Origin: Thalassospira lucentensis | GTDB lineage: Bacteria > Pseudomonadota > Alphaproteobacteria > Rhodospirillales > Thalassospiraceae | Length of the DNA: 64,000 bases | Assembly (NCBI RefSeq): GCF_032921865.1 | Contig: NZ_CP136684.1 | Coordinates: 292,501 to 356,500 of the forward strand | Direction: 5' to 3' | Shown: in pieces, positions 1-64,000 of the stretch | Layout of the letters: each line of letters starts with the position of its first letter | Numbering within the stretch: the stretch's first letter is position 1 | Position numbers and translations under genes: made by a program | The notes under the pieces: model-generated | Told to the model about the DNA's origin: nothing | Database searches by the model: none | The model's input: the letters and a program-made list of their open reading frames with translations, nothing else

Positions 1-758
1 AAATTAAAGGCATCGCTGAAATAGCGGCAATTCAGGGCATCAACCAGTGTCAAACCCATGCCGAGATTTACAAACGACATGGCGTGAACCGTCGTATGCA
101 CCTCGATGATACGATTGAACGCGATCCCGGCATCGTCATAAGCCCTGCGCAATTCCCGCGTGGTCGCATTTTCTGAATCAAGCGTGATCCAGGGGGATGT
201 TCCGGCATCTGCCAATGTCACTTCATCAAGCTGTGCCGCAGGGTGATCAAGTGGGACAGCACAGAAGCAGGGCAAATCCATCGAAACCGATTCATGGCTA
301 AGCGAGCTTTCGGATTTATCCACCAGCCCGATCTGATATTGCCCGGATGCCACTCCCTGCCGGATTACCGAACAGCCGGCATGATGGAGGCTGACCTGAA
401 CACCGGGATTCTTTTTCATGTAATCGGCAATCAGTTCAGGCAGAAAGCGATAGGCAGGGCCAAAGATGGAACAGATCCGCAAACGCCCCCCCTTATTATT
501 GCGCGCCGCTTTCAGACTGTCTTCAAGATGACTAAGCCCCTGCAGGATTGAATAAACTTCATCATGCAGAAAGTGCGCTTCATCGGTCGGCAGGAGTTTA
601 CCGTTATGCCGCACAAACAGCTTGTAGCCGATTTCCGCCTCGAAATTCGCCAGCATCTTGCTGGCGGCGGGCTGGCTGACGAAGCTTCGCTCGGCGGCGC
701 GGGTGATGCTGCCGGTGACAAAAACCTCGTGAAATATCCGTAAGCGCTTGATATTCAT
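1..758 (-). CDS. LysR-family transcriptional regulator, 3' end cut by window start
   Basis: DNA-binding regulator of the LysR family. Read from ATG at 758 on the minus strand it opens with MNIKRLRIFHEVFVTGSITR and a winged-helix segment containing SFVSQPAASKMLANFE, the usual LysR recognition helix. The effector-binding domain follows from about residue 90 (GGRLRICSIFGPAYRF). About 252 codons are inside the window and no stop is reached, so the last roughly 50 residues are missing. It diverges from the amino-acid ABC transport operon starting at 947, so it is the likely local regulator of that operon (inference from position). The ligand cannot be read from the sequence. Confidence 0.85.
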   Translation of the reverse strand, partial: MNIKRLRIFHEVFVTGSITRAAERSFVSQPAASKMLANFEAEIGYKLFVRHNGKLLPTDEAHFLHDEVYSILQGLSHLEDSLKAARNNKGGRLRICSIFGPAYRFLPELIADYMKKNPGVQVSLHHAGCSVIRQGVASGQYQIGLVDKSESSLSHESVSMDLPCFCAVPLDHPAAQLDEVTLADAGTSPWITLDSENATTRELRRAYDDAGIAFNRIIEVHTTVHAMSFVNLGMGLTLVDALNCRYFSDAFN

Positions 759-763
759 CAATC

Positions 764-778
764 ATAACTCAAAGTTAT
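764..778. promoter_or_regulatory. Inverted repeat with LysR-box form T-N11-A
   Basis: ATAACTCAAAGTTAT is a perfect 6-bp inverted repeat with a 3-bp centre. It contains T (765)-N11-A (777), the classical LysR half-site pattern. It lies 6 bp upstream of the LysR start codon and 169 bp before the transporter operon, so it fits an autoregulatory or activation site for the divergent pair. The remaining gap to 946 shows no gene. Confidence 0.5.
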
Positions 779-946
779 CAAACCATCAGAAACATTCAAT
801 ACCATTATTTCTGTTCTTATCCTAGGATCACGACGATTTTTGCGCGGGGCCGGAAATCGCGTCTGATGCAGCAGCATGAAAGACCACGATACGGAAAACC
901 GATTTGCAGAGACGGCATCAACGAGAACCTTAATCAGGGAAGCATA

Positions 947-1987
947 ATGAATAAATTTGCCTTGGCTCTGGCTGTGAGCGCAGCCATGATTTTCGTCCAG
1001 ACGTCGGCCAGTCAGGCCGAAGAAGGCACATCGACACTTCAGACCGTCAAGGATCGCGGCAGTGTTAGCTGTGTGATCGGGAATTCCTTCCCGGGCTTTT
1101 ACAGCCTGAACAAGGAAGGTGAATGGCAGGGCATGGACATCGATATGTGCCGTGGCGTTGCCGCAGCCGTTTTCGGAGATGCAGGCAAGGTCAACTTCCT
1201 GCCGGTTCAGTGGGCACAAAGCTTTACCACGATCAAAAGCGGCAAGGGCGACATCCTTTCCAAAGGCATGACCTGGACGCTGTCACGTGATGTGAGCCAG
1301 GGCCTCGACTTCCTTGATACCTATTTCTATGACGGTCAGGGTTTCATGGTCCGCAAGGACCTTGGTGTCACGTCCGTTAAAGAACTTCAAGGTGCGACGG
1401 TCTGCGTGCTGACCGGCACATCAAGCGAACTGAACCTTGCCGATTACAGCCGGACACATGCTCTGGACCTGAAAACGGTTGTTTTCGATGATTCCGCCGT
1501 GCGCAACACTGCGTTCTTTAACGATAACTGCGATGCGCTGACCAATGACAAGTCCGGCCTTGCAGCACAGCGTTCCGCCGCACCGAACCCGGCAGATTAT
1601 GTTGTTCTGCCCGAAACCATTTCCAAGGAAGCCCTGTCATTTGCCGTCAAACAGAATGACAGCGAATGGGCCAATGTCGTGAAATGGACCTTCCAGGCGA
1701 TGGTTGCCGCCGAGGAATACGGCATCACCTCGGAAAATGTTGATGACATGCGCGCCAATTCGGAAAGCCCGATCATCCGTCGTATTCTGGGGGTCGAAGG
1801 CGATCTGCATGTCGGCCTCGGATTGCCGCAGGACTGGGCCTATCAGGTCATCAAGAATGTCGGCAATTACGGCGAAATCTATGAACGCAATGTCGGCCCC
1901 GACAGCATTCTCGGTCTGGACCGCGAAGGTACGCTCAATGCCCTTTGGCAGGATGGCGGCCTGATGTATGCAAAGTCATTCCGTTAA
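947..1987 (+). CDS. Amino-acid ABC transporter periplasmic binding protein (AapJ/BztA type)
   Basis: Periplasmic solute-binding protein of a polar amino-acid uptake system; it captures substrate and delivers it to the two permeases encoded next. The 346-residue product has a signal peptide (residues 1-24, cleavage after SQA) and a family-3 solute-binding fold: VKDRGSVSCVIGNSFPGFYS, then GMDIDMCRGVAAAVFGD, later CVLTGTSSELNLADY. The ATG at 947 is chosen because it starts the signal peptide and has a GGGA Shine-Dalgarno just upstream; longer readings lack one. First gene of an operon with 2056, 3262, 4602 and probably 5423. Aap/Bzt systems carry general L-amino acids or Glu/Gln/Asp/Asn; the exact substrate here is unknown. 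Confidence 0.9.
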   Translation: MNKFALALAVSAAMIFVQTSASQAEEGTSTLQTVKDRGSVSCVIGNSFPGFYSLNKEGEWQGMDIDMCRGVAAAVFGDAGKVNFLPVQWAQSFTTIKSGKGDILSKGMTWTLSRDVSQGLDFLDTYFYDGQGFMVRKDLGVTSVKELQGATVCVLTGTSSELNLADYSRTHALDLKTVVFDDSAVRNTAFFNDNCDALTNDKSGLAAQRSAAPNPADYVVLPETISKEALSFAVKQNDSEWANVVKWTFQAMVAAEEYGITSENVDDMRANSESPIIRRILGVEGDLHVGLGLPQDWAYQVIKNVGNYGEIYERNVGPDSILGLDREGTLNALWQDGGLMYAKSFR

Positions 1988-2055
1988 TTCCGTACGTTCA
2001 GGCAGGCTGGTGATCCAGCCTGCCTGAATGCCCCACATTCCAACGGTTATCCGGT

Positions 2056-3258
2056 ATGAACTTTGTTTCGCCATCGCATCCAAAACCCGGCATTGCGCAC
2101 AGTATTTTTTCCTGCCTGAACAAGGATTCAACACGTGGTGTGGTCATTCAGGCCGCAACGCTTGGCCTTGTGCTGGCAACTCTTTTGTATCTGTTTTCAA
2201 ATTCTGCGCAGAACCTTGACAGGCTCGGTCTGAGTTTCGGGTTTGACTTTCTGCAAACGACCGCTGGCTTTGACATTAGCTGGAGCCTGATCGCCTATGA
2301 CCCGAGCATGAGCTATTGGCGGGTCTTTCTGGTCGGGATCGTCAACACCCTGTTCCTGTCATTCTGTGTCATTGTCTTTGGCACCATTCTCGGCACCATT
2401 GTTGGCATTTTGCGTCTATCCCCTAACCCGCTGGTATCGCAACTGGCGCGCTGTTATGTCGAGGTGGTCCGCAATGTCCCGCTGCTGATCCAGATTATTT
2501 TCTGGTTCACCACCGTCTTTTCCGCCCTACCCCCACCGCGCAGCGGTTACGGATTTGCCGGACTGGTCTTTTTGAACAATCGCGGCTTTTACATGCCATC
2601 CGCCGTCACCGATATGTCCGGTTGGCTGATAGCAGCCGGAAGCCTGATATTGCTTGGCCCCCTCTGGTTCTTGTTGCGTGGCATACGTCGCCAGCAACGC
2701 CAGAACGGATCGGTCAGCCGTTCGTATCGGATTGCCTTTGCCCTCTGGGGACTTGTGTTATGTGGCATGGCCCTGATCGTTGGCAGTTCATTGCGCTGGT
2801 CTGTACCCGCGTTGCAGGGCTTCAATATCGAGGGTGGCATGTTTTTGCCCTCGGCATTTGGCGCGGCCTTTATCGCAATGACGGTTTACCGGTCCGCCGC
2901 CATTGCCGAGACCGTGCGTGCGGGCATGGAGTCCATCAGCAAAGGCCAACATGAAGCCGCCGCGACCATCGGCTTTTCACGGTTTCAGACGCTTCGCCTG
3001 ATCCTGATTCCACAGGCCATTCGCGCCATTATTCCGCCTCTTGCCAATTCCTGGCTGGTCGCGACCAAGGATTCGTCGCTTGCCGTCGCCATCGGCTTTC
3101 CCGAATTGGTGTCGGTCTTTATGCAGACATCGGTCAACCAGACGGGGCGCGCGATTGAGATCATTGCAATGGTGATGGGCTTTTACATCGTGGTCAGTCT
3201 GATCATTTCGTATCTGCTCAACAAATATAACGCCCATATGCAGTTCAAGGCGAGGTAA
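2056..3258 (+). CDS. Amino-acid ABC transporter permease (AapQ/BztB type)
   Basis: Inner-membrane permease that pairs with the next gene product to form the transport channel. It has 400 residues. It shows the AapQ/BztB layout: an N-terminal membrane segment, a long periplasmic insertion, a central group of hydrophobic segments, and the cytoplasmic EAA loop at about residues 295-325 (GQHEAAATIGFSRFQTLRL) that contacts the ATPase. The motif EVVRNVPLLIQIIFW at about 136-150 is typical of the HisM family. It is followed 3 bp later by the second permease. Confidence 0.9.
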   Translation: MNFVSPSHPKPGIAHSIFSCLNKDSTRGVVIQAATLGLVLATLLYLFSNSAQNLDRLGLSFGFDFLQTTAGFDISWSLIAYDPSMSYWRVFLVGIVNTLFLSFCVIVFGTILGTIVGILRLSPNPLVSQLARCYVEVVRNVPLLIQIIFWFTTVFSALPPPRSGYGFAGLVFLNNRGFYMPSAVTDMSGWLIAAGSLILLGPLWFLLRGIRRQQRQNGSVSRSYRIAFALWGLVLCGMALIVGSSLRWSVPALQGFNIEGGMFLPSAFGAAFIAMTVYRSAAIAETVRAGMESISKGQHEAAATIGFSRFQTLRLILIPQAIRAIIPPLANSWLVATKDSSLAVAIGFPELVSVFMQTSVNQTGRAIEIIAMVMGFYIVVSLIISYLLNKYNAHMQFKAR

Positions 3259-3261
3259 GCA

Positions 3262-4605
3262 ATGTCTGAACAGGATCTCAAACATTTCGTTCCCACCCCG
3301 CCCCGCCTTCCGGCCACGAACGAGCAAAACCTGCTGCGTCGCATTCAAAAGCAATGCTTTAACAGCATCGGCAACAGCCTGCTGACCATTTCGGTTCTCG
3401 TGCTGATCTATTATGTCGCGAAATCGTTTCTGGACTGGGCTGTCTTCAACGCGGTGTGGAATGCGGCCACCCGGCGCGAATGCATGGATATAAGCCCGGA
3501 TGGCGCCTGCTGGGCCGGTGTGATCGACTGGTTTAACGGCCTGATTTACGGGCGTTATCCGGATGAAGAACAATGGCGCGTCAATGGCGGTGTCATCATG
3601 GGGCTTTTGTGGTTATTGCCCCTGATGACCCGGCGTATTGCCTATCGCAATTCCATCCTGATCAGCTGGATCACGCTGTATCCGTTTCTTGGGGCCTATA
3701 TGTTCCTTGGCGGCACCTTCGGGCAAGATGTCGGGATCATTCATATGGTCTTTACGTCGCTGGCGGCGGGCTACTTCATCCTGCTTTATCTGAACTGGAT
3801 GCTGTGTGCGGCCGGGCAATCTTCGCTGCCGGAAATGGTGACACCGCTGACGTCAAGGCTGATACGTCGCGGGCAATATATGAACGGCTTCCTGCTGGTC
3901 TGGGCCGTTCTGTCAATCCTTTGCGGCCTCGTACTGGCGCAGGTGCATCTGGAACCGGTTCCGGTGGATCATTGGGGCGGATTGTTCCTCACACTGATCA
4001 TCGCGTCCTTTGCGATTACCATGTCCATTCCGGTTGGCATTCTGCTGGCACTCGGGCGACGCTCGAAACTACCGGTCATTCACTGGCTATCGATGATGCT
4101 GATCGAACTGGTACGAGCGGTGCCGCTGATTACCGTTCTGTTCATGGCTGTCACCCTTTTGCCGATCTTTTTGCCAAGTGGTGCCGAGCCCAACAAACTC
4201 TCGCAAGTCCTGTTTGCGGTTTGCCTGTTTGCCGGGGCCTATATGGCCGAAAACATCCGCGGCGGCCTGCAAGCCATTCCCGACGGCCAATATGAAGCCG
4301 CCCAGACACTGGGGCTTGGATATTGGCTGACCATGGGTCTGATCATTCTGCCACAGGCGATGCGGCTGATGATCCCGAACATCATGACATCCTTTATCAG
4401 CATGCTCAAAGACACGACCCTGGTGTCGATCATCGGCCTGTTCGACATCATGTTGATGGCGCGCAATATCTCCAACGACAAAAACTGGATCGGTCTTCAT
4501 ACAGAGCCGCTTGCCCTTATTTCGATCCTGTTCTTCGTGATGTGCTACGGCATGTCGCAATACAGCCTGAACCTTGAAAAACGACTGAAAGCGCATCGCT
4601 CATGA
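3262..4605 (+). CDS. Amino-acid ABC transporter permease (AapM/BztC type)
   Basis: Second inner-membrane permease of the polar amino-acid importer, 447 residues and multi-spanning. The C-terminal half holds the conserved permease domain with [20 protein letters not shown] and the EAA loop at about residue 342 ([20 protein letters not shown]). The long N-terminal extension with extra membrane segments is characteristic of AapM/BztC rather than of the short HisQ/M type. Its stop overlaps the ATPase start by 4 bp (ATGA), a sign of translational coupling. Confidence 0.9.
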
Positions 4606-5372
4606 CTCTGTCCGCCCCTCAGGCACCGGCAGGTAAACTGTCCCGTCCGGCCATTGAAATCGATAACCTGAACAAATGGTTTGGATCCTATCATGCATTG
4701 CGTGACGTCTCCCTGACCGTTGGCGAGCAGGAGATCATGGTTGTCTGCGGCCCCTCTGGCTCCGGCAAGTCCACTTTGATCCGCTGCCTCAATCATCTTG
4801 AGGAATATCAGGAGGGCCGGATCTGCGTCTTTGGGCAGGAACTTGCCCGCGATCAGAAAAGCGACCGTTTCATTCATCAAACCATGGGCATGGTATTTCA
4901 GAACTTTAATCTGTTTCCCCATCTCACGGTTCTACAGAATTGCACGCTTGGCCTGACATGGTTGCGCAAGAAAACCGAAAGCGAAGCCCGTGATATCGCC
5001 ATGGGATTGCTTGAACGTGTTGGTATCGAGCATCTTGCGGATCGCTTCCCCGGGCAGCTTTCCGGCGGCCAGCAGCAGCGCGTTGCGATTTCGCGGTCAC
5101 TTGCGATGGATCCGAAAATCATGCTGTTTGATGAACCGACATCTGCCCTGGACCCGGAAATGGTCAAGGAGGTGCTTGATGTGATGGTTAAACTGGCGGA
5201 AACCGGTATGACCATGGTGTGTGTCACCCACGAAATGCAGTTCGCCCGTCAGGTTGCGGACCGCGTGGTCTTCATGCAGGACGGCGAAATTGTTGAAGTC
5301 GGCCCACCTGAGCAGGTCCTCTTGCATCCGCAATGGGATCGCACGCGGGAGTTCCTTGATCACATTCTTTAG
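4602..5372 (+). CDS. Amino-acid ABC transporter ATP-binding protein (AapP/BztD type)
   Basis: Cytoplasmic ATPase that powers the importer. All nucleotide-binding motifs are intact in 256 residues: Walker A GPSGSGKS (about 50-57), Q-loop [12 protein letters not shown], signature [16 protein letters not shown] (about 152), Walker [15 protein letters not shown] (about 172) and switch histidine VTHEM (about 208). The MVFQ...NFNLFPH form is typical of the polar amino-acid (HisP/GlnQ) group. Its start overlaps the preceding permease by 4 bp. Confidence 0.93.
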
Positions 5373-5422
5373 GTCCTAGTCTCCTAATCCCCGATACACG
5401 CCCTGAAACGGAACACATCGAG

Positions 5423-6733
5423 ATGTTGGCAAAACATTCATCGAACTATATCCATGCGCCTTATTGGCAGGCGGCCATCGTGCCGGAAAAAACAGAAGCA
5501 TTGATCAACCGTCGCGATCTTCCCGACCGTGCCGATACCGTAATTATCGGCGGGGGATATACCGGCATTTCCGCGGCCATCACCCTTGCCCGCGCAGGGC
5601 AGAAGGTCGTTGTTTTCGAAGCCGACGCGTTCGGCAACGGTGCCAGCAGCCGCAATGGCGGGATGCTTGGTCCGAGCTTTAGCAAACTCGGTGAAAATGG
5701 CCTTGAACGCCAATATGGCCGCGAACAGGTTCACGCCACGATCCGCGAAAGTCTGTCTGCCTTTAACTGGCTGGTGAATTTCATTCGCGACGAACAGATC
5801 GACTGCGACCTTCAGATATGCGGCCGTTTTCGCGGCGCCAGTCACCCCGCTCACTATGCCGGTCTGATCGAACAGGCCAGCGAAATCGCCAAGATCGTCG
5901 ACTTCCCCGCAATTGAAATCAGCCGCGCCCAACAGGGTGAGGAAGTCGGGTCAGATGCCTATTATGGCGGCGTGGTTTATCCGACCGATGGTGCGGTTCA
6001 TCCGGCCAAGCTTTTTCAGGGCCTGTGTGAAATTGCAAAGCGCGACGGGGCATTGCTGTTTGATCACAGTCCGGTACGTCAGGTGATCAAAAACAACAGC
6101 CAGTTCATCGTCAGCATCGATGACAAAAAGATCACCGCCGATCATGTCATCATCGCGACCAACGGCTATACGGGCGGGCCGTTTGGTAAATTCAAACGCC
6201 GCCTGATTCCGATCCGATCCGCGATGATCGCCACCGAAGAATTGCCGGAATCCGTCATCCGGTCGGTATCCCCCAAACTGCGCTGTCACGGCAGCACCGA
6301 ACGTCTCTCGGTCTATTACCGCCCCTCCCCCGATGGCAAACGCATCCTGTTTGGCGGGCGGTCGCTTGGTTATGGTGATTGCCCGCAGATATATCATAAA
6401 TACCTGCAAAACTTCATGACGCGCCTGTTCCCACAGCTCTCAAACGCAAAGCTTGATTACGTCTGGTCGGGCAAAATCGCCTACACGTTCGATCATGTCC
6501 CCCATATCGGGGTAATGGATGGCATGCATTATGCCATGGGCTATTGCGGATCGGGCGTGGGACGGGCGAATTACTTCGGACGCAAGATTGCGCAAAAGGT
6601 GCTTGATCAGGCCGAAGGCTACACAATCTTTGAAGAATTCCCCTTCAAGACCCGCCCGTTCTATACCGGTCATCCATGGTTCCTGCCCGCGATCATGAAA
6701 TGGCACAGTCTGGCGGATCGACTTGGGTTTTAG
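5423..6733 (+). CDS. FAD-dependent amine/amino-acid oxidoreductase (DAO family, PuuB-like)
   Basis: Predicted flavoprotein that oxidises an amine or amino acid. The 436-residue product has the dinucleotide-binding motif VIIGGGYTGISAAITLARAG at about residues 40-59, followed by SSRNGGMLGPSF, which in gamma-glutamylputrescine oxidases and related DAO enzymes surrounds the FAD. The C-terminal GYCGSGVGRANYFGRKIA (about 373) is the usual second FAD contact. It starts 50 bp after the ATPase gene and precedes a terminator, so it is probably the last gene of the uptake operon and oxidises the imported compound or its derivative (inference). Substrate not identifiable. Confidence 0.82.
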   Translation: MLAKHSSNYIHAPYWQAAIVPEKTEALINRRDLPDRADTVIIGGGYTGISAAITLARAGQKVVVFEADAFGNGASSRNGGMLGPSFSKLGENGLERQYGREQVHATIRESLSAFNWLVNFIRDEQIDCDLQICGRFRGASHPAHYAGLIEQASEIAKIVDFPAIEISRAQQGEEVGSDAYYGGVVYPTDGAVHPAKLFQGLCEIAKRDGALLFDHSPVRQVIKNNSQFIVSIDDKKITADHVIIATNGYTGGPFGKFKRRLIPIRSAMIATEELPESVIRSVSPKLRCHGSTERLSVYYRPSPDGKRILFGGRSLGYGDCPQIYHKYLQNFMTRLFPQLSNAKLDYVWSGKIAYTFDHVPHIGVMDGMHYAMGYCGSGVGRANYFGRKIAQKVLDQAEGYTIFEEFPFKTRPFYTGHPWFLPAIMKWHSLADRLGF

Positions 6734-6764
6734 GGGGCGGCTTTAATCCCCTTGGAAATGTGAC

Positions 6765-6797
6765 AAGGGCGGCCTCATGGGACCGCCCTTTGTTTTT
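6765..6797 (+). terminator. Intrinsic terminator after the amino-acid uptake operon
   Basis: AAGGGCGG (6765-6772) pairs with CCGCCCTT (6783-6790), followed by TGTTTTT. It sits between the plus-strand oxidoreductase and the convergent exporter gene. Confidence 0.8.
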
Positions 6798-6819
6798 AAT
6801 CCATACCCGGTTGTTCCGC

Positions 6820-8616
6820 CTAGGCCGCATCCCGTTCAAACTGCAATTTGGCAAGTCGGCTATATAGCGGGCTGGATTCCAGAAGCTCCTGATGGGTCCC
6901 CACCGCAATCAGCTTGCCATCATCAATCACCGCGATCCGGTCGGCATGCAGCACAGTCGCCAGGCGGTGCGCGATCACAAGCGTGGTACGGGTTTTCATG
7001 ATGGTTTCAAGCGCCTTCTGAACCACCTGTTCGCTTTCGGCATCCAGCGCACTGGTGGCTTCATCCAGCAACAGGACCGACGGATTGCGCAGGATCGCAC
7101 GTGCAATCGCGATGCGCTGCCGCTGCCCGCCCGAAAGACGCACACCCTTTTCACCAAGGAAGCTGTCAAAACCGTCCGGCAGGCGATCAAGGAATTCTGT
7201 CGCATGGGCGGCATCGGCGGCGGCCCGGACATCTTCATCGGACGCATCCGGGCGGCCATAGCGGATGTTTTCCCACGCATTGGCGGCAAAGATCACCGGG
7301 TCTTGCGCCACAAGACCGATCCGTTCGCGGACCGATACCGGATCGGCGGTGCGGATATCGACATCATCAACCTTGATAACCCCGCTTGCCGGATCATAGA
7401 ATCGCAGCAAAAGCTGGAACACCGTCGTTTTACCGGCACCGGACGGGCCGACAAGCGCCACGGTTTCCCCCGGTTTGACCTGCAGCGAAAAACCGGTCAG
7501 AGCCGAACGATCCGGGCGCGCCGGGTAATGGAAAGTGACGTTTTCAAAACTGACATGGCCAAGATGCTTTTCGGGCATCTGCACCGGGTTTGCCGGTGCG
7601 GCAATGGCCGGTTTGGTTTCAAGCAGCCCCATCAGGCGTTCAGCCGCCCCTGCGGCACGCTGCAGATCACCGATCACTTCGCTGATCGCGCCGACCGAGC
7701 CCGCAACCACGATGGCATAAAACACAAAGGCGGAAAGATCGCCGGCCGAAATCGTGCCATCAAGCACATCATGCCCGCCGATCCACAGGATCGTGCCCAC
7801 CGCGCCAAAGACCATGACAATGACAACCGCGGTCAGAAGCGCCCGCGCCGAAATACGCGAAATCGCGGTTTTGAACGCCCCTTCGACGAAGCCGTCAAAC
7901 TTGTCGCTTTCGATCTTTTCGTGGGTATAGGCCTGCACGGTGCGCAGCGCATTGAGCGATTCTTCGGAAAAGGCACTGACATCGGCGATGCGGTCCTGTG
8001 CCTCGCGCGACAGGCGGCGCACCCGCCGCCCATAGCCAATGATCGGCACAACCACGAGCGGCACGACGAGCAGAACAAGTGCCGTCAGCTTGGGGCTGGT
8101 CACCGCCAGCATGGTCAGGCCACCAACAAACATCAGGATATTGCGAAGCGCGATCGACACACTTGATCCGATCACGACCTGCAAAAGGGTCGTATCCGTC
8201 GTCAGGCGCGAAAGAACTTCACCGGTACGGGTGACTTCAAAGAAACCCGGATCAAGCCGGATGATATGGGCATAAACCGCCGAACGGATATCGGCAACCA
8301 CGCGCTCTCCGATCCACGACACCAGAAAGAATCGCGCATAGCTTGCCCCGGCCATCAGAAGGGTGACTGCAAACAGAACAAAAAGCGCCTGATCAAGAAG
8401 GTCGGCATTGCCATCGGCAAATCCCCGATCGACAAGCATGCGCAACCCGCTGCCAAGCGCCAGAACCGTGCCAGAGGCAATCACCAGTGCGACCATTGCA
8501 CCGGCCACCTGCAAGCGATAGGGCAGGACAAAGGGGATAATGGCGCGAAGAGCGGAAAAATTACGACTGGAGTCCCTGTCTGCAAGACGGGGTGAAGTAC
8601 GGGGATTCAATGCCAC
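6820..8616 (-). CDS. ABC exporter, fused membrane and ATPase domains (MsbA-related)
   Basis: Half-transporter of the type I exporter fold that works as a homodimer in the inner membrane; alphaproteobacterial MsbA-related proteins are assumed to move lipids or hydrophobic compounds, but the cargo is not determined. The 598 residues comprise a six-helix membrane domain (about 25-320) and an ATPase domain with Walker A VGPSGAGKTT (about 388), signature LSGGQRQRIAIARAIL (about 493), Walker B VLLLDEATSALD (about 510) and a switch histidine (IAHRLAT). It lies 45 bp downstream of cyaY on the same strand, so the two are probably cotranscribed. Confidence 0.88.
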   Translation of the reverse strand: MALNPRTSPRLADRDSSRNFSALRAIIPFVLPYRLQVAGAMVALVIASGTVLALGSGLRMLVDRGFADGNADLLDQALFVLFAVTLLMAGASYARFFLVSWIGERVVADIRSAVYAHIIRLDPGFFEVTRTGEVLSRLTTDTTLLQVVIGSSVSIALRNILMFVGGLTMLAVTSPKLTALVLLVVPLVVVPIIGYGRRVRRLSREAQDRIADVSAFSEESLNALRTVQAYTHEKIESDKFDGFVEGAFKTAISRISARALLTAVVIVMVFGAVGTILWIGGHDVLDGTISAGDLSAFVFYAIVVAGSVGAISEVIGDLQRAAGAAERLMGLLETKPAIAAPANPVQMPEKHLGHVSFENVTFHYPARPDRSALTGFSLQVKPGETVALVGPSGAGKTTVFQLLLRFYDPASGVIKVDDVDIRTADPVSVRERIGLVAQDPVIFAANAWENIRYGRPDASDEDVRAAADAAHATEFLDRLPDGFDSFLGEKGVRLSGGQRQRIAIARAILRNPSVLLLDEATSALDAESEQVVQKALETIMKTRTTLVIAHRLATVLHADRIAVIDDGKLIAVGTHQELLESSPLYSRLAKLQFERDAA

Positions 8617-8661
8617 GGCAACCTTCCAGTTTACGCTTTTCCTGCCAATTCCGGGTCCCGA

Positions 8662-8994
8662 TCAGTCGAGATCAAGACGCCGCCCCGTCTTGACCGCAAG
8701 ATCAGCCGAAAGCTGATCGGTCAGCGTCGTCGAGCCACGGGTGGACGTCCAGCTTTCATTGTCTTCATCGAAATCATAATGGCTGGCACCACTGACCGGC
8801 GAGGACATCCAGATCTGGCGGTTCGGGCCGTGTTTATTGATGATGAACTGTTCACCCGAGTCGAGTTCGATCGTCAGGATTCCCGATTGCAGATCGACAT
8901 CAATATCGTCCCCCATCTCGTCATCAATATGATCCGAAAGGGTTTCAATGGTGTCATCAGCAAGCTGATGGAAGCGGGTTTCATCAAGGGCCAC
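8662..8994 (-). CDS. cyaY: Frataxin-family iron donor protein CyaY
   Basis: Small acidic iron-binding protein that modulates Fe-S cluster assembly. The sequence fits bacterial frataxin: an acidic first helix (ETLSDHIDDEMGDDIDVDLQ), the strand GILTIELDSGEQFIINKHGP and the conserved QIWMSSPVSGASHYDFD with the central tryptophan. The start is set at the GTG at 8994 because CGGAG lies 8 bases upstream and the 110-residue product then matches the usual frataxin length; an in-frame TTG at 9015 lacks a Shine-Dalgarno. A GGGGC/GCCCC hairpin (9018-9032) lies just before the ribosome-binding site. Confidence 0.85.
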   Translation of the reverse strand: MALDETRFHQLADDTIETLSDHIDDEMGDDIDVDLQSGILTIELDSGEQFIINKHGPNRQIWMSSPVSGASHYDFDEDNESWTSTRGSTTLTDQLSADLAVKTGRRLDLD

Positions 8995-9092
8995 GATCAA
9001 CACTCCGTCTGTCAAAAGGGGCTAAACGCCCCCTGGCAAGGCGACAATTCTATATGCTGGCGCACCATACTATATAAAGAGTCTCGCGCAAG

Positions 9093-9107
9093 TCTGCATC
9101 ATGCAGA
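9093..9107. promoter_or_regulatory. Perfect palindrome upstream of cyaY
   Basis: TCTGCATCATGCAGA has 7-bp arms around a single central base, about 100 bp before the cyaY start. It is operator-like in form. It does not match a Fur or Irr box as I know them, so the binding protein is unknown. Confidence 0.3.
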
Positions 9108-9217
9108 TGATGCGGATTAATGCCCCGAATAGTGTGCAATATCACCATAAACCGGGATCAAAAATGCCGGTCGCCCCCCTTAATCCCGGTTTATCCAAGA
9201 ATTCCCGGAGACAGGGG

Positions 9218-9246
9218 TTGCATAGGTCGATTTTTTACCTTATACA
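9218..9246 (+). promoter_or_regulatory. Sigma70-type promoter of rpmE
   Basis: -35 TTGCAT (9218-9223), 17-bp spacer, -10 TATACA (9241-9246). It lies 29 bp before the rpmE start, leaving a short leader of about 20 nt. Confidence 0.65.
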
Positions 9247-9275
9247 CCGCGCTTCAAATTCCGGAGTGATAGGCG

Positions 9276-9500
9276 ATGAAAAAAGACATCCATCCCGATT
9301 ACCATGAAATCACCGTTCAGATGACGGACGGCAGCAGCTTCACCACCAAATCGACCTGGGGCAATCCGGGCGACGTTCTGAAGCTTGACATCGATCCGAA
9401 AAGCCATCCGGCTTGGACTGGTGTTCATCGTCTGCTCGACAGCGGCGGTCAGCTCGCGAAGTTCAAAAAACGCTTCGCCGGTTTCAATATCGGTAACTAA
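9276..9500 (+). CDS. rpmE: 50S ribosomal protein L31
   Basis: Small protein of the large ribosomal subunit at the subunit interface. The 74-residue product [20 protein letters not shown], the central [24 protein letters not shown] and the end KFKKRFAGF are diagnostic of L31. Position 29 of the S-TWG motif is preceded by Lys and no CXXC is present, so this is the zinc-free (C-minus) form. It has its own promoter (9218) and terminator (9536). Confidence 0.96.
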
Positions 9501-9535
9501 GCAAAGTTCGCCTTTCTGGCGATCTATGGGATCAG

Positions 9536-9576
9536 CGCCCGCTAGCGTCTTTACGATGCTGCGGGCGTTTTTCTTT
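9536..9576 (+). terminator. Intrinsic terminator of rpmE
   Basis: CGCCCGC (9536-9542) pairs with GCGGGCG (9561-9567). The stem extends inward through AGCGTC/GATGCT (one G-U) and is followed by TTTTTCTTTT. Confidence 0.85.
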
Positions 9577-9657
9577 TCCGGATGCAAAATCAGGATGACG
9601 TGCAACCCAGCTATACGGGGGCATTAGGCATATTTAATGGTCATCCGGACATTTTCT

Positions 9658-9693
9658 TGCCATAATCTTCAACCGGCGCTATACCGCGCCGGT
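9658..9693 (+). promoter_or_regulatory. Promoter of the cyclase gene with inverted repeat around the -10
   Basis: -35 TTGCAT (9658-9663), 16-bp spacer, -10 TATACC (9680-9685). ACCGGCGC (9672-9679) and GCGCCGGT (9686-9693) form a perfect 8-bp inverted repeat whose loop is exactly the -10 hexamer, which suits an operator that would occlude RNA polymerase. Confidence 0.45.
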
Positions 9694-9739
9694 ATCGGGG
9701 AAGGGGTCCCCCTAGTGTCAGGAAGACTGGGCTAATCGA

Positions 9740-11509
9740 ATGAACCAGGTGATCGCGCGCACCCAGGTCAGCTATGAGGTCTATGTTAAAGACCGCTCAG
9801 GGCGTTGGCAGATTCACGCCCACTTTACCGGTGCGCAGAAAAAGCAGGCCGAGGAAGAAGCGCGCTCGCTTGAGAAGATGGCGCATGTCTCCGCCGTCAA
9901 GGTCATTCGTGAAGTCTATAACCACACCAATAATGCGGCTGACGAATACGTCATCTATGAAACGCGCCAAAGCGGTGCCCTGGAAAAGGCACAGGCAGCC
10001 CCGGCGCGCCCTGCCCCCGTGCGTGCCCCCGCCCCGGCCGCGGTCGAACCCGAACCGGTTTCAAGCCCGGGCCCGAAACCGATCCGCCCAAAGGCAAAGC
10101 CTGCGGCGCGGGATGAAAACCCCAGTCTGGTTGGCGTGGTTCTGAAACTGATGATGGCCTTTTGCATTGCGATTGCCATTGGTCTGGCCGCAATGCTTGG
10201 TGCCTCGCACGGGCTTGAATACCTGCCGCGTATGGGTGTTTCTATCAGTCAGGGCTTTTATGACAAAGCCAATTTCATATCCTTCATTGTCGGCTTCCTT
10301 GCCAGCGCGACACCGATGCTGATGAGCATCACGCGCAGGTTCAAGGGCAAGGCACGCACCGCACCGGTGCAGCAACCCGTCGCCCGGCAACCGGTCAAAG
10401 CCGTGCGCAAGACGGCATCACCGGGCCGACCATCCCTCTCAGGCGGTTTTGCCGAAATGGCGGCCGAGGCTGCGCGTTCTGAAAATGAAGCAACGCCTGA
10501 TACGGGCGCGGATGACGCGGATGAAACCGACGATACCAAATCCGCATCCGAACAGCGCGATGACGGCATCCCCGATCAGCCAATGGCCGTGACGCCCGCA
10601 CTTCAGGCCACGCGCGAGGTCATGAAATCCTTCATCGCCGGTTCGATCGAAGCCATCAAGCGCACGGTTCCGAACATGGACGCCTATCATAAATTCGGCG
10701 TCAATCTTTACGTTGCCGGTGCCTGCGATGCCTGTAGCGAAAAGAACGCCCTCGAGGGACGGCAGGGACGCAGCGTCCTGAAGGACTGCATTTCCGCCCT
10801 GGGTGCGACCGGCAGCATGGCCGACACGTTCTGCAAGAATGTCGATAGCTACATTCTGGAGCCAAAATACAAGGATATGTATGGCGCGGGCAGAAGCTCG
10901 ATGGACGCCTATATGAAGGACGAGCGCAGCATCACCACATCGGTATCCCGCGCCATTGCGGCCTGGACCGAAAAGCCGACCGGCGCACCAACTGCTGCTG
11001 GCGGCAAGAAGCTGCATGCGCTGATGTTCACCGATATCGTCAATTCCACCCAGATGACGCAGCAACTGGGCGATGTCGGCGCACAGCAGATGGTGCATAT
11101 CCACAACCAGATCGTACGCACCGCGCTGATCAACAATTACGGCAAGGAAGTGAAGCATATGGGGGACGGCATCATGGCCGTGTTCCCGTCATCTGCAAGC
11201 TCCGTCGAAGCCGCCATCGAGATCCAGCGCAACATGGCCCAGCATAACGGCCGTGATGAATTGAAATTCCAGATTCGCATCGGCATCAATGCCGGCGAAG
11301 CCATTACCGAAGAAAACGACCTGTTTGGCAGCGTGGTGCAGCTTGCGGCACGTGTCTGTGCACAGGCCGGTGGTGATGAAATTCTGGTATCACAGAACGT
11401 CAAGGATACCTACGCCGGCAGCCGGGCGGCCTTCACATCAAAAGGCACACGCCAGATGAAGGGCTTTGCCGAACCGATCGAAGTCTTTGCCGCCACCTCG
11501 CGCGCCTGA
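9740..11509 (+). CDS. Membrane-bound class III adenylate/guanylate cyclase
   Basis: Predicted cyclic-nucleotide synthase of 589 residues. A cytoplasmic N-terminal part (about 8-60, beginning SYEVYVKDRSGRWQIHAHFT) is of no family I recognise. It is followed by an Ala/Pro-rich linker, two membrane segments (about 130-153 and 178-197), a second linker rich in acidic residues, and a four-Cys-containing region (about 330-350, GACDACSEKNA). The class III catalytic domain is at 422-589: ALMFTDIVNST carries the first metal Asp, and EVKHMGDGIMAVF the second Asp and the purine-specifying Lys. The catalytic residues look intact. Adenine is more likely than guanine as substrate base, from the Lys, but this is not certain. 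Confidence 0.85.
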   Translation: MNQVIARTQVSYEVYVKDRSGRWQIHAHFTGAQKKQAEEEARSLEKMAHVSAVKVIREVYNHTNNAADEYVIYETRQSGALEKAQAAPARPAPVRAPAPAAVEPEPVSSPGPKPIRPKAKPAARDENPSLVGVVLKLMMAFCIAIAIGLAAMLGASHGLEYLPRMGVSISQGFYDKANFISFIVGFLASATPMLMSITRRFKGKARTAPVQQPVARQPVKAVRKTASPGRPSLSGGFAEMAAEAARSENEATPDTGADDADETDDTKSASEQRDDGIPDQPMAVTPALQATREVMKSFIAGSIEAIKRTVPNMDAYHKFGVNLYVAGACDACSEKNALEGRQGRSVLKDCISALGATGSMADTFCKNVDSYILEPKYKDMYGAGRSSMDAYMKDERSITTSVSRAIAAWTEKPTGAPTAAGGKKLHALMFTDIVNSTQMTQQLGDVGAQQMVHIHNQIVRTALINNYGKEVKHMGDGIMAVFPSSASSVEAAIEIQRNMAQHNGRDELKFQIRIGINAGEAITEENDLFGSVVQLAARVCAQAGGDEILVSQNVKDTYAGSRAAFTSKGTRQMKGFAEPIEVFAATSRA

Positions 11510-11574
11510 CTGACATTATCACACGCACGCAGGCAAACATCCCCTACCTACCCTCGTAAAGCGGCCAAACGTGG

Positions 11575-12024
11575 TCAGGCTGAACAGCGTGCGGCGACCT
11601 GAAGTTCCATGCGGGCGGTACGCATGTAAAGTGAATGGGCACGTTCCATAAGATCAAGAAGGGCTGGCGGGAATCCCGTTGCTTCGTCGCAATCGCCACG
11701 AACACAGATTTGCAGATCAACCATCAGATCATCAAGATCAACGGCATCTTCCCAATCAATTTCGCCCTCTTCAACCGCACGCACTGCCAGCAGCCATGCC
11801 ATCGCCCGGATCAGGCGGCTGGTCATGCGCATTTCCTCGATGAACTGGTTCATCTTGACGCTGTTGTGAAGACCACGACGCGATGCCGTGCGGTTTGCTG
11901 AAAGGTAATTACGCGCCTCCACCAGAAGGGTGAAAGCCTCGTCATAGGTTCGCGAAAAAGGAACGATCGCGAAGTTGCTTTGATAGGGGTGCCCGATCTC
12001 GGTCGGGTGATCCTTATTTGCCAT
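11575..12024 (-). CDS. DUF1465-family protein, RcdA-like
   Basis: A 149-residue all-helical soluble protein. The pattern of EAFTLLVEARNYL then EMRMTSRLIRAMAWLLAVRAVEEGEID matches the DUF1465 family, to which Caulobacter RcdA belongs. RcdA is an adaptor that helps the ClpXP protease degrade the cell-cycle regulator CtrA. Assignment to DUF1465 is from memory of the family pattern; whether it performs the RcdA function here is inference. It is transcribed toward the cyclase gene. TrcR, another cell-cycle protein, lies 2 kb away. Confidence 0.65.
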   Translation of the reverse strand: MANKDHPTEIGHPYQSNFAIVPFSRTYDEAFTLLVEARNYLSANRTASRRGLHNSVKMNQFIEEMRMTSRLIRAMAWLLAVRAVEEGEIDWEDAVDLDDLMVDLQICVRGDCDEATGFPPALLDLMERAHSLYMRTARMELQVAARCSA

Positions 12025-12091
12025 ACCGCTTATATGGGAAACGGAGACCGGGCTTCAAGCATCCGCCAGAATTTGCCCTGAATTTGCCCCG

Positions 12092-12210
12092 AAATAGAAA
12101 GACCGCCCCAAAGGGCGGCCTTGCCTCAACCTGCTAAACTTGCCGGACTTTTTTGTTATTCTTGATCTTGTTTGTGGCCGAACTCTAGCCAGCGGTTGGC
12201 AAGGGGTCAA
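12092..12210 (-). ncRNA. Candidate small RNA gene (~80 nt) with own promoter and terminator
   Basis: On the minus strand, -35 TTGACC (12205-12210), a 17-bp spacer and -10 TAGAGT (12182-12187) predict a start near 12175. A G+C stem (CCGCCC 12103-12108 with GGGCGG 12113-12118) followed by TCTTTCTATTTC would end the transcript near 12094. The roughly 80-nt product has no convincing reading frame or ribosome-binding site. It lies between DUF1465 and a separate minus-strand terminator at 12291-12320, so it is not simply the tail of an upstream mRNA. No known RNA family recognised. Confidence 0.4.
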
Positions 12211-12236
12211 GGTAATTAATGTCGGAAATATGACAG

Positions 12237-12277
12237 TACGTATTAATACGTACCGAAATACGTATAAACAGTACGTA
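12237..12277. repeat. Array of four TACGTA palindromes
   Basis: Perfect TACGTA hexamers at 12237-12242, 12247-12252, 12259-12264 and 12272-12277, spaced 10, 12 and 13 bp, in an AT-rich stretch. They begin 27 bp upstream of the -35 of the candidate minus-strand RNA promoter, the normal place for activator or repressor sites. Bound protein unknown. Confidence 0.6.
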
Positions 12278-12290
12278 GAAGGCGAAAACA

Positions 12291-12320
12291 TAAAAAGAAC
12301 CGCCCTGAATTTGGGCGGTT
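12291..12320 (-). terminator. Intrinsic terminator of the DUF1192 gene
   Basis: Read on the minus strand, AACCGCCC (12320-12313) pairs with GGGCGGTT (12305-12298) and is followed by CTTTTTA. It ends transcription coming from the 12471-12659 gene. Confidence 0.7.
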
Positions 12321-12470
12321 CAGTTTAACAGGGAGGCATCGAAACATCACGTTCGACAAGGGGCCAAGCTCTGGCCCACTACTCATATATAAGACGGGAA
12401 GTTTAACATTCAATTAACCGGAGGTTTAAAAATATATCCTCACGTTTAATGTTTTGGCGCACCCGTCCCG

Positions 12471-12659
12471 TCAGTTCTTGAAAAGTGCCTCGGCCCCGGC
12501 ACGCACGCCATTGCGATGCTCCATTGCCGCGTCGACGCGCACCAGTTCCTGTTCAAGGGCGGATCGATAATCGACAAGGTTTTCAATCGACATTCCGTCA
12601 AGGTTCCGCGGCAGGCCGAACATCGCGGCCAAAGGTTTTTGCAGGTCGTCTTCTTCCAC
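12471..12659 (-). CDS. DUF1192-family small protein
   Basis: A small, mostly helical protein of 62 residues that fits DUF1192, a short alphaproteobacterial family of unknown role: an acidic start, the motif LDGMSIENLVDYRSALEQEL and the ending AGAEALFKN. The strong AAAGGAGG (12666-12673) directly abuts an ATG at 12665, too close to use; the in-frame GTG at 12659 is spaced 6 bases from it and is taken as the start. It diverges from the oxidoreductase at 12746. Confidence 0.65.
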   Translation of the reverse strand: MEEDDLQKPLAAMFGLPRNLDGMSIENLVDYRSALEQELVRVDAAMEHRNGVRAGAEALFKN

Positions 12660-12745
12660 AGTCATCCTCCTTTGACATTTTGCCCTTGGCGTTTTTCCCG
12701 CTATTACATAGTGACCGAATTTATCATTCGCCATGGAGTTTTGTC

Positions 12746-13765
12746 ATGACCTTGCCAGACCTTGCCCCGGACCTTGCCAAAGACATGCAGGCAATCGAAA
12801 TCCGTATCGACGGCGAGAACCGGTATCTTGCCGCTGGCAAGGTCGCGATGCCGGAAATCGCAAAGGGCGAGGTTCTGGTCCGCATTCATGCCGCCGGCGT
12901 CAACCGGCCCGATCTGATGCAGGTGGCCGGGATGTATCCGCCGCCCCCCGGCGCGTCGGAAATCCCGGGGCTGGAGCTTTCGGGCGAAATTGTCGCCACC
13001 GCCCCCGATGTCACGCAATGGAAAATCGGTGATCGCGTCTGTGCCCTGGTCACCGGCGGCGGTTATGCCCAATATGCCGCCGTCCCCGCCGCGCAATGCC
13101 TGCCGATCCCGGCCGGTCTTTCCATGACAGAAGCAGCATCCCTTCCCGAAACCTTCTTTACCGTCTGGCATAATGTGTTCGACAAGGCCGGGCTGAAACA
13201 GGGCGAAACATTCCTTGTCCATGGCGGGACATCTGGGATCGGCACAACCGCGATCCAGCTTGCCAAGGCATTTGGCGCGCGCGTGATCACAACGGCGGGC
13301 ACCGATGAAAAATGCCAGGCCTGTCTTGATCTTGGCGCGGACATCGCCATCAACTACAAAACACAGGATTTCGTCGAAGAGGTAAAAACCGCAACCAGCG
13401 GCAAGGGGGCGGATGTCATCCTTGATATGGTCGCAGGCGATTATGTCAGCCGCAATTTCAAGGCGGCTGCGATGGAAGGCAGGATTCTGATCATCGCCTT
13501 CCTGAACGGACCCAAGACCGAAACCAACTTTACCCCACTTCTGTTAAAACGCCTGACCCTGATGGGATCAACCCTGCGCGCCCAGCCGGTTGCCAACAAG
13601 GGCGCAATCGCAGGCAAACTTCGCCAGCAGGTCTGGCCGCTATTTGAAAACGGCACGATCAAACCGGTCATTTACCAAACCCTGCCAATGAATGAAGCCC
13701 AGGCCGCACACGACATTTTGCGGGGTGGCGCACATGTTGGAAAAGTGGTACTGGAAGTGCCTTGA
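12746..13765 (+). CDS. NAD(P)H-quinone oxidoreductase, zinc-free MDR family
   Basis: A 339-residue medium-chain dehydrogenase/reductase of the quinone oxidoreductase (QOR/PIG3) type, predicted to reduce quinones with NADPH in the cytoplasm. Visible features are the N-terminal GroES-like domain (AAGVNRPDLMQVAGMYPPPP), the nucleotide-binding HGGTSGIGTTAIQLAKAFGA (about 157-175) and the C-terminal HVGKVVLEVP. No zinc-binding Cys/His pattern is present, as expected for this branch. GGAG 8 bases before the ATG at 12746 supports the start. Confidence 0.85.
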   Translation: MTLPDLAPDLAKDMQAIEIRIDGENRYLAAGKVAMPEIAKGEVLVRIHAAGVNRPDLMQVAGMYPPPPGASEIPGLELSGEIVATAPDVTQWKIGDRVCALVTGGGYAQYAAVPAAQCLPIPAGLSMTEAASLPETFFTVWHNVFDKAGLKQGETFLVHGGTSGIGTTAIQLAKAFGARVITTAGTDEKCQACLDLGADIAINYKTQDFVEEVKTATSGKGADVILDMVAGDYVSRNFKAAAMEGRILIIAFLNGPKTETNFTPLLLKRLTLMGSTLRAQPVANKGAIAGKLRQQVWPLFENGTIKPVIYQTLPMNEAQAAHDILRGGAHVGKVVLEVP

Positions 13766-14076
13766 TCGTTTACGGATCGGGGTTGAAGGCATATTCGGTC
13801 AGTACCGGCTTCACCCTTTCCCGGCAACTGGCCTTTGATTGCGGGACGAAAAGAAATATTCTTTTCGATAACCTGCAACAGATTGTTGCTTTTAACCGCA
13901 CATTGATCGAAAAGAGCGCTGTGGCGGTTCCAGCGACGCGCGGCACCCACTTTGGGTTGCCTTTGCAGCGTTGCCGGAACACCAAAACAGATTATATTCT
14001 GGGGCAAATATTCCCGCGTTTTTGGGGTTCATCCCATCGCCGGTCTCCAGATGAGAAAGAGTAAACAGGAGGAATT
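13766..14076. other. Intergenic stretch without recognisable gene
   Basis: About 310 bp between the quinone oxidoreductase and trcR. I see no credible coding frame or hairpin. It ends with AGGAGG (14067-14072), the ribosome-binding site of trcR, and probably carries the trcR promoter, which I cannot place confidently. Confidence 0.4.
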
Positions 14077-14757
14077 ATGGCTCAGCCCCTCATGCCCAAA
14101 GCAACGGCCGTATGGCTTATCGACAATACCGGCTTGTCGTTCCGGCAGATTGCAGCCTTTACCGAGCTGCATGAACTGGAAATTCAGGCCATCGCCGATG
14201 GCGATGTCAATCAGGGGATTGTCGGCCTTGATCCGGTTGCCAATGGTCAGTTGACCAAAGACGAGATCGCCCGCTGCGAAGCCGATCCGCGTGCATTGCT
14301 GAAAATGGCAAAGTCCGATCTGCCGCGTCCGCGCGCACATGGCAAAGGGGCTCGTTACACCCCGGTTTCCAAACGTCAGGATCGCCCGAATGCAATCGCG
14401 TGGCTGCTCAAGCACCATCCGGAACTCTCGGATGCGCAGATTTGCAAACTGATCGGCACCACCAAGGATACGATTGGCAAAATCCGTGATCGTACGCACT
14501 GGAACTCGGCCAACCTGACGCCGCGCAACCCGGTGACCATGGGTCTTTGCATCGAACTTGATCTTGAAAAACAGGTCGTGATCGCGCGTAGCAAGAACCC
14601 GGAAAAGGTCGTCAAGAATGTCGAGCCTGATCCGCTGCCCGAAGAATTGCAGATCAACCCGGAACCGGATTATCCCGGCAAGAAGGACGATCGCAAGAAA
14701 GAAGAACCCAAAACATCCGATTACATGGAAGCAGCAGAAAACCTGTTCCGCTCCTGA
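14077..14757 (+). CDS. trcR: Cell-cycle transcriptional regulator TrcR (DUF1013)
   Basis: A 226-residue soluble protein of the former DUF1013 family, now usually called TrcR, confined to alphaproteobacteria and linked to cell-cycle transcription. The N-terminal half holds a homeodomain-like helix-turn-helix (VWLIDNTGLSFRQIAAFTEL). A second DNA-binding-like segment, AIAWLLKHHPELSDAQICKL followed by IGTTKDTIGKIRDRTHWNSA, lies at about 107-145. The C-terminus is charged. A textbook AGGAGG precedes the ATG. It is monocistronic, ended by the terminator at 14766. Confidence 0.82.
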   Translation: MAQPLMPKATAVWLIDNTGLSFRQIAAFTELHELEIQAIADGDVNQGIVGLDPVANGQLTKDEIARCEADPRALLKMAKSDLPRPRAHGKGARYTPVSKRQDRPNAIAWLLKHHPELSDAQICKLIGTTKDTIGKIRDRTHWNSANLTPRNPVTMGLCIELDLEKQVVIARSKNPEKVVKNVEPDPLPEELQINPEPDYPGKKDDRKKEEPKTSDYMEAAENLFRS

Positions 14758-14765
14758 TCGATGCA

Positions 14766-14797
14766 AAGGCCGCCCCAACCGGGCGGCCTTTTCTCTT
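14766..14797 (+). terminator. Intrinsic terminator of trcR
   Basis: AAGGCCGCCC (14766-14775) pairs perfectly with GGGCGGCCTT (14781-14790), then TTCTCTTT. Confidence 0.85.
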
Positions 14798-14829
14798 TGG
14801 TGACCAACCTAAAAGCGAATATGTTTTGT

Positions 14830-14839
14830 TTCATATGAA
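14830..14839. promoter_or_regulatory. Palindrome upstream of DeoR-type regulator
   Basis: TTCATATGAA is a perfect 10-bp palindrome about 90 bp before the regulator at 14928. It could be an autoregulatory half-operator; weak evidence. Confidence 0.25.
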
Positions 14840-14927
14840 TGCCGTGAAACGGTAATATTCCTGAAATGAACACGCCATAACATTCGCTTAAACAAAAACC
14901 GCAAAACAATCGCCAAAGAAGCATCTC

Positions 14928-15737
14928 ATGCAAAAACGTCCGACTGAACGTCAGGCCAGTATCGTTGAACTTGTCCGCGCTGACGGTTTCAAGACCATTG
15001 AACAGCTTGCCGAACGTTTTCAGGTAACCCCGCAAACCATTCGACGCGATGTAAACGCCCTTTGCGACGAAGGATTGCTGCGCCGTCGCCATGGCGGGGT
15101 TGAACCGGCACTTGAACATGAAAACATCGCCTATCGGGCGCGCAAGGTTTTGCATGTGAATGAAAAGCGCAAGATCGCGGCACTGGTCGCGCGCGCCATT
15201 CCCGATGGCGCATCGCTGTTCTTTTCAATCGGCACCACACCGGAACTAGTCGCAAGTGCGCTTTTGCAGCATCGCGGTTTGCGGATTTTTACCAACAACC
15301 TCAATGTGGCCTATGTCGCCGCCACCAATGACAGCTTTGACGTCACCCTGATTGGCGGCCGGTTGCGCAATCGCGACCGCGATGTTCTGGGGCCAGAGGT
15401 CGAGGCATTCTTTAACAGCTACAAGGTCGATTACGGCATTTTCGGTGTTGGCGGCATTGATGCCGATGGCAGCCTGCTCGACTTTGACGAACAGGAAGTC
15501 CGTGCGCGTTCCGCCATTCTGACCAATTCGCGCCAGACCTATCTGGTCGCTGATCATACCAAATTCGGGCGGAATGCCGTGGTGCGTGGCGGCTCCGTCA
15601 CACAGGTAACCGCCTTCTTTACCGATTGCCCACCGCCCGATGCCATCATTCAGATGATCGAAAAACACGGGGTTGCCCTGCATATCCCCGAACCGAATGC
15701 CGAATTCCCGACCTTCTTCGTCCCCGAAGAAGACTAG
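14928..15737 (+). CDS. DeoR/GlpR-family transcriptional regulator
   Basis: Sugar-phosphate-responsive repressor family. In 269 residues it has the DeoR winged helix at 5-57 (IEQLAERFQVTPQTIRRDVN) and a C-terminal DeoRC effector domain with SLFFSIGTTPELVASALLQH (about 95-115), LIGGRLRNRDRDVLGPE and VADHTKFGRNAVV, which form the sugar-phosphate site. The resemblance to GlpR is general; no glycerol genes lie nearby, so the regulon is unknown. Its TAG stop shares the CTAG tetranucleotide with the stop of the convergent LysR gene. Confidence 0.87.
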   Translation: MQKRPTERQASIVELVRADGFKTIEQLAERFQVTPQTIRRDVNALCDEGLLRRRHGGVEPALEHENIAYRARKVLHVNEKRKIAALVARAIPDGASLFFSIGTTPELVASALLQHRGLRIFTNNLNVAYVAATNDSFDVTLIGGRLRNRDRDVLGPEVEAFFNSYKVDYGIFGVGGIDADGSLLDFDEQEVRARSAILTNSRQTYLVADHTKFGRNAVVRGGSVTQVTAFFTDCPPPDAIIQMIEKHGVALHIPEPNAEFPTFFVPEED

Positions 15738-16642
15738 CTGACACTAGGCCCCGTCCAGTCCCGCGCGGCCGCAATCAATCCGTTGCGGACTTCGCGCAAC
15801 CCGCTTCCCATCACCTTGTCGCGCCGGACCACAAGCGCCAGACGGCGCGCAAGGTCCGGGGCAAGCTTGCGGGTCTTGATCGGGAACTGTGTGCGGCCCA
15901 ACCGTGCGCCCATCGCGGGCAAAATCGTTGCCCCCAACCCGGCCCCCACCAGTTCCTTGATCGCCTCGACACTGCCCAGTTCCATGATGGAATGCCCGGC
16001 AACACCTGCCGCACGCAGCCAGTCATCAACAATGGTGCGTGTCTGGCCACCGCGGTCATACAGAACCAATGGAATATCTGCCAGATCAGCCGGCCGGACC
16101 AGATCGGGCACATCCATCCCCTCGGGAAAGATCGCGACAAACGGATCAGTCAGAACCGGCACGATATCCAGACTGCGCCCGCTGGCGGGTAATGTCACCA
16201 GCCCGATATCAAGGCTGTTTTCCTCAATCGATTTCAGAACGTCACTGGTATTGCCGGTGCGAACAATGATTTCCAGCTTCGGGAAACGGCGCTGCAACTG
16301 TTCCAGAACCTTTGGCAGGAAATAGATACACGCCGTCGCCCCGGTCCCGATGCGCACCTGCCCGACCGTGCCGCTGGCAAATCCCGCCACCGCATCCAGG
16401 GCGTTCTGAACGGACGCATCAATCTCCCCCACCCGATCCAGCAAGGCCTGCCCGGCCGGTGTTGGCATCGCGCGTTTGCCGACGCGTTCAATCAACCGCA
16501 CGCCAAGACGGTCTTCAAGCTGGCGGATCTGCTGGCTGATCGCAGGCTGGCTTAAATTCTGCCGTGCGGCGGCGGCTGAAAAACTGCCAAGCTCGATCAC
16601 ATCGGCAAAGGCATGCACCTGATCAAGGTTAAGGCCACGCAT
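15734..16642 (-). CDS. LysR-family transcriptional regulator
   Basis: A 302-residue LysR regulator. The N-terminal winged helix is clear (SFSAAAARQNLSQPAISQQI, about 21-40) and the effector domain starts near 90 (GQVRIGTGATACIYFLPKVL). It is divergent from the acetyltransferase/MFS pair at 16735-18548. A cluster of CTTAT/ATAAG half-sites fills the intergenic gap, so regulation of that pair is likely (inference). The effector is unknown. Confidence 0.88.
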   Translation of the reverse strand: MRGLNLDQVHAFADVIELGSFSAAAARQNLSQPAISQQIRQLEDRLGVRLIERVGKRAMPTPAGQALLDRVGEIDASVQNALDAVAGFASGTVGQVRIGTGATACIYFLPKVLEQLQRRFPKLEIIVRTGNTSDVLKSIEENSLDIGLVTLPASGRSLDIVPVLTDPFVAIFPEGMDVPDLVRPADLADIPLVLYDRGGQTRTIVDDWLRAAGVAGHSIMELGSVEAIKELVGAGLGATILPAMGARLGRTQFPIKTRKLAPDLARRLALVVRRDKVMGSGLREVRNGLIAAARDWTGPSVS

Positions 16643-16654
16643 ATAAAACTATTC

Positions 16655-16690
16655 CTTATGATTTGCATAAGAATACAAATCTTATCTTAT
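16655..16690. promoter_or_regulatory. LysR-type operator cluster
   Basis: CTTATGATTTGCATAAG (16655-16671) is a perfect 6-bp inverted repeat containing T-N11-A. The ATAAG arm pairs again with CTTAT at 16681-16685, and another CTTAT follows at 16686-16690. This gives four alternating half-sites between the divergent genes. Confidence 0.55.
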
Positions 16691-16734
16691 TTCAGATGAC
16701 CGGCTAATGTCACGCCATACAGTTAATCTCTGAT

Positions 16735-17322
16735 ATGGAATCCCGATCAATGTCGACCGATACGCTGCCCGCCGCCGCCAAAACGTCCGATCTCGCCATA
16801 CGCGATGCCGACCCTTCCGACATTGCCGCCATCACCGCGATTTACCGCCACCATGTTCTGACCGGCACCGCCTCGTTCGAAGAAATCCCGCCGTCTGAGA
16901 CCGAAATCACCAATCGCTTTGATGCCATTCGTGGCTATGGCCTGCCCTATCTGGTCGCCCTGCGGGATGATGTCGTCGTCGGCTATTGCTATGCCAGTCT
17001 CTATCGCCCGCGTTCGGCCTATCGCCACACGGTGGAAAATTCGATCTATGTCGCGCCCGATTGCATCGGTAACGGGATCGGGGCGGCCCTGATGGCGGCC
17101 CTTCTCGAACGCTGCGAGGCCGGTCCGTGGCGGCAGATGGTTGCCGCCATCGGTGATAGCAAAAACCACGCATCCATTGCCCTGCACCGGAAATTCGGCT
17201 TCGACATGACCGGCACCTTCCATAATGTCGGCTACAAGTTCGGCACGTGGCTGGACTCGGTTCTGATGCAACGCCCGCTTGGTTCCGATCAGCCGCTCAT
17301 CCCCGGCCCGGCCGATAAATGA
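16735..17322 (+). CDS. GNAT N-acetyltransferase, phosphinothricin acetyltransferase-like
   Basis: Predicted acetyl-CoA-dependent N-acetyltransferase of the Pat/Bar group (195 residues). Supporting motifs are IRDADPSDIAAITAIYRHHV, TGTASFEEIPPSETEI, the acetyl-CoA loop VAPDCIGNGIGAALMAALLE (about 104-123) and SIALHRKFGFDMTGTFHNVG. Pat-type enzymes acetylate phosphinothricin, methionine sulfone or related amino compounds; the natural substrate is not determined. An alternative start is ATG 16750 (MSTDTL). Its stop overlaps the MFS gene by 4 bp. Confidence 0.82.
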   Translation: MESRSMSTDTLPAAAKTSDLAIRDADPSDIAAITAIYRHHVLTGTASFEEIPPSETEITNRFDAIRGYGLPYLVALRDDVVVGYCYASLYRPRSAYRHTVENSIYVAPDCIGNGIGAALMAALLERCEAGPWRQMVAAIGDSKNHASIALHRKFGFDMTGTFHNVGYKFGTWLDSVLMQRPLGSDQPLIPGPADK

Positions 17323-18548
17323 TCACCCGCGCGCTTGTCATAAAGCTGGGACTGGGGCAGCTCATCAGTTGGGGCACGGCCTATTATCTGATTGGCAATT
17401 TTGGAACCATGATCGCCCAGCATCACGGCTGGTCCAGCAGCGTGGTTTATGCAGGCTTTTCGCTAAGCCTTCTGACCATGGCGGTCGTCTCGCCCTTTTG
17501 CGGCAGGATGATAGACCGTCACGGCGGGCGGATCATCATGACGATGGGGTCATGCCTCAATGCCCTTGGCTGTCTGATCCTTGCATTCGCCGATCAGCAG
17601 GTGCTGCATTTCATCGGCTGGATCATCCTTGGACTTGCCATGCGGGCCACGCTTTATGATGCGGCCTTTGCAACCCTCGCCCGGATTGGCGGGCGCGATG
17701 CCAGACGGGCGATGGGGCAGATCACGCTTTTTGGCGGCCTGGCCTCAACCGTTTTCTGGCCGCTCGGCCATTTGATCCAGTCGGAATTCGGCATCACAAT
17801 CGCCCTTGTCGCCTATGCCGGTTTTGCCCTTCTGACCGTCCCGATGTATGCCGCCATCCCCGATGCCCGACATGGCGCACCTTCGGGAACGGGAACTGGA
17901 ACCGGCACCAACCCGACCGATGACACCGATGATACCGATGACCACGGACTGGCAACCCATCAACGCCTGTGCGGCTTTCTGTACGCCGTGATCGTCACCC
18001 TGCTCAATGTCGTGAATGCCGCGATGTCGGCCCACATGATCGCCATCCTGATCGGACTTGGCTTAACCACCGCCGCCGCGATCAATGCCGCATCGCTGCG
18101 TGGCATCGGCCAATCCGCGGCGCGTGCCGCCGAAATCCTGTTTGGCAAACGCATCGCCCCGGCAAGTCTGACATTGTTTGCAACCGCCGTTTTGCCGCTG
18201 TGCTTTGTCCTTGCCTTCTGGGGGGATCAGTTTGCGCTTGCCGCCATGACCTTCACCCTGCTTTACGGGGCTGCAAACGGCGTCCTGACAATCACACGCG
18301 GAACCCTTCCCCTGATGATCTTCGGCAATGCCCGATACGGCCACCAGGTCGGACGATTGCTGGTACCGGGCTTCATCCTCTCGGCCCTCGCCCCCAGCCT
18401 TTACGAACGCGCCATCACACATTGGGGTCCCACCGGCGCGCTTTGGCTTTCCATCGCCCTGCTGGCCTGTGCCTGTGGGGCTGCCATGTGGCTTTACCTG
18501 CTCCTACGACCGCAAAGCTCCGAACCCCGCCCGGCCCCCATCGCCTGA
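17319..18548 (+). CDS. MFS transporter
   Basis: Major facilitator superfamily protein of 409 residues with about 12 hydrophobic segments. The loop GRMIDRHGGRIIMTMGS after helix 2 is the MFS A-motif. The central cytoplasmic loop carries a low-complexity insert (residues about 188-210, GTGTGTGTNPTDDTDDTDDH) built from short DNA repeats. It overlaps the acetyltransferase by ATGA, so the two form one operon under the divergent LysR. Export of the acetylated or parent compound is a reasonable guess. Confidence 0.82.
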   Translation: MITRALVIKLGLGQLISWGTAYYLIGNFGTMIAQHHGWSSSVVYAGFSLSLLTMAVVSPFCGRMIDRHGGRIIMTMGSCLNALGCLILAFADQQVLHFIGWIILGLAMRATLYDAAFATLARIGGRDARRAMGQITLFGGLASTVFWPLGHLIQSEFGITIALVAYAGFALLTVPMYAAIPDARHGAPSGTGTGTGTNPTDDTDDTDDHGLATHQRLCGFLYAVIVTLLNVVNAAMSAHMIAILIGLGLTTAAAINAASLRGIGQSAARAAEILFGKRIAPASLTLFATAVLPLCFVLAFWGDQFALAAMTFTLLYGAANGVLTITRGTLPLMIFGNARYGHQVGRLLVPGFILSALAPSLYERAITHWGPTGALWLSIALLACACGAAMWLYLLLRPQSSEPRPAPIA

Positions 18549-19460
18549 TAGGCATCCCTCGTAAAAGCCACCCGCAAATCAAATCCGCGGGCACTCAGAT
18601 TGCCCCATGCCCCAGCCAACAAACCTGACCGGGGCAACGGAACAGCCAACGGACAACCTATCCTGATTGGCACTTTCGCCCCCTGATCGCCCCCCGATCG
18701 CCCAACGTCACGGCAGGTCCGACAGCGGGCTCCATGCCGGACTTCTCCGCAAAGCGTGCTGACCATGACCAAGTTATCGCTGCCTTGCGCAAAGATGATC
18801 GATCCGCCGGGCAGTCGAATGGTCTGACAATCCGATCTGGCCTGAATGCCCCGGCGGTCTGATCCGTACCTTCGTCAATCTGCCTGTCCCGCCTTTCGAT
18901 GCTGCCCTTGCCAAACTTTTCGGAGGTATCGTCTCCGGTCCGGTCTGGCCTACTCGGCTCCCACGGTCTGCCCCCCACCATACCGCTCTTGCCAGACTGG
19001 TCGGGCTTGTCGAACGTGACGCAGGATGGGCAATTGGCAAATCCCCTGCCCGGTATTCGCATGGTCTGGCTGCCTGACGATTTCGCGGCTTGGCCATCTG
19101 GCACCGACGGATCTGTCGCCCCTGGCGATCTCATCCAGTCGCAATTCGGCCCTGCTGCAACCATCACCGTCACCATCGCCGCCGAGGCCGAACTTGCCTC
19201 ACTCGCCCCGCCCACACTTCCGGCACGTCCCCATGCCCGAAGGACACATTTCTCCCGTCATGATTACCAACCGTTTTTCGCAAATACCCCCCGAAACTTA
19301 TCGAGGCTATCGGACGTCACCGCCCGGACGCACGTCCCCCGTAATGATTTTTCCATCCGCCATCAATGCCCCTTTGGTGACGTCTCCGTCGCCCTCTCGG
19401 CCTCTCATATCGCTGAACAATCATCGTCACTTTCCTGTCTTCCCGGCCCGAAACGCAAAA

Positions 19461-19494
19461 ACCCGCAAAAGCGCATGACGCTTTGCGGGTTTTT
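19461..19494. terminator. Bidirectional intrinsic terminator
   Basis: ACCCGCAAAAGCG (19461-19473) pairs with CGCTTTGCGGGT (19479-19490) apart from one unpaired A, followed by T-runs in both directions. No gene in the preceding 900 bp explains it on the plus strand. Confidence 0.8.
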
Positions 19495-19653
19495 GATCCG
19501 GGTGCATTTGTCCCGTTGACTTTGTCTTTATGGCACAAATAAAAGAACAAATCAAGAACATTTTTCCGAAAACTCGAAAAAACTTCCGATAAAAACTCAC
19601 TCCCCAGAAAATGATTTGTTTTTCAATATGTTATGAACTCCGTCCCCAGCCCA

Positions 19654-19688
19654 ATAAAAGCCGCCCGCAGGATAAATCCGGCGGGCGG
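19654..19688 (-). terminator. Intrinsic terminator of the propionyl-CoA synthetase gene
   Basis: On the minus strand CCGCCCGC (19688-19681) pairs with GCGGGCGG (19668-19661), then CTTTTATT. Confidence 0.75.
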
Positions 19689-19739
19689 TCAAGTTGACCC
19701 GTACTTGTCCGGGCATTGGGAGTTTTCATCCCGTCAGGA

Positions 19740-21641
19740 TCACGCTGATTTGGCGTAACCGATATCTTTCAGGGCCTCGGCAATTTCCGGCAGAATGCCC
19801 GGATCATCAATGGTTGCCGGGGTGTTGTAGGTCTCGCCATCGGCGATGGATCGCATGGTCTTGCGCAGGATCTTGCCCGACCGGGTTTTGGGCAGGCGAT
19901 CCACGATGGTGGCCTGTTTAAACGCCGCAACCGGTCCGATCTGATCACGGACCATGGCAACCACTTCCTTGATGATCGCCTCATGCGGGCGGTCCACCCC
20001 GGATTTCAGAACCACGAAACCAAGGGGCAATTGCCCCTTAAGGTCATCATGCACGCCAATCACTGCACATTCGGCAACATCGGGATGCCCCGAAAGCACT
20101 TCTTCCATTGCCCCGGTCGACAGCCGATGCCCCGCGACATTGATGATGTCATCGGTTCGCGACATGACATAGACATAGCCGTCCTCATCGATGAAACCGG
20201 CATCCCCGGTGGCGTAATAGCCCGGAAATTCTTCAAGATAGGCCGCTTTGAACCGATCATCATTCTGCCAAAGGGTCGGCAATGTTCCCGGCGGCAGGGG
20301 CAGCTTGGCCACCAGTGCGCCGATCTTGCCGCGTTCAAGCGGCTTGCCGCCTTCATCCACCACCTGCACGTCCCAGCCACAGGCCGCAACCGTCGGCGAT
20401 CCATATTTGATCGGCAGCATCTCAATGCCGCGCGGATTGGCACAGATCGACCAGCCGGTTTCGGTCTGCCACCAATGGTCGATCACCGGTACGCCAAGGC
20501 TGTCTTCGGCCCAGTGCAGCGTATCGGGGTCGGATCGTTCCCCGGCAAGATAAAGCGCCTTCAGGCACGAAAGATCATAATTGGCCATCAACGCGGCCTT
20601 GGGATCATCGCGCTTGATCGCCCGGAACGCGGTCGGTGCGGTAAACAGGACCTTGACCCGATGCTGCGATATCACCCGCCAGAACGCCCCGGCATCCGGC
20701 GTTCCAACCGGTTTGCCTTCATACATCACCGTCGTGCATCCGGCCAGAAGCGGCGCATAAACGATATAGGAATGCCCGACGACCCAGCCGACATCGGATG
20801 CCGCCCAATACACATCACCGGCCTCGACATCATAGATATTCTTCATCGACCAGTTAAGCGCCACCATATGCCCGCCATTGTCGCGCACAACCCCCTTGGG
20901 CTGGCCGGTGGTGCCGGATGTATAAAGCACATAAAGCGGGTCGGTCGCTGCCACCGGCACGCAATCGGCCGGGGCGGCCTTTGCGCATTCCGCCATCCAG
21001 TCAAAATCACGCCCGTCGATCAGCGGGGCCGAACATTGCGCGCGCTGGAACATCAGGACCGTTTCGACCTTGTGCTTCGCCTGATCAATCGCCCGGTCCA
21101 GAAGCGGCTTGTATTCGATCACGCGTGATCCCTCGATACCGCAACTGGCACTCAGGATCAGCTTGGGCTTCGCATCATTGATCCGGGTTGCAAGCTCGTT
21201 GGATGCAAATCCACCAAACACGACGGAATGGATCGCACCAATGCGCGCGCATGCCAGCATCGCCATCGCCGCCTGCGGGATCATCGGCATGTAAATGATC
21301 ACCCGGTCGCCCTTGGTCACCCCCTTGGCATGCAGGGCCCCGGCAAGGCGGGCAACGTCATCGCGCAGCCGGTTATAGGTGAATGTTTCGATCGTATTGG
21401 TGACCGGGCTGTCATAGATCAGGGCTGCCTGTTCGCCGCGGCCATTTTCGATATGACGATCCAGCGCGTTAAAACAGGTATTGACCATCCCGCCTTCGAA
21501 CCAGCGATAAAACGGCGCGTTGCTGTCATCAAGCACACGGTCCCATTTCCTGTACCAGACCAGATTTTCCGCAGCCTCGGCCCAGAAACCTTCCCTGTCC
21601 GTGATCGAACGATCATAGATTTCCTGATAGCGACCCGTCAT
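19740..21641 (-). CDS. prpE: Propionyl-CoA synthetase (AMP-forming)
   Basis: Activates propionate (and usually acetate) with ATP and CoA to propionyl-CoA. It has 633 residues from the ATG at 21641, which has GGAGGAAG eight bases upstream. Motifs of the acetyl/propionyl-CoA synthetase family include the P-loop YTSGTTGQPKGVVRDNGGH (about 237), HWWQTETGWSICANPRGI with the acyl-pocket Trp, GYYATGDAGFIDEDGYVYVM and the acetylatable lysine region PKTRSGKILRK near 585. The VRDNGGH and QTETGWSI variants fit PrpE better than Acs. It is monocistronic. Confidence 0.87.
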   Translation of the reverse strand: MTGRYQEIYDRSITDREGFWAEAAENLVWYRKWDRVLDDSNAPFYRWFEGGMVNTCFNALDRHIENGRGEQAALIYDSPVTNTIETFTYNRLRDDVARLAGALHAKGVTKGDRVIIYMPMIPQAAMAMLACARIGAIHSVVFGGFASNELATRINDAKPKLILSASCGIEGSRVIEYKPLLDRAIDQAKHKVETVLMFQRAQCSAPLIDGRDFDWMAECAKAAPADCVPVAATDPLYVLYTSGTTGQPKGVVRDNGGHMVALNWSMKNIYDVEAGDVYWAASDVGWVVGHSYIVYAPLLAGCTTVMYEGKPVGTPDAGAFWRVISQHRVKVLFTAPTAFRAIKRDDPKAALMANYDLSCLKALYLAGERSDPDTLHWAEDSLGVPVIDHWWQTETGWSICANPRGIEMLPIKYGSPTVAACGWDVQVVDEGGKPLERGKIGALVAKLPLPPGTLPTLWQNDDRFKAAYLEEFPGYYATGDAGFIDEDGYVYVMSRTDDIINVAGHRLSTGAMEEVLSGHPDVAECAVIGVHDDLKGQLPLGFVVLKSGVDRPHEAIIKEVVAMVRDQIGPVAAFKQATIVDRLPKTRSGKILRKTMRSIADGETYNTPATIDDPGILPEIAEALKDIGYAKSA

Positions 21642-21947
21642 TTGTGAAACTTCCTCCCGCGCGTCTGGATCTTTGCCCAAATATACGCGTCTGGCTTGTG
21701 TGCTGCGTTACCGCGACATCATCATCCGCAAATGTTGTGACATCGCCTGCCCGATCTGTATCAAGGGCCGGATCAGAGGCCGGACCCTTAATTCGGCATC
21801 ATAATACCGATTTAAATTTCCAACGCCCCTTAGACATTGGTAGAGGGCGGAAAACCGGGATTTTTGCGGATTGAAATCAATCCAGAAAACATCTTTCCGC
21901 GTATGCTGTCCTATACAGATCGGGACGCCAAAAGGTGCTTACAAGAA

Positions 21948-21984
21948 TGCCGCCTCTCGTTGTGGGCGACAATCGGAGGCGGCA
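21948..21984. other. Stable hairpin covering a Shine-Dalgarno sequence
   Basis: TGCCGCCTC (21948-21956) pairs perfectly with GAGGCGGCA (21976-21984), with further pairing TTGT/ACAA inside the loop. The right arm contains GGAGG (21975-21979), the ribosome-binding site of the small frame at 21989. Alternatively it may end the minus-strand DUF465 transcript, although the U-tract there is weak. Confidence 0.4.
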
Positions 21985-21988
21985 AAAA

Positions 21989-22084
21989 ATGAAGGGACTG
22001 ATCCTGTCGTCAGGAGATGCATTTTTCAGGAAATCGGCACAGCCTTACCATCACGCTGTGCGGATTTTGCCAGCATCCTCTTGA
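21989..22084 (+). CDS. Possible 31-residue small protein
   Basis: ATG at 21989, with GGAGG nine bases upstream, opens a 31-codon frame beginning MKGLILSSGDAFFRKS and ending in TGA just before the convergent DUF465 stop. The support is the well-spaced ribosome-binding site only; there is no family match or membrane character. The rest of the gap 21642-21947 shows no gene. Confidence 0.2.
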   Translation: MKGLILSSGDAFFRKSAQPYHHAVRILPASS

Positions 22085-22087
22085 CGG

Positions 22088-22252
22088 CTAATGGGTTATT
22101 CGACTTATCTCGTCCTTGATTTCGAGCTTGCGGCGTTTAATGTCTGCGACACGGGAATTGTCTGGCGCCGGGCGGCGCTGCTCGAGGTGGAGTTCCTGCT
22201 CAAGTGCAGCATGTTTGGCAGTGAGAGCTTCGACATGGGATTGAACACTCAT
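22088..22252 (-). CDS. DUF465-family (YdcH-like) small coiled-coil protein
   Basis: A 54-residue helical protein: VEALTAKHAALEQELHLEQR followed by VADIKRRKLEIKDEISRI. The heptad-rich pair of helices with KRRKLEIKDEI is the hallmark of DUF465, whose function is unknown. The ATG at 22252 has GAGGAG spaced 7 bases; longer readings do not. It diverges from ubiX, 115 bp away. A second DUF465 member is at 24741. Confidence 0.7.
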   Translation of the reverse strand: MSVQSHVEALTAKHAALEQELHLEQRRPAPDNSRVADIKRRKLEIKDEISRITH

Positions 22253-22285
22253 TCGCCTACTCCTCAGTTCTGACATTGCCCACGC

Positions 22286-22313
22286 TTTGATGGTAGTAAT
22301 TCTGTAATATGAT
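22286..22313 (+). promoter_or_regulatory. Candidate promoter of ubiX
   Basis: TTTGAT (22286-22291), 16-bp spacer, TATGAT (22308-22313), 55 bp before the ubiX start. It is a moderate match. Confidence 0.35.
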
Positions 22314-22367
22314 TTCCAGTCTTTCGACGACGCAATCGTTCAAATAGTGACCCGGATAACACATAAA

Positions 22368-22985
22368 ATGTCTCAAAAGGATCGACTTATCATTGGCATA
22401 ACCGGCGCGTCCGGAGTGATTTACGGCATCCGTTTTTTACAGTTGCTGAAAAATTCGCCAATCGAAACTCACCTGATCCTTTCGAAGGCGGCAGAGCGCA
22501 CAATCGCCTATGAAACCGATTTTAAAATCCGCGATATCAAAGAGATGGCAGACGTCATCCATGACAATGCGGATATCGGGGCATCGATTGCATCGGGTTC
22601 GTTCCGCGCACGCGGCATGATCATCGCACCCTGCTCGATGAAGTCCCTGGCCGAGGTGGCAAGCGGAGTCGCAGACAATCTGATCGCCCGTGCGGCCGAT
22701 GTGATGCTCAAGGAACGCCGCCGTCTGGTTCTGATGGCGCGTGAAACGCCCCTGCATGCCGGCCATATCCGCAATATGGCACTGGCCACCGAAAACGGGG
22801 CGATCATCGCCCCGCCAGTGCCCGCCTTTTATGCGCGCCCGCAATCGCTTGATGAAATGGTCACGCAAAGCTGCGGCCGTATTCTCGATCTGTTTGATAT
22901 CGATCTTCCGGAAACGGCACGCTGGGGCGATACGGACGCCGAAAACCACATCCCGGTCACCGGCAAACCGCGCAAGACGGATTAA
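22368..22985 (+). CDS. ubiX: Flavin prenyltransferase UbiX
   Basis: Makes prenylated FMN, the cofactor of the UbiD decarboxylase in ubiquinone synthesis. The 205-residue protein begins with the FMN-binding IIGITGASGVIYGIRFLQLL and has ILSKAAERTIAYET, IIAPCSMKSLAEVASGVADN, RRLVLMARETPLHAGHIRNM and PPVPAFYARPQSLDEMV, all typical of UbiX/Pad1. The ATG at 22368 is preferred over an in-frame GTG at 22347 because it directly precedes the first beta strand; neither has a strong ribosome-binding site. COQ9 and an ABC1 kinase elsewhere in the window belong to the same pathway. Confidence 0.93.
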   Translation: MSQKDRLIIGITGASGVIYGIRFLQLLKNSPIETHLILSKAAERTIAYETDFKIRDIKEMADVIHDNADIGASIASGSFRARGMIIAPCSMKSLAEVASGVADNLIARAADVMLKERRRLVLMARETPLHAGHIRNMALATENGAIIAPPVPAFYARPQSLDEMVTQSCGRILDLFDIDLPETARWGDTDAENHIPVTGKPRKTD

Positions 22986-22998
22986 GCAATAGGGGCCC

Positions 22999-23475
22999 CT
23001 ATTGCGCTTTCGGGCTTAACAGCATGCAGGCGCGAAGCTGTTCCAGCGCGGCATCGCATTCCGGCTGGCTCAGATCAAAACGGGTGGGTGATAAATAAGC
23101 CCGTGCCGGGGCCATCGGATCACCCGCCGGGATGGTTTCGACCGCATCACACAGCAATTCCTGCTCGATACGTTCAGCCGTCAGTTCGTCATTCTTGACC
23201 TTGGCGCGAAGTTTTTGCGCACTTTCCCAATCCGCATTGCGCAAAAAGCGGCGGGTATTGCGCAACGGCACAATCACCTGTTCACGCCAGTCGCGCACGG
23301 CATTTTCAAGGGCGGATATGCTATGCGGTGCCAGCCCCTTCTGGCCAAGATAGAACATGAACAAAAGCATGTTCACATCCAGATCACATCGTTCCTGCAA
23401 TTCAAGACACAACGGTGCAACGCCGTCCCGTCCATACATCTCGACCGTAAAGGTCCAGACTTCCTCAGCGTTCAT
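22999..23475 (-). CDS. TIGR02444-family conserved protein
   Basis: A soluble helical protein of 158 residues whose pattern (VWTFTVEMYGRDGVAPLCLE, then VNMLLFMFYLGQKG and VRDWREQVIVPLRNTRRFL) corresponds to the proteobacterial TIGR02444 (DUF2390) family of unknown function. The ATG at 23475 is chosen over a TTG two codons upstream. It is convergent with ubiX and lies 39 bp downstream of pfk on the same strand, so it may be cotranscribed with it. Confidence 0.65.
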   Translation of the reverse strand: MNAEEVWTFTVEMYGRDGVAPLCLELQERCDLDVNMLLFMFYLGQKGLAPHSISALENAVRDWREQVIVPLRNTRRFLRNADWESAQKLRAKVKNDELTAERIEQELLCDAVETIPAGDPMAPARAYLSPTRFDLSQPECDAALEQLRACMLLSPKAQ

Positions 23476-23514
23476 ATCCAACCTGTCTGTTTTTATGTAA
23501 ATGCGGCCTGTTGA

Positions 23515-24621
23515 TCAGACCGTTTTTGCCGTGCGAACTGTTTCGGGCGGATGGCCGATATAGGCACCAAGACCCTTTGCGGTCGATACCATGGTTCCAT
23601 TGGTATCGACAAGCCGCGGGCCGACAATCACATCGGCCATTGCGACATCGATCACCTTGCGTTTTGACCAGGCCACAACCCGATCAAAACTTTTCTGTGC
23701 AATCAGGTCCACCGCATGGACCCCGAAGGCCGATGCAATCACCCGGTCACGCGGTGACGGTGTCCCGCCGCGCTGGACATGGCCCAGTACCGTGACACGG
23801 GTTTCCCATCCGGTCCGGGCGCCCAATTCGTCAGCCAACCAGTGCCCAATCCCGCCATAGCGTGCTTTCTGGCCATCATCACCTTGCGTCACCGCGGCCC
23901 CGTCATCGCGCTTGACCGCCTCCGCAACGATCACCAGCGCATGATTGCGTCCGCGCTTGCGAATGTTCAGGCAATGCTCGGTCAGCGCATCAAGATCGTA
24001 ATCCATTTCCGGGATCAGGATCGCATCCGCCCCACCGGCAACCCCGGCAAACAGCGCGATATGCCCGGCATCGCGCCCCATGACTTCAAGGATCATGATA
24101 CGGTCATGCGACGCGGCTGTCGGCTGCAACCGGTCAAGTGCCTCGACCGCAACATTGACCGCCGTGGTAAAGCCCACCGAATATTCCGTCAGTGCCAGAT
24201 CGTTATCGATGGTTTTGGGAATCCCCACCAGATTGATGCCACCCATTTCGGCCAACCGGTGCAGGATTGCCATGCTGCCGTCCCCACCAACCCCGATCAG
24301 GGCATCCAGGCCAAGCTTGTGATACCCGGCGATGACTTCGGCCGAACGGTCGGCAAAACTGCCATCAGGCATCGGATAATGGAACGGGTCGCCCTTGTTA
24401 ACGGTGCCAAGAATCGTACCGCCAAGGCGCAGCATTCCATCATTATTGACGTAATCGTTCAGATCAATGGCCTGCGGCGGGTCCTGCATCAATCCGTGGG
24501 TTCCCTGCCGGATACCAACCACGTCCCAGCCATAACCAAGCACTGCGCGACGCACCACTGCCAGAATAACCGCATTCAGGCCCGCACAATCGCCACCGCT
24601 GGTCAGAATTCCGATCCGCAT
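23515..24621 (-). CDS. 6-phosphofructokinase, mixed-signature group
   Basis: Phosphorylates fructose 6-phosphate in glycolysis. The 368-residue product has ILTSGGDCAGLNAVI at the N-terminus and the catalytic PKTIDNDL (135-142), with MGRDAGHIALFAGVAGGADA further on. The phosphoryl-donor position is Gly in GGDGS (112-116), which indicates ATP, while Lys in PKTIDND replaces the Gly of classical ATP enzymes and is shared with PPi enzymes. Known enzymes with this Gly/Lys combination (group III, as in Streptomyces) use ATP. GGAGG upstream supports the ATG at 24621. Confidence 0.87.
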   Translation of the reverse strand: MRIGILTSGGDCAGLNAVILAVVRRAVLGYGWDVVGIRQGTHGLMQDPPQAIDLNDYVNNDGMLRLGGTILGTVNKGDPFHYPMPDGSFADRSAEVIAGYHKLGLDALIGVGGDGSMAILHRLAEMGGINLVGIPKTIDNDLALTEYSVGFTTAVNVAVEALDRLQPTAASHDRIMILEVMGRDAGHIALFAGVAGGADAILIPEMDYDLDALTEHCLNIRKRGRNHALVIVAEAVKRDDGAAVTQGDDGQKARYGGIGHWLADELGARTGWETRVTVLGHVQRGGTPSPRDRVIASAFGVHAVDLIAQKSFDRVVAWSKRKVIDVAMADVIVGPRLVDTNGTMVSTAKGLGAYIGHPPETVRTAKTV

Positions 24622-24677
24622 CCGTATCCTCCGTCCTGTCCGATCCAAATCATAAAGCCGATTACAAATCATATGGG

Positions 24678-24705
24678 TTGCCAACCCGAATTCTGATAGT
24701 ATTAC
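24678..24705 (+). promoter_or_regulatory. Promoter of the second DUF465 gene
   Basis: -35 TTGCCA (24678-24683), 16-bp spacer, -10 TATTAC (24700-24705), 36 bp before the start codon. It lies in the 119-bp gap between divergent genes. Confidence 0.5.
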
Positions 24706-24740
24706 AGGCTCTTCGCGTCGCTAACCAAGCTGGATCAAAA

Positions 24741-24947
24741 ATGGACGAAATCAATCAGATCGCGGTTGAAAAAAGACTGCTGTTTCTGCGCGAGGAACAT
24801 CGTGATCTCGATATCGCAATCGAACAATTGGCCCACGGGGCCCATCACGATCAATTGCGTCTGGGCCGCATGAAAAAGCGCAAACTCGCACTCAAGGACG
24901 AGATTCTTTATCTCGAGTCGCAGTTGGTCCCGGATATTATTGCCTGA
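24741..24947 (+). CDS. DUF465-family (YdcH-like) small protein
   Basis: A 68-residue helical-hairpin protein: EKRLLFLREEHRDLDIAIEQ, then RLGRMKKRKLALKDEILYLE. The MKKRKLALKDEI segment is the DUF465 signature. It is a paralogue of the product at 22088-22252, sharing the second-helix pattern but with a different first half. It has its own promoter and is divergent from phosphofructokinase. Function unknown. Confidence 0.72.
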   Translation: MDEINQIAVEKRLLFLREEHRDLDIAIEQLAHGAHHDQLRLGRMKKRKLALKDEILYLESQLVPDIIA

Positions 24948-25023
24948 AAGGCAGCGCGCCCGTTGGTAACGGGCGCGGGTTACAGACCAAATCCTTTATC
25001 CGGATCGCGACATACGCGGCACA

Positions 25024-25866
25024 TCAAAGCCCGCTTGGAATCCGCTGCAACTGAGCCGATTTCATTTCTTTTTCGGCACGCAGGGCATAATCCACAGATA
25101 CCAGTGCCTCGTAGGCGGTGTCGCCCGCTTTGACATGATAAATGCCAAACACCGGAATAATGGTGATGTATTTGCCGTTCCAGAAAAACGGATGCTTTTT
25201 CAAACGCCGGCTGATGGCATCGCCACGCTGCCAGGCATCCTGTTCATCCATATTGTAAAGCAGCGCGATAAAATCGTTGCAGCCAAGATAACCGACCTGA
25301 TGGGGTGGCATGATGAATTCGGTTATCGTCCGGTACAGGAAGGTAAACACCCCTTCCTTGCAGCCATGGCCATGACGCTGCAAAACATCATCAAGATTTG
25401 CAATCTCGCACAGCATAAGTGCCCGCGTCGTCCGGTCCGATCCGACCAGTGCCATTTCGTTTTCAACAATCTGCATGAAACTGTTGCGGCTTAACGCACT
25501 GGTGAACGGGTCACGACCCTCTGCCCGGGTCAGTTCAATCTGATGACGTTGCAGTTCCGCAAGATTATCGGTCAGCCCGTTAACACGCTGCATCAACCGC
25601 GCAATCGCCTTTTCAACGGCCGGAGTTACCTGCGCGTCGGGAATGCCAAGAACATCCGCAATGTCATGAATATTGGCCGGAACCGGGGGTTCCGCGCTCA
25701 GGATATCGCGATTGACGATATCAACCTGATGCTGATCGGGATCAGGCGCACCTTTTTTACGCACCGGCCTACCATAGGTGTACGCGGCATAGGGATTGGA
25801 TGGATACCGTCCATCGCCCGCCGCCATCGATGATGGCGTGGCGGAACCGGGTCTCGTGACTTTCAT
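25024..25866 (-). CDS. Degenerate GGDEF-domain protein
   Basis: A soluble 280-residue protein with an N-terminal disordered Gly/Pro-rich part, a helix (about 85-120) and a GGDEF-type fold from about 125 (GRDPFTSALSRNSFMQIVEN, then ALMLCEIANLDDVLQRHGHG). The catalytic loop reads LGCNDF (about 192-197) instead of GG(D/E)EF, so the two glycines and the metal-binding acid pair are not kept and cyclic di-GMP synthesis is unlikely. Such proteins usually act as sensors or scaffolds. The ATG at 25866 has GAGGG six bases upstream. Confidence 0.65.
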   Translation of the reverse strand: MKVTRPGSATPSSMAAGDGRYPSNPYAAYTYGRPVRKKGAPDPDQHQVDIVNRDILSAEPPVPANIHDIADVLGIPDAQVTPAVEKAIARLMQRVNGLTDNLAELQRHQIELTRAEGRDPFTSALSRNSFMQIVENEMALVGSDRTTRALMLCEIANLDDVLQRHGHGCKEGVFTFLYRTITEFIMPPHQVGYLGCNDFIALLYNMDEQDAWQRGDAISRRLKKHPFFWNGKYITIIPVFGIYHVKAGDTAYEALVSVDYALRAEKEMKSAQLQRIPSGL

Positions 25867-26062
25867 GTCTGCCCTCTCTTGTGCTACCTGCACAGAGATA
25901 AAAATTGATATGAATAACTATAAACCCAAAATACTTATACTTCACTTAAATTATCAACTGTAGGCAAGGATAAGATACCTACCCTTATGGCTACCTGACG
26001 ACGACAGGAAAAGCCCCGCAAAATTATCCCGAAAACAGTGCCATATCAGGCGACGGGCAGGC

Positions 26063-26090
26063 TTGCATGATCACCCTTCCTGCCTATAAT
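26063..26090 (+). promoter_or_regulatory. Sigma70 promoter of purE
   Basis: -35 TTGCAT (26063-26068), 16-bp spacer, perfect -10 TATAAT (26085-26090), 40 bp before the purE start. Confidence 0.7.
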
Positions 26091-26130
26091 GCGGGCCTTC
26101 TGATAACGCGCGACAAACGGAGCCGCCAGC

Positions 26131-26631
26131 ATGAGCGATCAACGCCCGGTCATCGGCATTATCATGGGCAGCCAGTCTGACTGGGAAACCATGAAAAATG
26201 CAGCAGATGTCCTCGATGCGCTGCAAGTCCCCTACGAAACCAAAATCGTATCGGCCCATCGCACCCCGGATCGCCTGTATGACTATGCCAAAACCGCAAA
26301 GTCGCGTGGCCTCAAGGTGATTATCGCCGGTGCAGGCGGTGCCGCCCACCTGCCGGGTATGGCCGCGGCCATGACGCCGCTTCCGGTTCTGGGTGTTCCG
26401 GTGCAAAGCCGTACGCTTAAAGGCCTTGATAGCCTTCTGTCGATTGTCCAGATGCCGGGCGGCGTTCCGGTCGGAACACTGGCAATTGGCTCCGCAGGGG
26501 CGAAAAATGCCGGCCTGATGGCCGCCGGGATCATGGCGCTGATGGATGATGCACTGGCCGGGCGTCTTGATGACTGGCGCGCACAGCAGACTGACGCGGT
26601 CGCCGAAGAACCGGTTGACCCCGCACCGTAA
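26131..26631 (+). CDS. purE: N5-carboxyaminoimidazole ribonucleotide mutase
   Basis: Converts N5-CAIR to CAIR in purine synthesis, acting after PurK. The 166-residue class I PurE shows [20 protein letters not shown] at the N-terminus (substrate phosphate binding), [20 protein letters not shown] with the catalytic His, and [20 protein letters not shown]. It is followed by purK after 98 bp, but a strong terminator-like hairpin (26641) lies between them. Confidence 0.95.
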
Positions 26632-26640
26632 TGCATCAGG

Positions 26641-26665
26641 CGCGCCCGAATGGGCGCGTTTTTCT
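26641..26665 (+). terminator. Intrinsic terminator between purE and purK
   Basis: CGCGCCC (26641-26647), loop GAAT, GGGCGCG (26652-26658), then TTTTTCTTT. It starts 9 bp after the purE stop, so purK would be expressed by readthrough or from its own promoter. Confidence 0.75.
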
Positions 26666-26729
26666 TTGGCATCGTCCAAATCAGCGATGCCCGTCCCTCT
26701 TGGGGAATGAAAAGGAATTCGAGGAATAA

Positions 26730-27824
26730 ATGACGCAGGATTTCGCGACACGCATCATCGCACCGGGCAGCACGATTGGCATCATGGGTAATGGCCAGCT
26801 TGGCCGCATGGCTGCCCTTTGTGCCGCCGAACTCGGCTATAAGGTCCATGTTTTCGGCCCCGGAACCGACAGCCCGACCGAACAGGTCTGTGCCAAGGCA
26901 ACGGTGGCTGATTACACCGATCTGGATGCGCTTCGTGCCTTTGCCGCCGATGTCGATGTCGTGACGTTTGAATTTGAAAACGTGCCCCATGACAGCGTGA
27001 AACTGCTATCCGAACTGGTGCCGGTCCGTCCGGGCTGGAAATGCCTGCATCTGTCGCAGAACCGCCTGCGTGAAAAGACCTTCTGCAACGAAAACGGTAT
27101 CGGCACGGCACCTTTTGCCGCCGTCCGCTCACTTGCCGATCTTGAAGCCGCCGTTGCCAAACTTGGCCGTCCTGCCGTGCTTAAAACCACCGAAATGGGT
27201 TATGACGGCAAGGGTCAGGTCAAAATCACCAATGAAACCAGCCTTGCCGACGCATGGGCTGAAATGAACGGTGCCGAGGCCATCCTCGAAGGCTTCATCT
27301 CGTTCGAACGCGAAATCTCGGTGATCGTCGCGCGCGGGATCAAGGGGGACACCGCCTGCTTCTGCCCGGTTGAAAATGTGCATACCAATCACATTCTTGA
27401 TGTCACGATTGCCCCGGCAAAGATTCCCGCCGATCTTGCCAAAAAGGCAGAAGACATCGCGACCCGTCTGGTCGAGGCAATGGAATTTGTCGGGTTGCTG
27501 GCGGTCGAGATGTTTGTCACCACCGATGGCGACGTTCTGGTAAACGAAGTCGCCCCGCGCCCGCACAATTCCGGTCACTGGACGATTGATGCCTGCATCA
27601 CCAGCCAGTTTGAACAGTTCATCCGTGCCGTGTGCGGCCTGCCTTTGGGTAATCCGACCCATCACTCCAATGCGCGTATGAAAAACCTTTTGGGCCATGA
27701 CATTGACGACTGGCAGGCAATTTTGGCCGAGCCCGATGCCAAGCTGCACCTTTACGGCAAGGCCGAGGCCAAAGCCGGACGCAAGATGGGCCATATCACC
27801 TGGGTCCTGCCCAAAGAAGCCTGA
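26730..27824 (+). CDS. purK: 5-(carboxyamino)imidazole ribonucleotide synthase
   Basis: ATP-grasp ligase that carboxylates AIR with bicarbonate to N5-CAIR, the substrate of PurE. It has 364 residues. The N-terminal IGIMGNGQLGRMAALCAAEL is the pre-ATP-grasp motif, LKTTEMGYDGKGQVKI the ATP lid, ILEGFISFEREISVIVARG and VNEVAPRPHNSGHWTIDA the catalytic core. The start at 26730 has GAGGAA just upstream. Confidence 0.95.
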   Translation: MTQDFATRIIAPGSTIGIMGNGQLGRMAALCAAELGYKVHVFGPGTDSPTEQVCAKATVADYTDLDALRAFAADVDVVTFEFENVPHDSVKLLSELVPVRPGWKCLHLSQNRLREKTFCNENGIGTAPFAAVRSLADLEAAVAKLGRPAVLKTTEMGYDGKGQVKITNETSLADAWAEMNGAEAILEGFISFEREISVIVARGIKGDTACFCPVENVHTNHILDVTIAPAKIPADLAKKAEDIATRLVEAMEFVGLLAVEMFVTTDGDVLVNEVAPRPHNSGHWTIDACITSQFEQFIRAVCGLPLGNPTHHSNARMKNLLGHDIDDWQAILAEPDAKLHLYGKAEAKAGRKMGHITWVLPKEA

Positions 27825-27850
27825 TATCAGCCCTGAACCAAATTGAATGA

Positions 27851-27884
27851 ATGCCCCGATCCATAACGGTTTCGGGGCATTTTT
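27851..27884 (+). terminator. Intrinsic terminator of purK
   Basis: ATGCCCCGA (27851-27859) pairs with TCGGGGCAT (27872-27880), then TTTT. Confidence 0.8.
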
Positions 27885-27987
27885 CGTTACATCACAGGCA
27901 CATCGCCTGGCAGGCAGTTTCTTCCTGCCAAACTGGCATCGCGCTTGCTGTTATCCCGGCAGGAAATTCTTTTCGGGTAACAGTCTG

Positions 27988-28635
27988 ATGAAAAAACTTC
28001 TTCTCATCCTTGCAATCATGACCGGCTTTGCATCAGCCCATGGCGCAAACAATGCCGCCCATGCCGCACCGGGGGCGGCCGGTTTCCCCGATGTGTTGCA
28101 GGGCGATCAGCTCCGGTTTGGCAATATGGTTGTTGAACTGTTTGGCATTCGCGCCCCACGACCGGGCATGATCTGCCGGGCGGGCAGTGTCGAGTTTCAA
28201 TGTGGTGCGGCTGCCGCACAGGCGCTTGACCGCATCATCGAAAACTATGCGGTCGCCTGCCAGCAGGTCTCAGACTCCCAGCTGTTCCCGATGCTGACCG
28301 AATGTCGCATGGGGCAGACCGACATCAACCGTTTGCTGCTGCGTGCCGGCTGGGCAATTGTCGACATGAACAGTTGCGATGGCAATCCGAACTGCCTGAC
28401 CTATTTGTCCGATCAGGCCCATGCCAAGGAGAACCGCAAAGGCATGTGGATGGGCGATCTGCCACATGAACTGGTTGCACTGGCCGCCAAACCAAAAGTG
28501 ATTGAGGCCGACCTTCGCGACGACAAAGCGGCCCCGGCAAATAATACTGGCGCGCCGTTCAGCATCAATCTTGCCGCCGAAATGGAACAGGCAAACAAAC
28601 CCGACACAACGCTTCTGAGTTTCCTGATGCGCTAG
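27988..28635 (+). CDS. Exported thermonuclease-like protein lacking the catalytic residues
   Basis: Secreted protein with a staphylococcal-nuclease-like (TNase) fold. The 215 residues include a signal peptide (MKKLLLILAIMTGFASAHG), then a beta-barrel segment LRFGNMVVELFGIRAPRPG at about 41-59. Aligned by eye with SNase RLLLVDTPE, the catalytic Arg, metal Asp, Thr and Glu become Glu50, Arg55, Ala56 and Arg58, and the second catalytic Arg also appears lost. Nuclease activity is therefore unlikely and a binding role more probable. The C-terminal 60 residues are family-foreign. It lies between two terminators, monocistronic. Confidence 0.65.
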   Translation: MKKLLLILAIMTGFASAHGANNAAHAAPGAAGFPDVLQGDQLRFGNMVVELFGIRAPRPGMICRAGSVEFQCGAAAAQALDRIIENYAVACQQVSDSQLFPMLTECRMGQTDINRLLLRAGWAIVDMNSCDGNPNCLTYLSDQAHAKENRKGMWMGDLPHELVALAAKPKVIEADLRDDKAAPANNTGAPFSINLAAEMEQANKPDTTLLSFLMR

Positions 28636-28660
28636 ACGCAATCACGCTGTTATCCAACGC

Positions 28661-28692
28661 AAAACGCCGCCCTGCATGGGGCGGCGTTTTGT
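28661..28692. terminator. Bidirectional terminator between convergent genes
   Basis: AAAACGCCGCCC (28661-28672) pairs perfectly with GGGCGGCGTTTT (28679-28690). It serves both the nuclease-like gene and the COQ9 operon. Confidence 0.85.
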
Positions 28693-28721
28693 ATGAACAA
28701 TGGGCCGAAATCTGTCCTGTT

Positions 28722-29417
28722 CTATGCGCTGAACTGGCGGCGAACCCGACCGGGCGTCGGCATGCATTTCACCAGCTTCGCGCCAAGCTTGAATGGTGTC
28801 GCGGCAAATTTCCCGGCCTTTTTGACCGTTCCGGTGATTTTCGGGATTTGCATGACATTGCCGATCCGGCGATCCAGAAAAGCCCAGCTGTCTGCATGGC
28901 CTTCGGATTTGTCATCCAGCCAATACGCAAGGGTCGAACCATAAACCCCCGCCAGCAGCATCCGCTTGGTGTACCAGTTGTGATCGGTCGATGTGTCACC
29001 GGCGGCAATCCACATCTTGTCGACTGTACCATGCGTCAGCTTCAGGCTAAGCGGTACGTTTTGCGGCAGGGTTAGATAGGAAAGGGCGGCGCGCACCGTA
29101 TCCTTTTCATGTTCCACCAGCGACAGACGGGTTTTGACCGCGGTCGCAATCCGTTCACGGATTTTCATCGATGGCAGATCAAGCTTGTCGAGTTCCTCGA
29201 CCATCTTGCGATCCGTCATCTCGACATAGGTAATGATTGCCTGACGAATACCGCCGGGGAACAGACGGTCAACCTCGCCTGTGGCAAGATCAAGGTCTTC
29301 GGCGCCGCTACGAAGGGCGGCCATCGTCCAGCCGTCAAACGGCACGTGCTCAAGTGCTGCCGTGACCAGTGCCTCGCGCTGTGTACGCAGGCGGTTCATG
29401 CTTTCGGAAACGGTCAT
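28722..29417 (-). CDS. COQ9-family ubiquinone biosynthesis protein
   Basis: A 231-residue TetR-fold-like lipid-binding protein related to mitochondrial COQ9, which presents ubiquinone intermediates to the COQ7 hydroxylase. Supporting segments are LVTAALEHVPFDGWTMAALR at the N-terminus (helix-turn-helix-like), LFPGGIRQAIITYVEMTDRK, and DKMWIAAGDTSTDHNWYTKR with LLAGVYGSTLAYWLDDKSEG in the helical core. It starts immediately after the deformylase stop and is likely the last gene of that operon. A direct role in quinone synthesis is inferred from the family. Confidence 0.82.
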   Translation of the reverse strand: MTVSESMNRLRTQREALVTAALEHVPFDGWTMAALRSGAEDLDLATGEVDRLFPGGIRQAIITYVEMTDRKMVEELDKLDLPSMKIRERIATAVKTRLSLVEHEKDTVRAALSYLTLPQNVPLSLKLTHGTVDKMWIAAGDTSTDHNWYTKRMLLAGVYGSTLAYWLDDKSEGHADSWAFLDRRIGNVMQIPKITGTVKKAGKFAATPFKLGAKLVKCMPTPGRVRRQFSA

Positions 29418-30020
29418 TCAGGCCTCCTTGCTGTCGTCATCGGCATTTTCATCCGAACCTTTGCCAGATGATGCTGCCTGTCTGAAGGTCGTTTCGGGCG
29501 GATTGTCACGCAATTCATCGGCAAAGCCCAGAAGCGTCATGTCTTCCATACGTTCGGGATACATCACCCCGATCAGATGATCATATTCGTGCTGAACGAC
29601 GCGCGCATGAAACCCGCCGGCAATGCTTTCGACTTCGTCACCATACTCATTTAACCCGCGATACCGGATTTTGTTCCAGCGCGGCACAACGCCCTGCAGG
29701 CCCGGAATGGAAAGACATCCTTCCCAGCCATCAACGATTTCATCGCCAATCGCCTCGATTTCCGGATTGATCAGTACGCTTAACGGTATTTCCGCATCAT
29801 CGGGATCATCGCTTTTGCGAAAGGCCGGGACATAAAAAACCATGATCGCCTTGGACTGAAACACCTGTGGTGCCGCAAGGCCAACGCCTCCGGCATCCTT
29901 CATGGTGTCCTTCATATCCGCGATCAGACGCTGGATTTCGGGATCAAGCGGGTTCTCGACCCGGTCTGCGACCCTGCGCAGAACCGGGTGGCCCATCCGG
30001 GCAATTTTAAGGATCGACAT
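29418..30020 (-). CDS. def: Peptide deformylase
   Basis: Removes the formyl group from nascent proteins. The 200-residue protein has the three metal-site motifs: GVGLAAPQ (45-52), EGCLS (100-104, metal Cys) and HEYDH (144-148, two metal His and catalytic Glu). The acidic, Ser-rich tail of about 25 residues is an extension beyond the usual length. The ATG at 30020 is chosen to begin at MSILKIARMGHP as in the family. It abuts the COQ9 gene. Confidence 0.95.
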   Translation of the reverse strand: MSILKIARMGHPVLRRVADRVENPLDPEIQRLIADMKDTMKDAGGVGLAAPQVFQSKAIMVFYVPAFRKSDDPDDAEIPLSVLINPEIEAIGDEIVDGWEGCLSIPGLQGVVPRWNKIRYRGLNEYGDEVESIAGGFHARVVQHEYDHLIGVMYPERMEDMTLLGFADELRDNPPETTFRQAASSGKGSDENADDDSKEA

Positions 30021-30077
30021 GGCCCTATATCCAACCAAAACGGCATGGCTGTAAAGCCCCTACACGTGATCTGTCGC

Positions 30078-31310
30078 CTAATGAGCCGACAAAACCAGCG
30101 TCTGTACCGGCCAGAGCAGCGCCTGAATACGCAGCAGCAAGGCATGCACGATCCCGACCGTCTGCACCATATGCAGGAACAACCATTCGCCCGTACCGAT
30201 TTCCGGGTTTTCAAGCTGCGCATGGGTATTGGTATAGGCATTGGCAACGCACTGGCTGCCCCTTGGCACATCCTTGATCTGCTCAGGATAAAGCGGGATC
30301 ATTTTGGCAAGGAATGTGCCCGGCACGGCCCGTTCCGAGATATCAAGCAATCTGTCGGTCGGGCGGAACTGACCGGCGGCGATCACCGGCTGCACGCTGG
30401 TTACCAACATCGGAATTACTTCAAACGGCAGCGACGCACACGACATTTCCGCAAGAATTCCGGCTTTGACAACCTGGGCGGAAACCTGCTGGAACCCGGC
30501 CTGGAATACGACCTCCTCGGGTTCGGCTGGTATAAGGATACCGGCTGGACGCAGTAACGGGTTAACCACATCACCAATCTGCAATGCAAACTGTTGTATC
30601 TCGCCATCGACACCAGCCCGGACAACGGTTTTGCCAAGGGCAACCTCGGCCGAACGAAGCGACGCTTCCGCACTGGCAAGCTGGGCTGGCAACAGCGTTT
30701 CCATTTTGGTTTCCACGGCATTGACGTTGGCCTTTGCCGCATTGACCGCCCCCTGACGGGTGGTTAAGGCCACTTCAAGCCGTTCGACCTCCCGCCGTGA
30801 AACCGCATTGGTACCACGTGACAGAAGATCGGCCTTGACCGCCAATTCCTCGCGTACCTGTTCATAGGCACCTTGTGCTTCTTCAAGGTTACCGTTCGCC
30901 ACCGCAAGATCGGCCTGCGTTACCGCCATCTGCGCACGGATTTCCTGCACCTGCTGCCGGGCGATTTCGGCCGCTTCGGTTTCGGTACGGTCATCAAGGC
31001 GGAATAACGGATCACCCGATTTTACCTGATCATCGTTATCGACATAGATTTCCACGACCCGGCCGTTCTTTTCCGGCAAAATGGTCAGGGTCCGATAAAA
31101 GGACGCGACGTTGTGACTTGACGGGTGATAATAAAAAATCAGCGTGATCAACGAAATCGTCAGGATCGCACAGCCGACAATCCCGTATCGCAGCTCGTAC
31201 CAGACCGAAAACAGGGTGATTTCCTTGCCGATACGTTTCCCCTGCGCATATCGCCGGATCAGGTAATCAGGCAGGACGGTAAAAATGGAACATAACATAA
31301 GTTCAAACAT
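30078..31310 (-). CDS. HlyD-family membrane fusion protein
   Basis: Periplasmic adaptor anchored by one membrane helix (about 42-61) after a hydrophobic amphipathic start. In 410 residues it has the biotinyl-lipoyl-like half VVEIYVDNDDQVKSGDPLFR, a long alpha-helical hairpin (about 108-220) and the second lipoyl half VRAGVDGEIQQFALQIGDVV. Such adaptors bridge an inner-membrane pump and an outer-membrane channel, but no pump gene is adjacent. The preceding small membrane protein overlaps its start by 8 bp, so the two are coupled. The C-terminus ends in a hydrophobic stretch (about 385-405), odd for this family. Confidence 0.75.
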   Translation of the reverse strand: MFELMLCSIFTVLPDYLIRRYAQGKRIGKEITLFSVWYELRYGIVGCAILTISLITLIFYYHPSSHNVASFYRTLTILPEKNGRVVEIYVDNDDQVKSGDPLFRLDDRTETEAAEIARQQVQEIRAQMAVTQADLAVANGNLEEAQGAYEQVREELAVKADLLSRGTNAVSRREVERLEVALTTRQGAVNAAKANVNAVETKMETLLPAQLASAEASLRSAEVALGKTVVRAGVDGEIQQFALQIGDVVNPLLRPAGILIPAEPEEVVFQAGFQQVSAQVVKAGILAEMSCASLPFEVIPMLVTSVQPVIAAGQFRPTDRLLDISERAVPGTFLAKMIPLYPEQIKDVPRGSQCVANAYTNTHAQLENPEIGTGEWLFLHMVQTVGIVHALLLRIQALLWPVQTLVLSAH

Positions 31311-31749
31311 CTTTACGGTCCTCCTGCTCTTTTACGCTGGGGGTACCGGTCGAGATATCGCTATCAGCAGCCTGTTCTGACTTGCCCGAGTCGCTCATTG
31401 CCCCCTTCTGCCTTGCCATTGCCTTCACGGCATCGGCAATCGCATTGATCGGCGTATAAAAATCGGGAACCTGAACTACGGCAATCACCAGGGCCGCCAG
31501 CCAGAACAGGTTGTTATGGGTAAACAGCGCCAGAAGGGTCAGGATACTGATAAGCTGTATCTGGGTGTGATTGGCGTGATGGGCCAATCTTTCGGGCAGC
31601 GCGTGTAAACTCAGATAAAGCGCGCCAAGGCCAAACACCGCCAGAACGACAGACCAGATAACAATCGTGAACAGCACATCCGACTGCCCCGGTCCCGCAA
31701 TAAAGAACGGCGCATGTGCAATTGCCGCCTCCCGCAAACTGCTTTCCAT
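31303..31749 (-). CDS. Small membrane protein coupled to the HlyD adaptor
   Basis: A 148-residue protein with hydrophobic segments at about 24-48 and 63-96 (probably three helices) and a charged Ser-rich cytoplasmic tail. I do not recognise the family. The ATG at 31749 is taken as the start; a longer reading to 31800 is possible. Because it overlaps the HlyD-family gene by 8 bp, a joint membrane complex is likely, perhaps as the inner-membrane part the adaptor otherwise lacks (inference). Confidence 0.55.
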   Translation of the reverse strand: MESSLREAAIAHAPFFIAGPGQSDVLFTIVIWSVVLAVFGLGALYLSLHALPERLAHHANHTQIQLISILTLLALFTHNNLFWLAALVIAVVQVPDFYTPINAIADAVKAMARQKGAMSDSGKSEQAADSDISTGTPSVKEQEDRKDV

Positions 31750-31984
31750 TGCTCTACCCCGCCCCTGCCCTAAGGTTTTGAACTGTTCGTGTCCGATCAC
31801 TATACCCGCATCGCAACCACCAAGGGTATATTTTTCAACAGGATGCCGTTACTTTTGGTATAGAATAAAACCGGGAAGACAAAACCGATCTCGAGCTTCC
31901 GGGATCACATTGTGGGCACAACCCTATCGCCCAATGAACGCCATAGGCGAATTACCCCTTCCCTCTTTCCTTTTGCGCCGCTTT

Positions 31985-32066
31985 ACACTATATAAAGCCC
32001 ACGGCCATACAGGCCGTGCAACCAACCGGAGGGCATGATGCTCATCCGGGTGTTTTTGTTTTTTTG
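31985..32066 (+). promoter_or_regulatory. rpsU leader with internal intrinsic terminator
   Basis: Downstream of a TATATAAA-type -10 (31989-31996) the leader forms a perfect hairpin CACGGCC/GGCCGTG (32000-32006 with 32012-32018). A second hairpin follows, CCGGA-GGGC paired with GCTC-A-TCCGG (32026-32034 with 32040-32049, one bulged A). Directly after it come GTGTTTTTGTTTTTTT (32050-32065). This terminator lies only 18 bp before the rpsU start codon, so it could attenuate rpsU or end a separate ~65-nt RNA. Confidence 0.5.
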
Positions 32067-32083
32067 AAAGGAGCGTGGTTTCC

Positions 32084-32287
32084 GTGCAGGTAATCGTTCG
32101 CGACAACAATGTCGATCAGGCTCTGAAAGCGCTTAAGAAAAAGATGCAGCGCGAGGGCATTTTCCGTGAGATGAAACTCCGTCGCCACTTTGAAAAGCCG
32201 TCGGAGAAGAAAGCTCGCGAAGGGGCGGAAGCAATCCGTCGTGCCCGCAAGCTGGAGCGTAAGCGCGTCGAGCGCGAAGGCTTCTAG
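32084..32287 (+). CDS. rpsU: 30S ribosomal protein S21
   Basis: Small basic subunit protein that helps initiation. The product [20 protein letters not shown], then [20 protein letters not shown] and a basic tail, is typical S21 (67 residues). The GTG at 32084 is preferred over the GTG at 32075: it is 10 bases from AGGAG (32069-32073) while the other is 1 base away, and alphaproteobacterial S21 proteins begin MQV. The preceding leader carries a terminator. Confidence 0.93.
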
Positions 32288-32365
32288 TCTTTTTCACTTT
32301 CGGGGTTCCTCGAACGTGACTGTACGATCGGTTTTGGCTTGCCAAAATCGGACCCGTGCGCCAAG

Positions 32366-32402
32366 CCCGCCTCGGAGCAATCCGGGCGGGTTTGGTTTTT
32401 TA
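32366..32402 (+). terminator. Intrinsic terminator of rpsU
   Basis: CCCGCC (32366-32371) pairs with GGCGGG (32385-32390), with GGA/TCC inside, then TTTGGTTTTTTT. Confidence 0.7.
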
Positions 32403-32561
32403 GGCTCCCATTTGCAAATCCCACTCCCCGGATCGCATAGCTGTCATTCCCGCTAAGTTTTTTGTCTTGGCATCGGATTGTTTTAAACAATTCCCCGGCA
32501 GGTCTTCACTCGCCATGCGCAAACACCTTTGCGCCACCACCAACCAGTCAATCGGGGAGAC

Positions 32562-34043
32562 ATGACTGTGCACACACAAACCGATACCGGCAGCGCCCCC
32601 GCCGGATCTGATTTTAATGGATATTATCGACTGACCCGCGTCTTGCCCGCCATCACCGTGATGGCCGTGATCTATGGCATTGCCGCACTGGTCGATTACC
32701 ACATCAATGCTGTCTTGCTGACCATCGTTGTCATGATTGCACTGTGTCTTTTGCGCGTGCCCGTACCTATCGCATTGATTTCCGCCGCCTTGCTTGGCGC
32801 ATTGCACGCAGGGATGGACACAACCACCGCCATCGGTGCGCTTAATGACAACCTTCTGGTCGGCGCACAGGTCGGCATGACCTATGTTATGATCGGTGCC
32901 TTTGCGGTTGCGATTGCACGTTCGGGCATTCTTGATCTGTTTGCCCAAAAGATCGCTGCACGTGTCGGAAGCGATGCGCAAAGTGCCTCAAAGGGCCTTA
33001 AGTGGTTCCTGTTTGCGATCTTCATTTTCTGCTCGTTGATTTCGCAGAATCTGGTGCCGGTTCACATCGCCTTTATCCCGGTGATGATCCCGCCGCTTCT
33101 GGCAGTCTTCAACCGCCTGCGGATTGACCGCAGGGCCATTGCCTGTATCCTCGCCTGTTCGATCAGCTTTTCCTATCTGCTGCTGCCGACAGGCTTTGGG
33201 GCGATTTACCTCAATGAAATCCTGATGACCAATGTCAACGAAGTTGGCGCGGCCTACGATCTTTCCATGACGGCCGATATGGCGCCCAAGGCCATGTTCC
33301 TGCCGGTTATGGGGATTGTTGCTGGGATGCTGGTTGCGGTTTTCATCACCTATCGCAAACCGCGCGATTATGTGACTGATCCGTCTTCGGAAAGCCATAT
33401 CAATCCAGCGAAGCCCGTGTCGATCAATCCGCTTCAACTGCTGGCAACCGTTGCGGCCCTTGCCGTTGCACTGATCTGCCAGTTGCAGTTTGACAGCCTT
33501 CTGGTCGGCGCGATGATCGGCTTTGTCATTCTGGCGGCGGCGGGCATTTTCCGCTGGCGGGCACAGGACGATGTCTTCACCGAAGGCATGCGGATGATGG
33601 CCCAGATTGCCGTGATCATCACCATCGCGTCGGGCTTTGCCGGGGTGCTTGATGCCAGCGGCGAAATCGCCCCGCTGGTGCAGGCAAGTGCCGAACTGAT
33701 CGGCGATAACAAGGCACTTGGCGCGCTGATCATGCTTCTGGTCGGCCTGTTCATCACCATCGGCTTTGGCGACAGCTTCGCCAGCGTGCCAATCCTGGCT
33801 CCGATCTATATCCCACTCGCACTGGCCCTTGGCTTCTCGCCCATGGCGACCATCGCACTTCTGGGGGCGTCTGCTGCCCTTGGCGACGCTGGCTCGCCCG
33901 CATCAACCATCACATTGGGCGCGACATCGGGCCTTAATGCCGACGGCCAGCACGACCACGTGAAGGATTCCGTGATCCCGACCTTTATCCATGCCAATTT
34001 CGGCATGGTTCTGTTTGCGTGGGTGGCGGCGATGGTACTTTGA
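32562..34043 (+). CDS. Na+/H+ antiporter-family membrane carrier
   Basis: Inner-membrane protein of 493 residues with about 11-12 hydrophobic segments, resembling the NhaC-like Na+/H+ antiporter family. Conserved-looking polar sites in membrane helices include TYVMIGAFAVAIARSG, SLISQNLVPVHIAFIPVMIP, FITIGFGDSFASVPILAPIY and GASAALGDAGSPASTITLGA, the last two with buried Asp residues suited to cation binding. The ATG at 32562 follows GGGGAG by 4 bases. The ion or organic substrate is not proven. Monocistronic. Confidence 0.75.
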   Translation: MTVHTQTDTGSAPAGSDFNGYYRLTRVLPAITVMAVIYGIAALVDYHINAVLLTIVVMIALCLLRVPVPIALISAALLGALHAGMDTTTAIGALNDNLLVGAQVGMTYVMIGAFAVAIARSGILDLFAQKIAARVGSDAQSASKGLKWFLFAIFIFCSLISQNLVPVHIAFIPVMIPPLLAVFNRLRIDRRAIACILACSISFSYLLLPTGFGAIYLNEILMTNVNEVGAAYDLSMTADMAPKAMFLPVMGIVAGMLVAVFITYRKPRDYVTDPSSESHINPAKPVSINPLQLLATVAALAVALICQLQFDSLLVGAMIGFVILAAAGIFRWRAQDDVFTEGMRMMAQIAVIITIASGFAGVLDASGEIAPLVQASAELIGDNKALGALIMLLVGLFITIGFGDSFASVPILAPIYIPLALALGFSPMATIALLGASAALGDAGSPASTITLGATSGLNADGQHDHVKDSVIPTFIHANFGMVLFAWVAAMVL

Positions 34044-34080
34044 TCAAATCGGCACAATAAAGCCGGGACCAAACAACAAA

Positions 34081-34108
34081 CCCGTCCGATATTCGTCGGA
34101 CGGGTTTT
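34081..34108. terminator. Bidirectional terminator between convergent genes
   Basis: CCCGTCCGA (34081-34089) pairs perfectly with TCGGACGGG (34096-34104), flanked by T-rich runs in both directions. Confidence 0.85.
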
Positions 34109-34694
34109 ATTTCGACCCGAACAGCCAGTTAAACAGACCATCGACAGCGCCGTTGCTGGTCGCATCCGACTGTGCAGCGTCTTCGCGTACCAAAAGCCCG
34201 AACTGGCTTTTATAGACCGTATAGGTATTGGCTACCTCGATATCGGTGAAAGTCGAACTGCCATATTCGGCATCAATCAGGAAATTCCAATCCGCCACCA
34301 GCTTGCCAATATCAATCCCCTTGGTCGCCCCGAGATCATAGGCCATATGCGGACGGGTGTTCTGATCTTCGATGTCCTGATATCGACCTTCCAGCCGCAC
34401 CAGCTTGTAACGGGAATCCACACCAAGAATATTGGCCCATGGCTTGATTTTCACAAATTCCGCATCAATCCGCCACTGGTCACCATAAATCACGTATTTG
34501 CCGGGAATGTCGTTGCCCGGCAATGTCAGATAAGCGTTGTATTCCTGATCCCCTACTTCCTCGAACGTAATCCGCGCCACCGGCTCCTCGGCTGTCAGCC
34601 GGAAATAGGTGATGAAAATCCCCGAAACCGATGCCACCACCGCCAGCGACAACAGCATAATCGTAAAAACGGATACTTTCAGAAGTCGGAACAC
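34107..34694 (-). CDS. Membrane-anchored periplasmic protein of unknown function
   Basis: A 195-residue protein with one N-terminal membrane helix (about 8-30, VSVFTIMLLSLAVVASVSGI) and a mainly beta periplasmic domain rich in aromatic residues (YNAYLTLPGNDIPGKYVIYG, then RIDAEFVKIKPWANILGVDS). It ends in a short hydrophobic stretch (VDGLFNWLFGSK). I do not recognise the family. No operon partner: it lies between the antiporter terminator and the pntB terminator. Confidence 0.6.
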   Translation of the reverse strand: MFRLLKVSVFTIMLLSLAVVASVSGIFITYFRLTAEEPVARITFEEVGDQEYNAYLTLPGNDIPGKYVIYGDQWRIDAEFVKIKPWANILGVDSRYKLVRLEGRYQDIEDQNTRPHMAYDLGATKGIDIGKLVADWNFLIDAEYGSSTFTDIEVANTYTVYKSQFGLLVREDAAQSDATSNGAVDGLFNWLFGSK

Positions 34695-34755
34695 TCAGCC
34701 CTCGAGATATGATTTCTGATTAAAAGATCACGAAAATTCGTATTTCGTTTCACAT

Positions 34756-34784
34756 AGAAAAAGGGCGACCAAATGGCCGCCCTT
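34756..34784 (-). terminator. Intrinsic terminator of the pnt operon
   Basis: AAGGGCGACC (34761-34770) pairs with GGCCGCCCTT (34775-34784), with one mismatch. On the minus strand it is followed by TTTTTCTATG. Confidence 0.75.
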
Positions 34785-34809
34785 CTCATATTCCAACATC
34801 AAAGCCAAA

Positions 34810-36207
34810 TCAGCTATCCAGATGCATCACAATCTCTTCGCACATCTTTTTGGCATCACCGAACAGCATCATCGTATTGTCCTTGAAGAACAACTCGTTC
34901 TCGATACCGGCATAACCGGCCGACATCGAACGCTTGATGAACAGAACGGTCTTGGCTTTTTCGACCTCGAGGATCGGCATGCCGAAGATCGGCGATGACG
35001 GGTCGGTTTTGGCCGCCGGGTTGGTGATGTCGTTGGCACCAATCACAAAGGCCACATCCGCCGTGCCGAAATCACGGTTGATTTCTTCCATTTCAAGCAC
35101 GTCGTCATAAGGCACACTTGCCTCTGCCAGAAGGACGTTCATGTGCCCCGGCATACGCCCTGCCACCGGATGGATGGCATAACGGACATTAACGCCTTCG
35201 GCTTTAAGGATATCAGCCATTTCGCGCAACGCATGCTGGGCCTGTGCGACCGCCATGCCGTAGCCCGGCACGATGATCACATTTGATGCGTTCTTCATGA
35301 TAAAGGCCGCATCATCGCTGGAGCCTGATTTGACAGCCCGATCACCGGTGTCAACGCCGCCTGCTGCGGCACCGGTTTCCGCGCCAAAACCGCCAAAAAT
35401 AACGTTGAAGATCGAGCGGTTCATGCCCTTGCACATGATGTAGGACAGGATCGCACCCGAAGCACCAACCAGTGCACCGGTAATGATCAGGGCATTGTTC
35501 TGAAGCGTAAAGCCGATGCCGCATGCCGCCCACCCCGAATAGGAGTTCAGCATCGAAACAACGACCGGCATATCCGCCCCGCCAATCGGAATGATCAGCG
35601 TCACGCCAAGAACCAGAGCAAGAATAACCAGAATCCAGAACGCGGTGTGGCTTTCAGTCGCAACAAGGATGACACCAAACACCACAATGCCAATTCCGAT
35701 GGCAAGGTTAAGCATATGCTGCCCGGTAAAGCGTACCGGCGTACCCGATACAATCCCCTGCAACTTGCCAAAGGCAACAAGCGAGCCAGTGAAGGTAATG
35801 GCACCAATGGCAACGCCAAGGCCCATTTCAATCAGGCTGGCAGCACCGATATTGCCTGCAGTACCAAGACCATAGGCACCCGGCGAATAAAGCGCCGCAC
35901 CCGCCACAAACACAGCCGCCAGACCGACCAGCGAATGGAAGGCAGCAACAAGTTGCGGCAGTGCCGTCATCTTGATCTTGAGCGCGATGACCGTACCGAT
36001 GGCCCCGCCGACCAGAATGCCGACAATGATGGTGGTATAGGACACGACTTCGGGCGATGCCAGGGTGGTCAGAATGGCAATCGCCATCCCCACCATGCCA
36101 AGGATATTCCCGTTACGTGCCGTTTCCGGTGAAGACAGACCGCGCAGCGACAGAATGAAGCAGACGGACGCCACGAGATACAGGAAAGCCGACAGGTTTT
36201 CCGACAT
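34810..36207 (-). CDS. pntB: NAD(P) transhydrogenase subunit beta
   Basis: Membrane-spanning and NADP(H)-binding subunit of the proton-pumping transhydrogenase that makes NADPH from NADH. It has 465 residues: eight to nine N-terminal membrane helices (1-270) and a C-terminal NADP domain with VIIVPGYGMAVAQAQHALRE, RYAIHPVAGRMPGHMNVLLA and FVIGANDITNPAAKTDPSSP, all diagnostic of dIII. Last gene of pntAA-pntAB-pntB. Confidence 0.95.
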   Translation of the reverse strand: MSENLSAFLYLVASVCFILSLRGLSSPETARNGNILGMVGMAIAILTTLASPEVVSYTTIIVGILVGGAIGTVIALKIKMTALPQLVAAFHSLVGLAAVFVAGAALYSPGAYGLGTAGNIGAASLIEMGLGVAIGAITFTGSLVAFGKLQGIVSGTPVRFTGQHMLNLAIGIGIVVFGVILVATESHTAFWILVILALVLGVTLIIPIGGADMPVVVSMLNSYSGWAACGIGFTLQNNALIITGALVGASGAILSYIMCKGMNRSIFNVIFGGFGAETGAAAGGVDTGDRAVKSGSSDDAAFIMKNASNVIIVPGYGMAVAQAQHALREMADILKAEGVNVRYAIHPVAGRMPGHMNVLLAEASVPYDDVLEMEEINRDFGTADVAFVIGANDITNPAAKTDPSSPIFGMPILEVEKAKTVLFIKRSMSAGYAGIENELFFKDNTMMLFGDAKKMCEEIVMHLDS

Positions 36208-36219
36208 TGTGTGTTCCCC

Positions 36220-36663
36220 CTACTTCTTTTTCTTGAACATGTGCAGCATGCGCTGTGCCACGATGAAACCGCCAAAGATGTTGACCGACGCCAGCACCAC
36301 GGCGAGGAAGCCCATCGCCTTGGACAGGTTCATTTCGATCGGGCCTGCCGCCAGAAGCGCGCCGACAATGATCACCGATGAAATGGCATTGGTCACCGCC
36401 ATCAGCGGCGAATGAAGGGCCGGGGTCACTTTCCACACGACGTAATAGCCGACAAAGCAGGCCAGAACGAACACCGTCAGGCCAAGCACCGTCGGGCTGA
36501 CACCGCCTGTATGGACAACTGTGGTCGCCGAACTCGCCATGTCGCCCGCCTGATTGGCAAGACTATCGGCAAGTTTTGCGGCCTTTTCGGCCAGACCAAG
36601 GGCTGCATCGCGCAGCTCATTGGCGTTCTGGGCGGCATTTTGGGTTACGGATTGATCAGCCAT
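36220..36663 (-). CDS. pntAB: NAD(P) transhydrogenase subunit alpha part 2
   Basis: Small membrane part (147 residues) of the split alpha subunit. The N-terminal 45 residues are polar and Ala/Asn-rich; then three to four hydrophobic segments (about 55-140, [59 protein letters not shown]) match the dII membrane domain. The ATG at 36663 overlaps the pntAA end by 8 bp, which implies coupling. The separate PntAB gene is the usual arrangement in alphaproteobacteria such as Rhodospirillum. Confidence 0.92.
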
Positions 36664-37816
36664 TTGCGACCTCCTCACCACCAAATTTCGGATGAACAAC
36701 CTTGCCATCACGGGTCAGCATGGTTTCGGCAATAATCTGGTCTTCGGCATTGAAGGCCAGCGCGCCTTTTTCCTTGTCGACCGACAGCGTGATGAAATTC
36801 AGAAGGTTCTTGGCATACATCGCCGTTGCATCGGTTGCGACGGAACTGGTGATGTTTTCCGGACCGATGATTTTCACACCGTTGGCCGTGACAACCGTTT
36901 CACCAAGTTTCGCACCCGCGACGTTGCCACCGCGTTCGGCGGCAAGATCGATGATGACCGAACCGGGTTTCATGCCCGCGACCATATCGGCAGTAACGAT
37001 TTCCGGTGCCGGACGGCCCGGGATCAATGCGGTCGTGATGACGATGTCGGTCTTTGCCAGAACTTCCTTAAGCTTGGCCGCCTGTTTGGCCTTGTACTCG
37101 TCCGACATTTCCTTGGCGTAGCCGCCTGCGGTTTCGCCGTCGGCTGCGTCGTCTTCAACTTCAATAAAGGTCCCGCCAAGCGACTGAACCTGTTCCTTCA
37201 CCGCCGGACGCACGTCGAATGCGGAAACCACCGCGCCTAGGCGTTTGGCAGTCGCAATCGCCTGAAGACCGGCAACACCGGCCCCGACAACAACGATACG
37301 TGCGGGCGGCAATGTCCCGGCTGCCGTCATCATCATCGGATAAATCCGCCCGAATTCATGGGCGGCATCCAGAACGGCACGATACCCGGCCAGGTTGGAT
37401 TGCGACGACAGAACGTCCATTGATTGCGCACGCGAAATACGCGGCATCAGTTCCATGGCAAAGGACGAAACCCCTGCCGCAGCCATTTTTTCAATCAGGT
37501 CCTTGCGATCATAGGGATCAAGCAAGGCGATGACGGCAGCCCCTTTTTTATAGGCGGCAAGCTCGTCGGTTTTTCCATCAACAACCGGTGGGCGCACCTT
37601 CAGGATGACATCGGCATCCTTGACGGTGGTTTTCATCGTTTTGGCAATGGTCGCACCGGCGTCGGCAAAGCGATCATCCGGTATGGCGGCGTCAGTTCCG
37701 GCACCAGCCTCGATTGCAACGTCAAACCCCAGACAGATCAGTTTCTTGACGGTATCTGGCGTAACGGCAACGCGCTTTTCCCCGGGCCATATTTCCTTTG
37801 GAACGGCCAGTTTCAT
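36656..37816 (-). CDS. pntAA: NAD(P) transhydrogenase subunit alpha part 1
   Basis: Soluble NAD(H)-binding subunit (dI) of the transhydrogenase, 386 residues. Motifs are [40 protein letters not shown], the Rossmann [20 protein letters not shown] and [20 protein letters not shown]. The ATG at 37816 is chosen since GGAGG is 9 bases upstream; an in-frame TTG directly abuts the Shine-Dalgarno. The upstream gap contains a minus-strand terminator, so the promoter must lie within 37817-37930. Confidence 0.95.
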
Positions 37817-37933
37817 CGCGTTCAACCTCCTTCCCTATCATTATGAATAAGCACGGCATTTTTGTTTTTATGTGACGCGATCCGCATCTGGTGCATCTGC
37901 ATCAGACGGGCCACGATTACCCTTGCCCGGCAA

Positions 37934-38135
37934 GAAAAAAGGCGGTTCTTCCGCTTTAACAGAAGAAACCGCCCACTTTCCCACCACGCATTCCGAGGCA
38001 AAAAGCCTTGGCGACAAGTCAGGTCCCACCCGCCATTGGTGCTCAGGACAAACAATCAATGACGCCCTGCCTTGTCTGCGTTGGATGCAAGATGCGATTT
38101 CTTCCGGTTCGCGACAACATGAAAACCCTATAAAA
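37934..38135 (-). ncRNA. Candidate structured RNA ending in a strong terminator
   Basis: Minus-strand transcription would pass nested helices: GACAAG/CTTGTC (38076-38071 with 38018-38013), CAGG/CCTG, and CATTG/CAATG (38061-38057 with 38038-38034). It would end at a terminator, GGCGGTT (37941-37947) with AACCGCC (37967-37973) plus CTTC/GAAG, followed by TTTTTT. A TATAGG at about 38128-38133 could be the -10. No coding frame in the interval is credible, and the nearest upstream minus-strand gene ends 560 bp before the terminator. No known family recognised. Confidence 0.35.
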
Positions 38136-38151
38136 AAACAGTTTAACTTGA

Positions 38152-38199
38152 TTTTGGTTCACAACTTACCAAAACCATCATGTGCGGATTATCGCACAT
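38152..38199. repeat. Two adjacent perfect inverted repeats
   Basis: TTTTGGT-N9-ACCAAAA (38152-38174) and ATGTGCG-N6-CGCACAT (38180-38199), separated by 5 bp. Both have 7-bp perfect arms, operator-like. They lie just upstream of the candidate RNA start. The remainder, 38200-38532, is AT-rich with no gene seen. Confidence 0.45.
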
Positions 38200-38532
38200 A
38201 TTATTTCCATCCTGTAACAGGTCCTTATCCCGTACAGATAGAATTAATCCGTTGATTTACAGCAGTTTCCCCTATTTTCAGCCAACGTTGTAAGTGAATA
38301 TTAATTGACAAACGCAGCCACAGGTTTCCACCAAACCCGCCCCAACGCAAGCAGAGAAAGGAAAAACTTTTCTGCGTGCCCAACGATTGAAACCGGAAAA
38401 TTTTGGAAAAAGCCGACAAAAGCCCTCGAGGAAAACCATTTTGACTGGGTATTTCCAGCCAACGATGCACGCGATCACGCCGATTCTTTTGCCGTTACAC
38501 GGAAAATTTAAATCGCAAAATGCGAAATCGGA

Positions 38533-39912
38533 TCAGTTTTCGGGACGGTCGAGCCCGACAGCGCCAAGGGCGGCATCCTGATTGCGCGTCAAGACACCCG
38601 CATCAAAGTCCCCGACAAGATCATTGAATATCTGATACCAGTTAAGATGGGCATCAAGGCGCAGGAACACGGCACCAAGCCCGACAGCCGCCCGATCCAC
38701 CAGAACGAATTCACGGGGCGGCTTGACCCCGCCGACGCGTCGCAATTCCCGATGGACCCTGCCTGCGACCTCGGCCCCGTATGCCACCGAATTGGTTTCA
38801 TCCATCCGGCGTTCGCGATCATCAAGGATCGGGCCATATACAAACCCGGCCCAGATATTCAGAACATCGATCAATTCACGTGACGGATTTTCAAAGCCCC
38901 AGCTTTGATAGGCAGCAACCGCCTTTTCCTCGTCCTTGTCGCGTAATGCTTCGTAAAGCGTGATCACCGCATTGACGAATTCGGGCTGAAAGATACGGAT
39001 ACAACCGAAATCAAGCAGGTTGACCGAAAGATCATCGCGCAGAGTATAGTTGCCCAGATGCGGATCGCCATGGATCGCGCCATAACGATAAAACGGTACA
39101 TACCAGGCCCTGAACATATTCAGCGCCACCTGATTGCGCGAATCCTGCGACGGATCGCTATCAAGAAATTTCTGGAATTTCTGCCCGGTCTGCCACGTCA
39201 TGGTCAGAAGCCGCTTGGTCGTGAGGTCCAACACGGGTTCGGGCACATGCACGCAATCCTCATCGGCCAGCATATGGCGATACAGCAGCATGTTGCGGGC
39301 TTCGCGTTCGTAATCAAGTTCCTCTCGCAGGCGCGCGGTCAGTTCCAGCTGAATGTTTTCGGCATCAATTGCACTGTCATACCGGCGATAGATCGCAAAG
39401 GCGGCGCGAAGCTGTTTAAGGTCGGCCTCGACCGTTGCCGACATATCGGGATATTGCAGCTTGCAGGCGACTGTCCGGCCATCATCAAGCGTCGCACGAT
39501 GAACCTGGCCGAGCGACGCCGCAGCAACCGCTTCATGGCTGAAATCGCCAAATCTTTCCTGCCATCCAGCACCGAGTTCGGTCCGCATCCGGCGTTTGAC
39601 AAACAGCCACCCCATACTGGGCGCATCGGCCTGAAGCGTTGCCAGGGCCTGGGTATATTCCTTTGGCAAGGCATCGGGAATGGTCGACAGGATTTGTGCA
39701 ACCTTCATCAATGGGCCTTTTAGGCCGCCCAAGGCCGAAGTCAGTTCGGCAGCATATTTCGCATGATCGATATCGCCGCCGAACATTTTCCCCGTGGCAA
39801 GGCGTGCAGCCAGCTTCCCGGCCGACGCCCCCACCTTTGCATAACGACGAACCCGCCCGCCAAATCGATTATCCTCGTTTGGGGCGGTATAATCATCGTC
39901 GTCATTGCTCAT
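38533..39912 (-). CDS. ABC1/UbiB-family atypical kinase-like protein
   Basis: A 459-residue member of the ABC1 (COQ8/ADCK/UbiB) family, ATPases that support ubiquinone synthesis or lipid handling. Features are the family N-terminal helix MKVAQILSTIPDALPKEY (69-86), where the KxGQ motif reads KVAQ, AAASLGQVHRATLDDGR with the Ala-rich nucleotide loop, EELDYEREARN, and AIHGDPHLGNYTL plus NLLDFGCIR for metal binding. The KxGQ Gly to Ala change is visible. It starts next to the pepF stop (1 bp gap), so it is downstream in that operon. Confidence 0.83.
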   Translation of the reverse strand: MSNDDDDYTAPNEDNRFGGRVRRYAKVGASAGKLAARLATGKMFGGDIDHAKYAAELTSALGGLKGPLMKVAQILSTIPDALPKEYTQALATLQADAPSMGWLFVKRRMRTELGAGWQERFGDFSHEAVAAASLGQVHRATLDDGRTVACKLQYPDMSATVEADLKQLRAAFAIYRRYDSAIDAENIQLELTARLREELDYEREARNMLLYRHMLADEDCVHVPEPVLDLTTKRLLTMTWQTGQKFQKFLDSDPSQDSRNQVALNMFRAWYVPFYRYGAIHGDPHLGNYTLRDDLSVNLLDFGCIRIFQPEFVNAVITLYEALRDKDEEKAVAAYQSWGFENPSRELIDVLNIWAGFVYGPILDDRERRMDETNSVAYGAEVAGRVHRELRRVGGVKPPREFVLVDRAAVGLGAVFLRLDAHLNWYQIFNDLVGDFDAGVLTRNQDAALGAVGLDRPEN

Positions 39913-39913
39913 A

Positions 39914-41689
39914 TCAGGAAAGTTCCTCCAACTCGTCGATCATGCGTTTGATCATGTTAAGGCCACGCTGCCAGAAAGCCGGGTCGGACGCATCAAGACC
40001 GAACGGTGCCAACAATTCCTGATGGCGCTTGGTGCCACCGGCTTTCAGCATGTCGAAATATTTCTGCTGGAATCCGTCTTCGGCATTTTCATAAACGTCA
40101 TACAGCGAATTCACGAGGCAATCGCCAAACGCATAGGCGTAAACATAGAACGGCGAATGGATGAAGTGCGGGATATAGGACCAGTAATATTTGTATTCGT
40201 CCTCGTAGCGGATCGCATCACCCAGACTTTCATGTTGTACGGCAAGCCAGATCTCGCAGATCTCATCAACTGTCAACTCACCTTCGCGGCGCTTGGTATG
40301 GACGCGTTTTTCAAATTCGAAGAACGCGATCTGACGCACGACGGTGTTGAGCATATCCTCGACCTTGCCGGCCAGCATGATGCGCTTCATCTTCGGGTCG
40401 GTTTCCGCACGCAGCATCGACTGGAAGGTCAGCATTTCCCCGAAAACGGACGCGGTTTCCGCAAGTGTCAGCGGAGTATCAGACAGGAAATAACCCTGCT
40501 CGCCCGCAAGAACCTGATGCACACCATGGCCAAGCTCATGCGCCAGCGTCATCACATCACGTGTTTTGCCGTGATAGTTCAGCAGCAAGTACGGATGAGC
40601 CGACGGTACGGTCGGATGGGCAAAAGCGCCTGATGATTTACCCGCACGCGGCGGAACATCAATCCAAGGGTTATCAAAGAATTTCTGACCAACCTCGGCA
40701 AGCTCGGGTGAAAATTCACCATATGCCTTAAGCACGGTTTTGCGTGCGGTATCCCAATCGATATGGCGATCATCATCATCGGGAAGCGGCGCATTGCGGT
40801 CCCAGTAATCAAGCTGATCAACACCAAACCATTTGGCTTTGAGGCGGTAATAGCGATGCGACAGATCGGCGTGGCTGCTGGCGACTGCGGAATTAAGTGC
40901 TTCAACAACATCGTCCTCGACCTGGTTGGACAGGTTGCGCGCCGACACGGGGGTTGCGAATTTACGCAGCCGGTCGTCAATTTCCTTGTCCTTGGCCAGC
41001 GTATTGGTGATATGGGCCAAAAGCTTGATATTTTTGCCCAGCACATCGCCAATCGATTTTGCCGCTGCCTTGCGCTCCGCCACCTTGGTCGAAGACAGCA
41101 TATTAGCAACATCCGACATGGTCAGTTCTTCGCCATTCATCGGGAAACGCAGATCGGCCATCGTCTGATCGAACAAACGCACCCATGCACTTGAACCGGC
41201 AACGCGGCGTTCATGCAGGACCTGTTCGACCTCGTCAGATAGCTGGTGCGGGCGGAAGGCACGGTTTTCATCAAGCCACGGGCGATAACGGCGAAGGGCG
41301 GCACTTTCGTCATATTTCGCCGAAAGCACATCTTCCTCGATCCGGTTGATTTCAAGCCCGAAGAATAGCGACAGGCTGGAAATGCCGGTCATTTCTTCCT
41401 GAACGGACTGATAGAACTGCCCGATGGCGGCGTCCGAGCTATCACCTGCATAAAGCAACTGCGCAAACGATCCGATCCGGCCACAGATTTCGCTAACGGC
41501 TTCGTATTCGGCAATCGCGGCGGCAAGTTCATCACCCGAAAGACCGGCAAGTTTGCCCTGATAGGTTTTCTGGAAGGCGTCTGAGCGGGATTTGGCATCA
41601 TCAAGATCGCGCCGGATGGCCGGGTCTTTGGGATCGTTATAGAGATCAGTAAGATCCCAGGTCGGCAAATTCTTGTCGATCGCGTTCAT
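39914..41689 (-). CDS. pepF: Oligoendopeptidase F, M3 metallopeptidase
   Basis: Cytoplasmic zinc oligopeptidase of family M3, 591 residues. The zinc motif HELGHG is at about 384-389 within MTLAHELGHGVHQVLAGEQG, with the third ligand in TLAETASVFGEML. Upstream, FFDNPWIDVPPRAGKSSGAF is typical of the PepF branch. The ATG at 41689 has GGAGG spaced 4 bases and excludes a 19-residue extension. It is cotranscribed with the ABC1-family gene. Confidence 0.92.
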   Translation of the reverse strand: MNAIDKNLPTWDLTDLYNDPKDPAIRRDLDDAKSRSDAFQKTYQGKLAGLSGDELAAAIAEYEAVSEICGRIGSFAQLLYAGDSSDAAIGQFYQSVQEEMTGISSLSLFFGLEINRIEEDVLSAKYDESAALRRYRPWLDENRAFRPHQLSDEVEQVLHERRVAGSSAWVRLFDQTMADLRFPMNGEELTMSDVANMLSSTKVAERKAAAKSIGDVLGKNIKLLAHITNTLAKDKEIDDRLRKFATPVSARNLSNQVEDDVVEALNSAVASSHADLSHRYYRLKAKWFGVDQLDYWDRNAPLPDDDDRHIDWDTARKTVLKAYGEFSPELAEVGQKFFDNPWIDVPPRAGKSSGAFAHPTVPSAHPYLLLNYHGKTRDVMTLAHELGHGVHQVLAGEQGYFLSDTPLTLAETASVFGEMLTFQSMLRAETDPKMKRIMLAGKVEDMLNTVVRQIAFFEFEKRVHTKRREGELTVDEICEIWLAVQHESLGDAIRYEDEYKYYWSYIPHFIHSPFYVYAYAFGDCLVNSLYDVYENAEDGFQQKYFDMLKAGGTKRHQELLAPFGLDASDPAFWQRGLNMIKRMIDELEELS

Positions 41690-42135
41690 TTGTCCTCCAG
41701 ACAGTCGATTATGCAATCGGGCCTTTTGCATTCCAGCCCGAAACATCCATGCCCCGATATATGATGGCCGGGCGACCTGCGCCAGTGCCGATCACGGCTT
41801 TGCATTTACAGACACACCAAACAGGGCGAATTACAGATCAACAATAGCGTTTTGATCCCGCCTTGTGAAATCGCTAACATCGATGGATATCAATGAATTT
41901 TTCCGATGATGTGAAGTCGTACTCATTTGAACCGTTCAAACATCATTTTCCGGCTGCGTAACGAAGCAATCCCTGATAACTAAAACAATGGGGTCAGGTA
42001 TATCCGTGATGGAAAGTCCGGACTTTTGAGATTCGTCGCCGACATTTGCGATCACTTTGCGGTGACAGACTTGAACAGTGACGCCAAGATCACTGTATGA
42101 AGGCAAGAGAAACGACAACAAGGCAAGGAAGCGTC
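41690..42135. other. Divergent promoter region between pepF and acyl-CoA ligase
   Basis: About 445 bp with no coding frame I can support. TTGAAC (42071-42076), a 17-bp spacer and TGTATG (42094-42099) is a weak candidate promoter for the ligase gene. No clear operator seen. Confidence 0.35.
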
Positions 42136-43956
42136 ATGACGAATTTGCAGGATTATGCCGATTGGCAGAACTTGCCGTCGATGTTTTTCAAACAGGCTGA
42201 AAAATACGGGGATGCACCATTCTTGTGGACCAAGGATGGTGAAGCGGGTGATTTTGTCCCGACAAGTTGGAATGACGCCGCCGATCAGGTGCGCGCGCTG
42301 GCACGGTCGCTATACAAAATTGGCGTCCGCCCCGGTGACCGGGTATTGCTGGTTTCGGAAAACCGCACCGAATGGGGCATTGCCGATCTGGCGATCATGT
42401 GTGTCGGCGCCCTGACCGTTCCGGCCTATACCACCAATACCGAGCGCGACCACCTGCACGCGATCGAAGACAGTGGTGCGGGCATTGCCATTATCTCGAC
42501 CAAGAAACTCGCCCAGCCCTTCCTGCACGCAGCCCTTGATAGCGGGCGTTGCCGTCATGCCATCATGATGGAAGACTGGGGCCAAAGCTTTGTCGGCGAT
42601 ATCACCATAACCCGATGGGAAGATGTGATTTCGCAAGGTCGCGGACTGACAGACGACGTCGATGCATGGGTGTCGGAAATTGCGCGTGATCAACTGGCCT
42701 GCCTGATTTACACATCGGGTACGGGTGGGGCACCCAAGGGGGTGATGCTCAGCCACGGGGCGATCCTGTCAAACTGCATGGGTGCGTTTGACATCATCGA
42801 AACGCTCGGAATTGACGAAGAAGTCTTTTTGTCCTTCCTCCCGCTGTCGCATTCCTATGAACACACCGCAGGTCTTTATTTCCCGATGAGCATCGGCGCG
42901 CAGATTTACTACGCCGAAAGCCTTGATAAGCTTGCCGCAAATCTGGCCGAAGTGCGTCCGACAATCATGACGGCCGTTCCGCGTCTTTATGAAATGCTCT
43001 ATCAGCGTATGAGCCGCATGGTCGAAAAGGAAGGCGGCTTTAAACAGAAGCTGTTTAACCTGACACTCAGGCTTGGTCGCAAAACCTATGAAAAAGAACC
43101 GCTTAACCTGATCGAGAAATTCCAGAATTTCATCTGCGAAATCCTGCTGCGCCGTAAATTGCGCCAGCGTTTCGGCGGCCGGATCAAGGCGATGGTATCG
43201 GGTGGTGGCCCGCTGAACTATGAACTCGGCGTCCTGTTTGTTTCATGCGGCATTCGCATTCTTCAGGGATACGGCCAAACCGAATTCGCCCCGGTTGTGT
43301 CGTGCAATCGTGCCGAAAACAATAAACTGCGTTCGGTTGGCCCGCCGATGGTCGGAGCCGAGGCAAAAATCGCAGATGACGGCGAAATCCTGCTACGCGG
43401 CGAAAGCATGATGAAGGGATACTGGAACCTGCCCGAAGTCACCGCCGCCGCCATCATTGATGGCTGGCTTCATACAGGTGATATCGGCAAGTTCGACGAA
43501 GAAGGCAGCCTTGTCATCACCGACCGCAAGAAGGACATCATCGTCAATTCCGGTGGCGATAATATCTCGCCGCAGCGGATAGAGGGCCTCCTGACCCTTG
43601 AAACCGAGATTTCACAAGCAATGGTTTACGGCGATGACAAGCCCTATCTGGTTGCTGTTCTCTGGCCCGATGACGATTTTATGCGTGAATTTGCCAAGGA
43701 AAACGGGATTGAAAACAATATCGATACCCTTGGCGAGAACGAGGAATTCCGCAAAAAAATCCGTGCTGCGGTCGATCATGTCAACGGACGCCTTTCGACC
43801 ATAGAAAAGGTCCGAAGCTTTACCTTCGCCGAAAGTCCGTTCTCGATTGAAAACGAGATGCTGACACCATCCATGAAGATCCGTCGCCACAAGATCAAGG
43901 CGGCCTACGGTCAGGCGCTTGATACCCTGTATCAGCGCAAACGCGGCGGCCAATAA
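42136..43956 (+). CDS. Long-chain acyl-CoA ligase (AMP-forming)
   Basis: Adenylate-forming enzyme that probably activates long-chain fatty acids to acyl-CoA, 606 residues. Features are the P-loop IYTSGTGGAPKGVMLSHG (about 190, with TSGTGG for the usual TSGTTG), FLPLSHSYEHTAG, QGYGQTEFAPVVSCNRAENN, GWLHTGDIGKFDEEGSLVIT and ITDRKKDIIVNSGGDNISPQ. The layout fits the FadD15/long-chain ligase group related to eukaryotic ACSL. AAGGAAG precedes the ATG at 42136. The kinase-like gene follows after 9 bp. Confidence 0.88.
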   Translation: MTNLQDYADWQNLPSMFFKQAEKYGDAPFLWTKDGEAGDFVPTSWNDAADQVRALARSLYKIGVRPGDRVLLVSENRTEWGIADLAIMCVGALTVPAYTTNTERDHLHAIEDSGAGIAIISTKKLAQPFLHAALDSGRCRHAIMMEDWGQSFVGDITITRWEDVISQGRGLTDDVDAWVSEIARDQLACLIYTSGTGGAPKGVMLSHGAILSNCMGAFDIIETLGIDEEVFLSFLPLSHSYEHTAGLYFPMSIGAQIYYAESLDKLAANLAEVRPTIMTAVPRLYEMLYQRMSRMVEKEGGFKQKLFNLTLRLGRKTYEKEPLNLIEKFQNFICEILLRRKLRQRFGGRIKAMVSGGGPLNYELGVLFVSCGIRILQGYGQTEFAPVVSCNRAENNKLRSVGPPMVGAEAKIADDGEILLRGESMMKGYWNLPEVTAAAIIDGWLHTGDIGKFDEEGSLVITDRKKDIIVNSGGDNISPQRIEGLLTLETEISQAMVYGDDKPYLVAVLWPDDDFMREFAKENGIENNIDTLGENEEFRKKIRAAVDHVNGRLSTIEKVRSFTFAESPFSIENEMLTPSMKIRRHKIKAAYGQALDTLYQRKRGGQ

Positions 43957-43965
43957 GCCAGGCCA

Positions 43966-44388
43966 ATGGCAAACCATTCGCAGACAAAACCGACATTAAC
44001 CCTGATCCGGGGCCTTCCCGGATCAGGGAAATCGACACTTGCCACAATGATTTGCGAAAAGACCGGCGCCATCCATCTCGAAGCCGATCAGTTCATGGTG
44101 GACCGCAACGGCGATTACCGGTTTGACGGTCGAAAACTGCGTGACGTCCATGCACGCTGCGAAACTGAATGCGATGCCTATCTATCCACCGGACAAGCCG
44201 TTGTTGTTTCCAACACATTTAGCGAAATCTGGGAGATGCAGGCTTATCTCGACATGGCAGAACGTCATGACGTGCCCCTACAGATCATCGAATGCCATGG
44301 ACAGTTTCGCAATATCCACGGCGTCCCTGACGATAAAATCGATGCCATGCGCAAACGCTGGCAACAGCTTCCCGATCGTTATCGCTAG
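43966..44388 (+). CDS. P-loop kinase-like ATPase (N4BP2L1/polynucleotide-kinase type)
   Basis: A 140-residue nucleotide-binding protein with Walker A GLPGSGKST (16-24) and EADQFMVDRNGDYRFDGRKL, which resembles the small P-loop kinases related to polynucleotide kinase and NEDD4-binding protein 2-like 1. VVVSNTFSEIWEMQAYLDMA and KRWQQLPDR complete the pattern. The substrate is unknown. It is coupled to the acyl-CoA ligase by a 9-bp gap and convergent with the DUF4197 gene (4 bp apart). Confidence 0.7.
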   Translation: MANHSQTKPTLTLIRGLPGSGKSTLATMICEKTGAIHLEADQFMVDRNGDYRFDGRKLRDVHARCETECDAYLSTGQAVVVSNTFSEIWEMQAYLDMAERHDVPLQIIECHGQFRNIHGVPDDKIDAMRKRWQQLPDRYR

Positions 44389-44392
44389 CCGC

Positions 44393-45199
44393 TCAATTCA
44401 CGGTCGAGAAGACCTTTTTGAGAACATCCGTCGTCCAGCGCGCCGGGTCGTTACGGATATCGGCTTCCTGCTTTGCGATGTAATAAAACAGGCCATCCAT
44501 CGCCTTGTTGGTCGCGTGATCGGAAAGTGATGCCTTGATGTCAGGCACCATCGGCAATGTGTCGTACTGTCCCATCATTTGATCGTAAAGCTGCAGCGCG
44601 CCGGTATCTGCCAATGCTTCGCCAATCACCGGTCTTAACCTGTTTTCGATATCGCCACCCGACACGCGGCGCAGATATTTTGTCGCCGCGTCTTCCGGCC
44701 CGTCGAGAATGCCCTTGGCATCTTCCAACGTCATTCTGCTGACGGCATCGGCCAAAATATCACCGGCATCCCGCATCGTCTGTTCGGCGGCGCGGTTCAT
44801 TCGCAATTCAATTTCCTCGCCATAACTGCCAAGCCCGGCGGCACTTAGCAACGATTGCGCATGTTTGACACTATCAGGCAGCGGAATATGCGCCACCGGG
44901 TCAGCATTGAAGCCATCCGTCACGCCAAGATCGGTGGTGACAACCTCAACCCCCTTATCAAGCGCCTGACGCAGGGCATCGGAAACCGTTTCGTCCGAAA
45001 GCCCCGCCATTGATGCCGAACTGCCGCCCGAACCGCTGCTGGTCGTGTTGTTCCCCGTCACGCTACCTAGTGCTTCCTTGGCCTTGTCAAAAAAGGATTG
45101 CGCCGACGCATCGACCGATATTCCGGCGATCAGAGCCAAAAAAGAGGCTGATACAATCAGGCGGGTAAAGGTGGTGGATTTCGGTGGCTGTGCTCGCAT
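44393..45199 (-). CDS. DUF4197-domain exported protein
   Basis: A periplasmic protein of 268 residues. After a signal peptide (about 1-34, ending ASA-QS) and a Ser/Gly linker, it carries LSDETVSDALRQALDKGVEV, DPVAHIPLPDSVKHAQSLLS and ATNKAMDGLFYYIAKQEADI, the pattern of DUF4197, a family of unknown role. The ATG at 45199 is selected as the start of the signal peptide. Monocistronic. Confidence 0.78.
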   Translation of the reverse strand: MRAQPPKSTTFTRLIVSASFLALIAGISVDASAQSFFDKAKEALGSVTGNNTTSSGSGGSSASMAGLSDETVSDALRQALDKGVEVVTTDLGVTDGFNADPVAHIPLPDSVKHAQSLLSAAGLGSYGEEIELRMNRAAEQTMRDAGDILADAVSRMTLEDAKGILDGPEDAATKYLRRVSGGDIENRLRPVIGEALADTGALQLYDQMMGQYDTLPMVPDIKASLSDHATNKAMDGLFYYIAKQEADIRNDPARWTTDVLKKVFSTVN

Positions 45200-45261
45200 G
45201 GATGTCCCCTTGGTTTTGATATTTTCACCATCCTGCAAGCAGATCATGGCCTTGAAAAGAC

Positions 45262-45292
45262 AAAACCCCGATCAATGACCGGGGTTTTGCAA
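45262..45292. terminator. Intrinsic terminator of clpB
   Basis: AAAACCCCG (45262-45270) pairs perfectly with CGGGGTTTT (45280-45288). On the minus strand it directly follows clpB. Confidence 0.85.
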
Positions 45293-45315
45293 CATTTCAA
45301 ATTCAGGCTGTTAGA

Positions 45316-47907
45316 TCAGTCGACCAGTTCGACTTTCTTGCCATTCAGCAGCAACTGACCGCCTTCGGCCGAAACCGGAATGGTATCGCCATCCTTGACC
45401 GTTCCTTCAAGGATCTGCATCGCCAGCGGGTTTTGCAGATAGCGTTGAACAACACGTTTAAGCGGGCGCGCACCATAGACCGGATCATATCCCTTGTCGG
45501 CCAGCCAGCTTTTGGCGAACTCGTCGAGTTGCAGGGTGATCTTGCGATCAAACAGCAGCTTTTCAAGGCGACCAAGCTGGATATCGACAATCGTGTCCAT
45601 CTGGGCACGTTTCAAACGATGGAACAGAAGGACTTCATCCAGCCGATTCAGGAATTCCGGACGGAACGATGCCCGCACGACTTCCATGACCTGACTGCGC
45701 AATTCGCTGCTATCGTGACCTTCTTCCTGATTGGCCAGAATGTCGGCCCCCAGGTTCGAGGTCAGGATAATCAGCGTATTGCGGAAGTCGACCGTACGTC
45801 CCTGCCCGTCAGTCAAACGACCTTCGTCAAGGACCTGCAACAGAACGTTGAACACATCGGGGTGGGCTTTTTCGACCTCGTCAAACAGAACCACCTGATA
45901 GGGACGCCGCCGCACCGCCTCGGTCAGCGAACCGCCTTCCTCGTACCCGACATAGCCCGGAGGCGCACCGATCAGGCGTGCCACCGCATGCTTTTCCATG
46001 AATTCCGACATATCAATGCGGACCATGGCCTGTTCATCATCAAACAGGAACTGCGCAAGCGCCTTGGTCAATTCGGTTTTACCAACACCGGTCGGACCAA
46101 GGAACAGGAACGATCCCATCGGCCGGTTCGGATCCTGCAACCCGGCACGTGCACGCCGTACCGCATTCGAGATCGACCGAACGGCTTCATCCTGACCAAC
46201 GACGCGTTTGCGCAGGATGTCTTCCATCCCCAGCAGCTTTTCACGTTCGCCTTCCAGCATCTTGTCGACCGGAATACCCGTCCAGCGCGACACGACCGAA
46301 GCAATGTGCTTTTCAGTCACCGCTTCTTCTTTCATGCCGTCGGCCTGATCGTCTTCGGCCTTTTCAAGCAACCGTTCCAGTGCAGGGATTTCTTCATATT
46401 GAAGCTGTCCCGCACGGTCGAGCCGCCCGTCACGCATCGCACGTTCAAGTTCGCCGCGTGCCTGATCAAGCTGTTCCTTGATATGGGTCGATGCCGCCAG
46501 TTCCTTTTTCTGGGCTTCCCATTTCGCGGTCAGTTCCGCTGATTTTCCTTCAAGCTCGGCCAGTTCCTTGTCAAGACGACCCAGACGATCTTTCGATGCC
46601 CGGTCTTCCTCTTTCTTAAGGGCTTCGCGTTCGATCTTGAGCTGAATGATGCGGCGATCAAGTTCGTCGATTTCTTCGGGCTTGGAATCAAGTTCCATCC
46701 GAAGACGCGACGCCGACTTATCCATAAGGTCAATCGCCTTGTCAGGCAGGAAGCGGTCCGTGATGTATCGGTTCGAAAGGGTTGCCGCCGCAACCAGCGC
46801 ATTATCGGCAATACGCACACCGTGATGGAGTTCGTATTTTTCCTTGATGCCGCGCAGGATCGAAACCGTGTCGGAAACGCTTGGTTCGGAGACAAACACC
46901 GGTTGGAAACGACGGGCAAGTGCCGCGTCCTTTTCAATATGCTGGCGATATTCGTCCAGGGTTGTCGCCCCAACGCAGTGAAGTTCACCGCGCGCCAGTG
47001 CCGGTTTCAAAAGGTTGGAGGCATCCATCGATCCCTCGGCCTTTCCGGCCCCGACCAGCGTGTGCAATTCATCAATGAACAGAACGATCTGCCCTGCTTC
47101 GGCCTCGATCTCGGACATCACCGCTTTCAGACGTTCCTCGAACTCGCCACGGAACTTGGCACCGGCAATCAACGCACCAAGATCAAGCGACAGAAGTTTC
47201 TTGTCCTTGAGCGTTTCGGGCACGTCACCCTTGACAATGCGCAATGCCAGACCTTCGGCAATGGCGGTTTTACCCACGCCGGGCTCGCCGATCAGAACCG
47301 GGTTGTTTTTTGTCCGGCGCGACAGAACCTGAATCGCGCGCCGAATTTCTTCGTCACGGCCGATCACAGGGTCAAGCTTGCCCTCACGTGCCGCCGCCGT
47401 CAGATCACGCGCGTATTTCTTAAGCGCATCATACTGGCTTTCCGCACCGGCACTATCAGCCGTACGGCCCTTACGGATGTCATTGATTGCCCCGTTAAGG
47501 GCCTGTGCGGTAACACCGGCATCGGCCAGCACCTTGCCCGCCACCGATTTTGGATCAAGCGCAATAGTCAAAAGCAACCGTTCGGCTGTGACATAGCTGT
47601 CACCGGCTTTCTTGGCGACTTCCTGTGCCTGATCGATCAGGCGGGCAAACTCGGATGATAGATAAATCTGGCCATTGCCGCCCGAAACCTTGGGCAGTTT
47701 TGCCAGTTCCTGAGCACAACGATCCTGTGCAGTTTTGGGCTTTCCGCCCGCTGCCTTGATAAGATTTGCCGCCAGACCTTCTTCATCGTCAAGCAGCACT
47801 TTCAGAAGATGGATCGGTACAAATTGCTGATGGTTTTCACGTAGCGCCAGTGATTGCGCCGCCTGAAGGAACCCTTTGGACCGGTCCGTAAACTTTTCGA
47901 ATTCCAT
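45316..47907 (-). CDS. clpB: ATP-dependent protein disaggregase ClpB
   Basis: Hexameric AAA+ chaperone that, with DnaK, re-solubilises aggregated proteins. The 863-residue product has the N-domain ([20 protein letters not shown]), first Walker A GEPGVGKT (about 205), a coiled-coil middle domain (about 405-525, VEKA-free, rich in [20 protein letters not shown]), second Walker [10 protein letters not shown] (about 604) and the C-terminal KPLKR-like box [18 protein letters not shown]. The middle domain separates it from ClpA/C. The ATG at 47907 has AGGAG eight bases upstream. No clear RpoH promoter could be placed. Confidence 0.96.
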
Positions 47908-48292
47908 GCCTGTCACTCCTTGAGCCAACAGTATCGTATCATGCGGACCTTCTTGGAAGCATCCGCGACCTTAAGTGGTTTTATCCACAATAGAAATTAT
48001 CAATCATTCTATTGCCGACGTCTTTGATATGTCTCAGTTCCCTGTCTTTGCAAGACGATACCCCTACAAAAGTTGCAAGAATTATTTGTGCACCGCAGCA
48101 CCATTTTCTGGCACCATTCAAGATTACGGCGAAAGGCGTTGTCATTCTGGCTAAATCTGTTGTCTGCCAACTGGCGGGAAGTCTTGCCCTCGGGATAACA
48201 ACGCATTAACGTCGCCATTCATATTTTTCTGGCCTACCTGTCGGCCCGCCCCGTTTGCCGACAGATAACCGCGCCCCACAGGATCAAACGCC
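47908..48292. other. Divergent intergenic region clpB / MOSC gene
   Basis: 385 bp holding the promoters of clpB and the MOSC gene. I see neither a coding frame nor a heat-shock promoter that matches the CTTGAA-N17-CCATNT form. Confidence 0.35.
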
Positions 48293-49064
48293 ATGACTAT
48301 CGAACTCAAAGCCATAAAAAGATACCCGGTCAAAGGGCTAAGCGGCATCGAAATGCCTGCTGCCGACATCACGGCTCATCAGATGCTGAAGGATGACCGT
48401 CGCTTTATCATCGCGACCCAGTCATCAGTCGGACAGGACGGCGTGCATGAATGGGCACGAAAAAGCAATTTCCTGCAATTGGTCAACACGCCGAAACTCG
48501 CTGAACTTGGCATCGAATATGACGACGCGACAACAACGTTGTCGATCCTGCGGAACGGTCGTGCAATCTGCAAAGGCAATCTTGAAGACAAAATGGGTCG
48601 CACCGTGGTCGAGGACTTCCTGAAGGCATTCCTGAAAAATGACGCCGCCGGAACACCTAAAATCTATTCGGTCCCCGATGTCAGCTTTGGCGACATGAAG
48701 GAACCCTATATATCGGTCATCAATCTGGCATCGGTACGCGATTTCGGCGACCGTATTGTTCAGAAAGAAATCGATCCGATGCGGTTTCGTGGCAATCTGC
48801 TGATTGACGGGCTTGAGCCGTGGGCCGAACTGAAATGGGAAGAGGGCCAGATCGTTCAGATCAACGGCGTTGATTTCCGAGTCATCCATCCGATCACGCG
48901 CTGCAAGGCAACCAGCGTCAATCCCGGCACAGCCGAGTTCTGATATCAACGTTCCGCTGATGCTGCGCAAGGGGCTGAACCACCTTTACATGGGTGTTTA
49001 TGTCGAACCGGTCAATTCCGGCCAGATCCGGCCCGGCGACGAAATTGCCGTTATAAAAGACTGA
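48293..49064 (+). pseudogene. MOSC-domain protein gene with frameshift near the 3' end
   Basis: MOSC domains bind sulfur or carry sulfur for molybdenum-cofactor-related reactions. The first frame (216 residues) has the N-terminal barrel (IKRYPVKGLSGIEMP), DPMRFRGNLLIDGLEPWAEL and RCKATSVNPGTAE, but ends at TGA 48941-48943. The expected C-terminus (SDINVPLMLRKGLNHLYMGV, then YVEPVNSGQIRPGDEI) continues in the +1 frame to 49064. Skipping one T in GAGTTCTGAT (48934-48943) restores a full protein of about 256 residues. It is a true frameshift or a sequencing error. Confidence 0.75.
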
Positions 49065-49093
49065 CACGCGAGATTGTCACGCTCCGACGTCAG

Positions 49094-50677
49094 CTAGCTG
49101 AAAGTCGGGGCGTGAACCGCCATTCCCTGAAACATCTCGTCATGATACCAGTCAATCCGGTATGCCCGGATCGGCGGGACACCTTTGCGAAACAGTATCT
49201 GTTCTTCGGCCGGAAACCGCGCGACTTCAGTTGATCGCAGGATAGGCTGATTGTCCTGTGGTCGCAAATGCACCGGCCGGTCACCACTTGCACCGCCACC
49301 GGTATCGTCAAACTTCGACATCGCCGTCAGTCCGGAAACCCAGTCGAGGTTGAAAGCCCCATCCTGGCTGAGCACCGAAATCGCATCCGCCCGCCCGACA
49401 ACATTTTCCCAGTTCAGACAAACATCCATCAGGCCACTGACGCCGGAAAAACCGGGCCAGATGATCATGCCATCGCCAAGCCCGCCGCCCAAAAGACGTT
49501 CAAACAACGGCATGCGGCCAATCGCCTCAATCCCGTCAAACAGGACCAGAAACTCCGCATCCCCGCTTTTCCAGTCGCGGCGGGTAATAAGCTGCATCAT
49601 GGCGCCAATCATCACCCGGCTGAATGCGGTCTGGGTGTCGGGTGTTTCCCCGCCCATCCGCCCGACAATGAAAATCGAGACGGGCCGACCGGTCAGATCA
49701 TCAATACCAAACGTGCTGTTGCCCAGAACCCGTGCAATCGCGGGATTGTCGAAATCTGCTGTTGCCATGCGACATGCTTCGATAATCGACAGACGCTGGT
49801 CTTCGGTCATATCAAGAATGGTCAGGGCAATGTCGGAAATCCTGCCATCGGCGGACTCGATTCCCATCAGTTCCTCAAGGATTTTATAAAACCGATGAGA
49901 CGGCATCACCAGATTGCGCCGGACCTCGGCAAGGCTTCTGTTTTCTTTCAGGCTCTTCTGCATGGTGTAAACGATGAATCCCTGCAAAAGAGTACGTGCC
50001 GCACGGGTTTCCTGTTCGTCAAGTTCCTGAACAAAGACTGGCGCCAGCAATGTATCGGCAATTAGCCCGGCATCCGCAATCAGCCCTTCGCCCTGCTGGC
50101 GCATGAAATCGCAAGGATTGAACTGATCGGTTTCCGCCCCAGCCTGACCATGCGGATCAATCAGAATAACCCGTTGCCCCAACTTTTTGCGGCGATCCTG
50201 CACGGCACGGTAAATGCTGCCATGACGTTCATAAACAAACAGCGCACCAGTATGCAGCAAAGCGTTCGGCTCTGCCGAGGCGCGGTAATATTCTTCGGGT
50301 TTGCTGGAAAATGTGATTACCCGACGCAGTCCCGATGAACCGATCAACCTTTTCTCCGTTCCCCAGCGTCCGAGAACGATTGACGGCTTGGGATCAAGAA
50401 GCTTGCGAGCGTCAAGGTCTTCTACCTTCGCCCACTGGCCTTCGACCTTCATTCGTGCGGCCTGCATTGGCGAAACGGATTGCTTTTTATTGGACGGCGA
50501 CGATTGCAGACGATTAAGGACGATAACAATCAGCGGCAGGAACATTGGGATGATAAAACAGACAGCCCCCAGTAAAGCCAGTTCATAGTCACCGTTAAAC
50601 ACGCCAAGAGCGACAACCATCGCACCAAGCGCCCACAACAGCACCATGACGACCCGGAACAAACCTGTTCCCATCAT
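49094..50677 (-). CDS. VirD4/TraG-like protein with degenerate ATPase motifs
   Basis: A 527-residue protein with two N-terminal membrane helices (about 8-27 and 32-54) and a body that follows VirD4/TraG coupling proteins: WAKVEDLDARKLLDPKPSIV, then GQRVILIDPHGQAGAETDQF with FNPCDF, and an acidic C-terminus. The Walker A GxTGSGK(G/S) is replaced by ITFSSKPEEYYR, and Walker B reads EFLVLFDGIEAIGRMP (about 372-387), Gly for the catalytic Glu. It is probably a pseudo-ATPase. No relaxase, VirB or mobilisation gene lies nearby. The role is unknown; DNA or protein binding at the membrane is a guess. Confidence 0.6.
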   Translation of the reverse strand: MMGTGLFRVVMVLLWALGAMVVALGVFNGDYELALLGAVCFIIPMFLPLIVIVLNRLQSSPSNKKQSVSPMQAARMKVEGQWAKVEDLDARKLLDPKPSIVLGRWGTEKRLIGSSGLRRVITFSSKPEEYYRASAEPNALLHTGALFVYERHGSIYRAVQDRRKKLGQRVILIDPHGQAGAETDQFNPCDFMRQQGEGLIADAGLIADTLLAPVFVQELDEQETRAARTLLQGFIVYTMQKSLKENRSLAEVRRNLVMPSHRFYKILEELMGIESADGRISDIALTILDMTEDQRLSIIEACRMATADFDNPAIARVLGNSTFGIDDLTGRPVSIFIVGRMGGETPDTQTAFSRVMIGAMMQLITRRDWKSGDAEFLVLFDGIEAIGRMPLFERLLGGGLGDGMIIWPGFSGVSGLMDVCLNWENVVGRADAISVLSQDGAFNLDWVSGLTAMSKFDDTGGGASGDRPVHLRPQDNQPILRSTEVARFPAEEQILFRKGVPPIRAYRIDWYHDEMFQGMAVHAPTFS

Positions 50678-50888
50678 TCAACCCCCAAGAATGTTTACCT
50701 GTCTTTTGGCGAAGTGACCCCGTTGCATTTTCATGCCTTCCGCCCCGCCAGCAGGCTCCGTTACTATCAAGTGATATCAGTTAAAATCGCAAGTTGCACC
50801 ATATTACCTATTTATGGACGGGCAGTTTCACATCAAGAAGTCCAATTGACAGTCCGGCAAACAAACCAGTCGCAACGCTGTTTTTCAA

Positions 50889-50930
50889 AACCAGAAAACA
50901 ACAAACCCCGCGGGATTTCTCCGGCGGGGT
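50889..50930 (-). terminator. Intrinsic terminator of the DUF4167 gene
   Basis: On the minus strand ACCCCGC (50930-50924) pairs with GCGGGGT (50911-50905), followed by TTGTTGTTTTCTGG. Confidence 0.7.
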
Positions 50931-50957
50931 CTGTTGTAATCGTGGCAACGCAAAGGA

Positions 50958-51785
50958 TCAGGCAGAAACAGTTTCCGCCGATTTATCTTCGCTTGAGCCT
51001 TCTTCGCCGTCCTCACGACCGGCAGCACGGCTGCGGCCACGACGGGCTGTCGGATGACGACCGCGTGTGCGGCTTGTTCCGGCAGCGGCTTTACGCGGTT
51101 TCTTTTCTTCACTGTCCGCCGAGGTGTCGGTATCGGCATTGTCAGCTGGCCCTATATCCAAAGACGGCTGGTCGCTGTCTTCGGACGCCGCCTTTGGTGG
51201 GCGACCACGCGGTGCGGCACGGCGCGCACGCGGTGCACGCTTTACCGGTGCTGCATCGCCATCGTTGCTGTCTGCGGAAGAAGCAGCGGCAGAAGCGGCA
51301 ACGTCATTGCCATCTGACGAATTGTTGCCAGTATCATTCGACGTATTATCTGCCGATGCCGCAACGTCATCCTGGCTGACAGAGTTATCGTTGCTGTCGT
51401 CACCATTCTGGTTTTCGCTACGCTCGTCACGGTTCGGGCGATTGTTACCCCGATCATTCCGGTCGTTGCGATCATTACGCTGCGGGCGCGGGTTATTATT
51501 GTCGCCACGCTCTTCGCGACGCTGGTTTTCCCAGTCAATCGCAGCCTGCAAAATACGATGATAGTGTTCCGCATGCTGGTAATAGTTTTCAGCAAGAACC
51601 GGATCGTCAGTGCAATCCTTGGCCAGCGAAACATATTTTTCGTAAACCTGCTGGGCGTTTCCACGAACGCGCCCGTCCGGACCGTTACTGTCAAAAGTCT
51701 GAAATTTCGGATTTACAGGACGTTTATTCGGCTGCTGCCGTCCGCGCGGACGCTTATTATTGTTGTTGTTGTTGTTATTTCTCAT
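50958..51785 (-). CDS. DUF4167-domain protein with disordered tail
   Basis: A 275-residue protein: a start of Arg and eight Asn, a basic Arg/Pro segment, then the DUF4167 core FDSNGPDGRVRGNAQQVYEK and AENYYQHAEHYHRILQAAID (about 35-85), and a 190-residue disordered tail of Asn/Asp/Arg-rich repeats turning Ala/Ser- and Lys/Arg-rich. It resembles an RNA-binding protein, but the family function is not established. The Asn run is encoded by a (GTT)n-type tract (minus-strand AAC/AAT). Next to prmC and prfA, as commonly found in alphaproteobacteria. Confidence 0.8.
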   Translation of the reverse strand: MRNNNNNNNNKRPRGRQQPNKRPVNPKFQTFDSNGPDGRVRGNAQQVYEKYVSLAKDCTDDPVLAENYYQHAEHYHRILQAAIDWENQRREERGDNNNPRPQRNDRNDRNDRGNNRPNRDERSENQNGDDSNDNSVSQDDVAASADNTSNDTGNNSSDGNDVAASAAASSADSNDGDAAPVKRAPRARRAAPRGRPPKAASEDSDQPSLDIGPADNADTDTSADSEEKKPRKAAAGTSRTRGRHPTARRGRSRAAGREDGEEGSSEDKSAETVSA

Positions 51786-52075
51786 ATCAACATGTCTTTG
51801 GTGTTGAAGGACAAATCCGGATTCATCTAGGAATCCCGGAACCACTCCGTCTGAAAAACATATTTCCCGCTAAACAGTACCGGTCAAACGGCACTAGGAC
51901 AAACCCACCGAAGACCTTGAAGGGAACGGAGATTTATTACTGTTTACAGGGGAACACGGCGCTTTCATAGCGCGTCGGGCACCCGGCCCGTAAAAACAAC
52001 CTATATGGCTTGACGCCTTATTCCAACTGTTTTTTTCAATGCCCGTATTTTTTTTGCAATGACGTGGCAGATCGG

Positions 52076-52996
52076 TCAGATCACACAGCGCCCGACCGAG
52101 CAACGGGTCTTTTTGGCCGCAACACAGCGCACGATCCCGCCCAGGTCTTCGCGATATTCCACACCAACAAAACCGGCCTCGACCAAAAGGCGGGCAACGT
52201 CTTCTTCCTGTCCCTGTCCGATTTCAAAAATCACAAACCCGGCCGGTTTGACGAGGGAAAACGCAACCTGTGACAGAATACGATACGCACCAAGTCCGTC
52301 GCCTTCGTCCGTCAGTGCCAGACGCGGATCATATTCGCGTACTTCGGGCGACAGTGTTTCCATATCGGCCTGCGTGATATAGGGCGGATTGGACACCACC
52401 AGATCAAATCCGGTCTGGCGTTCCCCGTCCGTAATCGCACTGTCCCAGTCAGAAACACGGAACTCAACCTGATCGGCAAGATCAAGACGCTGGGCATTTT
52501 GGCGTGCGCAGGCAACCGCGCCCTCGCTGATATCAACGCCAAGTCCGCTTGCATTTTGCAAATCGCCAATGATCGACAGCAAAAGGCACCCGGTGCCTGT
52601 TCCGAAATCAAGAACCGTCGGCGCGTCCGCATCTTCGAGCCAGTCCAGCGCCAGTTCAACAATCGTCTCGCTGTCCGGTCGCGGGTCAAGCGTTTCGGGC
52701 GAAAGCCTGAAACTATGCCGCCAGAAATCCCGCTGCCCCAGAATACGCGATACCGGCTCATGCTTCAGACGACGCGCAACCATGTCGCGGAACTTTGCAA
52801 CGGCATCTGCCCCCACCACGTCTTCCGGCCACGCAGCAATCCGACTGCCATCGACACCGGCGGCATCGGACAAAAGAATACGGGCGTCCATTCGGGCATT
52901 TTCAATACCGGCATCGCGCAGAGCGCCAGCCGCTTCGGCCATCAAGGCACAAAGGGTTAGCGCATTGTCTTTCGTGCTGGCATTGTCTGCCGTCAT
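52076..52996 (-). CDS. prmC: Peptide chain release factor N5-glutamine methyltransferase
   Basis: Methylates the Gln of the GGQ motif in release factors. The 306-residue protein has an N-terminal helical domain, the AdoMet motif VLDFGTGTGCLLLSI (about 125), the substrate motif SNPPYI (about 200) and FIEIG-like FEIGQGQEED. The ATG at 52996 precedes MTADNAS and lies 5 bp after the prfA stop, so it is translated from the same mRNA as its own substrate. Confidence 0.93.
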   Translation of the reverse strand: MTADNASTKDNALTLCALMAEAAGALRDAGIENARMDARILLSDAAGVDGSRIAAWPEDVVGADAVAKFRDMVARRLKHEPVSRILGQRDFWRHSFRLSPETLDPRPDSETIVELALDWLEDADAPTVLDFGTGTGCLLLSIIGDLQNASGLGVDISEGAVACARQNAQRLDLADQVEFRVSDWDSAITDGERQTGFDLVVSNPPYITQADMETLSPEVREYDPRLALTDEGDGLGAYRILSQVAFSLVKPAGFVIFEIGQGQEEDVARLLVEAGFVGVEYREDLGGIVRCVAAKKTRCSVGRCVI

Positions 52997-53000
52997 CGGA

Positions 53001-54083
53001 TCAATTCTCGATCTCGGCCAGTTTCTGCGCCTGATCTTCGGCAATCAGGGCATCAATCATTTCATCGACCGACGGCCCGCCGGTGATGAAATCGTCCAAA
53101 CGATAAAGGGTCAGGTTGATGCGATGATCCGATACACGTCCCTGCGGGAAGTTATAGGTCCGGATACGTTCCGAACGATCACCTGAACCGACCTGTGATT
53201 TGCGATCGGCCGCACGCGCACTGTCCTTGCTTTCGCGTTCCTGATCATACAGGCGCGAAAGCAGCATCTTCATCGCCTTTTCCTTGTTCTTGTGCTGCGA
53301 TTTTGCTTCCTGGCTCGCAGCGACCACGCCGGTTGGAATGTGGGTAATACGCACCGCACTGTCCGTGGTGTTAACGTGCTGGCCACCGGCCCCTTGCGAA
53401 CGATAGGTATCAATCCGCAAGTCTTTCGGGTCGATATGAATATCGACTTCTTCCGCCTCGGGCAGAACAGCGACCGTTGCCGCCGAGGTATGAATACGCC
53501 CGCCGCCCTCGGTCACCGGCACACGCTGAACCCGGTGCACGCCGCTTTCGAATTTCAGGCGCGCAAACACACCTGCACCCGATACGTTGACGATAACTTC
53601 CTTGTATCCGCCAAGGTCGTTTTCATTGGCGTCCATCTGCTCGAACTTCCAGCCGCGGTTTTCCGCATAACGCTGATACATGCGATACAGGTCGGCGGCA
53701 AAAAGTGCGGCTTCCTCGCCGCCGGTACCAGCGCGAATTTCAAGGATGGCGTTCTTTTCGTCCGCGTCATCCTTGGGCAGAAGCATCAGCTTCACTTCGT
53801 GCTCGGCCTTGGGCAATTCGTCGAGGATTTCATATTTCTCGGCTTCGGCCATTTCACGCATGTCGCGATCAGACCCGGCATCGTCAAGGATTTCCTGCGC
53901 GCCCTCCAGATCGGCACGAAGCTTTTTTACCTTCTCGACCGCATCAACAATCGGGGAAAGTTCGGCATATTCGCGCGACAGTTTGGCAAACGAGTCACCA
54001 TCCGTCGCCCCGCCCGACAGCAGGGATTTGAGTTCGTCGAACCGGCGTACAACGCCATCAAGTTTACCGGGGTCCAGACTCAC
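53001..54083 (-). CDS. prfA: Peptide chain release factor 1
   Basis: Recognises UAA/UAG and triggers release of the peptide. In 360 residues, the anticodon-like PVT (about 186-188) in [20 protein letters not shown] identifies RF1 rather than RF2, and [10 protein letters not shown] (about 228) is the catalytic loop methylated by PrmC. The start overlaps the hemA stop by 4 bp. Part of hisS-hemA-prfA-prmC, all minus strand. Confidence 0.96.
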
Positions 54084-55429
54084 TCTTTGTCCTCCTTCGG
54101 GGTTTCATCATTATCTTCGGCTTTGCTGGCATTCGAACCGGACTGCAACGCGAACAGACGCGTCAAAAGCTTTTGGGCTTTCATCCATTCGACCGTTCCA
54201 GCACCATCCGTGGTTGCCGCAAGGTCTTTAAGCGCTTGGGTAGGCGTATGCAACAACCGATTGATCAGAAGCCGGGTCGCCTTTTCGGCATCACCATGAC
54301 TTTCGCGCAAGGCATCGTTGCGAACGGTTTCGAAATGCGCCCTTAAATCCGCCATCGCCGGGATGGCGGCACGTTCGGCCCGCACGCGAACAAAATGCTC
54401 GACCTCTTCCTCGATCAGAGCCCAAGCCTCGTCGGCCTTTTCCTCGCGTCCGCCGCGCCCCTCGGCGGCAATCTTTTCAAGATCGCCCAGCCGATAGAAA
54501 AACACCTCGGCGATCTCGTCGACCTGCGGATCGATATCGCCGGGAACCGCCGTATCGATCATCAGGATCGGGCGATAACGTCGGCGCTTGATCGCATCCA
54601 GGGCGCGTGCCTTGTCAATGATATAGCGGCGCGATCCCCCAGCGGTCAGGACCATATCGGCCTCGGCCAGCAGACGATCAAGGTCTTCAAGTTCCGACCA
54701 ATGGCAATCAAGCCTGCGCGCGACAAGACGTGCCCGGGCGGCCAACCGGTCGGTGACCAACACCCGTCCCATGCCGCGTTCGGCAAGGGATGCGGCAATC
54801 AGTTCACCCATATCCCCCGCACCGGCCAGAAGCAGCGTGCAATTGGCAATATCGCCATGCAGGTCGCGCGCAACAGATTGTGCCGCCGCCGCAATAGAAA
54901 CCGCACCCTGCCCGATGCCAGTCTGGCTTCGGACCTTTTTGGAAATGGCATAGGCCGTCTGATACACCAGTTCCAGCTCGCGCCCGACAAGCTTGTGGTG
55001 CCGCGCGATCCGATGGGCATCCTTGACCTGTCCGAAGACTTCCGGTTCACCGATCACCAGGCTGTCAAGAGACGCCGCAACCGCAAAAACATGGCGCAAC
55101 GCGTCGCGCCCGGACCGGATGTAAAGCTCGCTTGCCAGCTTGTCGCGATCGATATCCGCCCAAAGGGCAAGAAGATCAATCAGCCGTTCCCGGCCGCGTT
55201 CCGCATCCGACGCCAGCAAATGGATTTCGGTACGGTTACAGGTCGAAACCACAATCGCCTGCCCCAAGCGGGCCTGCAAAATCGCCGACAGGAACTGCGG
55301 CAGGCGGGCTTCATCGATGAACAGACGATCACGCGTATCCTCGCTAGAGCGCCGATGATTGGTCCCGATCACCATCAGGCGATCCAGCGGCCAGTCTCCG
55401 GCTTCTTCACGCGGGAATGCGTCTGTCAC
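54080..55429 (-). CDS. hemA: Glutamyl-tRNA reductase
   Basis: Reduces glutamyl-tRNA to glutamate-1-semialdehyde, first step of C5-pathway heme synthesis. The 449-residue protein has [20 protein letters not shown], the catalytic [10 protein letters not shown] with Cys64, [20 protein letters not shown] and a NADPH-binding [17 protein letters not shown]. The C-terminal dimerisation helices follow. Most studied alphaproteobacteria use 5-aminolevulinate synthase instead, also named hemA, so this is the unrelated enzyme. It overlaps prfA by ATGA. Confidence 0.94.
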
Positions 55430-55436
55430 CCTGCAC

Positions 55437-56678
55437 TTACCTTTTGCCGATTACGCCCGCAAGCTGATCAAGCGCAATTTCCTGCTGTTCACCACTGTCC
55501 AGGTCGCGAAGCTGGGCGACGCCCTTTGCCAGTTCGTCATCGCCAAGGATAACCGCGAGACGGGCATTTGCCTTGTCCGCGCGCTTCATGCGTTTTTTCA
55601 TGTTCCCGGCATAGCCGAGCTCGACCGCAATACCGGTTTCGCGCAATGTCTGTGCGAGTGTGCGGCATCGTGCCTCGGCCGCATCCCCCATCGGGATCAA
55701 TGCAATCGGACGCAGACCGGCCGGGGCTTCGCCGACCATCAGAGCCAGGCGTTCAACACCAGCCGCCCAGCCAACACCGGCCGTCTGCGGGCCACCCATG
55801 GTCGAAATCAGGCCATCATAACGGCCACCGGCCATCACGGTTCCCTGTGCGCCAAGGGTGTTGGTCGTGAACTCGAAACAGGTGTGACAATAATAATCCA
55901 GACCACGCACCAGACGCGGATTCAGCTCATATCCGATACCAATATCGCCAAGCCCGCCAGTCAGCGACTTGAAGAATTCCTGACTGTGTTCGTTCAGATA
56001 TTCGGCAAATAACGGTGCATTGGCGACCAGTTCCCGGTCTCCTTCATCCTTGGAATCAAGGATACGCAGCGGGTTCTTTTCAAGGCGTGCCCGGCTGTCT
56101 TCCGACAGCTTGTCGAAATGTCCCTTGAAATAATCAACCAGAACGTCGCGATACGCTGCCCGGCTTTCCGGATCGCCAAGGGTGTTAAGCTCCAGCGTGA
56201 TGCTGTCCCACAGGCCAAGAGACTTAAGGATATGCGCACCATAGGCGATCATTTCGATATCACCTGCGACCTGCTCGACCCCCAGAAGCTCTGCTCCGAT
56301 CTGGTGGAACTGGCGCTGGCGGCCTTTCTGCGGTCGTTCATAACGGAACATCGGCCCGTAATAGGAAACCTTGACCGGGGACATCTGCTGCATGCCGTTC
56401 GAGATATAGGCACGCGCAATACCAGCCGTCCCTTCGGGGCGCAGCGTGATCTGTTCGCCACCGCGATCCTCGAAGGTATACATTTCCTTGGTCACGACAT
56501 CGGACGTGTCGCCAAGGGTCCGGGCAAAGACCTCGGTAAATTCGAAGATCGGCGTGGACATGCGATGGTAACCATACAACTCGCCGATGTCGCGCGCGAC
56601 CTGCGCGATATGATCCTGCAGACGGTTCTGTTCAGGCAGAAGGTCATGCGTGCCACGGACGGGTTGAAGCGATGCCAC
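55437..56678 (-). CDS. hisS: Histidyl-tRNA synthetase
   Basis: Class II synthetase charging tRNA-His, 413 residues. Motifs are RGTHDLLPEQNRLQDHIAQV at the start, motif 2 RYERPQKGRQRQFHQIGAEL, LVRGLDYYCHTCFEFTTN and GGRYDGLISTMGGPQTAGVG (motif 3 area), and an anticodon domain at about 330-413. First gene of the hisS-hemA-prfA-prmC unit; hemA starts 7 bp after its stop. Confidence 0.95.
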   Translation of the reverse strand: MASLQPVRGTHDLLPEQNRLQDHIAQVARDIGELYGYHRMSTPIFEFTEVFARTLGDTSDVVTKEMYTFEDRGGEQITLRPEGTAGIARAYISNGMQQMSPVKVSYYGPMFRYERPQKGRQRQFHQIGAELLGVEQVAGDIEMIAYGAHILKSLGLWDSITLELNTLGDPESRAAYRDVLVDYFKGHFDKLSEDSRARLEKNPLRILDSKDEGDRELVANAPLFAEYLNEHSQEFFKSLTGGLGDIGIGYELNPRLVRGLDYYCHTCFEFTTNTLGAQGTVMAGGRYDGLISTMGGPQTAGVGWAAGVERLALMVGEAPAGLRPIALIPMGDAAEARCRTLAQTLRETGIAVELGYAGNMKKRMKRADKANARLAVILGDDELAKGVAQLRDLDSGEQQEIALDQLAGVIGKR

Positions 56679-56751
56679 TTTGGGTCTCCGATCTAACTTG
56701 AATTCCAGATATTTGCGCCAAAACGGTCAACGCAAATTCATGTGAACATGA

Positions 56752-56781
56752 AAATAGCTTTCCGCCCGGACGGCGGAAAGC
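56752..56781 (-). terminator. Intrinsic terminator of ispG
   Basis: GCTTTCCGCC (56757-56766) pairs perfectly with GGCGGAAAGC (56772-56781). On the minus strand it follows the ispG stop and is trailed by TATTTTCATG. Confidence 0.75.
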
Positions 56782-56804
56782 CAAAATTCGTCAATTCTGC
56801 TAAG

Positions 56805-57929
56805 CTATTCCGCCGCGGCCAGCTTTGCGGCTTCTTCGGCTTCGATCTTGGCCGCGCGTTCCTCGACCAGTTCGACGATATGGTCGACCATTTTTTCGGT
56901 GCTGATATTGTGATCGGGACGGCCGGAGATATACATTTTGTGGTTGCCACCACCACCACCGGTAAGCCCGATATCGGTTTCGCGGGCCTCGCCCGGGCCA
57001 TTGACGATGCAGCCAATGATCGACAGCGAAATCGGGGTTGAAATGTGGGCCAACCGTTTTTCAAGCTCGGCCACCGTATCAACCACATTAAAGCCCTGAC
57101 GCGCGCAGGACGGGCAGGAAATGATCTGCACACCGCGGGTCCGAAGGCCAAGCGATTTCAGAATATCATACCCGACATGGATTTCCTCAACCGGGTCGGC
57201 TGACAGCGACACGCGCAACGTATCGCCGATACCGGCCCACAGAAGATTGCCCATGCCAATCGCCGATTTCACCGTACCGCCGCGCAGGCCACCGGCCTCG
57301 GTAATGCCCAGATGCAGCGGATAGTCGCATGCTTCGGCCAGGCCGTAATAGGCGGCAACCGCAAGGAACACATCGGATGCTTTGACCGAAATCTTGAACT
57401 CGTAGAAATCCTGATCTTCAAGGATTTTGGCATGATTCAGCGCACTTTCGACCATCGCCTCCGGGCAGGGTTCGCCGTAGCGTTCCAGCAATTCCTTTTC
57501 GAGCGACCCGGCATTAACCCCGATACGCATCGAACAGCCGTGGTCCTTGGCCGCCTTGACGACCTCGCGCACGCGTTCTGTCGATCCGATATTACCCGGG
57601 TTGATCCGCAGGCACGCCGCACCAGCTTCGGCGGCTTCGATCGCACGTTTGTAATGGAAATGGATATCGGCAACGATCGGGACATGCACCTGCTTGATGA
57701 TGTCTTTAAGCGCCGCAGTCGATTCCCGATCCGGGCAGGAAACACGAACAATATCGGCACCTGCTTCTTCAAGGCGCAAAATCTGATCCACGGTTGCCGC
57801 AACATCGGTGGTCAGGGTGTTGGTCATCGACTGCACCGAGATCGGCGCGTCTCCACCAACTTCCACATTACCGACGCGGATCTTGCGGCTTTTGCGGCGT
57901 TCAATATCTCGATAAGGGCGGACGCTCAT
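56805..57929 (-). CDS. ispG: 4-hydroxy-3-methylbut-2-enyl diphosphate synthase
   Basis: Fe-S enzyme of the methylerythritol phosphate isoprenoid pathway. The 374-residue protein has [49 protein letters not shown] and the cluster ligands in [10 protein letters not shown] (Cys about 270 and 273) and [20 protein letters not shown] (Cys about 305). The ATG at 57929 is preferred to a TTG four codons upstream. Separated from the RodZ-like gene by a bidirectional terminator. Confidence 0.95.
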
Positions 57930-58037
57930 TTCCGGTTCCAAGCAAATCTGTGTCTCTGGCCGACTATATAGCTTATCAGGGGCTAATTAGAAACCGTTGC
58001 CTTACGGTTTTTCCGTCAGATTTTGCAAAGCTGTCAT

Positions 58038-58067
58038 AAAAAAAGCGGCCATATCAGGCCGCTTTTT
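58038..58067. terminator. Bidirectional terminator between ispG and the RodZ-like gene
   Basis: AAAAGCGGCC (58041-58050) pairs perfectly with GGCCGCTTTT (58057-58066), with T-runs on both strands. Here it ends the minus-strand RodZ-like transcript. Confidence 0.85.
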
Positions 58068-58109
58068 CGAAAATCAGGGGTGACGCCATCACAAGGATGG
58101 CAGACATCC

Positions 58110-59264
58110 TTACTGTGCCGTCGCCGGTGCCGTTCCTTCAAGGGCTTCAACATCAAGCGAGAAATCCGAAATCACCGCACCGTAATCACCGACCGGCAGG
58201 GCTTCCTTGCCATCGACGCTATAGGTCAGTGCGCCTGCATTGCCAACTTCGAGCATCAGGCCGTCCTTGTTCGGAACACGATACGTGTCGCCTGCGCTCA
58301 GCATCCGGGTCAGCAGGATGTTGCCATCGCCTTCGCGAATACGCACCCAGCTGGTTTCAACCGCCTCAATGGTGACACGGCTGTCAACATTGACCGCCCC
58401 GAAAACACGTCCGCCGCCGACTTCGTCAACTTCGGGCGCTGCCGGAACAGCGGCAGTTTCTGCTGCCGGTGCTGCCGGTGTCTGTGCTGCCGTTTCGGAC
58501 GCAGGTGCAGGCGCCTCCGCCGCAACCTCTGGCACGGCTGCCGGTGTTTCGACCGGTGCCGCGGCTTCTGCCGGTGCTTCGGCAACTTCGGCCGGCGGCG
58601 TCTCAGCCACTTGCGGGGCTGCTGCGGTTTCGGCTGTATCGGTTGCTGCTGCGGGTTCCTGCTGTGCAATCACAGGGGTATCGGCTGCCGGTGCTTCTGC
58701 CGTCTCGGCGGTTTCCCCGGTCGGAGCAGAGGCCGAAGGTCCAACTTCTGCCGCACGGGCATCGGCCGCATTTTCCAGATTGCGTTCCGGAACGGCCTGT
58801 TCGCCGCCTGACGTATAGCTTGCCAGTCGTTCGGGCAACGGATCGACCAGATCGGCGATGGTTTTGCCCTGGCTCGACAGATAGTACCAGCCACCATAGG
58901 CGCCGATACCAAGCAATGCCGCAATCAGAAGGACCGCCCCACCGGGGACGCGGCTTTCCTGAACAGGTTTCGGGAAACTAAGTTCGGTCCGGGCTGCGGG
59001 CGCGTTGCTCTCCGCACGGAAACGCCGCACGATTTCTGCCCCGTCCAGTCCGAGATGTTCGGCATAGGCTTTGATAAAGCCCAAACCATACGGGCCACCG
59101 GGTAACACCGAATAATCGCTGTTCTCGATCGCCTCGATATAAATCTTGCGGATACGCAGCAAACGGCAAACGTCTTCGACGCTCTGACCAAGATTATTCC
59201 TGGTGTGGCGCAAAAGACGCCCTACTTCGGCCTGATCAGATGAATAGCCGTTATCTGCTTCCAT
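58110..59264 (-). CDS. RodZ-like helix-turn-helix membrane protein (DUF4115)
   Basis: Predicted RodZ-type protein linking the cytoskeleton to cell shape. It comprises an N-terminal cytoplasmic helix-turn-helix (about 14-80, VGRLLRHTRNNLGQSVEDVC to FIKAYAEHLGLDGAEIVRRF), one membrane helix (about 105-125), a 150-residue Ala/Pro/Glu low-complexity stretch, and a C-terminal beta domain of the DUF4115 type (SWVRIREGDGNILLTRMLSA). The start is uncertain: the ATG at 59264 has no good Shine-Dalgarno, TTG 59336 follows AGGAAG by five bases, and the frame stays open to 59366. Confidence 0.8.
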   Translation of the reverse strand: MEADNGYSSDQAEVGRLLRHTRNNLGQSVEDVCRLLRIRKIYIEAIENSDYSVLPGGPYGLGFIKAYAEHLGLDGAEIVRRFRAESNAPAARTELSFPKPVQESRVPGGAVLLIAALLGIGAYGGWYYLSSQGKTIADLVDPLPERLASYTSGGEQAVPERNLENAADARAAEVGPSASAPTGETAETAEAPAADTPVIAQQEPAAATDTAETAAAPQVAETPPAEVAEAPAEAAAPVETPAAVPEVAAEAPAPASETAAQTPAAPAAETAAVPAAPEVDEVGGGRVFGAVNVDSRVTIEAVETSWVRIREGDGNILLTRMLSAGDTYRVPNKDGLMLEVGNAGALTYSVDGKEALPVGDYGAVISDFSLDVEALEGTAPATAQ

Positions 59265-59431
59265 TTTGATGTCATTTGACGGCCCATTTCCAGGCAACGG
59301 CCTGAAACGCAAGCGCCCCCCGGATTGCTCGTCCAAATGATCTTCCTTTCGCTTTCCGATCGCCAACTCCGCACCCCCACGTTACGATCTAGCAATAAAA
59401 ATAGCAGAATCCCCACCAAAAGCGATTGTTT

Positions 59432-61714
59432 TTAAAGTTTTACACCGTGATCTATTGCGAAAGCCTTAAGACGCGATCGCAACGATTTACTCGAACTTCC
59501 CATAATCGACAGGACATATCCCTCAACGCTTGCCGCATTCATGCTTCGGACCATCTCCTTTACAGGACCAACCGCAGCAGGTGCCATCGACAGGCGGCGA
59601 ATACCCAATCCGATCAGGGCCATCGCTTCAAGTGGTCGTCCGGCCATCTCGCCACAGATGGTCAGACGGACATTCCGTTCGTCACACAATGTGACAAGTT
59701 GCCGCATAAATGCGAACACACTTGGCGAAAGTGTGTCATACCGCCCCTCCAACCGCGGGTTCCCGCGGTCGGCAGCGAACATAAATTGCAGCAGGTCGTT
59801 GGTTCCGACCGACAGAAAGTCGACGCGATCCAATAGTGCCGGTGCCTGCCATATCAGCGCCGGAACTTCCAACATCGCCCCAACCTCGACCCGGTTCGGT
59901 ACATAGCCGCGTTCTGCTTCGCGCTTTAACTGCTGATCCAGAAGCTCTTTTGCCTGATCGAATTCTGCGACTTCGGCAATCATCGGGAACATCACATACA
60001 GGTCCCGCTCGTGAGCAGCCCGGATCAACGCGCGCAACTGATGAACAAGCACTGCAGGACGATCCAGAGTAATACGGATCGAGCGCCAGCCCATCGCCGG
60101 GTTCTCTTCTGTCATATCCTCCCAATAGGGCAACAATTTGTCACCCCCGACATCAAGAGTACGAAAGACAACCGGGCGCCCTTCGGCCTGTTCGAAAATA
60201 CGGGTATATAAACGGGTCTGATCGCCAATATCTGGCATGGCCGATCTGACCATGAACGGAATTTCCGTCCGATAAAGGCCGATCCCGTCCGCACCGCTTT
60301 CGATCACATGGGGCACATCAATCAGAAGTCCCGCATTCACGTTCAGCGAAATATCGATCTCGTCGCATGTCCGGGCCGGCATATCGCGCATCTGCGCATA
60401 CAGCGCCTTGCGTTCCGCCCGTGCTTTCAGCGCACCGTCGATAACCGAACGGACATCCTCGCTTGGCCGGACAAACAACTGCGCATTGTCTGCATCGACA
60501 ATCAGCGGATCACCGGTTTCAACCTTGTCGAGAACGCCCTTGACCCCGCCCAGGACCGGAATATCAAGCGCACGAGCAACAATCGCCACGTGCGAGGTGT
60601 GCGATCCTTCTTCAAGGGCAAGGCCACGCAAGCGCGTGTGATCGTAATCCAGAAGTTCCGCCGGGCCAATATTGCGCGCCACCAGAATGATATCGTCGGG
60701 CAACTCGCCAAAGGCCGGGGACTGATACTGCCCCGAAAGATGCTGCAACAGCCGGTTTGCCAGATCTTCAAGATCATGCAGGCGTTCGCGCAAATACGGA
60801 TCGCTGACCTGAGCCATGCGGGCACGGGTATCGTCATGCACCTTCTGAACCGCGGCTTCGGCTGTCAGGCCGGTATGGACCGCCTCGGTAATGCGGTTCA
60901 GCCAGCCGGTATCCTGCGCAATCATTTTATAGGCTTCGAGGATATCACCCGGATCATCATCGCCGCCATTGCTGTCCATTCCCGCAACGGCTTCAAGCAT
61001 CTTGTCGAGGTGATCCTGAAGGCCGCGCATGGCATCGCGAAGCCGGGTCAGTTCTTCGTCCGGGTCGTCCGACACCATCCGGTCGATGACGATGCGCGGT
61101 TCATGCAGAACCGCAATCCCCTTGCCAATCCCCGGTGCCAGACGCGCCCCGCCCAGACGCAAGGGCAAAAGCGCAATCCCGTCAGTCGGGATCAGTTCTT
61201 CACGGCTGACCAGCTCGCCACCAGCGACCATTTCGGCCAGAACCATGGCAACGTTTTCAAGCGCTTCCTGCTCATCCTCTGAATAAAGGCGTTCGGTCCG
61301 GTTCTGCACGGCAAGCACACCGATGATACGGCCACCGCGCAGGATCGGCACACCGATCATGGAATGATAGATTTCCTCGCCGGTTTCCGGACGATAGGCA
61401 AAATTCGGATGGCTTTGCGCATCTTTAAGGTTAAGAGGCCGGGCATGTGCCGCCACATAACCCACAATCCCCTCGCCAACCCGAAGACGGGTCATGTGGA
61501 CCGCCGCCGGGGCCAGACCGCAGGTCGCGAAAAGCTCCAGAACCTCGCCTGCCCGCATCACATAGACCGAACACACCTCTGCCACCATATCGGCGGCAAT
61601 GATGGTCACGATCTGCCCAAGGCGTTCTTCTGCCGTCCCCGGACCAGCCATGACGTCGCGGACGCGCTTTAAAAGGCGTCGCGGACCAGTGACTGCGGCG
61701 GACGGCATGCTCAT
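59432..61714 (-). CDS. ptsP: Phosphoenolpyruvate-protein phosphotransferase PtsP (EI-Ntr)
   Basis: First enzyme of the nitrogen-related phosphotransferase system, passing phosphate from PEP to NPr. The 760 residues contain an N-terminal GAF domain (about 15-165, RVGEGIVGYVAAHARPLNLK and HSMIGVPILRGGRIIGVLAV), the EI domains with the phosphorylated His in EEGSHTSHVAIVARAL (about 370), the PEP-binding domain with TLDVGGDKLLPYW and the catalytic Cys in LTICGEMAGRP (about 683). No NPr or EIIA-Ntr gene is in the window. It lies 5 bp downstream of the 61720-62748 gene. Confidence 0.93.
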   Translation of the reverse strand: MSMPSAAVTGPRRLLKRVRDVMAGPGTAEERLGQIVTIIAADMVAEVCSVYVMRAGEVLELFATCGLAPAAVHMTRLRVGEGIVGYVAAHARPLNLKDAQSHPNFAYRPETGEEIYHSMIGVPILRGGRIIGVLAVQNRTERLYSEDEQEALENVAMVLAEMVAGGELVSREELIPTDGIALLPLRLGGARLAPGIGKGIAVLHEPRIVIDRMVSDDPDEELTRLRDAMRGLQDHLDKMLEAVAGMDSNGGDDDPGDILEAYKMIAQDTGWLNRITEAVHTGLTAEAAVQKVHDDTRARMAQVSDPYLRERLHDLEDLANRLLQHLSGQYQSPAFGELPDDIILVARNIGPAELLDYDHTRLRGLALEEGSHTSHVAIVARALDIPVLGGVKGVLDKVETGDPLIVDADNAQLFVRPSEDVRSVIDGALKARAERKALYAQMRDMPARTCDEIDISLNVNAGLLIDVPHVIESGADGIGLYRTEIPFMVRSAMPDIGDQTRLYTRIFEQAEGRPVVFRTLDVGGDKLLPYWEDMTEENPAMGWRSIRITLDRPAVLVHQLRALIRAAHERDLYVMFPMIAEVAEFDQAKELLDQQLKREAERGYVPNRVEVGAMLEVPALIWQAPALLDRVDFLSVGTNDLLQFMFAADRGNPRLEGRYDTLSPSVFAFMRQLVTLCDERNVRLTICGEMAGRPLEAMALIGLGIRRLSMAPAAVGPVKEMVRSMNAASVEGYVLSIMGSSSKSLRSRLKAFAIDHGVKL

Positions 61715-61719
61715 CGGGT

Positions 61720-62748
61720 TTAATTGTCTCTTCGTACGAGGGACTGAACGGCCTGTTCGACCAGTTCTTCAAGAATTTCGGCTACCGGTTGTTCTTTCTT
61801 TACCATACCAACCGACTGTCCTGCCATAACCGATCCGCTTTCGACATCACCATCAATAACGGCCCGGCGAAGCGCCCCAGCCCAGAAATGTTCGATCTCA
61901 AGCTGGGCTTCGCCCTGATCGACCTCACCGGCTCGGAATTTCGCAATCACCTTGCGCTGGGTATCAAGGAATTCGTCAGTTCCCTTGTTGGCGAGCGCAC
62001 GCACCGGAATGACCGGGAAACGTTCGTCAAGCTGCACCGTGGTAACCGCGTCGCGTGCGCTGGCACGGATAAAGGCCTTTTTGAAATCCGGATGGGCAAT
62101 GCATTCGGTCGCACAAACAAGACGCGTCCCGACCTGAACCCCGGCAGCTCCCTGTTCAAGCAATCCGGTCATGGCTTCGCCACGACCAATACCGCCGGCG
62201 CAGAAAATCGGCACATCCTTGATTTCCGGAAGGATCTCCTGTGCCAGAACGGTCAGTGAAACCGGGCCGACATGCCCACCGGCTTCGCTGCCTTCGATCA
62301 CCAGCGCATCCGCACCTGATCGCACCAGTTTCTTAGCCAGTACCAGCGCCGGTGCAAAACAGACAACCTTGGCAAATTCCTTGGCTTTCTTGATCGAAGC
62401 CGATGACGGCAGACCACCGGCCAGAACCACGTGGCCAACCTCGTGCTCGCGGCAAACCTCGATCAGGTCGTCAAGCATCGGGTGCATGGTAATAAGGTTC
62501 ACGCCGAACGGCTTTTTGGTCAGCGCCTTGGTTCCGGCAATTTCGGCTGACAGCAGATCCGGGGTCATCGACCCGCAGGCAATCACACCAAAGCCACCGG
62601 CATTTGAAACCGCCGCCACAAGGTGACGTTCGGAAACCCAGGACATTGCACCCGCCAGAATGGCGTAATCCGTTCCCAGAAATTCCTTGCCCGCCGCCCA
62701 CAATTTTTCAAGACGGGCGCGTGCCGCATCGAATTTCGGATCGCTCAT
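61720..62748 (-). CDS. Nitronate monooxygenase-family FMN protein
   Basis: FMN-dependent enzyme of the nitronate monooxygenase/2-nitropropane dioxygenase family, 342 residues. Features are a GAMSWVSERHLVAAVSNAGG start, GVNLITMHPMLDDLIEV, the phosphate-binding GSEAGGHVGP with catalytic-type His (about 163), VPIFCAGGIGRGEAMTGLLE and GVQVGTRLVCATECIAH. The family also covers enoyl-ACP reductase FabK-like proteins; the true substrate is unknown. It is followed by ptsP after 5 bp and may be cotranscribed. Confidence 0.78.
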   Translation of the reverse strand: MSDPKFDAARARLEKLWAAGKEFLGTDYAILAGAMSWVSERHLVAAVSNAGGFGVIACGSMTPDLLSAEIAGTKALTKKPFGVNLITMHPMLDDLIEVCREHEVGHVVLAGGLPSSASIKKAKEFAKVVCFAPALVLAKKLVRSGADALVIEGSEAGGHVGPVSLTVLAQEILPEIKDVPIFCAGGIGRGEAMTGLLEQGAAGVQVGTRLVCATECIAHPDFKKAFIRASARDAVTTVQLDERFPVIPVRALANKGTDEFLDTQRKVIAKFRAGEVDQGEAQLEIEHFWAGALRRAVIDGDVESGSVMAGQSVGMVKKEQPVAEILEELVEQAVQSLVRRDN

Positions 62749-62897
62749 ATCATCAGTACCCCAAAGCAGAAATGCAGGGAACCGGGGTTCCCTGCCATTT
62801 CATCATAAAGGCCGAAACCGATAGTTCCAGCTAGTATGTAATAATTGACGCAATTTAACAGTGACTTAATCGCACACAACGAAGTCACATTATCAAA

Positions 62898-64000
62898 TTA
62901 CTCGGCATCAAGACCATAAGCGGTATGAAGCGCACGAACTGCCAGTTCGGTATATTCTTCGGCAATCAGAACGCTAACCTTGATTTCCGAGGTCGAAATG
63001 ACCTGGATGTTGATGCCTTTTTCCGCAAGCGTTTCAAACATCTTGCGTGCAACGCCAACGTGCGAACGCATGCCGACACCGATGATCGACACTTTGGTCA
63101 CATCCGATGTGCTCAGCAATTCCTTGTAGCCGATCTTGGCCGAATTGCCTTCAATGACCGACAAAGCACGTTTGAATTCGCCGCGCGGCACGGTAAAGGT
63201 CATGTCGGTGCTTTTACCGTCTTCCGAGACGTTCTGCACGATCATGTCGACATTGATATTGGCCTCGGCCAGCGGGCCGAAGATAGAAGCAGCGATTCCC
63301 GGTTTGTCTGCGACTTTCACCAAGGTGATCTTGGCTTCATCACGGCTATAGGCAATCCCGCTGACGACTTCCTGTTCCACGATTTCGTCCTCGTCTACAA
63401 CAAGTGTTCCTTCTGCATCGCTAAAGGTCGAACGGACCTGCACCCGGACGCGATGGTTCATCGCCATCTCGACTGAACGGGTCTGAAGGACCTTCGCACC
63501 AAGCGATGCCAGTTCAAGCATTTCTTCGTAGGTAATCTTTTCGATCTTGCGCGCCTTGGGCACGATACGCGGGTCGGTCGTATAGACACCGTCAACATCG
63601 GTATAGATATCGCAACGATCCGCCTTCAGGGCCGCGGCAAGAGCCACCGCCGAAGTGTCCGAACCGCCACGACCCAGCGTGGTAATGCGGTTGTCTGGTG
63701 CGATCCCCTGGAAGCCGGCAACACACACAACCTCGCCGCTATTCATGCGCTTGTCGAGTTCGGTGGTATCGATTTCCTTGATACGCGCCTTGGCATGTGC
63801 CCCGTCGGTCTTGATCGGAATCTGCCAGCCAAGCCATGAACGTGCCGGCACATCCATGCTTTGCAGTGCCATCGCGATCAGGCCAACTGTAACCTGTTCG
63901 CCCGACGATACGATCACGTCATATTCGCGCGCATCATACATTGGCGAAATTTCATCAGCCCAGCCTACCAGTTCGTTGGTCTTGCCCGACATGGCCGAAA
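62898..64000 (-). CDS. lysC: Aspartate kinase, 5' end cut by window end
   Basis: First enzyme of the Lys/Thr/Met pathway. About 367 codons are present, lacking the N-terminal KFGG motif outside the window. The catalytic part shows IVSSGEQVTVGLIAMALQSM, TTLGRGGSDTSAVALAAALK and CDIYTDVDGVYTTDPRIVPK. Two C-terminal ACT domains (from about 235 in the visible part, ITLVKVADKPGIAASIFGPL and VSIIGVGMRSHVGVARKMFE) bind the feedback inhibitors. It is separated from the flavoprotein gene by 149 bp. Confidence 0.95.
   Translation of the reverse strand, partial: SAMSGKTNELVGWADEISPMYDAREYDVIVSSGEQVTVGLIAMALQSMDVPARSWLGWQIPIKTDGAHAKARIKEIDTTELDKRMNSGEVVCVAGFQGIAPDNRITTLGRGGSDTSAVALAAALKADRCDIYTDVDGVYTTDPRIVPKARKIEKITYEEMLELASLGAKVLQTRSVEMAMNHRVRVQVRSTFSDAEGTLVVDEDEIVEQEVVSGIAYSRDEAKITLVKVADKPGIAASIFGPLAEANINVDMIVQNVSEDGKSTDMTFTVPRGEFKRALSVIEGNSAKIGYKELLSTSDVTKVSIIGVGMRSHVGVARKMFETLAEKGINIQVISTSEIKVSVLIAEEYTELAVRALHTAYGLDAE

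Follow-up and report, generated by a model that had tools for sequence, protein, structure and literature searches.

Coupling proteins of the VirD4/TraG family (Pfam PF02534), which include TrwB of R388 and Cagbeta of H. pylori, are regarded as obligate ATPases of conjugation and secretion. We studied pseudo-VirD4, a VirD4/TraG-like pseudo-ATPase gene located in a 64,000-nucleotide stretch of Thalassospira lucentensis DNA (the window). With the coupling proteins it shares the predicted fold and the order of elements, including an N-terminal membrane hairpin, an all-alpha insertion and C-terminal strands; unlike them, it has no P-loop, KGE motif, Walker B Glu or sensor Gln, no relaxase or type IV secretion system (T4SS) partner, a fixed location in the core chromosome and 73 new invariant positions (see below). 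The alphaproteobacterial coupling proteins encoded by small mobilizable MOBQ plasmids (Sagittula p8, Shinella p5 and a Thalassobaculum plasmid) ranked with the best database matches (24-25% identity) and are similar to pseudo-VirD4 in size (about 550 aa) and in their VirD4 architecture. In contrast to pseudo-VirD4, they adjoin relaxase or mobilization genes, and the aligned canonical relatives of their size class have both Walker A and Walker B. The ring ATPases of the FtsK/HerA/VirB4 type presented a distant fold similarity (HerA 4d2i, VirB4 4ag5), much weaker than that of TrwB and Cagbeta.

The open reading frame listed in the earlier note was real and encoded 527 aa counted from the first ATG. 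A ribosome-binding GGGG(A)G sequence (Shine-Dalgarno), conserved in the upstream regions of the orthologs, precedes the second ATG (MG...) in most of them, and for this reason a start at 50674, giving 526 aa, appears likelier than the longer form. T4SS-DNA_transf (PF02534) was the only Pfam-A family matching the protein (E 2.4e-25; 89.8 bits against a cut-off of 20.1), and the matches of the NCBIfam TraG/VirD4 models were far under their cut-offs. Profile-profile comparison with hhalign aligned the pseudo-VirD4 family with its canonical relatives over 433 columns (probability 100, E 4e-49). A single-sequence search of the PDB gave no match; structure and profile comparison were needed here. 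The AlphaFold2 model built on the family rows alone (pLDDT 70) matched Cagbeta 8dol (E 5e-13) and TrwB 1e9r (E 4e-7). With canonical rows added (pLDDT 83) the Cagbeta match was E 3e-15, and TrwB 1e9r, 1e9s and 1gl7 matched with a TM-score up to 0.72 by target length, although this second model is biased towards the canonical fold and the first is the more independent evidence. The RecA-like core and the all-alpha domain of the TrwB/Cagbeta fold are present by prediction only. Both the profile search and the structure comparison proposed in the earlier note thus found the VirD4/TraG similarity; the two N-terminal membrane helices that it described, joined by a very short loop, were also recovered by AlphaFold2 secondary structure and hydropathy. 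Judged from its sequence, pseudo-VirD4 is a true homologue of the coupling-protein family but, by the test for membership, no working coupling protein.

We inspected the former nucleotide site in alignments with canonical proteins. A near-ungapped alignment placed TFSSKPEEYYRASAEPNAL of pseudo-VirD4 where canonical proteins have TFAPTRSGKGVGVVIPNL, and in the alignment with 13 canonical relatives RVITFSSKPEEYYRASAEPNALL stood opposite their Walker A stretch HLLTFAPTRSGKGVGVVIPNLL, without gaps as far as PN, a register that hhalign reproduced. The Walker A place in the correct alignments therefore reads TFSSKPEEYYR. The P-loop Gx4GK(T/S/G) was missing from all 28 aligned orthologs: in each of them the G of GK is Asp or Glu and the K is Tyr or Phe, and the following G is Tyr with one Cys exception. 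The DxKGE motif is gone as well. The Walker B place presented LVLFDGIEAIG against LFLLDE(F/L)PALG in canonical relatives, the DE pair being DG in the main clade and DR in the divergent clade, so that the hhhhDE pattern is lost; in place of the sensor Gln residues, Ser/Thr occurs at position 410 and Gly/Ala at 414. Overall, 59 of the 84 canonical-conserved columns were lost. The 25 kept ones are mostly structural in look (PN, NP, G386, E392, W406) and also include Asp380 and Arg353. A helix begins at residue 126 of the structure model, right at the former P-loop, and in this model the phosphate-wrapping loop is therefore gone. By the known mechanism, pseudo-VirD4 would be unable to hydrolyse ATP. 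The earlier note had called both Walker motifs destroyed. This is exact for Walker A, whose absence it had correctly claimed, but only half true for Walker B, where the FDGIE that it had read is indeed found with Asp380 kept and only the Glu lost.

Full-length pseudo-VirD4 without internal stops was present in 29/29 genomes of Thalassospira, the only genus of its family among the genomes sampled, with identities of 45-99%; the orthologs at 74-99% came from T. lucentensis, T. xianhensis, T. lohafexi, T. profundimaris and others. No frameshift or stop was found in the 28 orthologs, and the gene is vertically inherited in every species. Identity falls to about 25% beyond Thalassospira, and the outside relatives whose sequences were examined have the Walker motifs. 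A family profile search of 385 genomes of the class and 398 of the phylum, both non-exhaustive samples, yielded no pseudo-form beyond the genus, the best matches there carrying normal Walker motifs. Viral contigs contained no relative, and phage records gave four weak matches only.

The gene is under purifying selection. The dN/dS values were 0.01-0.14 (Nei-Gojobori, 16 pairs), of which the close pairs weigh most because several dS values are near saturation. For one and the same species pair pseudo-VirD4 resembled its neighbours, the value being 0.046 in pseudo-VirD4, 0.050 in the MOSC gene, 0.051 in DUF4167, 0.075 in prmC and 0.018 in prfA. The two evolutionary checks suggested in the earlier note, conservation across the genus and dN/dS, hence speak for a gene under strong constraint and free of decay. 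In the tree, the Thalassospira sequences formed one clade (100/100) with a stem of 2.86 changes per column and short inner branches; as read from these sequences, the history of pseudo-VirD4 is one long stretch of change followed by constraint. In 73 columns the pseudo-family has a single residue that canonical relatives rarely show, and 31 of these columns lay within residues 403-485, where about 11.5 would be expected (p 2e-9). In the P-loop region, pairwise identity was 0.57 in the pseudo-family versus 0.74 in the canonical set, whereas it was 0.75 versus 0.55 in the sensor region and 0.65 versus 0.43 in the C-terminal region; the two sets differ in depth, and only the change of the identity pattern counts. 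According to the alignments, the catalytic site has ceased to be the focus of constraint, which now lies on a new region of the protein.

A link between pseudo-VirD4 and conjugation was not apparent in the genomes compared. A VirB4 (PF03135) match was present in 19/29 Thalassospira genomes and missing in 10/29, and in two of the 29 (G011 and G019) pseudo-VirD4 was the only T4SS-DNA_transf match. Because of these genomes, retention of the gene is, by gene content, independent of a type IV secretion system. Neither relaxase nor T4SS genes were linked to it, and its neighbours were housekeeping genes in 13/13 species checked. The fixed chromosomal position, together with the genomes devoid of VirB4 or of any other coupling-protein match, fits the description of the gene as retained and non-conjugative given in the earlier note. 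Among the plasmid matches examined, several of the best adjoin MOBQ or Ti-type relaxases of mobilizable or small plasmids, which suggests a mobilizable-plasmid (MOBQ-like) source; this ancestry is read solely from best database matches, and the long stem hides the exact sister group.

Canonical coupling proteins also occur in the genus. In the genome from which the window comes, a 688-aa VirD4 with intact Walker motifs (G000:C2:3982860-3984212) lies about 3.5 kb from a VirB4-like match (820-aa frame), and therefore a conventional T4SS coexists with pseudo-VirD4 there. The 167-kb second replicon of this genome holds an 858-aa coupling-protein-like ORF (G000:C1:13833-15515), probably the replicon's own conjugation gene. 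Another Thalassospira genome (G012) encodes two small coupling proteins (528 and 545 aa) whose motifs are canonical; about 20 kb separates them, an arrangement like that of mobilizable elements.

The gene order clpB–MOSC (convergent)–pseudo-VirD4–DUF4167–prmC–prfA was found in 13/13 Thalassospira neighbourhoods compared (Table 1). In related families of the order, in loci long enough, the MOSC gene or clpB comes directly after DUF4167, leaving no room for pseudo-VirD4. Since those families have the block without it, comparison of gene order indicates a single insertion of pseudo-VirD4 into an old block, with the translation genes close by only incidentally. A functional link with these genes was rejected, given that the order prfA-prmC-DUF4167-(MOSC)-clpB is ancestral without pseudo-VirD4; the translation/housekeeping setting pointed out in the earlier note is thus correct as to the neighbours prfA-prmC-DUF4167, but the adjacency carries no functional information. 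The hairpin after DUF4167 is probably a terminator that parts the two transcripts. With this putative terminator on one side and the convergent MOSC gene on the other, pseudo-VirD4 is probably monocistronic.

Table 1 Positions in the window of pseudo-VirD4, its motifs and its surroundings
Feature	Position	Strand	Residues	Remarks	Basis
pseudo-VirD4 (VirD4/TraG-like pseudo-ATPase gene)	49094..50677	-		Stop codon 49094-49096	ORF, Pfam PF02534, orthologs
Two predicted N-terminal membrane helices	50507..50668	-	about 3-26, 30-56 (526-aa form)		AlphaFold2 secondary structure, hydropathy windows
Former Walker A (P-loop) site	50276..50314	-	121-133 (526-aa form)	TFSSKPEEYYRAS versus canonical TFAPTRSGKGVGV	Alignments
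Former D(P/I)KGE motif	50216..50233	-	148-153	Now YERHGS	Alignments
Former Walker B, LVLFDGIEAI	49520..49549	-	376-385	Asp380 kept; Glu381 replaced by Gly (Arg in divergent clade)	Alignments
Newly constrained C-terminal block	49220..49468	-	403-485	FSGVSGLMDVCxNWENVVGR...QDGAFNLDW...FxDTG...PVHLR	Ortholog alignment, invariants
ClpB	45316..47928	-		Part of the ancestral block receiving the putative insertion	Pfam, conserved neighbour
MOSC-domain protein	48293..48943	+		Convergent 3' neighbour	Pfam, conserved neighbour
DUF4167 protein	50958..51845	-		5' neighbour	Pfam, conserved neighbour
Hairpin and T-rich tail after DUF4167	50890..50940	-		ACCCCGCCGGAGAAATCCCGCGGGGTTTGTTGTTTT; absent from consensus scan list	Read directly from sequence

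Some further elements were observed around the gene. A scan for sigma-70-like promoters found none, a scan that says little in this bacterial group. The upstream stretch at 50675-50834 contained a partly conserved GTGCAAC...GATT...TTGGTATCA in the main Thalassospira clade, absent from the divergent clade, which may be a promoter or operator of pseudo-VirD4. The 12-bp palindrome TCAGCTAGCTGA at the stop codon (49090-49101), remarked on in the earlier note, does exist. It was complete only in G000 and G015, the other species differing after the stop, and the window had 23 perfect 12-bp palindromes against about 16 expected (64000/4^6); given these numbers and the lack of conservation across species, we attributed it to chance. 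Elsewhere in the window, a small kinase-like P-loop protein (AAA_33, with weak Zeta-toxin similarity) at 43957-44385 is convergent with a DUF4197 gene, and its position is conserved across Thalassospira.

These results could be accounted for as follows. In the ancestor of Thalassospira, a VirD4-type coupling protein, probably from a small mobilizable (MOBQ-like) plasmid, would have been captured once into the chromosome, at a site flanked by DUF4167 and the MOSC gene. Along a single long stem it would have lost the entire nucleotide site, with GKG turned into an acidic-aromatic-Tyr series, KGE lost, DE changed to DG or DR, and the sensor Gln lost. The N-terminal membrane hairpin, the RecA-like core, the all-alpha domain and the C-terminal strands would have been kept, and a new highly conserved C-terminal block gained. 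The resulting scaffold, possibly still oligomeric, would keep a protein partner, encoded on the chromosome, at the membrane through the old substrate-docking surfaces plus the new block. The recruitment of pseudo-VirD4 to a new membrane role, as the earlier note had proposed, is probable, and the long stem and the new invariant residues support it. Because the nucleotide motifs are lost while the membrane hairpin and the docking domains are kept, we lean, by a small measure, towards a captured plasmid coupling protein refitted as an ATP-independent inner-membrane scaffold or adaptor, although scaffolding is a role assigned to pseudoenzymes by default. A limited literature search, in which absence is no proof, found nothing relevant on pseudo-ATPase coupling proteins or on the fitness of Thalassospira mutants.

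The main rival to a scaffold is a resident conjugation inhibitor, i.e., a chromosomal fertility-inhibition factor that would block DNA export in a dominant-negative manner, either by docking on the type IV channel or by joining the coupling proteins of plasmids and ICEs, incoming or resident, in mixed rings. Coupling proteins mutated in Walker A do not support conjugation and yet keep their location and substrate interaction (PMC7434980), and a chimeric coupling protein exerted negative dominance over both native TrwB and native TraJ (PMC7431656). Coupling proteins are also known to be targeted in fertility inhibition by PifC and Osa (PMC5696584); these would share a target with pseudo-VirD4 only if it were an inhibitor, and, unlike the chromosomal pseudo-VirD4, they are plasmid-encoded and are not described as coupling-protein pseudoenzymes in the records consulted. 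The kept membrane hairpin and the conjugation genes carried by many Thalassospira would suit such a function. However, strong constraint persists in the 10 genomes lacking a VirB4 match, up to seven VirB4 matches occur in genomes that carry pseudo-VirD4, an identity of just 19-24% to real coupling proteins makes mixed rings unlikely, and the dN/dS pairs gave no sign of arms-race evolution. We therefore regard an inhibitor as improbable.

A little less probable still is a membrane-tethered DNA-binding or nucleoid-anchoring protein, whose FtsK/TrwB-like ring fold would hold DNA statically, with no translocation: the predicted structure retains the TrwB-family fold, but the newly conserved C-terminal motifs (DGAFNLDW, FxDTG, PVHLR) lack a strongly basic character, and a genetic link to chromosome maintenance genes is absent. 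Altered P-loops are usable by some other ATP-binding proteins, and Walker B Asp380 and Arg353 are kept here, as would be expected of a diverged ATPase with unconventional nucleotide binding or hydrolysis. This seems quite unlikely, considering that GK is replaced by an acidic and an aromatic residue in every aligned ortholog, that KGE, the Walker B Glu and the sensor Gln residues are all gone, and that the model has a helix starting where the P-loop was. The plausible mobile-element origin could also be invoked for a mere leftover of plasmid integration, neutral or in decay, but this is contradicted by the purifying selection (dN/dS 0.01-0.14), the intact frames of the 28 orthologs, the conserved Shine-Dalgarno and the retention in 29/29 genomes, and its probability is close to nil.

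Taken without a commitment to scaffolding, the broader proposal, of a plasmid coupling protein domesticated into a membrane pseudo-ATPase as a core gene of the whole genus, with a role other than conjugation or secretion, is one that we hold to be reasonably probable. The annotation "type IV secretory system conjugative DNA transfer family protein" can mislead on the function of such a gene. With pseudo-VirD4, nature offers a test of which surfaces of a coupling protein work in the absence of ATP. If the proposal is true, the gene, core to the whole genus and under strict constraint, would also be a clear-cut example of a plasmid gene that was domesticated and changed function.
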